DNA from: Firmicutes bacterium ZOR0006
Lineage (GTDB): Bacteria; Bacillota_I; Bacilli_A; Culicoidibacterales; ZOR0006
Assembly: GCA_000798955.1 (NCBI GenBank)
Contig: JTLC01000004.1
Span: 1 to 39,519 of the forward strand
DNA length: 39,519 nucleotides
Reading direction: 5' to 3'
Shown here: piece after piece, positions 1 to 39,519 of the stretch
Numbering within the stretch: position 1 is the first letter of the stretch
Layout of the letters: each line of letters starts with the position of its first letter
Program-made: the position numbers and the translations under genes
The notes under the pieces: model-generated
Databases searched by the model: none
Seen by the model: the letters and a program-made list of their open reading frames with translations, nothing else
Told to the model about the DNA's origin: nothing

Positions 1-97
1 TGAAACAAATTCAGGCATGGCAAACGATTTTCAGCTAACCATGAGGGAGAAGCATGATATGAAGACCCAGATTTAAAGCTGTGGAAAGACAAAAAAG
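1..97. other. Window edge, probable 3' end of an upstream gene
   Basis: The first bases could be the tail of a plus-strand gene: one frame closes at 36-38 (last residues KQIQAWQTIFS), another stays open to 74-76. Nothing decides between them and no function can be read. The terminator that follows supports a gene ending here on the plus strand. Confidence 0.25.
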
Positions 98-140
98 AAA
101 TGAGATGCACATTCCAAGGAGGGGTGTCATCTCATTTTTT
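98..140 (+). terminator. Rho-independent terminator
   Basis: Left arm 98-110 (AAATGAGATGCAC) pairs with 123-136 with one bulged base, followed by a run of T to 140. It ends whatever gene lies before the window and insulates the MFS gene. Confidence 0.8.
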
Positions 141-217
141 ATTTAATCAACTAGTGGTTGAATGGAATTCACTTTTCGAGTTATATAATAGGAGTAAATT
201 CAACTAATAAGCGCTGT

Positions 218-246
218 TTGACAGGCTTTTAATTCGCTAAAATAAG
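218..246 (+). promoter_or_regulatory. Likely promoter of the MFS gene
   Basis: A perfect -35 TTGACA (218-223) is followed after 17 bp by a weak -10 AATAAG (241-246). A TATAAT at about 184-189 lies further upstream without a clear -35. An imperfect inverted repeat, TCAAC-TAGTG-GTTGA (147-161), and a further TTCAAC half-copy near 199 could be a regulator site. Confidence 0.45.
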
Positions 247-287
247 AATAAGCTTAGGCTAATTAAAATGATAGCGGGGGAAAAACT

Positions 288-1511
288 ATGAAAAAATTAA
301 TGTATATGATTTTACTGAATAATACGATTTCTAAAGTGGGTGATGGTTTTTTCTATATTGGTGTACTCTGGACAGCGATGAATGGACCAACAGGGGTTTT
401 AGCAGCAGGTGTTATTGGCTTTTTAGAAGCAACTGTTAGTTTTTTGCAAATTCCATTGAGTACGATTGTTGAGAAAAGTGAAAAGAAGCAATTATTTATT
501 TTTGCATCAATTATCCGTTTAGCTAGTGTGATGATTGTGGCTATTTTTTTCTTCTTCCAAGTTTCTTTTTTCTGGATTGCGCTTTGTTATTTGCTTCATG
601 AAATAGCAGTAGCACTAATTGGGGCAACAACGCAAACGTATACACCACAAATATTTACTGCTGATGAATATCGAATTTTTCAAGTAAAAGCTTCAACAAT
701 TCAACAAGTGACAATGATTGTCACACTCTCATTGGCAGGGGCAGCCTATTATTTTATTGGTTTTATCGGAATCTTAGTTGTTGAAGCCATTGCTGTGATA
801 CTGTATATGATAGTTGTAAGTCGTTATTATGTTAAACTTCAACCAGATGTACAGATTAGTCAAGAGCAGACACATGTTGAATTATTTTTAGATGGATTTA
901 ACTATGTACGATACAATCCAAAATTACTTTATATCGTTGGGCTATGTATCATCGCAAATGGCTTATTTGCACCACTGTTACAACTTTTAGTACCTAAAAT
1001 GATTGTCAATTTCTATCCAGAACAAGCAAGTTTTTATTCATCAGTTATTTTAAGCCTTATTTTTGCAGGTATGTTTATAATGGGGGTTATTTTACTTAAG
1101 CAAAAAGAATGGCTAAAAGATCCAAAATGGTTTCTACCAGTAGGAATATGCCTACAAATTCCCTTGATTGCGTGCTTATCTTTACAAAACATTTGGTTTC
1201 TTCTATTTGGTGGTCTTATTTTTGGGTTAGGTATGTGTCTGACAAATAATGCAATTAACTTTTTATTTGTCCAAGAAACTCCACCAACACATTTGGGGAG
1301 AGTTGGTGCTATTTTAAATACAGGGGCACAGGGAATTAGTGCAATTTCAATTCCGATAGCAGCACTATTTTTACAATCCGAGAATTATTACTATTACTTA
1401 CTAGGAACAATTTTGATTTATTTTATATTAGCAATTGTCCATACTATTTTAGTAAAGCGGCAGTTTTTTATCAAAAATATTCACTTAGATGCAACTGAAA
1501 CGAGCTATTAA
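288..1511 (+). CDS. MFS transporter, efflux type
   Basis: A 407-residue, strongly hydrophobic protein with about 12 membrane segments and no signal peptide. The general pattern (MFS_3, the family of macrolide exporter Mef and EntS) is visible in the start (LLNNTISKVGDGFFYIGVLW), in a central polar loop near residues 185-205, and in the conserved stretch around residue 340 with HLGRVGAILNTGAQGISA. It probably exports a drug or metabolite by proton antiport; the substrate cannot be told from sequence. The start ATG has a G-rich ribosome binding site (GCGGGGG, 274-280). The gene stands alone between two terminators, so it is not part of the maltose operons although it borders them. Confidence 0.8.
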   Translation: MKKLMYMILLNNTISKVGDGFFYIGVLWTAMNGPTGVLAAGVIGFLEATVSFLQIPLSTIVEKSEKKQLFIFASIIRLASVMIVAIFFFFQVSFFWIALCYLLHEIAVALIGATTQTYTPQIFTADEYRIFQVKASTIQQVTMIVTLSLAGAAYYFIGFIGILVVEAIAVILYMIVVSRYYVKLQPDVQISQEQTHVELFLDGFNYVRYNPKLLYIVGLCIIANGLFAPLLQLLVPKMIVNFYPEQASFYSSVILSLIFAGMFIMGVILLKQKEWLKDPKWFLPVGICLQIPLIACLSLQNIWFLLFGGLIFGLGMCLTNNAINFLFVQETPPTHLGRVGAILNTGAQGISAISIPIAALFLQSENYYYYLLGTILIYFILAIVHTILVKRQFFIKNIHLDATETSY

Positions 1512-1520
1512 AGACATGAA

Positions 1521-1553
1521 AAAAGACGTACTAACATAATTAGTGCGTCTTTT
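1521..1553. terminator. Bidirectional terminator
   Basis: A 14-bp stem with one G-T pair (1521-1534 with 40-53 of the same block) and a 5-base loop, with A-run before and T-run after. It serves the MFS gene on the plus strand and the converging GH13 gene on the minus strand. Confidence 0.85.
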
Positions 1554-1567
1554 TGTATTCAAGAAAA

Positions 1568-3679
1568 TTAAATCAAGAAAATTCGAACTTCACCAGGTGC
1601 TAACGAAACGGGTAAATTCCAGTTTTGATCAAAAGCATCATCCCATAATTCGTCACACCATTGGTGTGTTGAGTAAAGGACTTTGGCATGACGAGCATGA
1701 TTACCAGCTTTATGACGCATTTCACTTAACTTAATAGTGAAATCATGGTGTGTATAAACATCGGTATTAGCAAAGATTATTAACATATTATCATAATCTT
1801 GTTCGATTTCATTTGTGATGCTATAACCAAATCCTAAACCATGGTGAGTGTATGAATCAAATCCGACAGGTAAGAAGCCATCCATATCAAGAAGAGTATC
1901 TAAATATGTTTGGCGAATTGTACTAAGAGTATCAAGCATATCAGCTAAATCCCAACGATTATCATTGAGCCAATGGAAAGTAACCTTATCAAATAATGCA
2001 AGTTTTCCATTATAAGGATCATTTGGCGCAAGCATATAGGCTTCATTTGGCCGACAATCAAGACCAGTATTCATTGGTTGTGTTTCGTACACTTCCTGAC
2101 CAGAATTGATAAATGGAATTCCGTTTGGCATAAACATGTTAAGAGCTGTTAACATTTTGGCGAGTGAACGTCCGCCATCACGGGCAGCTAAACGTGGTGA
2201 ATCATGGGTTTCACCAGCTGCGAAGACTGGACATGGCAGATTTCGTGATTCAAACATAAAGTTATGCATTTCATGATCCCAAATTCGTGGCTCTTTGAAG
2301 AAACCTTGTCCAATAATCATATTGTAGCCGTTGTGACGTGCTTCCCATGCTTTACTAGCATACAATTCTTCGGCAATAAAAGCAAAGTCAGCATCATATT
2401 GACGTGCAGTTGTCAATATTTGGTGAACAAGCTCACTTGGTAGTGCGTGTCCCATATCAATACGTGCTCCATCGATACCAAAATTTTCTTGATAAAATGG
2501 TAAGACATGAGCTAATGTATCCCATAATTCTTGATTTGGTACATTTCCCTTAAAAGCATTTCCTTTAATTGTATCAAATAAAATATAAGGTGCTTGGTTA
2601 TTGTCAACATATTGCTGTGCAATAACTGGGTGATCGTTATAGAGGCGGAAGAATGTAACATCTGTCCAAGGTGGTTGTGGATCATTAATATGATCAGAAA
2701 AGGCTGGAGCAATAGTAATCCCAAAAGTTGATTCAATTGCTGATAAAAGCCCATCAGGATGTGGCTTTTTTTGGTAATTTTCGACAAACTTCTTCCAAGA
2801 TTTTGCATCAGTTAAATTAGGGGCGATGGTAAAGCGACGGATGTGTTGCCAAACATCGTCCGATTGATAAACAAATGGTAAAAGCTCATCAGTTGGTTGC
2901 GTATTTCCACCAACATGAGGGACATGCGGTGGATAATAATTTTGTTTTTGATCGAGATGAATCCAGTAAAACCAATCAGGATGATCTAAAATAAGTTCAC
3001 TTTCAACTGAGTTTGTCCGTGGGATAAAATCAATAGCGACACGAAGGCCGACGATATGACATGCCTCAACAAACGCTTGAAACTGCTCTGCAAGCGTTAA
3101 TTCAGGGACCATATTATCATATAATGCGGGATCAAGCTGACAAAAACTTGAAACAGCATAAGGTGATCCCAAATCACCTTTTTTATCACGTAAACTAAAT
3201 TGTGAAATTGGTAAAAGATAGACAGTTGTAATGCCCATTTTTTTGAGTAAAGGAAGTAATGCTAATGACTTTACAAAAGTTCCGGTTTCTTTCAATCCGT
3301 ATAAATTTTGCTCTTCTAGATCACCACTCCGGTCGTGGTCCCAAGCTGTTGATGTCCGAACCATCATTGAGTAAACACTAGCTTTGCGTAACCAGTCCCC
3401 ATTTTTTTCATCATCTGTTACTGTAATAAGTTTACTCAGTGGTTGTTGATAATCTGTCTTTGTATCATATGCTTCCGTACCTAAAATGTAATCTTCAATG
3501 GCACTACGATAGAAGCTATAAGGATTAACGAGTAATTCCCCCCAAGGTGTTGTTCGTGTTGCCTCAAAATTAAAACAATTCCATAAGTCAGGAATCGTGT
3601 AATTGAAAATTGTTTTGCTTGATGCTTTTTCTTGCTTTTTTAGCGAAGTGAGCATGCGTAATAATTGCGATGTACCCAT
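1568..3679 (-). CDS. GH13 (alpha-amylase superfamily) enzyme, GlgE-like layout
   Basis: A 703-residue cytoplasmic enzyme (no signal peptide) acting on alpha-glucans. The GH13 barrel is complete: strand-2 region TTVYLLPISQ near 151-160, LRVAIDFIP near 212-220, nucleophile Asp408 in GIDGARIDMGH, acid/base Glu437 in FIAEELY, and the third acid Asp493 in AGETHDSPR. The layout (KGDLGSPYAV, then DHPDWFYWI) recalls the GlgE/GH13_3 group rather than secreted amylases, but the nucleophile region differs and I cannot assign a subfamily or reaction. It is divergent from maltose phosphorylase with shared MalR-like and cre sites, so a role in using maltodextrin or glycogen is likely. The start follows AGGAGG. 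Confidence 0.75.
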   Translation of the reverse strand: MGTSQLLRMLTSLKKQEKASSKTIFNYTIPDLWNCFNFEATRTTPWGELLVNPYSFYRSAIEDYILGTEAYDTKTDYQQPLSKLITVTDDEKNGDWLRKASVYSMMVRTSTAWDHDRSGDLEEQNLYGLKETGTFVKSLALLPLLKKMGITTVYLLPISQFSLRDKKGDLGSPYAVSSFCQLDPALYDNMVPELTLAEQFQAFVEACHIVGLRVAIDFIPRTNSVESELILDHPDWFYWIHLDQKQNYYPPHVPHVGGNTQPTDELLPFVYQSDDVWQHIRRFTIAPNLTDAKSWKKFVENYQKKPHPDGLLSAIESTFGITIAPAFSDHINDPQPPWTDVTFFRLYNDHPVIAQQYVDNNQAPYILFDTIKGNAFKGNVPNQELWDTLAHVLPFYQENFGIDGARIDMGHALPSELVHQILTTARQYDADFAFIAEELYASKAWEARHNGYNMIIGQGFFKEPRIWDHEMHNFMFESRNLPCPVFAAGETHDSPRLAARDGGRSLAKMLTALNMFMPNGIPFINSGQEVYETQPMNTGLDCRPNEAYMLAPNDPYNGKLALFDKVTFHWLNDNRWDLADMLDTLSTIRQTYLDTLLDMDGFLPVGFDSYTHHGLGFGYSITNEIEQDYDNMLIIFANTDVYTHHDFTIKLSEMRHKAGNHARHAKVLYSTHQWCDELWDDAFDQNWNLPVSLAPGEVRIFLI

Positions 3680-3707
3680 ACGTATAATCCTCCTTTTTTT
3701 CTTCTAT

Positions 3708-3736
3708 ATTGTACCATTAGGAAAACGCTTTTAAAA
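3708..3736 (-). promoter_or_regulatory. Promoter of the GH13 gene with overlapping cre-like site
   Basis: On the minus strand the -10 is TACAAT (3713-3708) and, 17 bp upstream, a poor -35 TTTTAA (3736-3731). The spacer holds a cre-like sequence, GGAAAACGCTTTTA (3720-3733), with two departures from the CcpA consensus. A poor -35 with an operator at about -55 suggests an activator-dependent promoter that CcpA represses. Confidence 0.5.
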
Positions 3737-3748
3737 CTGCAAAACTGA

Positions 3749-3762
3749 TGTTAACGGTAACA
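3749..3762. promoter_or_regulatory. MalR-like (LacI-family) operator, copy A
   Basis: TGTTAACGGTAACA, a near-palindrome with central CG as in LacI-family sites. Its centre lies about 54 bp upstream of the predicted start of the divergent GH13 transcript. It matches three other sites in the window (3792, 6722, 8578). Confidence 0.65.
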
Positions 3763-3791
3763 TTCTTAATATGTTTTTCACAAATTAAAAT

Positions 3792-3805
3792 TGGTATCGT
3801 TAACA
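3792..3805. promoter_or_regulatory. MalR-like operator, copy B
   Basis: TGGTATCGTTAACA; its reverse complement agrees with copy A at 11 or more of 14 positions. The centre lies about 55 bp upstream of the predicted maltose phosphorylase transcription start, so copies A and B serve the two divergent promoters symmetrically. Confidence 0.65.
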
Positions 3806-3818
3806 GAGCGAAAACGTG

Positions 3819-3847
3819 TTGACGACAAGCGAAATGCTTGTTAGGAT
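3819..3847 (+). promoter_or_regulatory. Promoter of maltose phosphorylase
   Basis: A -35 TTGACG (3819-3824), 17-bp spacer and -10 TAGGAT (3842-3847). The spacer is itself a perfect inverted repeat, ACAAGC-GAAAT-GCTTGT (3825-3841), which would place a bound protein between the two promoter boxes. Confidence 0.55.
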
Positions 3848-3865
3848 ACAAAAAGAAGCAGAAAA

Positions 3866-3880
3866 GGAATGCGTTTTCAT
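3866..3880 (-). promoter_or_regulatory. cre site (CcpA) downstream of the malP promoter
   Basis: Read on the minus strand, TGAAAACGCATTCC matches the catabolite-responsive element consensus TGWAANCGNTNWCA at nearly all positions. It lies just after the predicted transcription start of maltose phosphorylase, a position suited to roadblock repression in the presence of glucose. Confidence 0.6.
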
Positions 3881-3951
3881 AACGTTTTATAGTTTCAAAG
3901 ATTAATAAAAAATAAAGTTGGCAATAGGTAGCAATTTTAGGAGGAAGAAGT

Positions 3952-6240
3952 ATGTATACACGTTTATTTGCAATTGATGATTGGAAAATTATCGAAAATG
4001 AATTACACAAAGAAGAATTCCGTTTAGCAGAATCAATGACTTCACTTGGGAATGGTCATATGGGAATGCGTGGTAATTTTGAAGAAACATATTCAGGCGA
4101 TATGCACCGTGGTTCATATGTTGCAGGTGTTTGGTTCCCTGACAAAACCCGTGTCGGTTGGTGGAAAAATGGCTATCCTCATTATTTTGGTAAGGTAATC
4201 AATTCAACAAATTATATTGGTATTCAAATCTTTATTGATGGTGAAGAGCTTGATTTATATACAGCAAATGTGACGGCTTTTTACCGCGAACTTGATTTGC
4301 AGACGGGAACATTAACGCGCCGCTTCAAGATTGAGCACCAAGGAAAAGAAACAACGTGTGAAGTTATCCGCTTTTTAAGTGTGAGTAAAACAGAATTAGC
4401 TGCAGTATCTTACACAGTCCAACCTTTGAATTATCAAGCAAAAATTACGTTTATACCATATCTAGATGGTGATGTTCGGAATGAAGACTCAAACTATGAT
4501 GAGAATTTTTGGCAACCAGTGAGTCACAAAGTACAGAATTTTAGTGGGAGTTTAGTAATGCAAACTGTGGCAAATAATTTTGGGACGCCCCAATTTAGTA
4601 TTGCCACAGCAATGCAAGTTGTACCAATTGGTTTAGTTACAAACACGCAAACAACAGCAACGGAAACTTATGTTGGTGTTCAAGTTGAAATGAGTGCAAC
4701 ACCAGAAAAGCCAGCACAAATCCAAAAATTTGTAGCCGTGACAACTGATCGAGATTATCCTGCTGAGCAGCTTGTCTCACAAGCAGAAGCTGTACTTGCC
4801 ACTATACGAGGGTTTGAGACAGAATTACAAGCTAGTCAGTGTGGTTGGCGACAACGTTGGGAACAAGCTGATGTCGAAATCAAAGGCGATAGCGAAGCTC
4901 AACAAGGAATTCGTTTCAATTTATTTCAATTATTTTCTACATATTATGGTGAAGATGCTCGCTTGAATATTGGACCGAAAGGTTTCACCGGTGAAAAATA
5001 TGGTGGGGCAACGTACTGGGATACAGAAGCATACTGTTTACCTGTTTATTTAGGAACAGCAAGTCCTGAAGTAGCTCGTAATTTATTGGTTTATCGACAT
5101 GAACAACTACCAGGAGCAATTCATAATGCACAACAACAAGGTTTAAATGGAGCATTGTATCCGATGGTGACATTTAATGGGATTGAATGTCACAATGAAT
5201 GGGAAATTACGTTTGAAGAAATTCACCGGAATGGTTCGATGGCATACGGAATTTATAACTATGTTAACTATACGGGGGATAGCGATTATTTACATGAATA
5301 TGGTCTCGATGTGTTAGTGGCAATTTCACGATTCTGGGCGGATCGGGTTCATTATTCAAAGCGCAATGATTGCTATATGATGCATGGTGTAACAGGACCA
5401 AATGAATATGAAAATAATGTCAATAATAACTGGTATACGAATTTTATTGCTCAATGGACATTAGCATATACGTTAGAAACAATTGGACAGTTACGTGAAT
5501 TAGGTCATGAATCAGTAATTACTAAAAATGAGTTAACTGAAAGTGAACTTGCTCAATGGCAAAAAATTGTTGCGAAAATGTATCTTCCATATGATGATGA
5601 TTTAGGTGTTTTTGTGCAACATGATACATTCTTAGATAAAGAATTAATGACGGTAGCTGAATTAGATCAGAGTCAAAGACCACTGAATCAAAAATGGTCA
5701 TGGGATCGAATTTTACGTTCGTGTTTTATTAAACAAGCAGATGTACTCCAAGGTGTGTATTATTTCCCAGAACGTTTTACGTTGGCAGAGAAACGCCGCA
5801 ATTTTGAGTTTTATGAACCAATGACAGTTCATGAATCATCATTATCACCATCAATTCATGCGATTTTAGCGGCTGAATTAGGCATGGAAGAAAAGGCTGT
5901 CGAAATGTATGAGCGCACGGCACGACTTGATTTAGATAATTACAACAATGACACTGAAGATGGTCTACATATTACGTCAATGACTGGAAGCTGGCTCGCA
6001 ATCGTTCAAGGATTCGCTGGAATGCGTACGGCAGATGCCCAGTTAAGTTTTGCCCCGTTTGTTCCCCAAAAATGGGAGGGTTATAGCTTTAAGATTAATT
6101 ATCGTGGATCATTAGTCAAAGTTGATGTGACAAAATCAAAGGTGACGCTTGTTCTTGAAGCTGGGAAAGCATTACCAGTGACAGTATACAATCAAGAACA
6201 TCTGTTAACAACAACGATAACGATTGCTATTCCCCAATAA
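3952..6240 (+). CDS. malP: Maltose phosphorylase (GH65)
   Basis: This 762-residue cytoplasmic enzyme splits maltose with phosphate into glucose and beta-glucose 1-phosphate, which saves ATP compared with hydrolysis. Family features are the N-terminal beta-sandwich with [20 protein letters not shown] (22-41), the (alpha/alpha)6 barrel, and the catalytic motif [20 protein letters not shown], in which Glu485 of PNEY is the general acid. The length equals that of Lactobacillus maltose phosphorylases. Trehalose or kojibiose phosphorylase is possible but the motif fits maltose best. It has an AGGAGG site before the ATG. No beta-phosphoglucomutase lies in the window, so the second enzyme of the pathway must be elsewhere. 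Confidence 0.92.
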
Positions 6241-6257
6241 AAAATCGGAATATAAAA

Positions 6258-6337
6258 AAACCACTAGGAAATAGGAGTGCATCTCATTATTTGGCTGACC
6301 AATAAATAATGGCGATGCACATCAAACCTAGTGGTTT
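6258..6337. terminator. Long bidirectional stem-loop terminator
   Basis: The outer stem AAACCACTAGG (6258-6268) pairs with CCTAGTGGTTT (6327-6337), and inside it GTGCATC (6278-6284) pairs with GATGCAC (6314-6320) and ATTATT (6286-6291) with AATAAT (6305-6310). A-run before and T-run after let it stop both malP and the converging acetyltransferase gene, whose stop codon lies in the stem. Confidence 0.75.
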
Positions 6338-6623
6338 ATTTTTTACTGTAGCTCCAATCAACAAAACTAATTGGATGTTTTTTGAGATAGTTTTGTGCAT
6401 ATGGACAGGCCGGGAACACTTTTACTTCTTTACGATGGAGTTGTTCGAGGTAAGTCTGCATCAAAATAGTTCCAAAGCCCTGATGTTGAAAATCAGGATT
6501 CAGTTCAACACGTTCGATGATGTGGATATTACGGACAGTATCAATACTGAAGTGGATAGTTCCGACGAGAACTTTATCTTCAAATAAAGAAAACGTATCG
6601 AGTTCATTTGTTGTAAAACGCAT
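6336..6623 (-). CDS. Small GNAT-family N-acetyltransferase (YjdJ type)
   Basis: A 95-residue protein of the short GCN5-related acetyltransferase group (COG2388). The acetyl-CoA loop is HQGFGT near residue 50, and the typical C-terminal signature is VFPACPYAQNYLKKHP. Its substrate is unknown. The chosen ATG (6623) has AGGTG 6 bases upstream; a GTG at 6632, three codons earlier, is the alternative and sits close to GGGGAG. It converges on malP and is not evidently related to sugar use. Confidence 0.8.
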   Translation of the reverse strand: MRFTTNELDTFSLFEDKVLVGTIHFSIDTVRNIHIIERVELNPDFQHQGFGTILMQTYLEQLHRKEVKVFPACPYAQNYLKKHPISFVDWSYSKK

Positions 6624-6721
6624 AACTAGCACCTACTCCCCTTAGATTTCTCTTCATTTTACACCTTATTTTGTGAAATACAAGAAAAAAACGCCAAGAG
6701 CACGATTATAAACTGAAAAGA

Positions 6722-6735
6722 TGATAGCGGTAACA
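6722..6735. promoter_or_regulatory. MalR-like operator, copy C
   Basis: TGATAGCGGTAACA. The centre is 54-55 bp upstream of the predicted transcription start of the alpha-glucosidase gene, the same distance as copies A and B. Confidence 0.65.
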
Positions 6736-6747
6736 AACGTGTAGGTG

Positions 6748-6776
6748 TTGTTGCTCGGGAGTAAAGATGATACATT
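6748..6776 (+). promoter_or_regulatory. Promoter of the alpha-glucosidase gene
   Basis: A -35 TTGTTG (6748-6753), 17-bp spacer and -10 TACATT (6771-6776); the transcript would start near 6783 and have a leader of about 34 bases. Confidence 0.55.
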
Positions 6777-6816
6777 TAAAATAGTTAAACTAAATATGAA
6801 AAAAAGGGTTGAGAGC

Positions 6817-8511
6817 ATGGAAGCAAAATGGTGGCATAAAGCGGTGGTTTATCAAATATATCCACGTAGTTTTAAAGATAGCAATCAGGATGGAATAGGA
6901 GATTTACGAGGGATTATTGAGAAGGTTGATTATTTAGTCAAATTAGGTATCAATACAATTTGGTTAAATCCTATATTTTCATCACCAAATGATGATAACG
7001 GGTATGATATTAGTGATTTTCGGGGAATTATGGCTGACTTTGGGACAATGGCTGATTTTGATGAATTAGTGATGGTATTGAAGAAAAATAATATTCGGCT
7101 TGTCATGGACCTCGTGTTAAATCATACATCTGATGAACATCCTTGGTTTTTAGAAGCACGGAAAAATAAAGACAATGCGTACCGAGATTATTACTTATGG
7201 GCACAAGGTCGAGGCGGTAAAGAACCAACAAACTGGGAATCATTCTTTGGTGGCAGTTTATGGGAACATGATGTTCGTACCGATGAATATTATTTACATT
7301 TATTTAGTAAGAAAATGCCAGATCTAAACTGGTCAAGCTCAAAGCTTCGGAATGAAATGTATGAAATTGCAAACTTTTGGGCTGAAAAAGGTGTCGATGG
7401 CTTCCGGATTGATGCTGTTGTTCACATTGATAAAGACAGTAGTTACCCACAAGCAGATAATCCTGGTGGACGTCCGTATGTGATGGCGGATTACTACTAT
7501 GCGAATCGTCCGGCTGTCCATGATTACTGTCAAGAATTTTACCGTGAAGTCTTAGCGGGTAAGGAAATTATGACTGTCGGGGAGGCAGCAAGTGCTACGA
7601 TTGAGGAAGCATTGAAATATACAGCTCCCGAGCGTGAAGAATTCAATATGATTATTACCTTTGAAGCAATTAGTTTTGATATTGATGCGAGTTTGAACCC
7701 TGCTGTGCCGCCAAAGTGGACACAAAAGCGACCTGATTTATGTGAAATGAAACGAGTTTGGATGAAGTGGCAAGACGGACTTTATGGGAAGGGGTGGAAT
7801 ACATTATATTGGAATAACCATGATGTGCCGCGAGTTGTTTCACGCTATGGAAATACAGAAACATACCACAAAGAAAGTGCTAAAATGTTAGCAACGTTAC
7901 TCTACTTTTTCTGGGGAACACCATATATTCTCCAAGGTGAAGAAATCGGAATGACAAATGTTGCCTTTGCTGAATTGGCGGATTATCGTGATGTTGAAAT
8001 TGAAACTTTTTATCGTGAAGCACTGGCAACAGGAAAAGTTACACACGATCAGGCTATGGCAATGATCCATGCGCGATCGCGCGATAATGCACGAACACCG
8101 ATGCAATGGGATGCGACGCCACAAGCTGGATTTAGTCAAGTGAACCCATGGATGAAAGTGAATCCAAATTATCAGACGATTAATGTGGCTGCTAATCTTG
8201 CCGATGCAGATTCAATTTTTTATCATTATCAAAAAATAATTGCATTACGGACAAAATCAGTTTACAGTGATGTGATTACATATGGGAAAACAACACTATT
8301 ATTAGCAGATGATGAGCATATTTTTGCCTACACTCGCGAATATGGACAACAAAAATTATTAGTTGTTGTGAACTTTTTTGAAACACCACAGGTCGTTGAT
8401 TTGCCATTCGACGTCCAGAGTATCATTTTGCAAAACTATGCTGAAGTGAAACAGTCAACAAAGCAATTGACACTTCGACCATACGAAGCGATTGTGTATG
8501 TGGTACAATAA
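6817..8511 (+). CDS. malL: GH13 alpha-glucosidase (oligo-1,6-glucosidase / maltase family)
   Basis: A cytoplasmic exo-enzyme releasing glucose from the non-reducing end of malto- or isomalto-oligosaccharides. The 564-residue length is typical of GH13_31. It opens with WWHKAVVYQIYPRSF and keeps the triad Asp199 (GFRIDAVVHI), Glu256 (TVGEAAS) and Asp336 (NNHDVPR). The residue after the nucleophile is Ala200; in this family Val there goes with alpha-1,6 and small or polar residues with alpha-1,4 preference, so I lean to maltase activity. The ATG at 6817 has AAAGGG upstream; an in-frame ATG 24 codons earlier would overlap the promoter and is unlikely. Operator C and the neighbours place it in the maltose regulon. 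Confidence 0.88.
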   Translation: MEAKWWHKAVVYQIYPRSFKDSNQDGIGDLRGIIEKVDYLVKLGINTIWLNPIFSSPNDDNGYDISDFRGIMADFGTMADFDELVMVLKKNNIRLVMDLVLNHTSDEHPWFLEARKNKDNAYRDYYLWAQGRGGKEPTNWESFFGGSLWEHDVRTDEYYLHLFSKKMPDLNWSSSKLRNEMYEIANFWAEKGVDGFRIDAVVHIDKDSSYPQADNPGGRPYVMADYYYANRPAVHDYCQEFYREVLAGKEIMTVGEAASATIEEALKYTAPEREEFNMIITFEAISFDIDASLNPAVPPKWTQKRPDLCEMKRVWMKWQDGLYGKGWNTLYWNNHDVPRVVSRYGNTETYHKESAKMLATLLYFFWGTPYILQGEEIGMTNVAFAELADYRDVEIETFYREALATGKVTHDQAMAMIHARSRDNARTPMQWDATPQAGFSQVNPWMKVNPNYQTINVAANLADADSIFYHYQKIIALRTKSVYSDVITYGKTTLLLADDEHIFAYTREYGQQKLLVVVNFFETPQVVDLPFDVQSIILQNYAEVKQSTKQLTLRPYEAIVYVVQ

Positions 8512-8518
8512 ATCAGAA

Positions 8519-8548
8519 AAACAAGTTGTACAGCAACTTGTTTTTTTG
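8519..8548 (+). terminator. Rho-independent terminator
   Basis: AAACAAGTTG (8519-8528) pairs with CAACTTGTTT (8534-8543) around a 5-base loop, followed by T to 8547. It ends the alpha-glucosidase transcript. Confidence 0.85.
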
Positions 8549-8577
8549 CTGAAAAAAACCTTAAAGAAACAAAAAAA

Positions 8578-8622
8578 TGATACCGCTAACAACTGGACTT
8601 TCACACCGAAGCTTGGTACAGT
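8578..8622 (+). promoter_or_regulatory. MalR-like operator D with promoter of the DUF1189 gene
   Basis: The operator TGATACCGCTAACA (8578-8591) is followed by -35 TGGACT (8594-8599), 17 bp, and -10 TACAGT (8617-8622). With this promoter the operator is centred at about -44, one helical turn closer than copies A-C. The promoter boxes are weak, so the start point is uncertain. Confidence 0.45.
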
Positions 8623-8631
8623 AAGGAAGTA

Positions 8632-8673
8632 GCCCACTCAAAAAAATGTTTGAATGGGAAATAATAATTGGGC
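8632..8673 (+). promoter_or_regulatory. Leader hairpin with an alternative pairing
   Basis: CCCACTCAAA (8633-8642) pairs with TTTGAATGGG (8649-8658) with one mismatch. The same GCCCA (8632-8636) can instead pair with TGGGC (8669-8673). The region lies in the leader of the DUF1189 gene, 40 bases before its ribosome binding site. Whether it switches anything is unknown. Confidence 0.35.
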
Positions 8674-8715
8674 AGGGACCAAGTTATCAAAAAGATGTGG
8701 ATAAGAGGTGGGAGC

Positions 8716-9597
8716 ATGGAAATGAAATTTCCAAGTAATTATTTTGTTAGTTTTATTCAGCCAGCGAAGGTGTATCAGTGGCGGAAACAATATTCATGGC
8801 CAAAGCTCATATTATTGGTAGTTTTTACAATCGCATTTACATTTGTACCAATTAGTTTTATTTTTTTGAATATGAATTCGTTTAATTTAGATATGTTTAT
8901 TCCGACGACAATGAGTTTAGTCACTGATGATACTGTTCGGGCACTGGAATCGTGTGATTTTAGCGATGCACGTTTAACATGTGAATCAACAGAAATCGTA
9001 ACAGCGACAGGTGTTTTTGCAATTGCACCAACGAGTGAATATACAATCAGTGGCGAAGAAAATGCTATTCAAGTTGCGGAAGCGAGTAATGCCATTCTCT
9101 TTTTAGAAGATCGGGTTGTACTTACAGATGAAAATGGTGTTGGCTTCAGCGTACAATATCCACTCGGTGTTGAAAAATTAGCTGTGACCTCTGTTGAAGA
9201 TGTGAAAACAGGGATTGGCGAGTTATGGTATTCTCAGTATCGACCAGTAGCAGTGCCAGTGTTGATAGGAGCGGTACTCATTATGTTATTTGCTACAATC
9301 GGGATTTATCTTGGATTCATTGGTCTCATTTTATACATGATGAAATTTAGTCGAATGGTTGAAATTGATAGTTATAAAGAAGCTTTTGCAATGGTTGTTG
9401 TGGCAACGGGATTGCCAACTTTACTTGGTGTCGGAATTGCATTTTTTACGCAAGATATTGCTGTGCTCTTAACGATTCAGTCGTTTGGAATGATTGTCAT
9501 TCTTCTCATTTCCTACTTTTTGACACGCTTCCGAATGCCAGTAGCAATAACGGCAGATGTGTATGAAGAAAAGCTCCGGGAAAAAAAGCAAAAATAG
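8716..9597 (+). CDS. DUF1189 membrane protein (MalA-like, maltodextrin locus)
   Basis: A 293-residue membrane protein with one N-terminal membrane segment (about 30-52), an extracellular part of about 130 residues rich in acidic and Thr/Val residues, and three or four C-terminal membrane segments. It belongs to the DUF1189 family; members encoded in maltose loci of Streptococcus and Lactobacillus are annotated as 'maltodextrose utilization protein MalA', with no known biochemical role. The ATG at 8716 is preferred because AGAGGTGGG lies just before it; an in-frame ATG 16 codons upstream has no such site. Operator D links it to the maltose regulon. It ends in its own terminator. Confidence 0.75.
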   Translation: MEMKFPSNYFVSFIQPAKVYQWRKQYSWPKLILLVVFTIAFTFVPISFIFLNMNSFNLDMFIPTTMSLVTDDTVRALESCDFSDARLTCESTEIVTATGVFAIAPTSEYTISGEENAIQVAEASNAILFLEDRVVLTDENGVGFSVQYPLGVEKLAVTSVEDVKTGIGELWYSQYRPVAVPVLIGAVLIMLFATIGIYLGFIGLILYMMKFSRMVEIDSYKEAFAMVVVATGLPTLLGVGIAFFTQDIAVLLTIQSFGMIVILLISYFLTRFRMPVAITADVYEEKLREKKQK

Positions 9598-9606
9598 TAA
9601 TTGATG

Positions 9607-9636
9607 AGCATGTTCGTAAATAATGACATGCTTTTT
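9607..9636 (+). terminator. Rho-independent terminator
   Basis: AGCATGT (9607-9613) pairs with ACATGCT (9626-9632), followed by a T-run. The loop is 12 bases. Confidence 0.65.
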
Positions 9637-9675
9637 CTATTTTCTGAAAACGGAGACTATCAGTAAAAAATAACG

Positions 9676-9704
9676 TTGTTTTACCTAACTAACTCGCTTA
9701 TAAT
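9676..9704 (+). promoter_or_regulatory. Promoter of the P-type ATPase gene
   Basis: A -35 TTGTTT (9676-9681), exactly 17 bp, and a perfect -10 TATAAT (9699-9704). The leader is about 65 bases and I see no clear riboswitch fold in it. Confidence 0.65.
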
Positions 9705-9774
9705 GGTACTAACATCTGTTTTTTTAAGAGATGAGTAGTGTTTAATTTAGTTTTTTAAGAAAGGTGAGAGGATT

Positions 9775-12390
9775 ATGAGTAATTTTTATGCACAAAATCC
9801 CGAAGATGTTATTGAACAGCTTGCTGGCGATTTAGAGTCAGGATTAACTGCTGAGCAAGTCCGAATCAATCGTGAGAAATATGGGACAAATGAGTTACCA
9901 GAAGAGAAACAAACACCAATATGGCTTGTGTTTTTGGGGCAATTTAAAGAACCATTAACATTAATTTTAATTGCAGTTGCAATTATTTCCTTTTTAATTG
10001 GCGAATGGAAAGAAACAATTATTATTGCGGTAATCGTAATATTTAATGCATTAATTGATACAGTACAACAAGCGAAAGCACGTAAGTCGCTCGCAGCATT
10101 AAAACAAATGGCGGCGCCAAAGGCATATGTACGTCGAGATGGACAAACAATGGAACTTGAGTCAAGTGAAATTGTCATTGGTGATGTTGTTATTTTAGAT
10201 GCGGGACGGTTTGTGCCAGCAGACATGCGAATCATTGAAGCAAGTAATTTACAAATCAATGAATCGGCATTAACGGGAGAGTCTGTTCCAGTTGAAAAAC
10301 AAACAGCAGTTATTCCTGCCGAAGAGGTTGCCCTTGGTGATCAAGTCAATATGGCATTTATGTCAACGTTAGTGACGAATGGGCGCGGAATTGGGATTGT
10401 AACCGGAACGGGAATTCAAACAGAAATTGGGAAAATTGCTGATTTAATGTCACAGCAAGAGGAAAGTGAGACACCATTACAAATACGTTTAGCAAGTCTC
10501 AGTAAAATCATTGCGATTATTGCATTTGTCTTAGCAGTTACAATTTTCTGTATTGATGTCTTTATCTATGGTTCTTTAGCAAATGATTGGCGCGAAGCAT
10601 TAATTACAGCGAGTGCAGTCGGTGTTGCCGTAATTCCAGAAAGCTTACCGGTTATTGTTTCGGTTATTCTTGCTCTTGGTGTTGGTCAAATGGCCAAAAA
10701 ACATGCAATTGTCAAAAAATTACCTTCAGTAGAAACACTTGGTTCAGTTAATGTCATTTGTTCTGATAAAACGGGAACCTTGACACAAAACCGGATGACG
10801 GTAACAGAATACTATGCAAATCAACAAAGTGGTTTGGCAACGGATTTAGACTTAAATGTGCCCGAAAATCAATTGTTATTGCAAGCAATGATTCTATGTA
10901 GTGATGCTGAAGTGACGGACCATGGAGAAATTGGTGATCCGACTGAAATTGCATTAGTTGATTTAGGACGTAAATTTTCACAGCCTGAAAATGAGGTGCG
11001 TGCCAAATATCCACGTATTGATGAATTACCATTTGATTCTGATCGAAAAATGATGTCAACAGTTAATACTGTTGATGAGCAAAATTTTGTCTTCACTAAA
11101 GGTGGCGTTGATCAAATGCTTAAACGCACAACGCGAATCATTGAAAATGGCCAAATTCGAGACTTAACAGAAGCAGATATTGCAGCTATTTTAGCGGAAA
11201 CAGAAAAAAAATCAAAAGAAGCATTACGCGTACTTGGATTTGCATATAAACTTCATGATCCTGAACAACCATTCGAAGAAAATCTTGTTTTCATTGGTTT
11301 GGTTGGTATGATTGATCCACCTCGTGAAGAAGTGAAAGCTGCCATTGCTCGAGCATCTGCAGCGGGAATTAAAACAGTGATGATTACGGGTGACCATAAA
11401 ATCACTGCTGTCGCGATTGCACATGAACTTGGTATTGCCGATTCAATTGATCAGGCAATGGAAGGCTCTGAGCTAAACCAATATTCAGACGAACAATTAA
11501 AAGGAATTATTCCTCGCTATAATGTGTTTGCTCGGGTATCACCAGAGCATAAAGTCCGGATTGTGAAAGCATTACAGGCAAATGAATTGGTTGTTTCAAT
11601 GACTGGAGACGGTGTGAATGATGCGCCATCATTAAGTGCTGCAGATGTTGGAGTAGCGATGGGAATTACTGGAACAGATGTTGCCAAAGGAGCAGCAGAT
11701 ATGATCTTAACTGATGATAACTTTGCGACAATTGTCAATGCTGTTGAAGAAGGTCGAAATATCTACAATAAAATTAAACGTGCCGTATTATTTGTTTTAA
11801 CGACAATTTTCGGTGAGGCGTTAGTGATTCTTGTTGCGGTTATTTTAGGCTTAGGTGATCCATTGGCTGCAGTTCACGTTTTATGGATTAACTTAATTGT
11901 TGAATCATTGATTGCTATTCCAATGGGAATGGATATCAGCCGCCCAGATGTCATGGAAGAAACACCACGACATAAAAATGAATCAATTTTTGCTGGTATC
12001 AAAGGTGCCTTAATTGCCGGAGCGGCAATTGTTGGGGCAACAGCTCTAGCAACGTACTTTATCGGATTAACAATATATCCAAACACTGATGGAAATATTG
12101 CCCAAACGATGACATTCTTTGTAACGGCAACAGCTCCATTATTCTATGCATTGAGTATTCGTCTGCCTCGCCAGACAGTATTCTCAAAACATGTTTTTGA
12201 AAATAAAAACTTATTAATTGCAATTGCAATTGGGTTAGTCATGAATATTTTATTGGTAATTACACCAGCAAATAACATCATGAAATTGACACCAATGACA
12301 ACAGAGCAGTGGCTCATTGTTGCGGGGATGACAATTATTCCAACCTTATTAATGGAAGCAGCAAAACTCATTATGACACGCAAAAAATAA
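9775..12390 (+). CDS. P-type cation-transporting ATPase (P2A/P2B, calcium type)
   Basis: An 871-residue membrane pump that exports a divalent cation, probably Ca2+, using ATP. Domains in order: cation ATPase N domain, two membrane segments (about 52-95), actuator with TGES (168-171), two membrane segments with PESLP (Glu289, the SERCA Glu309 position), phosphorylation Asp331 in DKTGTLT, ATP domain, TGDGVNDAP hinge (610-618), and six C-terminal membrane segments. Glu681 in M5 and Asn706 in M6 match calcium ligands, but M6 reads NLIVES where pumps of this family usually have NLVTDG, so Glu710 replaces the ligand Asp. The position of SERCA Asn768 is hydrophobic (TTIFGE), which suggests a single ion site. 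It is a single-gene unit with its own promoter and terminator. Confidence 0.88.
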
Positions 12391-12397
12391 AGCACTA

Positions 12398-12425
12398 AAG
12401 TCCGAACACTGTTCGGGCTTTTTTT
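12398..12425 (+). terminator. Rho-independent terminator
   Basis: AAGTCCGAAC (12398-12407) pairs with GTTCGGGCTT (12411-12420) with one G-T pair, then T to 12425. Confidence 0.85.
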
Positions 12426-12458
12426 GTGAAATCGATTTCTTTTTTAAGAGCATATTGA

Positions 12459-12510
12459 TTGTATTTCTCGATTAAACCTGTTTATAATGAATATGTGAAT
12501 AAATACACAA
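12459..12510 (+). promoter_or_regulatory. nox promoter with Rex-like operator
   Basis: A -35 TTGTAT (12459-12464), 18 bp, and -10 TATAAT (12483-12488). Just after it, ATGTGAATAAATACACAA (12493-12510) matches the Rex consensus TTGTGAANNNNTTCACAA at 12 of 14 fixed positions. Rex lets go of DNA when NADH is high, which would switch on this NADH-consuming enzyme. A lone half-site TTGTGAAA also occurs at about 12423. Confidence 0.6.
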
Positions 12511-12535
12511 TAAAACCAAAAGGGGATTTATCAAT

Positions 12536-13906
12536 ATGAAAATAGCAGTTATTGGATGTACGCATGCGGGTACCGCAGCAATTTTAAACACACGTAAACT
12601 TTATCCTGAAGCCGAAATCACAGTATACGAGCGTAATGATACAATTTCATTTTTATCATGTGGAATTGCATTATATGTTGGTGGAATTGTGAAGGATGCT
12701 AACGGCTTATTTTACTGTTCACCTGAAGCATTAAATGAACTTGGAGTAACAACAAAAATGCAGCATGATGTGCTAGCAATTGATACAAAAGCTAAAAGCT
12801 TATCAGTCCGTAATTTGCAAACTGATGAAGTATTTACCGACACATATGATAAATTAGTCATGACAACTGGGTCTTGGCCAATTGTTCCGTCATTGCCAGG
12901 AATTGAATTGAAAAATATTTTATTGTCAAAAAATTATGATCATGCTAAAGCAATTATTGCTCAAGCCAATAATCCTGAAGTCAAAAATGTTGTTGTTGTT
13001 GGCGCGGGCTATATTGGTGTTGAACTCGTTGAGGCTTTTGAAATGCAAGGCAAGAAAGTCACACTGATTGATGTCAGTGAACGGGTACTAGCCAAATATT
13101 TAGATGCTGAATTTACAACTGTAACTGAGCAAGCAATGCAAGCCAAAGGGATTACACTAGCTTTAAATGAATGTGTTGAAGGCTTTACTGGTCGAGATGG
13201 AAGCGTAACTACTGTGCAAACTAATCATGGTAATCATGAGGCGGATTTAGTTATAATGTGTATTGGCTTTAAACCAAATACAGCTTTATTACAAGGCCAA
13301 GTAGATATGTTACCAAATGGTGCTATTCTTGTTGATGAATATATGCGTTCAAGTAACCCCGATATTTTAGCAGCTGGAGATTGTGCGACAATTTATTACA
13401 ATCCGACAAAAACTTGGCAATATATTCCACTTGCAACGAATGCAGTTCGAATGGGGACATTAGTTGCACATAATTTAGTTGCACCCAAATTACGTTACAT
13501 GGGAACACAAGGAACGTCTGGAATTAAAGTTTATGATGACAACTACGCAGCAACAGGTTTAACAGTGGAGCTAGCGGTAGAAGCTGGTGTTGAAGTAGAG
13601 GTAGCAACGATTACTGATGCGTATCGTCCTGAGTTTATGCCAACTCATGAAGATGTGACGTTAAAACTCGTCTATCGTCGTGATAATCATGTCATTGTTG
13701 GAGCACAGCTCATGTCGAAAATTGATTTAACACCAACAATCAATACAATCTCACTCGCAATTCAAAAAGAAACGACAATTGAAGAGTTAGCATTTGTTGA
13801 TTTCTTCTTCCAACCACACTACAATAAGCCGTGGAATATCTTGAATTTAGCTGGATTAGAAGCAATGCAAGTTGCCAGTGCTGAAAAATTCAATGAAGTT
13901 GAATGA
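12536..13906 (+). CDS. nox: FAD-dependent NADH oxidase (CoA-disulfide reductase family)
   Basis: A 456-residue flavoprotein that oxidises NADH with O2, most likely to water, and so removes oxygen and regenerates NAD+. Seen in sequence: FAD-binding start KIAVIGCTHAG with His10, the single redox Cys42 in SFLSCGIALYVGG, NADH-binding GAGYIGVE near 151-158, the second FAD motif ILAAGDCA near 280, and the C-terminal dimerisation domain. The His10/Cys42 pair and the SCGIALY context are those of the enterococcal Nox/Npr group. Peroxidase activity (Npr) is the main alternative. The ATG has AGGGG upstream. It runs into the DUF309 gene. Confidence 0.9.
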   Translation: MKIAVIGCTHAGTAAILNTRKLYPEAEITVYERNDTISFLSCGIALYVGGIVKDANGLFYCSPEALNELGVTTKMQHDVLAIDTKAKSLSVRNLQTDEVFTDTYDKLVMTTGSWPIVPSLPGIELKNILLSKNYDHAKAIIAQANNPEVKNVVVVGAGYIGVELVEAFEMQGKKVTLIDVSERVLAKYLDAEFTTVTEQAMQAKGITLALNECVEGFTGRDGSVTTVQTNHGNHEADLVIMCIGFKPNTALLQGQVDMLPNGAILVDEYMRSSNPDILAAGDCATIYYNPTKTWQYIPLATNAVRMGTLVAHNLVAPKLRYMGTQGTSGIKVYDDNYAATGLTVELAVEAGVEVEVATITDAYRPEFMPTHEDVTLKLVYRRDNHVIVGAQLMSKIDLTPTINTISLAIQKETTIEELAFVDFFFQPHYNKPWNILNLAGLEAMQVASAEKFNEVE

Positions 13907-14378
13907 GCAACTAGCTAATTATCCCAGTGAGTATTTGGCATTTTTAGTTGAATTTCATACAAGCCGTGATTATTTTCGGTGTCATGATCTGCTTGAGGAA
14001 CTGTGGCGAGATGTGAGCTTGTCACTCGAAAAAGATCATGTATATGTTGGTTTATTACAAGTTGCTGTCGCGATGTATCACTGGCGACGAGATAATGTTC
14101 GCGGTGGCCAATTACTAATTGAAGGCAGTATTGAGAAGTTACAGGGGAAACGTGAGCAATTAGAAGCACTAGGTATCCAATTTCACGAATGTATCGCACT
14201 CTTACACCATTTAGCAGCAGCAATTGAATCCGGTCTGGCGTATGAAAGTCCAAATATTCCCTTAACCCTAGAATTAAATGAGGCTTTACGTCTCAGCTGT
14301 GAAGAACGAAATCAATGTTGGCAAACACCAAGTAATACTGCCGATGAGTATCTCGTTCATCGTCATCTATATAAATAA
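13893..14378 (+). CDS. DUF309 family protein
   Basis: A 161-residue soluble, mostly helical protein of the DUF309 family (Bacillus YpuF group), function unknown. The family core is present: EFHTSRDYFRCHDLLEELWR at about 19-38 and GLLQVAVAMYHWRRDNVRGG near 53-72. The charged motif with His, Glu and Trp looks like a ligand or metal pocket, but no activity is known. The ATG at 13893 lies inside the end of nox (14-base overlap), so translation is probably coupled; a TTG at 13872 is an alternative start. There is no good ribosome binding site of its own. Confidence 0.75.
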   Translation: MKLNEQLANYPSEYLAFLVEFHTSRDYFRCHDLLEELWRDVSLSLEKDHVYVGLLQVAVAMYHWRRDNVRGGQLLIEGSIEKLQGKREQLEALGIQFHECIALLHHLAAAIESGLAYESPNIPLTLELNEALRLSCEERNQCWQTPSNTADEYLVHRHLYK

Positions 14379-14382
14379 TTTC

Positions 14383-14414
14383 CGAAAAAGTCTTCTAACT
14401 GGAAGGCTTTTTCG
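14383..14414 (+). terminator. Rho-independent terminator
   Basis: CGAAAAAGTCTTC (14383-14395) pairs with GAAGGCTTTTTCG (14402-14414) with one wobble pair; the T-run lies in the right arm. It ends the nox-DUF309 operon. Confidence 0.8.
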
Positions 14415-14504
14415 TTGTCGAAAAAACAATAATTAATTAAAAACCCCTGATTACATAGGCGAGGTGTGATTTTTTCAGTATAATGAGACAAGGAGGTGGC
14501 AAAA

Positions 14505-15110
14505 ATGAACGTAGAAGGACAGTATTTGACAGTGGCTGTTCCGTATGTACTTTGGATTGGAATCAGTGTACTTGTTTTTTTGATGAGTGTACTGCGAAAA
14601 CGAACGTACAAAACGGTACTTCGCGGCACATTTTTTGCCTACTGTGTTCAAGTGATTTACTTCACTTTTTTAAGCAATCCATTTTATCTTGCATTTGATC
14701 AACAAGCTCGTTTGAGCTTACAAGCAATCTTTGGTAAACACCCTTTTTTATTCAAAAATTTGATTCCATTTTCTTCAATCGCTGACCAGCTCGTTTGGCA
14801 CTATTGGGATGTTTCAATGTTTTTGAATATTGGTTTAACAATACCATTAGGAATATTACTTGTGTTGCGAAAAACGATGTATCAGCAACCGGTACGTTTG
14901 AGAAATATTCTCAAGCAAGGTTTGTTCTTTTCCCTCATGATTGAAAGTATGCAGATGCTTGTCAATTACGGTCTGCAATATCGTCATCGTGTTGTGACAA
15001 TTGATGATGTGATTATGAACGTACTAGGAACACTCATTGGTGCGCTGGTGACAATGCTCGTAATTTGGATTTGGCAGAAAATCACGCAGAGGAAACGGAG
15101 AACAAGATGA
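14505..15110 (+). CDS. VanZ-like membrane protein
   Basis: A 201-residue protein with four to five membrane segments and the VanZ family pattern: NLIPFSSI near 83, FLNIGLTIPLGILL near 105, SLMIESMQ near 144 and the acidic RVVTIDDVIMNVLGTLIGA near 160. VanZ of Enterococcus gives low teicoplanin resistance, but most homologues have no known role. The ATG at 14505 is chosen because AGGAGGT sits 7 bases before it; a GTG three codons earlier overlaps that site. Its stop overlaps the next start (ATGA at 15107). Confidence 0.8.
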   Translation: MNVEGQYLTVAVPYVLWIGISVLVFLMSVLRKRTYKTVLRGTFFAYCVQVIYFTFLSNPFYLAFDQQARLSLQAIFGKHPFLFKNLIPFSSIADQLVWHYWDVSMFLNIGLTIPLGILLVLRKTMYQQPVRLRNILKQGLFFSLMIESMQMLVNYGLQYRHRVVTIDDVIMNVLGTLIGALVTMLVIWIWQKITQRKRRTR

Positions 15111-17002
15111 TAATTTTACAAGCAAATGGAATTGCAAAAAGTTTTAGTGGTGAACCATTACTCGAAAATATTAATTTTGAAGTGCAAACTGGTGAACGTA
15201 TTGCCTTAGTTGGGCGTAATGGTGCTGGGAAATCAACACTTTTAAAAATCATATTAGCAAAAGAAACAAGCGAATTAGGAACCGTTACGATACCGAAAAG
15301 TATTCAAATTGGTTATTTAGATCAACATACTGGCTTAGAAAGTCAGCAAACAATTTGGGATGAATTAATGCTGGTTTTTAGTGACTTGAAACAGATGGAG
15401 ACACAGCTGACAACATTAACGACACAAATGGGTAGTGTGACAGGAGCAGAATTAGAAAAAGTGATGCATCGATATGATGAACTCCAGCAAGAATTTACCC
15501 AAAAAGGTGGCTATCAGTACGAAAAAGAGGCAAGAACGGTTTTACATGGCTTTGGATTTGATGAAAGTTGGCACCACCAGCCGATTGCAAATTTAAGTGG
15601 AGGTCAAAAAACACGGGTAGCATTTGTACGGCTTTTACTGACAAAACCCGACTTGTTGATTTTAGATGAACCGACAAATCACTTAGATATTGAAACAGTT
15701 ACCTGGCTTGAAGGATATTTGCAAAATTATCCCGGCGCTTTGTTATTAGTATCTCATGATCGCTACTTTTTAGATCGCATTGTGACACAAGTATTTGAAC
15801 TATCACGAACACGCATGCGCAAATATCATGGGAATTATTCGCAATATGTTGAACAAAAAAGCGGTGATCATGAACGACAATTGAAGCAATATGAAGCACA
15901 ACAAAAAGAAATAGCACGGTTACAAGATTTTGTTGATCGAAATATTGCTCGAGCGACATCAGCGAATGCTGCAAAAAACAAACAAAAAGCAATCGCGCGA
16001 ATGGATTTAATTGAGGCACCACAGCAAGCAGAAAAAACGGCAGCATTTCGTCTGCAAGCACAGAAAAAAACAGGAAAAGATGTGCTTGAATTACAAGCAC
16101 TAACAATTGGCTACACCGACGTGACATTAGCAAAAGATATTAGTTGTCACTTTTATCGTGGTGACCGTGTTGCTATTGTTGGTCCGAATGGTGTTGGTAA
16201 AACAACATTACTCAAAACAATCTTGCAGCAACTTCCGGCTTTAGCTGGAACAATCAAAGAAGGATATCATCTTGAATATGGCTACTTCGATCAAGAAGAT
16301 GAATCATTGCATCCTCAAAAGACAATTTTAGATGAAGTTTGGGATGATTTTCCACTTTTACCACAAACAACAATTCGAACGGCACTAGGAAATGTGCTGT
16401 TTACTGGTGATGACGTTAAAAAACAAATTAATGAATTAAGCGGTGGTGAAAAGGCAAAAGTAAAATTAGCAAAAATTTTTTTACAGGCGCCAAATGTGCT
16501 GATGATGGATGAGCCAACCAACCACTTAGATTTAGAAAGTAAAAATGTCCTCGAACAAGCCTTACAAGAATATGATGGAACAGTATTGTTTGTTTCTCAT
16601 GATCGTTATTTTATGAACGAACTTGCCACAAAAGTATTAGCCTTACGACATGATGGGGCTGAATTATACCACGGTAATTATGAATACTATTTAGAAAAAC
16701 AAGCAAATCATCAAGAAGAAGCAGGGGCGCAAACGACAGAAATAAGTGAGAACCAATTAACGTATGAACAGTTAAAAGTGCGCCGGCGTGAGCAGCAACA
16801 ATTGCAACGTAAAATTGAAGCAGTTGAAGCAGAAATTGCCGGATTAGAAGATACCATCGAACAACATCAAGCGGCGATGTTAGCACCAGAAATCTATCAA
16901 GATTACCAAAAAGCAACCGCTTTTCAAGCAGAAATTGATACCGCTGAAAGTCAACTAGAACAAGCTTTAGCAGCTTGGGAAGCTTTAGTCGCACAAGAAT
17001 AG
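15107..17002 (+). CDS. ydiF: ABC-F family ATPase, YdiF type
   Basis: A 631-residue soluble protein with two ABC ATPase domains and no membrane domain, so not a transporter. Walker A motifs are GRNGAGKST and GPNGVGKTT, signatures LSGGQKTRV and LSGGEKAKV, Walker B ends LILDEPTNHLD and LMMDEPTNHLD. The linker between the domains and a C-terminal coiled coil (about 545-630) are typical. It closely follows Bacillus YdiF in opening (ILQANGIAKSFSG) and length. ABC-F proteins bind the ribosomal E site and help stalled ribosomes; some protect from antibiotics, and resistance cannot be judged here. It is coupled to the VanZ gene by ATGA overlap. Confidence 0.88.
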   Translation: MIILQANGIAKSFSGEPLLENINFEVQTGERIALVGRNGAGKSTLLKIILAKETSELGTVTIPKSIQIGYLDQHTGLESQQTIWDELMLVFSDLKQMETQLTTLTTQMGSVTGAELEKVMHRYDELQQEFTQKGGYQYEKEARTVLHGFGFDESWHHQPIANLSGGQKTRVAFVRLLLTKPDLLILDEPTNHLDIETVTWLEGYLQNYPGALLLVSHDRYFLDRIVTQVFELSRTRMRKYHGNYSQYVEQKSGDHERQLKQYEAQQKEIARLQDFVDRNIARATSANAAKNKQKAIARMDLIEAPQQAEKTAAFRLQAQKKTGKDVLELQALTIGYTDVTLAKDISCHFYRGDRVAIVGPNGVGKTTLLKTILQQLPALAGTIKEGYHLEYGYFDQEDESLHPQKTILDEVWDDFPLLPQTTIRTALGNVLFTGDDVKKQINELSGGEKAKVKLAKIFLQAPNVLMMDEPTNHLDLESKNVLEQALQEYDGTVLFVSHDRYFMNELATKVLALRHDGAELYHGNYEYYLEKQANHQEEAGAQTTEISENQLTYEQLKVRRREQQQLQRKIEAVEAEIAGLEDTIEQHQAAMLAPEIYQDYQKATAFQAEIDTAESQLEQALAAWEALVAQE

Positions 17003-17014
17003 GAGGAAGAAAAC

Positions 17015-17635
17015 ATGAAAAAATTAACATATGATTGGCTCTTTACCCTGACAATGGCACTCATCACACTAGGGGTTCTGATTTGGGGGATTTTCAACGG
17101 TGACCAAATCAAAATTTTTGATAGTGTATTATTGTTAATTACTTCTGGAATAACGATTGGCTTCTTTAAGCTCTTACGCATTCCATTAATTCCAAGTGTC
17201 CATTTTGTAGCACAATTTTTTATTTTCTTAGCGCTATTTGTTGGGAAAATTATTAATATCTATTTATATTTCCCTTGGTGGGATACATTTTTGCATGCGA
17301 TATCAGGAGGGATTTTAGGGTTAGCTGGTGTTTTAGTACTTTCACTACTCATTCCTAAACCAGTAATCCGACAATTATCACCATGGTTCTTTGCCTTGTT
17401 TGTGGTTTTCTTTGGAACGGCAATGGCAGGATTTTGGGAAATTTATGAATTTCTTGGTGATAGTTGGTTTGGCTTCCAATCGCAAGGAAATAGTCTTTGG
17501 GACACGATGATTGATTTAACGATGGGGACAATAGGGACGATTATAACAGCTTGGTTTGTCTATCGATACCAAAGCCATGGAAAATACCAATTGATTGGAG
17601 ATGTATTGAAACTCTATGATGACGATTCAATGTAA
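17015..17635 (+). CDS. DUF2238/YjdF-like membrane protein
   Basis: A 206-residue protein with about six membrane segments. The motif WWDTFLHAISGGILGLAG (about 89-106) followed by GFWEIYEFLGD and SLWDTMIDLTMGTIGT is the mark of the YjdF/DUF2238 family. The buried His, Glu and Asp residues recur in the family, but no function is known. AGGAGG precedes the start by 8 bases, and the gene follows ydiF by 12 bases. Its end overlaps the cyclase-like gene by 20 bases. Confidence 0.7.
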   Translation: MKKLTYDWLFTLTMALITLGVLIWGIFNGDQIKIFDSVLLLITSGITIGFFKLLRIPLIPSVHFVAQFFIFLALFVGKIINIYLYFPWWDTFLHAISGGILGLAGVLVLSLLIPKPVIRQLSPWFFALFVVFFGTAMAGFWEIYEFLGDSWFGFQSQGNSLWDTMIDLTMGTIGTIITAWFVYRYQSHGKYQLIGDVLKLYDDDSM

Positions 17636-18206
17636 ACAAAGTCAGGAAATGGGAACGAAGCAACAGCATATTTTAGCCTGCTGTTTTGATTTGCGAGGGT
17701 ATCGACAATTTTTGTCACATAATGAACAACAGTTAGCACGAATATTGCAAATGTTTGTTGCCCATATCGGCCAAGGATTGGAAGCAATTGATGGATTGGA
17801 GCAACTTTCGCTCCAAGGTGATGCAATAATTGCTGTATACGAACTAAATACATTCGAAAAAAGTGTGAGTATCGTCAATGCCTTAGCAAAAATCATAGAT
17901 AATCAAGAACAGTTACAGGCACAACTGCAGGCAGAATCCTTACCAACAATCAAATTTGGGTTAGGAATCGATTGTGGAGTCGTAACGAAAACACCGACAT
18001 ACTTGGGTGCACCAATGGGAACATTGTACGTTGGAAAAGTGATTAGTACAGCAATTCGCTTAAGTGATTTTGCTGAGCGTTCGCCAGAATATGTCGCAAT
18101 TATGACAAGTGAAGCAATCGCGAAGATGCTTCCGATAGAACCAGTAAATAAAATAACTGAGCCACTCCAAGGATATGGCTATACAGCACAGAGTCTGGCA
18201 ATCTAA
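17616..18206 (+). CDS. Class III nucleotide cyclase-like protein, altered base-recognition residues
   Basis: A 196-residue single-domain protein with the class III cyclase fold pattern: CCFDLRGYR (22-30), LQGDAIIAVYE (66-76), KFGLGIDCG (113-121) and YVGKVISTAIRLSDFA (138-153). The two metal-binding aspartates fit Asp25 and Asp69, and the transition-state Arg fits Arg148. The Lys and Asp that read adenine in adenylate cyclases align with Ser65 and Leu137, and the catalytic Asn with Ser144. So metal binding may remain while the substrate, if any, is not obviously ATP. No sensor domain is fused. ATG 17616 lies inside the preceding membrane-protein gene, suggesting coupling; the start is uncertain (17649 is possible). 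Confidence 0.55.
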   Translation: MMTIQCKQSQEMGTKQQHILACCFDLRGYRQFLSHNEQQLARILQMFVAHIGQGLEAIDGLEQLSLQGDAIIAVYELNTFEKSVSIVNALAKIIDNQEQLQAQLQAESLPTIKFGLGIDCGVVTKTPTYLGAPMGTLYVGKVISTAIRLSDFAERSPEYVAIMTSEAIAKMLPIEPVNKITEPLQGYGYTAQSLAI

Positions 18207-18237
18207 GCGGAAATACAGAAAGAAATGAGGTTGAAAA

Positions 18238-18924
18238 ATGATTACAGTCAAGAATCTCACATATGAAATTGATCAGCAAGTTGTGTTAAATGACATCAAT
18301 TTTACAATTGCTGAAGGTGATTTTGCTGCGGTAATTGGTCCAAATGGATCGGGAAAATCGACGTTATTAAAATGTTTGCTTGGAATGAATGCAAAGTATC
18401 AAGGAAGCATTGAATATGACGGATTGTCATTAACTGATTTTCTGAAAAAAGAAAAAGTTGGCTACGTAGCCCAACATAGCTTGCGCTATAACAACTCAAT
18501 TCCGGTGAGCGTACAAGAAGTTATTGCGACCGGTTGTGATAATTTACGCGGGAATCAAGAAACGATTACGCTTGCACTAGGTAAAGTTGGCTTAGAGGGC
18601 TTCGAGAAAAAAAGGCTAAGTGAACTTTCAGGTGGACAACAACAACGAGTTTTCATTGCTCGAGCACTCGCCATGCACCCCAAATTATTGATTCTCGATG
18701 AACCAACAGTTGGTATCGACCAGGGGCGAGTAAAGGAATTTTATGAACTGATGATGCGACTGCATCGTGAAGGGATGACAATTATTTTAGTGAGTCATGA
18801 TGTCCACTTGATGAATACCGAAATTACGAAAGTGATTGCAATTAATCAAGGAGTAGCGTTCAATGGGAATTTTGAAGAATACCGTCGCTATCATGCAAAT
18901 TATTGTGAGTGTGGTGAAGTATAA
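18238..18924 (+). CDS. znuC: Metal ABC transporter ATP-binding protein (Zn/Mn type)
   Basis: A 228-residue ATPase driving uptake of zinc or manganese through the adjacent permease. Walker [11 protein letters not shown]-loop in GYVAQH, signature LSGGQQQRV, Walker [13 protein letters not shown] and switch His in LVSHD are all present. It ends in CECGEV, a short Cys-rich tail seen in AdcC/ZnuC proteins. The stop overlaps the permease start (TAATG). The matching solute-binding lipoprotein is absent here. Confidence 0.85.
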
Positions 18925-19778
18925 TGTGGCAAAATCTCTTTCAATATGAATTTTTACAAAATGCTTACCTTTCAGGAATATTAGTTGGATTTATCGCACC
19001 ATTACTTGGTGTTTTCATCGTTTCCAAGCGCCTAGCACTGATCCCAGATGCCTTAAGTCACGTTTCCCTTTCGGGTGTCGCAATTGCCACATTTTTGATT
19101 AGTATTGGTATATTGCCAGCAGCATTTAACCCGATGTTATTAGGAATTGTGTTTAGTGTGATTGGTGCTATTGTCCTTTGGCAACTAACGCGACAATTTC
19201 ATAATGTACAAGAAATTGGCATTGCGATTGTGATGTCATTAAGTTTAGGGATTAGTGTTATCTTCATTGCACTCGCAAAAGGTGTGAATTTAGATTTAAC
19301 AAGTTATCTCTTTGGAAGTATCAATACGATTTCGCGGCAAGATTTATGGATTGTAGCTATTTTGGCACTGAGTACTATCATTTTTGTTCGGTTACAATAT
19401 CGTAAATTATTTGCCATTGTTTTTGATGAAGATTTTATTCGGGTTCGCAATTTACGGATTAATTTAGTCAATGGTACCTTTTTTGTTTTTGTCGGTTTAG
19501 TTGTTGCTGTATCTATGAAAATCGTGGGAGTTTTATTAATTTCAGCTTTGATGACATTGCCAGTAGCGATTGCAATTCGACTAGCTAAAAGCTTTAAACA
19601 AACGATTGTGTATGCAGTTATTAGTGGTGAAATTGGTGTTATTACTGGGCTAATTAGTTCATATTATCTGAATCTTCCTAGTGGTGGAACAATTGTTGTC
19701 ACACTCGTTTTATTATTATTAGGCGTGTTTGTTTGGACAAAAATGAAAAAAATAAAACAAAAACGCTTGACAGATTAA
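18924..19778 (+). CDS. znuB: Metal ABC transporter permease (ZnuB/AdcB family)
   Basis: A 284-residue permease of the ABC-3 family with eight or nine membrane segments. The family stretch LIPDALSHVSLSGVAIA (about 37-53) contains the conserved Asp and His, and KIVGVLLISALMTLPVA near 195-211 is also typical. Its product and the preceding ATPase form the membrane part of a Zn2+ or Mn2+ importer. There is no binding-protein gene before or after; the next element is a T-box leader of a different operon, so the partner must be encoded elsewhere. Confidence 0.85.
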   Translation: MWQNLFQYEFLQNAYLSGILVGFIAPLLGVFIVSKRLALIPDALSHVSLSGVAIATFLISIGILPAAFNPMLLGIVFSVIGAIVLWQLTRQFHNVQEIGIAIVMSLSLGISVIFIALAKGVNLDLTSYLFGSINTISRQDLWIVAILALSTIIFVRLQYRKLFAIVFDEDFIRVRNLRINLVNGTFFVFVGLVVAVSMKIVGVLLISALMTLPVAIAIRLAKSFKQTIVYAVISGEIGVITGLISSYYLNLPSGGTIVVTLVLLLLGVFVWTKMKKIKQKRLTD

Positions 19779-19816
19779 GAAGAGCTTGTTAGAATCAAAA
19801 CATAAAATTAAAAAAA

Positions 19817-20060
19817 TCTTCGATGACGAGGAGAGTAGCATGCCAGTTTGGTGAAGCGACTAGGGGTTGGTGAAAGCCCTAGCGATGACGACATGTGAAC
19901 CGCACCTTTGAGAACAAGTTTTGAACTTTAGTAGGGACTTGCGTTGCCGGCGTTAACGGATAAGAGGGGTAAAGTCAAATGGCTTTGCAACAAGAGTGGT
20001 ACCGCGAATTTGAACATTCGTCTCTTGATTTGTTATGAATCAAGGACGAATGTTTTTTTG
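19817..20060 (+). promoter_or_regulatory. T-box leader 1 (tRNA-sensing), probably Arg
   Basis: The T-box core AGAGTGGTACCGCG is at 19993-20006. The terminator pairs 20014-20030 with 20038-20053 with one bulge, then seven T. In stem I the specifier loop lies between AGAGTA (19832-19837) and GAACCGCA (19897-19904); CGC (19901-19903, Arg) followed by A is the best specifier reading, with CCG (Pro) or ACC (Thr) as alternatives. The UGGU bulge expects a tRNA ending ACCA, which argues against His. Uncharged tRNA would favour the antiterminator and read-through. Confidence 0.85.
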
Positions 20061-20090
20061 TTCTTGAAACTGACAGAAAACAATAGCATA

Positions 20091-20340
20091 GTGATTCGAG
20101 GAAAAAGAGAGTAGTTTCAAAACGGATGTACAGCGAATAAGGGATGGTGTAAGCCTTATGATCAGTTTGAAATGAACCGCACTTTGGAGAACAAACTTTG
20201 AACGAAAGTAGGAGTTTGCGTTGCCGGCGTTAACGGATAGAGTGGTAAAGTTAGCGATAATTTTACAACGAGAGTGGTACCGCGGAGCAAACCTGTCTTC
20301 GTCTCTTGAAGCAATTCAAGTGACGAGACGGGTTTTTTTG
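20091..20340 (+). promoter_or_regulatory. T-box leader 2, in tandem, same specifier
   Basis: A second complete leader: specifier loop AGAGTA/GAACCGCA with CGC at 20178-20180, core AGAGTGGTACCGCG at 20271-20284, terminator pairing 20291-20310 with 20315-20333 and a T-run to 20339. It shares with leader 1 the identical stretch TGCGTTGCCGGCGTTAACGG, so the pair likely arose by duplication, while the stems above the specifier loop have diverged. It ends 31 bases before the transporter start codon. Confidence 0.85.
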
Positions 20341-20371
20341 TAACTTGAAAAAAATTAAGGAGGACAAAATA

Positions 20372-21166
20372 ATGAAAAAAGTAATGACAGTAGCAATGAG
20401 TATGATGATGGCAGTGAGTTTAGTAGCATGTGGAAGTGGGAGTGCTGTGAGTGGTGAAACGGAAATTGAAGCAATTCAAACAAAAGGTGAAATTGTGATG
20501 GCGACATCACCGGATTATCCACCATTTGAATTTCCATTACCAGATGGGACAATCGTCGGATTTGACATTTCAATTGCTGAGGCAATTGCTGCTGAATTAG
20601 GTGTTGATTTACGAATTGAAAGTATTGATTTTGATGGATTATTGCCGGCACTTGCAACAAATAAAGTTGATTTTATTATCGCAGGACTTTCTGCTGACGA
20701 AGAGCGGGAAAAAGCGTTTGGTTTATCGGATAGCTACTATGAATCAGGATTTTCATTCTTAGTGAAAGCTGAAAATAAAGAGACATACAAAACGATTGAA
20801 GATGTTCAAGCGGCGAGCGTTGTCGTTCAAAAGGGAAGTGTGCAGGAGACATATGCAACTGAAAATGGGATTACTCAGTTAACGAGCTTGCCAAAAATGA
20901 ATGATATGGTGCAATATTTAGAGACAAATCGTGCTGAAGTTGTGATTGTTGATTCAATTGTTGCTCAAAGTTATGTTGAAACTGGGAACTATGCCATCGC
21001 TTTCGAAGTGACTGAAGGTTCTGAAGGTGGAAATGTTGTTGCGGTTGATAAAGATCATGAAGCTTTATTAGCAAAAATCAATGAGGTTATTGCTCAACTT
21101 GAAGCAGAAGGGCAATTAGAAGCATTTATGGCTGAAGCTTTAGACTTACAAGCACAACAACAATAG
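20372..21166 (+). CDS. Polar amino-acid ABC transporter substrate-binding lipoprotein, probably arginine
   Basis: A 264-residue lipoprotein with signal peptide and lipobox LVAC (Cys20), so anchored outside the membrane. It belongs to solute-binding family 3: PDYPPFEF, GFDISIAEAIAAELGV, FDGLLPALATNKVDFIIAGLS and a C-terminal INEVIAQLEAEGQLEAFM. Family 3 proteins bind Arg, Lys, His, Gln or similar. The T-box specifier favours Arg. ATG 20372 has AAGGAGGA upstream; a TTG nine codons earlier is unlikely as it precedes that site. It is the first gene of a binding protein-permease-ATPase operon. Confidence 0.87.
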   Translation: MKKVMTVAMSMMMAVSLVACGSGSAVSGETEIEAIQTKGEIVMATSPDYPPFEFPLPDGTIVGFDISIAEAIAAELGVDLRIESIDFDGLLPALATNKVDFIIAGLSADEEREKAFGLSDSYYESGFSFLVKAENKETYKTIEDVQAASVVVQKGSVQETYATENGITQLTSLPKMNDMVQYLETNRAEVVIVDSIVAQSYVETGNYAIAFEVTEGSEGGNVVAVDKDHEALLAKINEVIAQLEAEGQLEAFMAEALDLQAQQQ

Positions 21167-21196
21167 CATCAGGAATTATGGAAGAGGAGAAAATAA

Positions 21197-21880
21197 ATGA
21201 GTTTTGAGTTTATCACAGAGTATTGGCCACTCTATTTACAAGGGGCTGGCGTAACGTTATTACTAGCATTTTTTACAGTCTTATTAGGCTTTGCGTTTGG
21301 GATTTTAATAGCGTTTGCGAAGCTTTCGAAGCGGAAAATTTTATCGCTTTTAGCGACAACGTATATTGAAATTATTCGGGGAACACCACTATTAGTGCAA
21401 ATGCTAATTATTTTCTATATGTTACCAGCATTTGGTGTCCAAATTCCAAACTTGTTTGGGATCGCCAAATTTGGTGACTATAGTCTCGTTGTTTTAGCAT
21501 TAGTTATCAATTCGTCAGCATATATTGCCGAAATTATCCGTGGTGGAATTCAAGCCGTTGATAAAGGCCAAACCGAAGCGGCCTTAGCTTTAGGGATGCC
21601 AAAATCACTGATGATGCGCAAAATTATTTTACCGCAAGCGATCAAAAATATTTTACCGGCGCTTGGAAATGAATTTATTGTCATTATTAAAGAATCAGCA
21701 ATCGTTTCAGTCGTGGGAATTATGGATTTAATGTTTGCAGCACAACAAGTACGTTCAGCAACATATTTAGCCTTTGAACCATTAATCATGGCAGCGGTGA
21801 TGTACTTTATTATGACTTTCAGTTTATCGAAAGTGATGCAATATGTTGAAGGGAGATTGGCGAAAGATGCTACACATTAA
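21197..21880 (+). CDS. Polar amino-acid ABC transporter permease
   Basis: A 227-residue inner-membrane permease of the HisM/GlnP type with about five membrane segments. The conserved motif ETLAL-like stretch [34 protein letters not shown] contacts the ATPase (only its ends, EAALALGM and ALGNEF, are needed to recognise it). It has [14 protein letters not shown] near 54-67. AGAGGAG precedes the start. As the only permease of the operon it should work as a homodimer. Confidence 0.87.
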
Positions 21881-22589
21881 AGACTTGAATAAATCATTTG
21901 GAAAAAATCATGTATTAAAAAACCTCAACTTTAGCGTGGCACCAGGAGAAGTTGTTGCTATTATTGGCCCTTCAGGAAGTGGAAAATCAACAGCATTGCG
22001 TTGTTTGAACGGATTGGAAATTCATGAAAGTGGAACAATTACTTTAGATGGGGAAGTGTTGACGCATGATGAAAAATCATTACAAACCGCACGGATGAAG
22101 ATGGGAATGGTTTTTCAAAACTTTCACCTCTTTCCACATTTAACAGTGCTCGAGAATATTATGTTTTCTCCGATAAACGTCAAAAAAATAGCGAAAGCCC
22201 AAGCCGAACAACAAGCAAAAGAATTATTACACCGGGTTGGATTAGCTGATAAAGCCCAAGCCTATCCAAGTCAGTTATCAGGAGGTCAAAAGCAACGGGT
22301 TGCCATTGCAAGAGCATTAGCAATGGAGCCAGAGGCGTTATTATTTGATGAACCTACAAGTGCTTTAGATCCAGAAATGGTCAACGAAGTCTTGCAAGTT
22401 ATGCAAGAATTAGCGGAGCAAGGCATGACAATGATTGTTGTGACGCATGAGATGGGATTTGCGAAAGAAGTCGCTGATCGAATTATTTTCATGGCTGATG
22501 GTGAAATTGTGGAAATGGGCACAGCTCAACAAATTATTGAAGCACCTCAAACAGATCGGGCCAAAGCCTTTTTAGCAAATGTTTTATAA
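21867..22589 (+). CDS. Polar amino-acid ABC transporter ATP-binding protein
   Basis: A 240-residue ATPase of the GlnQ/ArtP type that powers the amino-acid importer. Walker [11 protein letters not shown]-loop [10 protein letters not shown], signature LSGGQKQRV, Walker [15 protein letters not shown] and switch VVTHEMGFA are intact. The ATG at 21867 is 14 bases inside the permease gene, so the two are translationally coupled; an upstream ATG at 21843 lacks support. Confidence 0.88.
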
Positions 22590-22624
22590 TAAGAAGTAGC
22601 TATGACCAAAAAGTTGTAGCAGAC

Positions 22625-22671
22625 AACCACCTTTTCAATGTAGTATACTGCAGATGAGAGGTGGTTTTTTT
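22625..22671 (+). terminator. Terminator hairpin that also covers the next ribosome binding site
   Basis: AACCACCT (22625-22632) pairs with AGGTGGTT (22659-22666), extended by two weaker pairs, then a T-run to 22671. The right arm is the Shine-Dalgarno sequence of the gene starting at 22672. A possible -10 TATACT (22644-22649) lies in the loop, so a transcript from there would keep the site free. Confidence 0.6.
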
Positions 22672-23487
22672 ATGATGCAACGAATTGAATTAACTGATGA
22701 GATGAGTATTGCACGCATGATTATTGATTTAACGAGTTTTTTTGGAGAACAGCCAACAACACAACTATTGACAACCTATTTTGAAATGAGTATTGAAGCA
22801 GGATGGGATACTTTTTTAATTCCAACTTCTGAACAAGTTTTGGCAATTATTGAAGATGTGTTGTTACAACGGCCATATTTAAAAAAACAACTGCATTTTA
22901 TCTGCGTCATCACACCGCAACAAGAGGAGAGTTGTTTTGTGAATACAACAGCTACCGCAATTATAACGGAAAGTAAACGCATCTATGAACAACTAGAGCA
23001 ACCAAAAATTGCGCTAGGAATCATTGATGTCAATGATACTTTATTTGATCCAGTAGCAGTGATTACGAGTTGTCAAACGCTAGTTGAAAAGCAAATTATT
23101 GCGAGCTTTGCTGTCAAAAATAGTAGTTGTGAACAAGCAGCCATGTTGAGTCATTACAGCGAAGGGGGAATGACGGCTTGGTATCAAAAGTGGCGCAGTG
23201 ATTTTTTTAGCAATGAACGGCAAGTAACAGCCTTATTTGCGAATCAATTATTACCGCTTTTGCAGCTTGAGGAACAATTCTCCATCGTACAGCAGCGTGA
23301 AAAGCTGGCAGAATTAGCGGCAACCTACCATGTGAGTACAGCAGCGATTGAACTTTCATGGCTCTTACAACACCCAGTCAATGTTTTACCAATTGTGTCA
23401 GCAATGAGTGCTAAAAAATGGCGACAAGCTTATCAAGAACAACTCGATTTTCAATTGACACGCGAACAATGGTATCAACTTTGTTAG
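22672..23487 (+). CDS. Aldo/keto reductase-like protein, active site apparently lost
   Basis: A 271-residue protein whose C-terminus follows the AKR YdhF group (LAELAATYHVSTAAIELSWLLQHP then LPIVSAMSAKKWRQAYQ and LTREQWYQL) and whose N-terminus begins RIELTD. At the place where AKRs have FDTADIYG with the catalytic Asp and Tyr, this protein has WDTFLIPTS, and no clear TK..H partner motifs are seen, so the catalytic tetrad seems absent. The nicotinamide-binding SN and GVSN motifs are also degraded (FAVKNSS). It could be a pseudoenzyme or a sensor. The start ATG 22672 has AGAGGTGG seven bases upstream. It stands between two terminators. Confidence 0.6.
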   Translation: MMQRIELTDEMSIARMIIDLTSFFGEQPTTQLLTTYFEMSIEAGWDTFLIPTSEQVLAIIEDVLLQRPYLKKQLHFICVITPQQEESCFVNTTATAIITESKRIYEQLEQPKIALGIIDVNDTLFDPVAVITSCQTLVEKQIIASFAVKNSSCEQAAMLSHYSEGGMTAWYQKWRSDFFSNERQVTALFANQLLPLLQLEEQFSIVQQREKLAELAATYHVSTAAIELSWLLQHPVNVLPIVSAMSAKKWRQAYQEQLDFQLTREQWYQLC

Positions 23488-23518
23488 CCAATACCTTCCA
23501 GGGTATTGGTTTTTATTT
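23488..23518 (+). terminator. Rho-independent terminator
   Basis: CCAATACC (23488-23495) pairs with GGTATTGG (23502-23509), followed by a T-rich tail. It ends the AKR-like gene. Confidence 0.8.
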
Positions 23519-23610
23519 TATGAAAAACACCCTTTTTTTCACATAATGAAAGTATATTCATGGTATTTTTGTATAAAATCATCTCTTTTTGCGTAAAAAC
23601 GAACAAAAAA

Positions 23611-23632
23611 ACAAAAAGTGATTGCTTTTTGT
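23611..23632. promoter_or_regulatory. Inverted repeat before the TetR/atp operon, candidate operator
   Basis: Perfect 8-bp arms ACAAAAAG (23611-23618) and CTTTTTGT (23625-23632) around a 6-base spacer. Its size and place, directly upstream of the first ribosome binding site, suit an operator of the TetR protein encoded next. No convincing -35/-10 pair is visible around it. Confidence 0.4.
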
Positions 23633-23648
23633 GAGGGGGAGGAGTAGA

Positions 23649-23687
23649 ATGAAAACGAACGAACGTAAGGGAGGTGAAGCCAAATGA
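23649..23687 (+). CDS. Candidate 12-residue leader peptide
   Basis: The frame MKTNERKGGEAK starts at an ATG with a very strong site, GGGGGAGGAG (23635-23644), and its stop overlaps the TetR start in the form ATGA (23684-23687). It carries the TetR ribosome binding site inside its own coding part. This layout is typical of translational coupling, but a 12-codon frame may also occur by chance. Confidence 0.35.
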   Translation: MKTNERKGGEAK

Positions 23688-24268
23688 CATCAGAGCGCAT
23701 TATTGATGTGTCAATGGAGTACTTTTCAGAACTAGGATACGCCGGAACAACCTTTACTTTAATTGCAAAGGCTGTTGGAATCAAAAAGCAATCAATCTAT
23801 GCACACTTTACGAGTAAAGAGCACTTGTATTTTACATGCTTTGAACGGGCACTTGAAATTGAAAAAAATCGAGCGCAAAAGTATCAAAGGCAACTAGCAC
23901 AACGGATTGATTTGTTACATGTGAAAGCAATTTTACGTGAATACATTCTCGAAAATCAATACCGGAATACCGTTTTATTTCTTTATAAAGCCGGGCTAGT
24001 CGCTCCGCATGAATATCAATTGCAAAGTCAAACATATATTGCGAAATATCGTGAAAGTATGTTGGCAATTTTTCGTCCATGGCTTTTATTGATGAAAGCG
24101 GAGAATGCCGCACAAAAACAAAATGCCATAGATATTATTGAAGTGCTTTTTTGTTTATATGATGGTTGTATGATTGAATTAGTTCTGAATGGGAAACAAG
24201 CATTTCAAAAACGTTTTGATAGTGTTTGGTCATTGTTCTGGGAGAGTATCGTTCAGAAAATAGAATGA
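23684..24268 (+). CDS. TetR-family transcriptional regulator
   Basis: A 194-residue regulator with an N-terminal helix-turn-helix (about 4-48): SMEYFSELGYAGTTFTLIAKAVGI, then KKQSIYAHFTSKEHLY. The C-terminal helical ligand domain has no recognisable relative; the inducer is unknown. It is read with the ATP synthase genes: atpI begins 11 bases after its stop and has its own site GAAGGTGGG. TetR proteins usually control their own operon, so it may control ATP synthase expression, which I infer from position only. Ribosome binding site AAGGGAGGTG. Confidence 0.82.
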   Translation: MTSERIIDVSMEYFSELGYAGTTFTLIAKAVGIKKQSIYAHFTSKEHLYFTCFERALEIEKNRAQKYQRQLAQRIDLLHVKAILREYILENQYRNTVLFLYKAGLVAPHEYQLQSQTYIAKYRESMLAIFRPWLLLMKAENAAQKQNAIDIIEVLFCLYDGCMIELVLNGKQAFQKRFDSVWSLFWESIVQKIE

Positions 24269-24278
24269 AGGTGGGAAG

Positions 24279-24668
24279 ATGAATCGCGAATTACAAGTGA
24301 GTTTTCAAAAAACAATGCTGTATAGCTTCTGGCTCTGTCTTGTGCTGAGTGTTCTTGGAACACTATGGCAGCCAGAAAATTGGCTTTCAATTTGGCTCGG
24401 GAGTGCTGTTGGCACAACTGCGAGTGGCATTGCGACATATTTGTTATATCATTCGGCAACGAAGTTATTACATAGTGAGCAAGAGCAAGCAGTTCAAGAT
24501 CAGATGGGCTCGTATGCGATACGGTTTTGTGTGTATATTATCGCTATGCTGATAAGTATTGCTTTTCAGCAACTAGTTGAACCGTTGTTTGTAATTATCG
24601 GTTTTCTGCTTCCCAAGATCGCAATGGTGATTGAGGCATATACCTTTAATCGACAAGGTAGGAGGTGA
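24279..24668 (+). CDS. atpI: ATP synthase subunit I (AtpI-like)
   Basis: A 129-residue protein with four membrane segments, poorly conserved in sequence as AtpI proteins are. Position directly before the a subunit, length and hydrophobicity support the call. AtpI helps c-ring assembly and perhaps Mg2+ handling. Its final residues NRQGRR overlap the ribosome binding site region of atpB. Confidence 0.65.
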   Translation: MNRELQVSFQKTMLYSFWLCLVLSVLGTLWQPENWLSIWLGSAVGTTASGIATYLLYHSATKLLHSEQEQAVQDQMGSYAIRFCVYIIAMLISIAFQQLVEPLFVIIGFLLPKIAMVIEAYTFNRQGRR

Positions 24669-24673
24669 AGGGA

Positions 24674-25351
24674 ATGGAAGAACATTTACGGGGATTGACA
24701 ATTGGTGATTTCCACATGTATGAAGGTGGTGTTTGGTCAGTCATTTTGATGATTGTGTTAGCAATCGCGTTTGTCGTTATTGGCCAAATGTTTAAAAAGG
24801 CTGATCCTAAAAAACCAAAAGGACTGTTACTTTTTTTCGAAATATTAATGGATTTATTTAAAGGTGTTTGTGATGACTTCTTAGGAGAAGATGCACCACC
24901 TTATGTTCCGATTGTTGCCTTTTTTGGAATTTTCATCGGAATTGCGAACATGATGCCACTATTGTTTGGGATTAAACCACCAACGACGGATATAAATGTT
25001 ACAGGAGCCTTAGCAATTATGGCGTTCTTCATCATTTATGGTTCTGGGGTTATTCGCAATGGTGTCGGTCAAACGATTAAACATGCTTTTTTCGAACCAC
25101 TACCAGCACTTTTCCCAATTATGGTTATCAGTGAAACATCAAAAATGGTGTCGTTAGCAATGCGTTTATTTGGAGCAATTACAGCAGGATATGTAATTAT
25201 CGATGTTATTTATTTCTTAGCTGGTATTTGGATTGCACCAGTAGCGGCGCTACCACTTCAATTTTTCTTTGATATTTTTGATGCTTTAATTCAAACAGTA
25301 GTCTTTATGTTCTTATTACTCACATTTACAAAAATGAAAATCGCTCACTAA
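24674..25351 (+). CDS. atpB: ATP synthase Fo subunit a
   Basis: A 225-residue membrane subunit that forms the proton half-channels against the c-ring. The essential Arg lies in SLAMRLFGAITAG near residue 165; the usual Asn after RLFG is Ala here. C-terminal segments end in LIQTVVFMFLLLTFTKMK, matching the family. ATG 24674 has AGGAGGTGAAGGG upstream; a GTG three codons before is inside that site. Confidence 0.9.
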   Translation: MEEHLRGLTIGDFHMYEGGVWSVILMIVLAIAFVVIGQMFKKADPKKPKGLLLFFEILMDLFKGVCDDFLGEDAPPYVPIVAFFGIFIGIANMMPLLFGIKPPTTDINVTGALAIMAFFIIYGSGVIRNGVGQTIKHAFFEPLPALFPIMVISETSKMVSLAMRLFGAITAGYVIIDVIYFLAGIWIAPVAALPLQFFFDIFDALIQTVVFMFLLLTFTKMKIAH

Positions 25352-25387
25352 TCGAAAGTGGGCACGGATGCATAGGAGGAATTAATT

Positions 25388-25639
25388 ATGGAAAATACAA
25401 ATATTATTTATGCAGCAATGGCAATTGGAGCTGCTTTAGCAGTATTACCAGGTCTTGGAGTTGGAATCGGATTAGGATCAGCAACGCGTGGAGCAGTTGA
25501 GGGGATTGCTCGTCAGCCAGAAGCAAGTTCAGATATCACTCGTACATTCATCTTAGGAGCCGCTTTAACAGAGGTTCCAGGTTTATTCGGTGTCGTTATC
25601 GCCCTTGTTCTTTTATTCGTTAACCCATTTGGATTATAA
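25388..25639 (+). CDS. atpE: ATP synthase Fo subunit c
   Basis: An 83-residue hairpin of two membrane helices. The loop ARQPEASSD binds the gamma/epsilon foot, and the ion-carrying carboxylate is the Glu in GAALTEVPGLFG of helix 2. The glutamine and Ser-Thr pair of Na+-type rings are missing (GVGIGLG and EVPG instead), so I read it as proton-type. The ATG follows AGGAGG. Confidence 0.92.
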   Translation: MENTNIIYAAMAIGAALAVLPGLGVGIGLGSATRGAVEGIARQPEASSDITRTFILGAALTEVPGLFGVVIALVLLFVNPFGL

Positions 25640-25677
25640 GAAACCAGTGACAATGAATACTAGAGGAGGTGGGCTAT

Positions 25678-26181
25678 ATGCATATTTCGATTGACATTTT
25701 ACCAACGCTCGAGATTATGATCGGACATGCGGTTTCTTTAACAATCTTATTGCTCATTTTCTATTTCTTTTTATGGAAACATTTTGCCGCTTATTTAAAT
25801 AAACGGAAAACGATGGTAACAGGTGAGTTTGATAAGGCTCAAGCTGAACAGCAACAAGCTGTGAAAAACGTCGCACGAACAAAAGAAGAATACGAATCAG
25901 CACGAAAACAAGCACGGCAAATTTTGCAAGGTGCTCAATCTGATGCCAAACGGCAACATGAAATGATTGTTGAACATGCCCGTCACGAAGCAAATGCAGA
26001 AATTGCTCGTGGAAAAAATGTCTCAGATCAACTCTATCAACAAGCAATGGAACAATTCAATAAAGATGCAGTAGAGTTAGCAATGAATGCGACAAAAAAT
26101 TTATTAGTTGAACATGCTCAAACAAATCCGCATGATTTAATTAATCAATCATTACAAAAAGTAGGTGAGCTGAATGATTAG
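25678..26181 (+). CDS. atpF: ATP synthase Fo subunit b
   Basis: A 167-residue stator subunit: one N-terminal membrane helix (about 16-36, [21 protein letters not shown]) and a long charged helix for dimerisation. ATG 25678 has AGGAGGT seven bases upstream; a GTG three codons earlier is within that site. Its end overlaps the delta-alpha gene by 8 bases. It is a plain b, not fused to delta as in mycobacteria. Confidence 0.9.
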
Positions 26182-28204
26182 TATTGGAAAAACATATGCG
26201 GATACGATTTTATCGCATTTGAACGATCGCCTGGATCGCTTAGGGGATATTTTTGCTGATATTGAAAAAGTTCACGAATATTTTCAAAGTAACCCTGATA
26301 AATTAGCAACACTTCACGTTGATGATATTCATCGTGAGTTTGGACCGATTGACCCTTACGTTATCTATGTTGTGAAAACGATGATTATCGAGCACACGTT
26401 AGATCATTATGACGAGTTTTACCGCGAGTTTAAATTTATCTTTGAACACAATGCCGAAGTTTTACATGTACGGGTGACCTCAGCAGTAGCTTTAGAAGAA
26501 CCACAAAAAGTAAAATTAATGCAAGAATTAAAAGAAAAGTATCATAAACCAATCGTCATTGATACGCAAATTGACCCAACTGTGATTGGGGGATTACAAA
26601 TTGTCATCGGAAATTTACTTTTTGATGATACGTTACAAACAAAACTTGAGCAAATGCGCCAATATCTGTTACATCTTGAGCATGAAGATGATGTTGAAAT
26701 TGATAAATTTGGTCAAGAATTGCACAAAAAAATTCATGATTTCCAATTAAGTACGGGAATTGTTGAAATCGGTGAAGTTACGTCGGTAGCAGATTCAATC
26801 GTTTTTGCAACAGGTTTAACAGAGATTATGTACAATGAACTTGTGGTGTTTGAAAACGGCTTATTTGGAATTGCGCGTAACCTTGAAGAGGATCAAGTCG
26901 GAATTATCGTCTTTGGTCAAGCAGTTGGAATTCGTGAAGGTCAAATTGTTGCCCGAACATACAAAATCATGTCGGTTCCTGTTGGAGAAGAAATGATTGG
27001 CCGGGTTGTCAATGCCTTAGGTGAGCCAATTGATGGTCTTGGTGAAATTCATGCGAAGCAACAACGAGCAATCGAACAACCAGCGTATGGAGTTATGGAT
27101 CGCCAAAGTGTTAATGAGCCTTTGCAAACAGGGATGAAAGCAATTGATGCTTTAGTGCCAATTGGAAAAGGACAACGGGAATTAATTATCGGCGATCGTA
27201 AAACTGGAAAAACAACAATTGCGATTGATGCGATTTTAAATCAAAAAAACACTGGTGTAATCTGTGTATATGTCGCGATTGGGCAAAAAGATACGACGGT
27301 ACGTTCAGTTGTGAATACCCTACGTGAGTATGGTGCTTTAGATTATACAGTCGTTGTCAATGCATCGAGTGCTGATGCGCCAGCGATGCTCTATGTCGCT
27401 CCATATTCAGGGGTAACAATTGCGGAGTATTTCATGTTACAAGGGAAAGATGTTTTAGTGGTCTACGATGATCTCACACGTCATGCAACGGCATACCGTG
27501 AAATTTCGTTATTACTTGGGCGTCCACCAGGTCGCGAGGCTTACCCAGGAGATGTCTTCTATCTGCATTCACGCTTACTTGAGCGGGCAGCGAAGTTATC
27601 AGATGAGCATGGTGGTGGATCAATTACAGCACTACCAATTGTTGAAACACAATCAAGTGATATTTCGGCCTATATTCCGACAAACATTATTTCAATTACA
27701 GATGGACAAATCTTCCTAGAGTCCGATTTATTTAACTCTGGAGTTCGTCCAGCCATTAATGCCGGACTTTCAGTTTCGCGTGTTGGGGGAAGTGCCCAAA
27801 TTAAAGCGATGAAAAAAGTATCGGGAACATTACGGATTGATTTATCATCATATCGTGAACTAGAAGCCTTTTCACAATTTGGTAGTGATCTTGATGATGC
27901 GACACAACAAAAACTCGAACGTGGAAAACGTGTCGTTGAAGTATTAAAACAACGATCGCACCAAACATTAGCAGTGGAAAAGCAAGTCTTGATTCTCTAT
28001 GCACTTACTCATGGACATCTGGATAGCTTACCATTAGAATTAATCGCTCGGTTTGAAACAAAACTTTACGACCAGTTAGGAGCAACAAGCTTAGGAATGA
28101 AAATTACGGAAACAATTCGCACAACGAAACAATTACCAAGTGATGAGGATCTTGATCAGTTTATTACTGAATTTAAAGCCCTCTTTATGCAACAGGTGGT
28201 GTAG
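26174..28204 (+). CDS. atpHA: ATP synthase delta-alpha fusion protein
   Basis: A 676-residue protein combining two F1 subunits in one frame. Residues 1-168 are delta (OSCP): helical N domain and C domain with [20 protein letters not shown]. After a short acidic linker ([10 protein letters not shown]), residues about 178-676 are a full alpha subunit, from the beta-barrel start ([12 protein letters not shown]) through the P-loop GDRKTGKTT (340-348), [15 protein letters not shown] and [18 protein letters not shown] to the C-terminal helices. There is no stop, no good Shine-Dalgarno and no convincing internal start at the junction (only ATG 161 and TTG 183). F1 has three alpha and one delta, so the fusion poses a stoichiometry problem. 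Confidence 0.9.
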
Positions 28205-28207
28205 CCA

Positions 28208-30512
<2,305 letters not shown>

Positions 30513-30525
30513 GGGGTGAACGAGT

Positions 30526-30954
30526 ATGGCAAAACAACAAGATTTAATTTTGCGTGTCGTCACTCCCTATGGTGTTGTTTATGATGGCCAAATTGAGTCA
30601 GTCATTGTGAACGGGCGTCATGGAAAATTCGGTTTGAAAAAAAATCATTTACCAATTGTTGCGCGATTGACAATTGGCGATTTGCAAGCACGTTTTCTCG
30701 ACGGCACAATTCACTACTTTGCCGTTGCCGGTGGCATCTTAGAAATGAGTGAAAACATTGTGAAGGTGTTAACGCTTGATGCGATTGATGCTTCAAATAT
30801 TGATACACTGATTGAAAAACAGCGTGTTGAAGATTTGAAACGTGAAAAACGGATGCAACAAAGTCGTTCGGAATTAATGGCACTTGATATTGAATTACAA
30901 AAAGCGATTAACCGTTTGAATGTTGCCGATGTTATGAAAAAAATCGGTCGCTAA
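30526..30954 (+). CDS. atpC: ATP synthase F1 subunit epsilon
   Basis: A 142-residue subunit with N-terminal beta-sandwich (LRVVTPYGVVYDGQIESVIVNGRHGKFGL) and a C-terminal helix pair (EKQRVEDLKREKRMQQSRSEL) that can inhibit ATP hydrolysis. AAGGGGTG precedes the ATG. It closes the operon, and a strong terminator follows. Confidence 0.9.
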   Translation: MAKQQDLILRVVTPYGVVYDGQIESVIVNGRHGKFGLKKNHLPIVARLTIGDLQARFLDGTIHYFAVAGGILEMSENIVKVLTLDAIDASNIDTLIEKQRVEDLKREKRMQQSRSELMALDIELQKAINRLNVADVMKKIGR

Positions 30955-30961
30955 TCAAAAA

Positions 30962-30989
30962 AAACCGAGACATAGTCTCGGTTTTTTTT
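30962..30989. terminator. Bidirectional terminator of the atp operon
   Basis: AAACCGAGAC (30962-30971) pairs perfectly with GTCTCGGTTT (30975-30984) around a 3-base loop, with A-run before and T-run after, so it also serves the converging minus-strand gene. Confidence 0.9.
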
Positions 30990-31410
30990 AATGAATACTA
31001 ATTTGTTGTTTAGTTGCTGAAGTATGTGGAAGTGAAAAATGGGATTGAAGTAATTCGGCAAATAAGGTGGCTGTATCATCATCATGGGCAAAAAGTTCAC
31101 GTAACCGCTGGAGTTGTTCTTGGAATTGTTGTTCACTACTCGCATGTGCACGGTATTTATGATAGACGTTCAAGGTTAATTGTTTACAAAACGCCTGATA
31201 AAGTGTCGCACGACGTGATTCAGCAGAAAATTCAACTAAGAGTGCTGCAAAGTGCTGCTCAATTGTCGTGCTCGAAAGCTGATGGAGATTTTCTGCATTC
31301 ACCATATAATGAAGTGTATGCAGAAAACGATAGCGTTTCATGATTCGTTTTTGTAATGGAGAAAAAAAGAATAGAAGATAACATAAGCAAAAAAATAAAA
31401 TCAAAATCAT
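30988..31410 (-). CDS. Small membrane-anchored protein of unknown function
   Basis: A 140-residue protein with one N-terminal membrane helix (ILILFFCLCYLLFFF) and a mostly helical, Gln/His-rich cytoplasmic or extracellular part without a family I know. ATG 31410 is chosen because AAAGGAAGTGAG lies just before it; the longer frame has no such support. It converges on atpC and is divergent from the YfcE gene. Between them TGTTATTGTAACA (31434-31446) is a short palindrome. Confidence 0.6.
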   Translation of the reverse strand: MILILFFCLCYLLFFFSPLQKRIMKRYRFLHTLHYMVNAENLHQLSSTTIEQHFAALLVEFSAESRRATLYQAFCKQLTLNVYHKYRAHASSEQQFQEQLQRLRELFAHDDDTATLFAELLQSHFSLPHTSATKQQISIH

Positions 31411-31516
31411 TCGGGGCTCACTTCCTTTAGTAGTGTTATTGTAACAAAAAATGTGTAATAATCGAGTTAAAAGCAAGGCGAGCAAATTAAGCTTGTGAGA
31501 TAGGAGTACGATAAAG

Positions 31517-32035
31517 ATGAAAAAAATTTTGATATTAAGTGATAGTCATCATGAACGTGAAGTGTTAATGAGAATCGTCGAAAAAAATTTCGATTGTGAC
31601 GCTTATATTCATTGTGGTGATTCACAACTTAAAAGCACGGATAAAAGTTTACAACCTTTTTATGTTGTGGCAGGAAATACGGATTTTGATCAGCAGCTAC
31701 CTCCCGATTTAATGCTTGATTTTGAAGCATATCCCTTGTGGGTAACACATGGACATCGTTATGGCGTGAATTGGGGGAGTGAACAACTTGTCCGAGAAGC
31801 AAAACGGATTGGTGCAAAAATCGCGTGCTTTGGACACACACACATTCCATACTGCCAAAAAATCGATGAGGTATTGTGTATCAATCCAGGAAGTGTCACG
31901 AGCCCACGAGGTGAATGGACATTTGGTACTTATGCTATTCTCAGTATTTCACGACCGCAAGAGCCGCTAGTGATTCGATTTTATCGCTGCATTGATCATG
32001 AATTAGTTGACGAACAAATTGTTCACATGGCATAA
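31517..32035 (+). CDS. YfcE/MJ0936-family phosphodiesterase
   Basis: A 172-residue metallophosphoesterase. Metal-ligand motifs in order: DSH (9-11), HCGD near 34, GNTD near 55, THGH near 76 and GHTH near 109. Substrate unknown; family members hydrolyse test phosphodiesters with Mn2+ or Ni2+. It overlaps no neighbour and is followed after 19 bases by trmL, so they probably share a transcript. Confidence 0.85.
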   Translation: MKKILILSDSHHEREVLMRIVEKNFDCDAYIHCGDSQLKSTDKSLQPFYVVAGNTDFDQQLPPDLMLDFEAYPLWVTHGHRYGVNWGSEQLVREAKRIGAKIACFGHTHIPYCQKIDEVLCINPGSVTSPRGEWTFGTYAILSISRPQEPLVIRFYRCIDHELVDEQIVHMA

Positions 32036-32054
32036 TACACAAGAGGTGAAGAAA

Positions 32055-32588
32055 ATGGCTATCCATATTGTAATGTATCAACCAGAAATCCCGCCAAATA
32101 CGGGAAATGTTATGCGTACGTGTGCTGCAACGGGAACGAAGCTACACTTAATTCATCCGCTTGGATTTTCGCTTGATGAGAAACATATGCGACGAGCGGC
32201 AATGGATTATTATGAACACGTTGACTATCAAGAGTATCCTTCAATTGAAGCTTTCTTTGAAGCTAATGCTGGAGGGAAGTTTTACTTTTTAACGCGATAT
32301 GGCCAAAAACCATATTCAAGTTTTGATTACAGTAATGTTGACGAAGAAATCTACTTTGTTTTTGGAAGTGAGTCAAAAGGTATTCCGAAAGAAGTACTTC
32401 AGCCCTATTTTGAGACGTGTTTACGAATTCCGATGAATGGTAAAGTCCGCTCGTTGAATGTTGCGAATTGTGCAACAGTATTACTGTATGAAGCATTACG
32501 GCAACAAAATTTCCCAGGACTTCTTTTAGAAGAACCACAAGCAGATGATCAAGGTTTTAAAGGGAAAGATTGGATTTTATCAGAGTAA
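32055..32588 (+). CDS. trmL: tRNA (cytidine/uridine-34 2'-O) methyltransferase TrmL
   Basis: A 177-residue SPOUT methyltransferase that methylates the wobble ribose of tRNA-Leu using S-adenosylmethionine. The family motifs are PEIPPNTGNVMRTCAATG (10-27), FGSESKGIP (about 102-110) and RSLNVANCATVLLYEALRQ (about 130-148), which forms the trefoil knot. The ATG at 32055 has AAGAGGTGAAG upstream and gives the normal family length; an earlier in-frame ATG lies in the YfcE gene. Confidence 0.9.
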   Translation: MAIHIVMYQPEIPPNTGNVMRTCAATGTKLHLIHPLGFSLDEKHMRRAAMDYYEHVDYQEYPSIEAFFEANAGGKFYFLTRYGQKPYSSFDYSNVDEEIYFVFGSESKGIPKEVLQPYFETCLRIPMNGKVRSLNVANCATVLLYEALRQQNFPGLLLEEPQADDQGFKGKDWILSE

Positions 32589-32612
32589 AAACGATGCATG
32601 CATCGTTTTTTT
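32587..32612 (+). terminator. Terminator after trmL
   Basis: A 24-base perfect palindrome (AAAAACGATGCA and its complement, 32587-32610) beginning in the trmL stop codon, with T-run at the end. The loop is only the inner few bases. Confidence 0.75.
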
Positions 32613-32891
32613 TATGTGAAAAAAACACCAAAAAATTGAATTTCCACCCGGGAAATCAGGTGATTTTTGTCCGAAAATATTCAGAATTTATTGTCAAGCT
32701 ATAATAAACTCTAGATTTATTGATAATTTTTCATTATAATAGATAAATGAGTAGTGAAAGCGGATTTTTTTTAATTGTAAACTGTAAAAAGATTTGCGAA
32801 TTAATTATTCTGTAACAGAATTGACGAATAGAGTTGTTATAATAAAACTAGTAAATGAAACTCAAGAAATTGAAATAAGGTGGTGATACGT
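32613..32891 (+). promoter_or_regulatory. ftsEX upstream region: promoters and a 15-bp palindrome
   Basis: No gene is seen in these 279 bases. TATAAT boxes lie at 32700, 32735 and 32838. The last has no good -35; instead the perfect palindrome ATTCTGT-A-ACAGAAT (32807-32821) covers that place, suggesting a regulator. TGTAAA occurs at 32776 and 32783 and TGTAAC at 32811, half-sites like those of WalR, but without the 11-bp spacing WalR needs. Confidence 0.45.
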
Positions 32892-33587
32892 TTGATTAAA
32901 GTATCGAATGTTTCCAAAATATATAAAAACCATATGAAAGCCCTCAATGATATTAGTGTGGCAATTGAAGATGGTGAGTTTGTGTATGTCGTTGGTCACT
33001 CGGGAGCGGGAAAATCAACATTTATCAAATTATTGTATCGTGAAGAACGAGCAACTCATGGTAGTGTCATTGTAAATGATTTGGATTTAACAAAGATTCC
33101 AAATCATCGTGTTCATAAGTATCGCCGAACAATCGGCGTGGTCTTTCAAGATTTTAAACTCTTACCAAATTTAACAGCATACGAAAATGTTGCATATGCT
33201 CTTGAAGTACACGGTGAGGACGCTGAAACAATTCGTCGCAAAGTCAAAGACTCACTCGAATTAGTAGGATTACTTGATAAGATGAAGCAATTTCCAAATC
33301 AATTATCTGGGGGAGAACAACAGCGAGTTGCAATTGCTCGAGCGATTGTCAATAAACCCACATTGTTGATTGCTGATGAACCAACTGGAAACTTAGATCC
33401 AGTGACATCACAATCGGTTATGGAAGTACTCGAAGAAATTAATCGCCGCGGCACAACAGTTGTCATGGCAACACATGATATTCATCTAGTAAATGAAAGC
33501 CGGAAGCGGACATTGACATTTGAGAACGGTGTTGTGATTAATGACGCGAAAGAAGGAGGATACTTCTATGATGATGAAGTACTTTAG
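32892..33587 (+). CDS. ftsE: Cell division ATP-binding protein FtsE
   Basis: A 231-residue ABC ATPase acting with FtsX to switch on a cell-wall hydrolase. Walker A GHSGAGKST, Q-loop FQDFKLLPNLTAYEN, signature LSGGEQQRV, Walker B LLIADEPTGNLD and switch MATHD are intact, and the FtsE-type TAYENVAYALEV is present. TTG 32892 is preferred because AAGGTGGTGA lies just before it and it gives the usual N-terminus (MIKVSNVSKIY). A GTG at 32880 falls within that site. Confidence 0.9.
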   Translation: MIKVSNVSKIYKNHMKALNDISVAIEDGEFVYVVGHSGAGKSTFIKLLYREERATHGSVIVNDLDLTKIPNHRVHKYRRTIGVVFQDFKLLPNLTAYENVAYALEVHGEDAETIRRKVKDSLELVGLLDKMKQFPNQLSGGEQQRVAIARAIVNKPTLLIADEPTGNLDPVTSQSVMEVLEEINRRGTTVVMATHDIHLVNESRKRTLTFENGVVINDAKEGGYFYDDEVL

Positions 33588-34470
33588 AATGGCGACACGC
33601 CACTGGCGTGAGGCGTTTAAAGGAATTTGGCGTCACCGAATGTTGGCATTCTCAGCAGTTTTATCAGTTGCAGTTGCACTATTTTTGACAAGCTTTTTAG
33701 TTCTTGTTGTGTTAAACGTCAATAATGTGACTGATAACTTAGAAAAAGATATTAAGATTTATGCCACAATTCAAAAAGATACAAGTGCAGAAGCAGTTGA
33801 TGCTTTGATTGGCAATACGAAAACAGTAACCAATATTATTGAAGTTCAGTATAAAACAGCAGATCAAGAATTAGATGATCTGATTTTATCATATGGTGAG
33901 GATGGAAAGATTTTTGAATCATATCGTTCAGACAATCCATTAAAGGCAACATTGACATTTACGTTAAATGATGCCAGTCTCGCACAAAAAACAGTGGAAG
34001 ATTTAAAAGCATTCCCAGAACTTGATAAAATTCAATATGGACAAGAAACAGCCGAAAATATTATCAAAATTTTTGATACTGTTCAACAGTTTGGTGCAAT
34101 TGTTGTTGCCGCTGTCATGGTCGTAGCTGTTGTCTTAATTTCAAATACAATCCGTATGGCGATTATGGCACGTCGAACTGAAATTGAAATCATGCGTCTT
34201 GTTGGGGCATCGAATTTCTTTATCCGTTGGCCATTTATCCTTGAAGGATTATTGATTGGGTTAATGGGAGCCATTATTCCAATTGGCTTAACAGTTGTTG
34301 GATATACACAACTATATAGTTACTTAACAAATGAAGGTCAGTTAACGCTCGTACGTTTAGCTGAACCAAGTACTGTCTTATTAGGCATTAGCTTATTTAT
34401 TCTCGGTGTCGGAGCCTTAGTTGGTATCCTTGGAAGTTTATTCTCAATGACACGTTTCTTGAAAAAATAG
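33568..34470 (+). CDS. ftsX: Cell division membrane protein FtsX
   Basis: A 300-residue membrane protein with four segments (about 31-52, 180-205, 225-250 and 270-295) and an extracellular loop of about 120 residues after the first, which binds the hydrolase partner. The motif TEIEIMRLVGAS following the second segment is typical of FtsX. It starts 20 bases before the ftsE stop with AAGGAGGA upstream, so the two are coupled. Confidence 0.9.
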   Translation: MMMKYFRMATRHWREAFKGIWRHRMLAFSAVLSVAVALFLTSFLVLVVLNVNNVTDNLEKDIKIYATIQKDTSAEAVDALIGNTKTVTNIIEVQYKTADQELDDLILSYGEDGKIFESYRSDNPLKATLTFTLNDASLAQKTVEDLKAFPELDKIQYGQETAENIIKIFDTVQQFGAIVVAAVMVVAVVLISNTIRMAIMARRTEIEIMRLVGASNFFIRWPFILEGLLIGLMGAIIPIGLTVVGYTQLYSYLTNEGQLTLVRLAEPSTVLLGISLFILGVGALVGILGSLFSMTRFLKK

Positions 34471-34501
34471 CAATCTCAGAACAAAATGGAAAGGTGAAAC
34501 C

Positions 34502-35587
34502 ATGTTAAAAGCGAAAAAATTTTGGGTGGCACTTGTGGCAGTCACATTATTCGTATCGGCATTCCCGCTACAACCGTTAGCTGCCGATGCAGCTTGTGAC
34601 TCACAAGCAGGGTGTCAAGCACTCGTCACTCAACTTGAAAATGAAGCCAAAGAACTTGATAACCAATTAGCACAAATTAGTAATGAAGATAAAGCTAGTC
34701 TTGAAGAAAAGATGAACTTAGTGAATGGATACTTACGAAATGTTTCAACGACACGAGATGAAATTGAAACGAATATTGCCGATTTAACAGCAAAAAGTGA
34801 AACATTAAAAGAAGAAGCAACTGTGATTCGTGATAAAGTTGCCGTCCGAATGGTCCATATGCAAGAATTAAGTAAAGGAAATATTTTATTAGATTTCTTA
34901 GTGAATTCGGAATCATTATCGGATTTTATCCAACGAGCAATGACATTAACGGATTTAACGGCATATGACCAACAGATGTTGAATCAAATGCAGACAAAGT
35001 TGACTGAAATTGAAACAAATCAAGCTGTTATTGCTGAATCACAAACAACAATTGCATCGTTGTATGCAACAGCGCAGACAAAATTAACAGACTTAGAAAC
35101 AATTGAAGCGAACCTTGTTGTTGAATTAGAAAAAGAAGCGGAAAAGCTTGTAGCGACAGAACAAACAACGCCGTCAGAAAGCAGCCAAATTGTCGATGTT
35201 CCGGCAGGAGTCTTTACGAATCCATTGCCTGGAGGCTATCTCATGTTCCCATGGGGAGTTTGTGGTGACGACTACTTTGGAAAATGTCACACGGGCGTTG
35301 ATTTAGGAGCGTATGTTGGGGCACCAGTTGTTGCTTCAGCATCTGGAGTTGTTACTGCTGCCGGAACTGATGGATCACGTGGGAATTATGTCACAATTAG
35401 TCATGATGGAGCAACGACACAGTACTATCATTTAAATTCACTGAATGTTTCAACTGGCCAAAGCGTAAGCGGTGGACAAATGATTGGAACAATGGGTGCA
35501 ACTGGATTTGTTACAGCACCCCATTTGCATTTTGAATTATGGATGAATGGTGTCAATGTTGACCCAGGAATTTATGTTGGATATTAA
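34502..35587 (+). CDS. Secreted M23 endopeptidase with coiled coil, probable FtsEX partner
   Basis: A 361-residue exported protein: signal peptide ending near AADA (30), coiled-coil region (about 41-215, with a break near 122-150), linker, and M23/LytM domain (about 236-361). Zinc ligands His263, Asp267 and His343 and catalytic His310 and His341 are present, so it should cut peptidoglycan cross-bridges. The layout recalls EnvC, but EnvC has lost these residues, and the Gram-positive partners CwlO and PcsB have NlpC/P60 or CHAP domains. Four Cys residues (32, 38, 254, 262) are unusual for a secreted Bacillota protein and may form disulfides. It follows ftsX by 31 bases. Confidence 0.85.
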   Translation: MLKAKKFWVALVAVTLFVSAFPLQPLAADAACDSQAGCQALVTQLENEAKELDNQLAQISNEDKASLEEKMNLVNGYLRNVSTTRDEIETNIADLTAKSETLKEEATVIRDKVAVRMVHMQELSKGNILLDFLVNSESLSDFIQRAMTLTDLTAYDQQMLNQMQTKLTEIETNQAVIAESQTTIASLYATAQTKLTDLETIEANLVVELEKEAEKLVATEQTTPSESSQIVDVPAGVFTNPLPGGYLMFPWGVCGDDYFGKCHTGVDLGAYVGAPVVASASGVVTAAGTDGSRGNYVTISHDGATTQYYHLNSLNVSTGQSVSGGQMIGTMGATGFVTAPHLHFELWMNGVNVDPGIYVGY

Positions 35588-35590
35588 TCA

Positions 35591-35619
35591 AAAAGCCAAT
35601 CGCTGATTGGCTTTTTTTT
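35591..35619 (+). terminator. Rho-independent terminator
   Basis: AAAAGCCAATC (35591-35601) pairs with GATTGGCTTTT (35605-35615) around GCT, with T to 35619. As ctpA starts 30 bases later without a visible promoter, some read-through is likely. Confidence 0.85.
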
Positions 35620-35649
35620 ACAAAAAAATAGTTTTCGGAGGATGCAACG

Positions 35650-37065
35650 ATGAAACAAACATATACACGCAAACAATTAGTACTCATGGTTGCCTTAGGA
35701 GTGATTGGTGGAATAATGATTACACTAATCGGTGGGATTGTAGCTCTACGAGTGAATCCATTTGGGGCATCACTCAACAGCTTAGAGCTCAAACAAGCTA
35801 ATGAAATTATTTCTCAAAATTTTTATGGCGAAGTTGATCAAAGTAAAATTCAAGTGGGTGCCGTATCCGGAGCTGTACAAGCTTTGGGTGATCCACACTC
35901 AAGCTACTTAAGCCCAGAAGAAACAACAGCGTTTCGCGAGCGACTTGAGTCATCTTTTGAAGGTATCGGAGCAATGATTCAGGCAGTGGATGGTAAAATC
36001 ATTATCAGTGACGTATTACCAGATTCACCAGCACAAGCTGCACAACTGCAACCAAATGATCAAATTCAAGCGGTAGATGGCAAGGAAGTTGGCGAGCAGA
36101 GTTTAGACGAGGTAATCGCACAGGTGAAAGGACAAGCCGGAACAGATGTTGTGCTCACTATTTGGCGAGATGGAACTGTAACAGATGTTACGGTCACGCG
36201 TGCCAGTATTAGTCAATCGAGTGCGACAACGAGTTTAGTAGTCGATAAAAACGATGAGTATGGCTATATTGATATGCGCCAATCTTTTGGAAGTGAAACG
36301 GCAAGTGAATTTGCACAAGTGTTAGAGGAACTTGGATCAGTACCAACGTTAGTGATTGATTTGCGAGATAATCCGGGAGGATATTTACAGGCTGTAAGTG
36401 ATATTTTGGGTACACTTGTGAATCGTGAGCAACCATATGTGATTGTAGAAGCTAAAGATGGAAGTCAAACACCGTATAACTCAAAATTAACAGAGGCAGC
36501 GCCGTATGAATATGTCATTCTCGTGAATGAAAATACAGCATCAGCTGCGGAAATTATGACAGCGGCATTACAACAACTGGCTGGTGCGCAAGTTGTTGGA
36601 TTACAAACATATGGAAAAGGCACAGTACAACAACAATTTGATTTAGTAAATGGTGGTGTCTTGAAACTCACAGTTGAACGTTGGTTAACTCCGGATGGAA
36701 GTTCAATTGATGGTGTTGGTGTCACGCCTGATATCGAAATCAAGCCAGAAATGATTTATCAACTTCCACGGATTATTTTAAGTGATGTATTCCGTGTCGG
36801 TGATACAGACTTGAAAATCTTGACAGCACAATATATGTTACGGGAACTTGGATATGATATTGAAGAACGTGATGGTTACTTTAGTGAAACATTTGTGCCT
36901 GTTTTAGAACAGTTTCAGCAAGATGTGAGTATACCAGTAACTGGAATTATTGATGTAGCAACGGCAAATGCGATTAATCAACGATTAAGTGAGTATCTTG
37001 CAGATGAGAGCCATGATGTCCAATTACAAAAAGCAATCGAGTTAGCTACTGAACGTGCTAGCTAA
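35650..37065 (+). CDS. ctpA: C-terminal processing protease (S41, CtpA/CtpB family)
   Basis: A 471-residue membrane-anchored serine protease: N-terminal anchor (about 11-33), PDZ domain (about 95-185, GIGAMIQAVDGKIIISDVLPDSPA), S41 core with Ser298 (NENTASAAEI) and Lys323 (YGKGTVQ) as the catalytic dyad, and a C-terminal peptidoglycan-binding domain (about 390-455, LTAQYMLRELGYDI). Such proteases trim secreted proteins. Lying after ftsEX and the hydrolase it may process that hydrolase; this is inferred from position. Confidence 0.9.
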   Translation: MKQTYTRKQLVLMVALGVIGGIMITLIGGIVALRVNPFGASLNSLELKQANEIISQNFYGEVDQSKIQVGAVSGAVQALGDPHSSYLSPEETTAFRERLESSFEGIGAMIQAVDGKIIISDVLPDSPAQAAQLQPNDQIQAVDGKEVGEQSLDEVIAQVKGQAGTDVVLTIWRDGTVTDVTVTRASISQSSATTSLVVDKNDEYGYIDMRQSFGSETASEFAQVLEELGSVPTLVIDLRDNPGGYLQAVSDILGTLVNREQPYVIVEAKDGSQTPYNSKLTEAAPYEYVILVNENTASAAEIMTAALQQLAGAQVVGLQTYGKGTVQQQFDLVNGGVLKLTVERWLTPDGSSIDGVGVTPDIEIKPEMIYQLPRIILSDVFRVGDTDLKILTAQYMLRELGYDIEERDGYFSETFVPVLEQFQQDVSIPVTGIIDVATANAINQRLSEYLADESHDVQLQKAIELATERAS

Positions 37066-37072
37066 TTAGTTT

Positions 37073-37105
37073 AAAGCTGTAGTATACTAAGTACTATAGC
37101 TTTTT
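37073..37105 (+). terminator. Rho-independent terminator
   Basis: 37073-37084 pairs with 37092-37103 (AAAGCTGTAGTA with TACTATAGCTTT, one wobble), then T to 37105. It ends ctpA just before uvrB. Confidence 0.75.
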
Positions 37106-37127
37106 ACTTGTAAGGAGGTAAGTGTGT

Positions 37128-39107
37128 ATGGATCAATTTCAAATTAAAGCTCCATTTGAACCGAGTGGAGACCAACCAGCGGCAATACGACAACTCGTAT
37201 CTGGACTTCAATCTGGAGCCAAACAACAGATTTTATTAGGAGCGACGGGAACCGGAAAAACTTTTACGATGAGTCAAGTTATCCAGGAAGTAAATCGTCC
37301 AACAATTGTAATTGCCCACAATAAGACGCTCGCGGGTCAGTTATACAGTGAATTAAAGGAGTTTTTCCCAAATAATGCTGTGGAATACTTTGTGAGTAAC
37401 TTTGATTATTATCAACCGGAAGCGTATAAACCTTCAACGGATACCTATATCCAAAAAGATGCCCAAGTCAATGATGAAGTTGAAAAGCTACGATATTCAG
37501 CAACAACGTCATTACTAGAGCGACGAGATGTCATTGTTGTCGCGTCAGTTTCTTGTATTTACGGAATTGGATCGCCAGAAGAATACAAAAGCATGCTTGT
37601 ATCTGTCCGTGTGGGGCAAGAGCGTGATCGCCAAGATTTAATGCGCTCATTAATTGATATCCAATACCAACGAAATGATATTGAATTTGCCCGTGGTACT
37701 TTTCGCGTTCGTGGTGATGTTTTAGAAATCATTCCAATTGGTCAAGACGAGGCTGGAATTCGTATCGAATTTTTTGGTGATGAAATTGAACGCATCAGCG
37801 AAATTGACTTAGTAACAGGTAAAATTTTGGCTGATCGTGAACATGTTGCGATTTTACCAGCGAGTCACTATGTCACGAAACAACATACATTAGACGAGGC
37901 AATTGCTCGAATTGAAGCCGAACTGGTTGAGCAACTTGCGTACTTGGAAAAAGCAGGAAAGTTACTGGAAGCACAACGCCTTGAACAGCGGACAAACTAT
38001 GATTTAGAAATGTTGCGTGAAGTCGGTTTTTGTACGGGAGTTGAGAACTATTCACGGCACTTAACGTTACGTGAAGAGGGGGAAACGCCATTTTGTTTAC
38101 TTGATTTCTTTCCCGATGATTATTTGATGATTATTGATGAGTCGCATGTAACAGTACCGCAAATTGGGGGAATGTACAATGGGGACCGAAGTCGGAAAGA
38201 GGTTTTAGTTGGCCATGGTTTTCGATTGCCATCAGCATTAGATAACCGCCCGCTTCGATTCGATGAATTTATTGCGAAAACGAATCAAATTGTTTATGTT
38301 TCAGCAACACCAGGGAAATATGAACTTGAATTTGAGCCTAAAATACCAGTTATTCAGCAAATTATTCGTCCGACTGGTTTGCTTGATCCTGAAATCACGA
38401 TAAAACCAAGTAAGAATCAAATTGATGACTTATTAGCACAAATTCATTTGCGAATTGATAGAAATGAGCGGGTTTTAGTCACGACCCTCACAATTAAAAT
38501 GAGCGAACAACTTACGAAGTATTTTAAAGAACAAGGTATTAAAGTCGCTTATTTACATTCTGAGATTAAAACACTTGAGCGTATTGCCATTATTCGCGAT
38601 TTACGATTGGGGAAATATGATGTACTTGTCGGGATTAACTTGCTCCGAGAAGGAATTGATATTCCTGAAGTATCCCTCATTGCAATTTTAGATGCTGATA
38701 AAGAAGGGTTTTTACGTTCAGAGCGCTCCTTGATTCAAATTATTGGGCGTGCAGCACGGAATGAGCAAGGACATGTGATTATGTATGCTGATAAAATGAC
38801 AGATTCGATGACAGCAGCAATTTCAGAAACACAGCGTCGTCGCGAAGTACAAAAAGCCTATAACGAGGCACATGGAATTACGCCAAAAACAATTATTAAG
38901 GAAATTCGTGATGTTATATCCGCGAGTGTTGAAGTCAAAGATACGGATAGTGCCTTTCAAACTGACAAAATGTCGAAAAAAGAGCGCGTAAAATTAATTG
39001 AACGTTTACGTAAAGAAATGAAAGAAGCGGCTGCAAAACTCGATTTTGAAACAGCAACACAATTACGTGATGCAATGATGGAAATTGAAGCAACGATGAG
39101 TAAATAG
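37128..39107 (+). CDS. uvrB: Excinuclease ABC subunit B
   Basis: A 659-residue helicase-like subunit of nucleotide excision repair that checks damage handed over by UvrA and recruits UvrC. Walker [11 protein letters not shown] (about 39-48), the beta-hairpin stretch [12 protein letters not shown] near 90, the DESHVT box near 340, helicase motif [16 protein letters not shown] near 545 and the C-terminal UVR domain ([17 protein letters not shown], about 617-650) are all present. AAGGAGGTA lies 7 bases before ATG 37128; the GTG two codons earlier is less likely. uvrA is not in the window. Confidence 0.95.
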
Positions 39108-39203
39108 CAAAAGGGAAAGTCAAAGAAGCGAGCATTACAATAGTTTTGTAATAAAACGACGGATTTGTCATCATAAACTTTAATTCAATCTAATGAATGG
39201 TTA

Positions 39204-39233
39204 AAGACATTCTAAGTCATAAGTCTGTATAAT
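39204..39233 (+). promoter_or_regulatory. Promoter of the C-rich RNA
   Basis: A -35 AAGACA (39204-39209), 18 bp, and a perfect -10 TATAAT (39228-39233). The transcript would start near 39240, directly before the first hairpin. It is 97 bases after the uvrB stop, with no T-run terminator between, so read-through from uvrB is also possible. Confidence 0.5.
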
Positions 39234-39240
39234 AAGGATG

Positions 39241-39489
39241 TAACAAATAATCCCCTATTTGTTGCAACCTATTTACAACCCCCCTTTTTATTTAGTTTTA
39301 TTTCGAATTTTTCTTCTTTGGTCCCCCGCCAAACGAAGCGAAATTCATTGTTATATCTTTGCTTGCGAAATTTCGAATTCCCCCCCTTTTGATATTTTTA
39401 TTCGAAACCGCAAATCCAATGATGTAACACAATCCCCTATAAAGAACGTCTGGTTTTCCCCCCTTTTTTTTCCAGGCGTTCTTTTTTTT
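39241..39489 (+). ncRNA. Candidate small RNA with C-runs in hairpin loops
   Basis: About 250 bases without a convincing gene. Hairpin 1: 39242-39249 with 39256-39263 (8 perfect pairs), loop ATCCCC. A free run of six C at 39279-39284. Hairpin 2: 39305-39321 with 39329-39346, stem blocks GAATTT/AAATTC, CTTC/GAAG and TTTGG/CCAAA, loop TCCCCCG. Hairpin 3: TTGCG (39363-39367) with CGCAA (39409-39413) and TTTCGAAT (39371-39378) with ATTCGAAA (39400-39407), loop with seven C. A free CCCC at 39434-39437. Hairpin 4, the terminator: 39442-39453 with 39472-39483, loop with six C, then T to 39489. C-rich loops could pair with Shine-Dalgarno G-runs. Confidence 0.6.
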
Positions 39490-39492
39490 ATT

Positions 39493-39519
39493 CACGAATG
39501 AAAATTCGTGTTTTTTTTT
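39493..39519 (+). terminator. Second terminator at the window edge
   Basis: CACGAAT (39493-39499) pairs with ATTCGTG (39504-39510) around a GAAA tetraloop, followed by nine T to the window end. It may back up the sRNA terminator or belong to an element that continues beyond the window. Confidence 0.7.

Follow-up and report, generated by a model that had tools for sequence, protein, structure and literature searches.

In Actinobacteria, 6C RNA folds into hairpins with C6 loops. Listeria LhrC has several exposed UCCC or C-rich seeds, placed in a hairpin loop, in a linker and in the loop of the terminator, and uses them to pair with the Shine-Dalgarno (SD) sequences of oppA-type mRNAs, independently of Hfq and under the control of the two-component system LisRK (PMC8079631). 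RoxS has four C-rich regions and pairs with the SDs of metabolic genes (PMC5419742), and the staphylococcal RNA IsrR likewise pairs with SDs through multiple C-rich seeds; G stretches are infrequent in its AT-rich genome except in SDs (PMC9410917). The csRNAs of the streptococcal CiaRH regulon are complementary to the translation start, and their response regulator acts via 11-bp-phased repeats by the −10 box, the CiaR site being TTTAAG-N5-TTTAAG-N10-TATAAT, with the first hexamer also written NTTAAG (PMC3091779).

Near the end of the window (the whole 39,519-nucleotide stretch of Firmicutes bacterium ZOR0006 DNA that was analysed) is a structured, conserved noncoding gene with open C-runs, for which complementary sites are concentrated at ribosome-binding sites (RBSs). 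We interpret it, with a probability of roughly 0.78, as a trans-acting, Hfq-independent, SD-pairing small RNA (sRNA) of ∼250 nt at 39240–39489, which would repress a set of candidate targets under a putative regulator. The gene is distinguished by its fold (z −9.8), its conservation and its compensatory changes. It lies downstream of uvrB (37122–39107, 661 aa, an ORF named with its translation by sequence resemblance), and this gene and all features of the RNA are on the forward strand. A conserved promoter block at 39175–39219, 91% identical to the sister species against 45% just upstream, contains three half-sites phased at 11 bp (TCTAAT 39189–39194, GTTAAA 39200–39205 and TCTAAG 39211–39216), a putative response-regulator site. 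The −10 box TATAAT at 39228–39233 was located by a promoter scan and is also present in the sister species. Transcription would start near 39240, where a perfect 10-bp hairpin begins at G39240, seven bases past TATAAT, and would produce an independent RNA of ∼250 nt.

This first hairpin (39240–39265), the stem of which is identical in both species, exposes a C4 loop (39252–39255) and is followed by a nearly invariant single-stranded C6/U-rich linker (39266–39304, with C6 at 39279–39284). Hairpin 2 (39305–39346), delineated by the fold and the species comparison, has the loop GGUCCCCCGCC with C5 at 39323–39327, and hairpin 3 (39349–39429), marked by compensatory changes, has a large apical loop with C7 at 39380–39386. 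A short linker unpaired in the fold (39430–39440) contains AAUCCCCUAU, including C4 at 39434–39437, and leads to an intrinsic terminator (39441–39489) comprising a 13-bp stem with compensatory changes, an 18-nt loop with C6 at 39458–39463 and a U8 tail. A second, backup terminator-like hairpin with a T run was found by sequence scan at 39493–39519.

The first-pass annotation, made from the sequence alone, had reported a promoter before and a terminator after six runs of 4–7 C in 190 bases, four of them exposed in stable hairpin loops. The promoter and terminator are recovered as TATAAT and as a long stem then T8 that closes the unit. The runs are also confirmed (forward-strand lengths 4, 6, 5, 7, 4 and 6), and their span is corrected to 212 bases. 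Four runs lie in the loops of hairpins 1, 2, 3 and the terminator and two in single-stranded linkers, each with a mean unpaired probability of at least 0.96, and all four hairpins folded singly are significant against shuffles (z −10.0, −4.3, −7.0 and −6.9). The segment 39241–39489 folds at −61.1 kcal/mol compared with −25.7 ± 3.6 kcal/mol in dinucleotide shuffles (z −9.8), none of 200 being as stable.

Such a cluster of C-runs is exceptional in the host genome, which has a G+C content of 38% (1.26 Mb). Over 1.26 Mb on both strands, the RNA locus is the only 215-nt stretch with at least five C4+ runs; the runner-up has four, each of 4–5 C, and other 215-nt stretches in the 1.26 Mb bring together at most two runs of at least 5 C. 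The sequence CCCCCCTTTT occurs at five sites in the whole genome, three inside the RNA, which also contains the motif C6U4–5 three times. The remaining two sites are the complement of RBSs, AAAAAGGGGGGG-aatc-ATG and AAAAAGGGGGG-attgt-GTG.

An ortholog is found in the sister species (G001, contig CAMFJD010000012.1) between uvrB, which is 87% identical to that of the host, and uvrA (named from sequence). Identity between the two species is 64% at the uvrB end, 45% in the gap that follows, 91% in the block 39175–39219 and 55% in the −10 region; within the RNA it reaches 98% over the first 65 nt, 69% in hairpin 2, 80% in hairpin 3 and its linker and 86% in the terminator, falling to 48% past the terminator. 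In the 5′ third of the RNA the single-stranded parts are almost frozen and the stems vary with compensation. In neither species is any of the six C-runs paired, and one of their 32 C positions is substituted (the probability of none being 0.2%).

The ortholog is also unusually stable relative to shuffles (z −9.7). MAFFT columns contain five double-sided compensatory pairs, one single-sided and none broken, and matching the helices loop-outward gives 20 double-sided changes, a count inflated because the register of hairpins 2 and 3 is free. A permutation test is stronger than helix matching, being register-free: the 41 observed substitutions permuted over the same columns give −45.0 ± 4.8 kcal/mol versus −71.2 kcal/mol for the real sequence, with 0 of 1000 permutations as stable. 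The covariation rests on one sequence pair because the family comprises two sequences in the collections searched. No ORF is conserved between the two species in any frame; a candidate coding ORF at 39259–39501 (80 aa, TTG start) was rejected on the basis of indels and stops that break its frame in the ortholog, and the other frames fared likewise. As judged from this comparison, the element is an RNA structure under selection. The first-pass annotation had looked to relatives for stems kept through compensatory changes with conserved C-loops, a pattern seen in one sister species.

How such an RNA might act follows a simple scheme. Four stable hairpins would keep six C-rich seeds open, in four loops and two linkers; each seed would pair with the G-run SD of an mRNA and block 30S loading, after which the mRNA would decay; and seeds with varied flanks would allow one RNA to reach many mRNAs without Hfq. 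Three seeds have the form CCCCCC(C)UUUU, complementary to AAAAGGGGGG, and the flanks of the six seeds differ. Hfq is absent from the host genome and its relatives in searches where control genomes gave matches, and pairing should therefore be Hfq-free.

The distribution of complementary sites was assessed in 1.45 Mb (∼74%) of the host sequence and 0.78 Mb (∼43%) of the sister species, making the target lists partial. Runs of G4+ occur in 15% of predicted RBSs versus 1% of the region 26–40 bases upstream, and in 13% versus 1% when first-ATG starts, which are not SD-chosen, are used. The best exposed-seed duplex reaches −18 kcal/mol or lower at 10.1% of RBSs compared with 0.6% of coding windows. 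Because G4+ runs and strong duplexes concentrate at RBSs, pairing with SDs appears to be by far the likeliest use of the seeds, and the placement of G-runs strongly favors the SD-targeting sRNA envisaged by the first-pass annotation, in which the pairing itself is predicted. Complementarity between seeds and RBSs is unspecific when taken alone, because a CCUCC anti-SD predicts G-rich RBSs in any bacterium that has it. No 16S tail was recovered by a pattern search, and the canonical anti-SD was therefore assumed.

The same complementarity could instead reflect a global mimic of the 16S anti-SD, in which CCCCCCUUUU, resembling CCUCCUUU, would damp translation broadly and not regulate a gene set. 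The C6U4–5 copies do look like an anti-SD, and 45% of RBSs reach a seed duplex of −12 kcal/mol or lower, but pure C-runs leave a mismatch at the A of GGAGG, the dominant SD (24% of RBSs), and so favor the G-run subset, making a general mimic improbable.

If the RNA pairs with G-run SDs as we propose, a more ambitious possibility is that a six-seed hub splits mRNAs by SD type, so that genes with G-run SDs (∼13–15%) are switched together under the response regulator and those with GGAGG are spared. We consider this unlikely. The gene set of the hub would include OppA-type binding proteins, sugar/PTS transporters, peptidases, arginine deiminase and glycogen synthesis. Genes with a G-run RBS in both species encode two OppA-like lipoproteins and one sugar-binding lipoprotein, a PTS EIIC, an MFS sugar transporter, peptidases M3 and M29, arginine deiminase, a starch/glycogen synthase, a histidine kinase and an NADH-oxidase-like enzyme. 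G-run RBSs are not better kept between orthologs than GGAGG (30/50 vs. 51/78), and the enrichment of lipoproteins among G-run-SD genes is not significant (odds ratio ∼1.9–2.5, p 0.07–0.19). The listed genes are candidates because functional enrichment fell short of significance and G-run SDs are no better kept. The strongest target predicted in a single species (C2:45669, −28.3 kcal/mol) is without conservation in the sister species, and the OppA-like G-run RBSs are only suggestive as a link to the LisRK-induced repression of oppA, lapB and tcsA that marks LhrC.

Expression of the RNA may be controlled at the upstream block, where the full array reads TCTAAT-N5-GTTAAA-N5-TCTAAG-N11-TATAAT, with three half-sites in 11-bp phase, as in the binding sites of OmpR/PhoB-type response regulators. 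Searches of 1.45 Mb of the host and 0.78 Mb of the sister species each returned one phased YTAA triple placed ahead of a −10-like site, both at this locus, and a search for further copies of the upstream block in the sampled host genome found none. A response regulator on the phased half-sites would replace a weak −35. We give control by an OmpR/PhoB-type regulator slightly less than an even chance because the motif was defined after looking. A 22-base exact match links 39165–39186, which runs into the promoter block, with the minus strand at 13521–13542 inside an NADH-oxidase-like ORF (12536–13906), and may be due to chance. The extended −10 sequence AAGTCTGTATAATAAGGrTGTA recurs in a sister-family genome (G002:C10, L004 1501–1528) before a gene for a signal-peptide-bearing protein and is probably a promoter type common to the order.

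No Rfam family matches the RNA at the gathering score, and none is supported up to E = 10 with either ortholog; the first-pass annotation knew of no such family in this bacterial group. A covariance model built from the host and sister pair, run against 395 class-level and 392 phylum-level genomes, gave high scores to the two genus members alone. The class search gave three weak extra matches; the best (G044, E 0.0021) is, by eye, mostly coding sequence plus an ordinary terminator, and the other two have E 0.009. Of the four species genomes representing the order, two, the host and G001, belong to the genus. The sister-family genomes G002 and G003 are without a match to the RNA model, and G002 has a different sequence downstream of uvrB. 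Two G002 candidates were set aside, a weak match (L118) as a separate sRNA-like locus and a 28-nt BLAST match (L004) as merely the shared extended −10 promoter. Paralogs were sought in 1.26–1.45 Mb of the host genome and the seed sequence in viral contigs, in both cases with none found. On present genome sampling, the family appears to be limited to one genus and two species.

This distribution also bears on whether the element belongs in cis to the uvrB–uvrA unit, as a uvrB 3′ UTR and terminator or a uvrA leader with incidental C-runs. The RNA does lie directly downstream of uvrB and, in the sister species, immediately precedes uvrA, and it ends in a terminator. Against a cis role, ∼67 unconserved bases follow the uvrB stop before conservation jumps at the promoter-like block, so the element is no unconserved tail of uvrB, one of the outcomes that the first-pass annotation had named as refuting its reading. 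Moreover, a terminator needs neither a conserved 5′ 65 nt nor open C-runs, two terminator-like hairpins follow in the window, and neither G002 nor G003 gives a match to the RNA model, with other sequence after uvrB in G002. We regard a cis function as very improbable. Equally improbable is a sponge whose C-runs bind a C-specific protein or titrate G-rich RNA and not mRNAs, for although pure, repeated C-runs (C6U4–5 three times) would suit repeated docking sites, the complementary G-runs lie preferentially at RBSs, the differing seed flanks fit varied RNA partners better than a single protein, and, counting further against it, we know of no C-run-binding partner in the host's group.

Several other loci were noticed. 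The separate sRNA-like locus of G002 (L118 1440–1650, minus strand; G002:C8 ∼73001) is intergenic, with a TATAAT and a terminator loop of C8U5. Over 33 nt it is 89% complementary to the RBS and start of a small ORF on a different contig (L293 ∼1500–1535), where the leader is present twice. By its sequence, this locus may represent an unrelated analog of the C-loop, RBS-pairing design. In the window itself, a single 676-aa ORF (26174–28204) joins the delta (OSCP) and alpha subunits of ATP synthase, the fusion in the sister species being 87% identical, and an alpha-like ORF of ordinary length (507–515 aa) is found elsewhere in all four genomes of the order searched. Tandem T-box leaders (19814–20309, both 119 bits) precede the genes for an amino-acid-type ABC transporter (SBP_bac_3, permease and ATPase).

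Among described RNAs, 6C RNA was an early point of comparison that proved superficial: hairpin number, sequence and phylum all differ, and the 6C covariance model found no match up to E = 10 in either ortholog. The likeness to LhrC, also drawn by the first-pass annotation, holds for working style and fails for membership. Both RNAs have multiple exposed C-rich seeds and use the terminator loop as a seed, with SD pairing predicted here, and the LhrC-type placement of UCCC is seen in UCCCC in the hairpin 1 loop and last linker and in UUCCCCCC in the terminator loop, all unpaired. LhrC (RF00616) is a below-threshold Rfam match in both orthologs and outscores the other Rfam matches in the sister species, with 19.7 bits (host) and 30.1 bits (ortholog) versus a gathering score of 110. 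Its 111-position model has two hairpins with two or three seeds, whereas the RNA described here has 250 nt, four hairpins and six seeds that are C4–C7 runs, and is single copy in the host sequence read. RsaE/RoxS (RF01820) shares multiple C-rich regions but differs in architecture and length (16.6 and 14.9 bits vs. a gathering score of 79), and the candidate gene set is reminiscent of the nutrient-uptake regulons under LhrC and RsaE. IsrR, with sequence resemblance compared through Rfam only, is Fur-regulated and has three seeds in contrast to six. The CiaR arrangement is the closest to the promoter found here, with the same 11-bp phasing, but the hexamers differ and the spacing is off by one (GTTAAA-N5-TCTAAG-N11-TATAAT against NTTAAG-N5-TTTAAG-N10-TATAAT); the csRNAs themselves have unpaired anti-SD and anti-start-codon sequences and several copies, unlike this RNA.

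The RNA has the sequence hallmarks of the C-rich, SD-pairing class, namely a promoter-like site, a terminator, conserved unpaired C-rich seeds and no ORF, and, as classified from these features, it represents a new family within a known class of regulator and is not a member of LhrC or RoxS. To our knowledge, no such regulatory RNA has been described in this order of Bacillota, to which multi-seed, C-rich, Hfq-independent SD-pairing RNAs would thereby be extended. It also makes testable the idea that GGGGG over GGAGG in an RBS serves as a regulatory address. The C-rich multi-seed design may have arisen repeatedly, because there is no significant sequence relationship to LhrC or RoxS, and with six C-rich seeds, as against two to four in LhrC, IsrR and RoxS, this RNA has the most among those compared.
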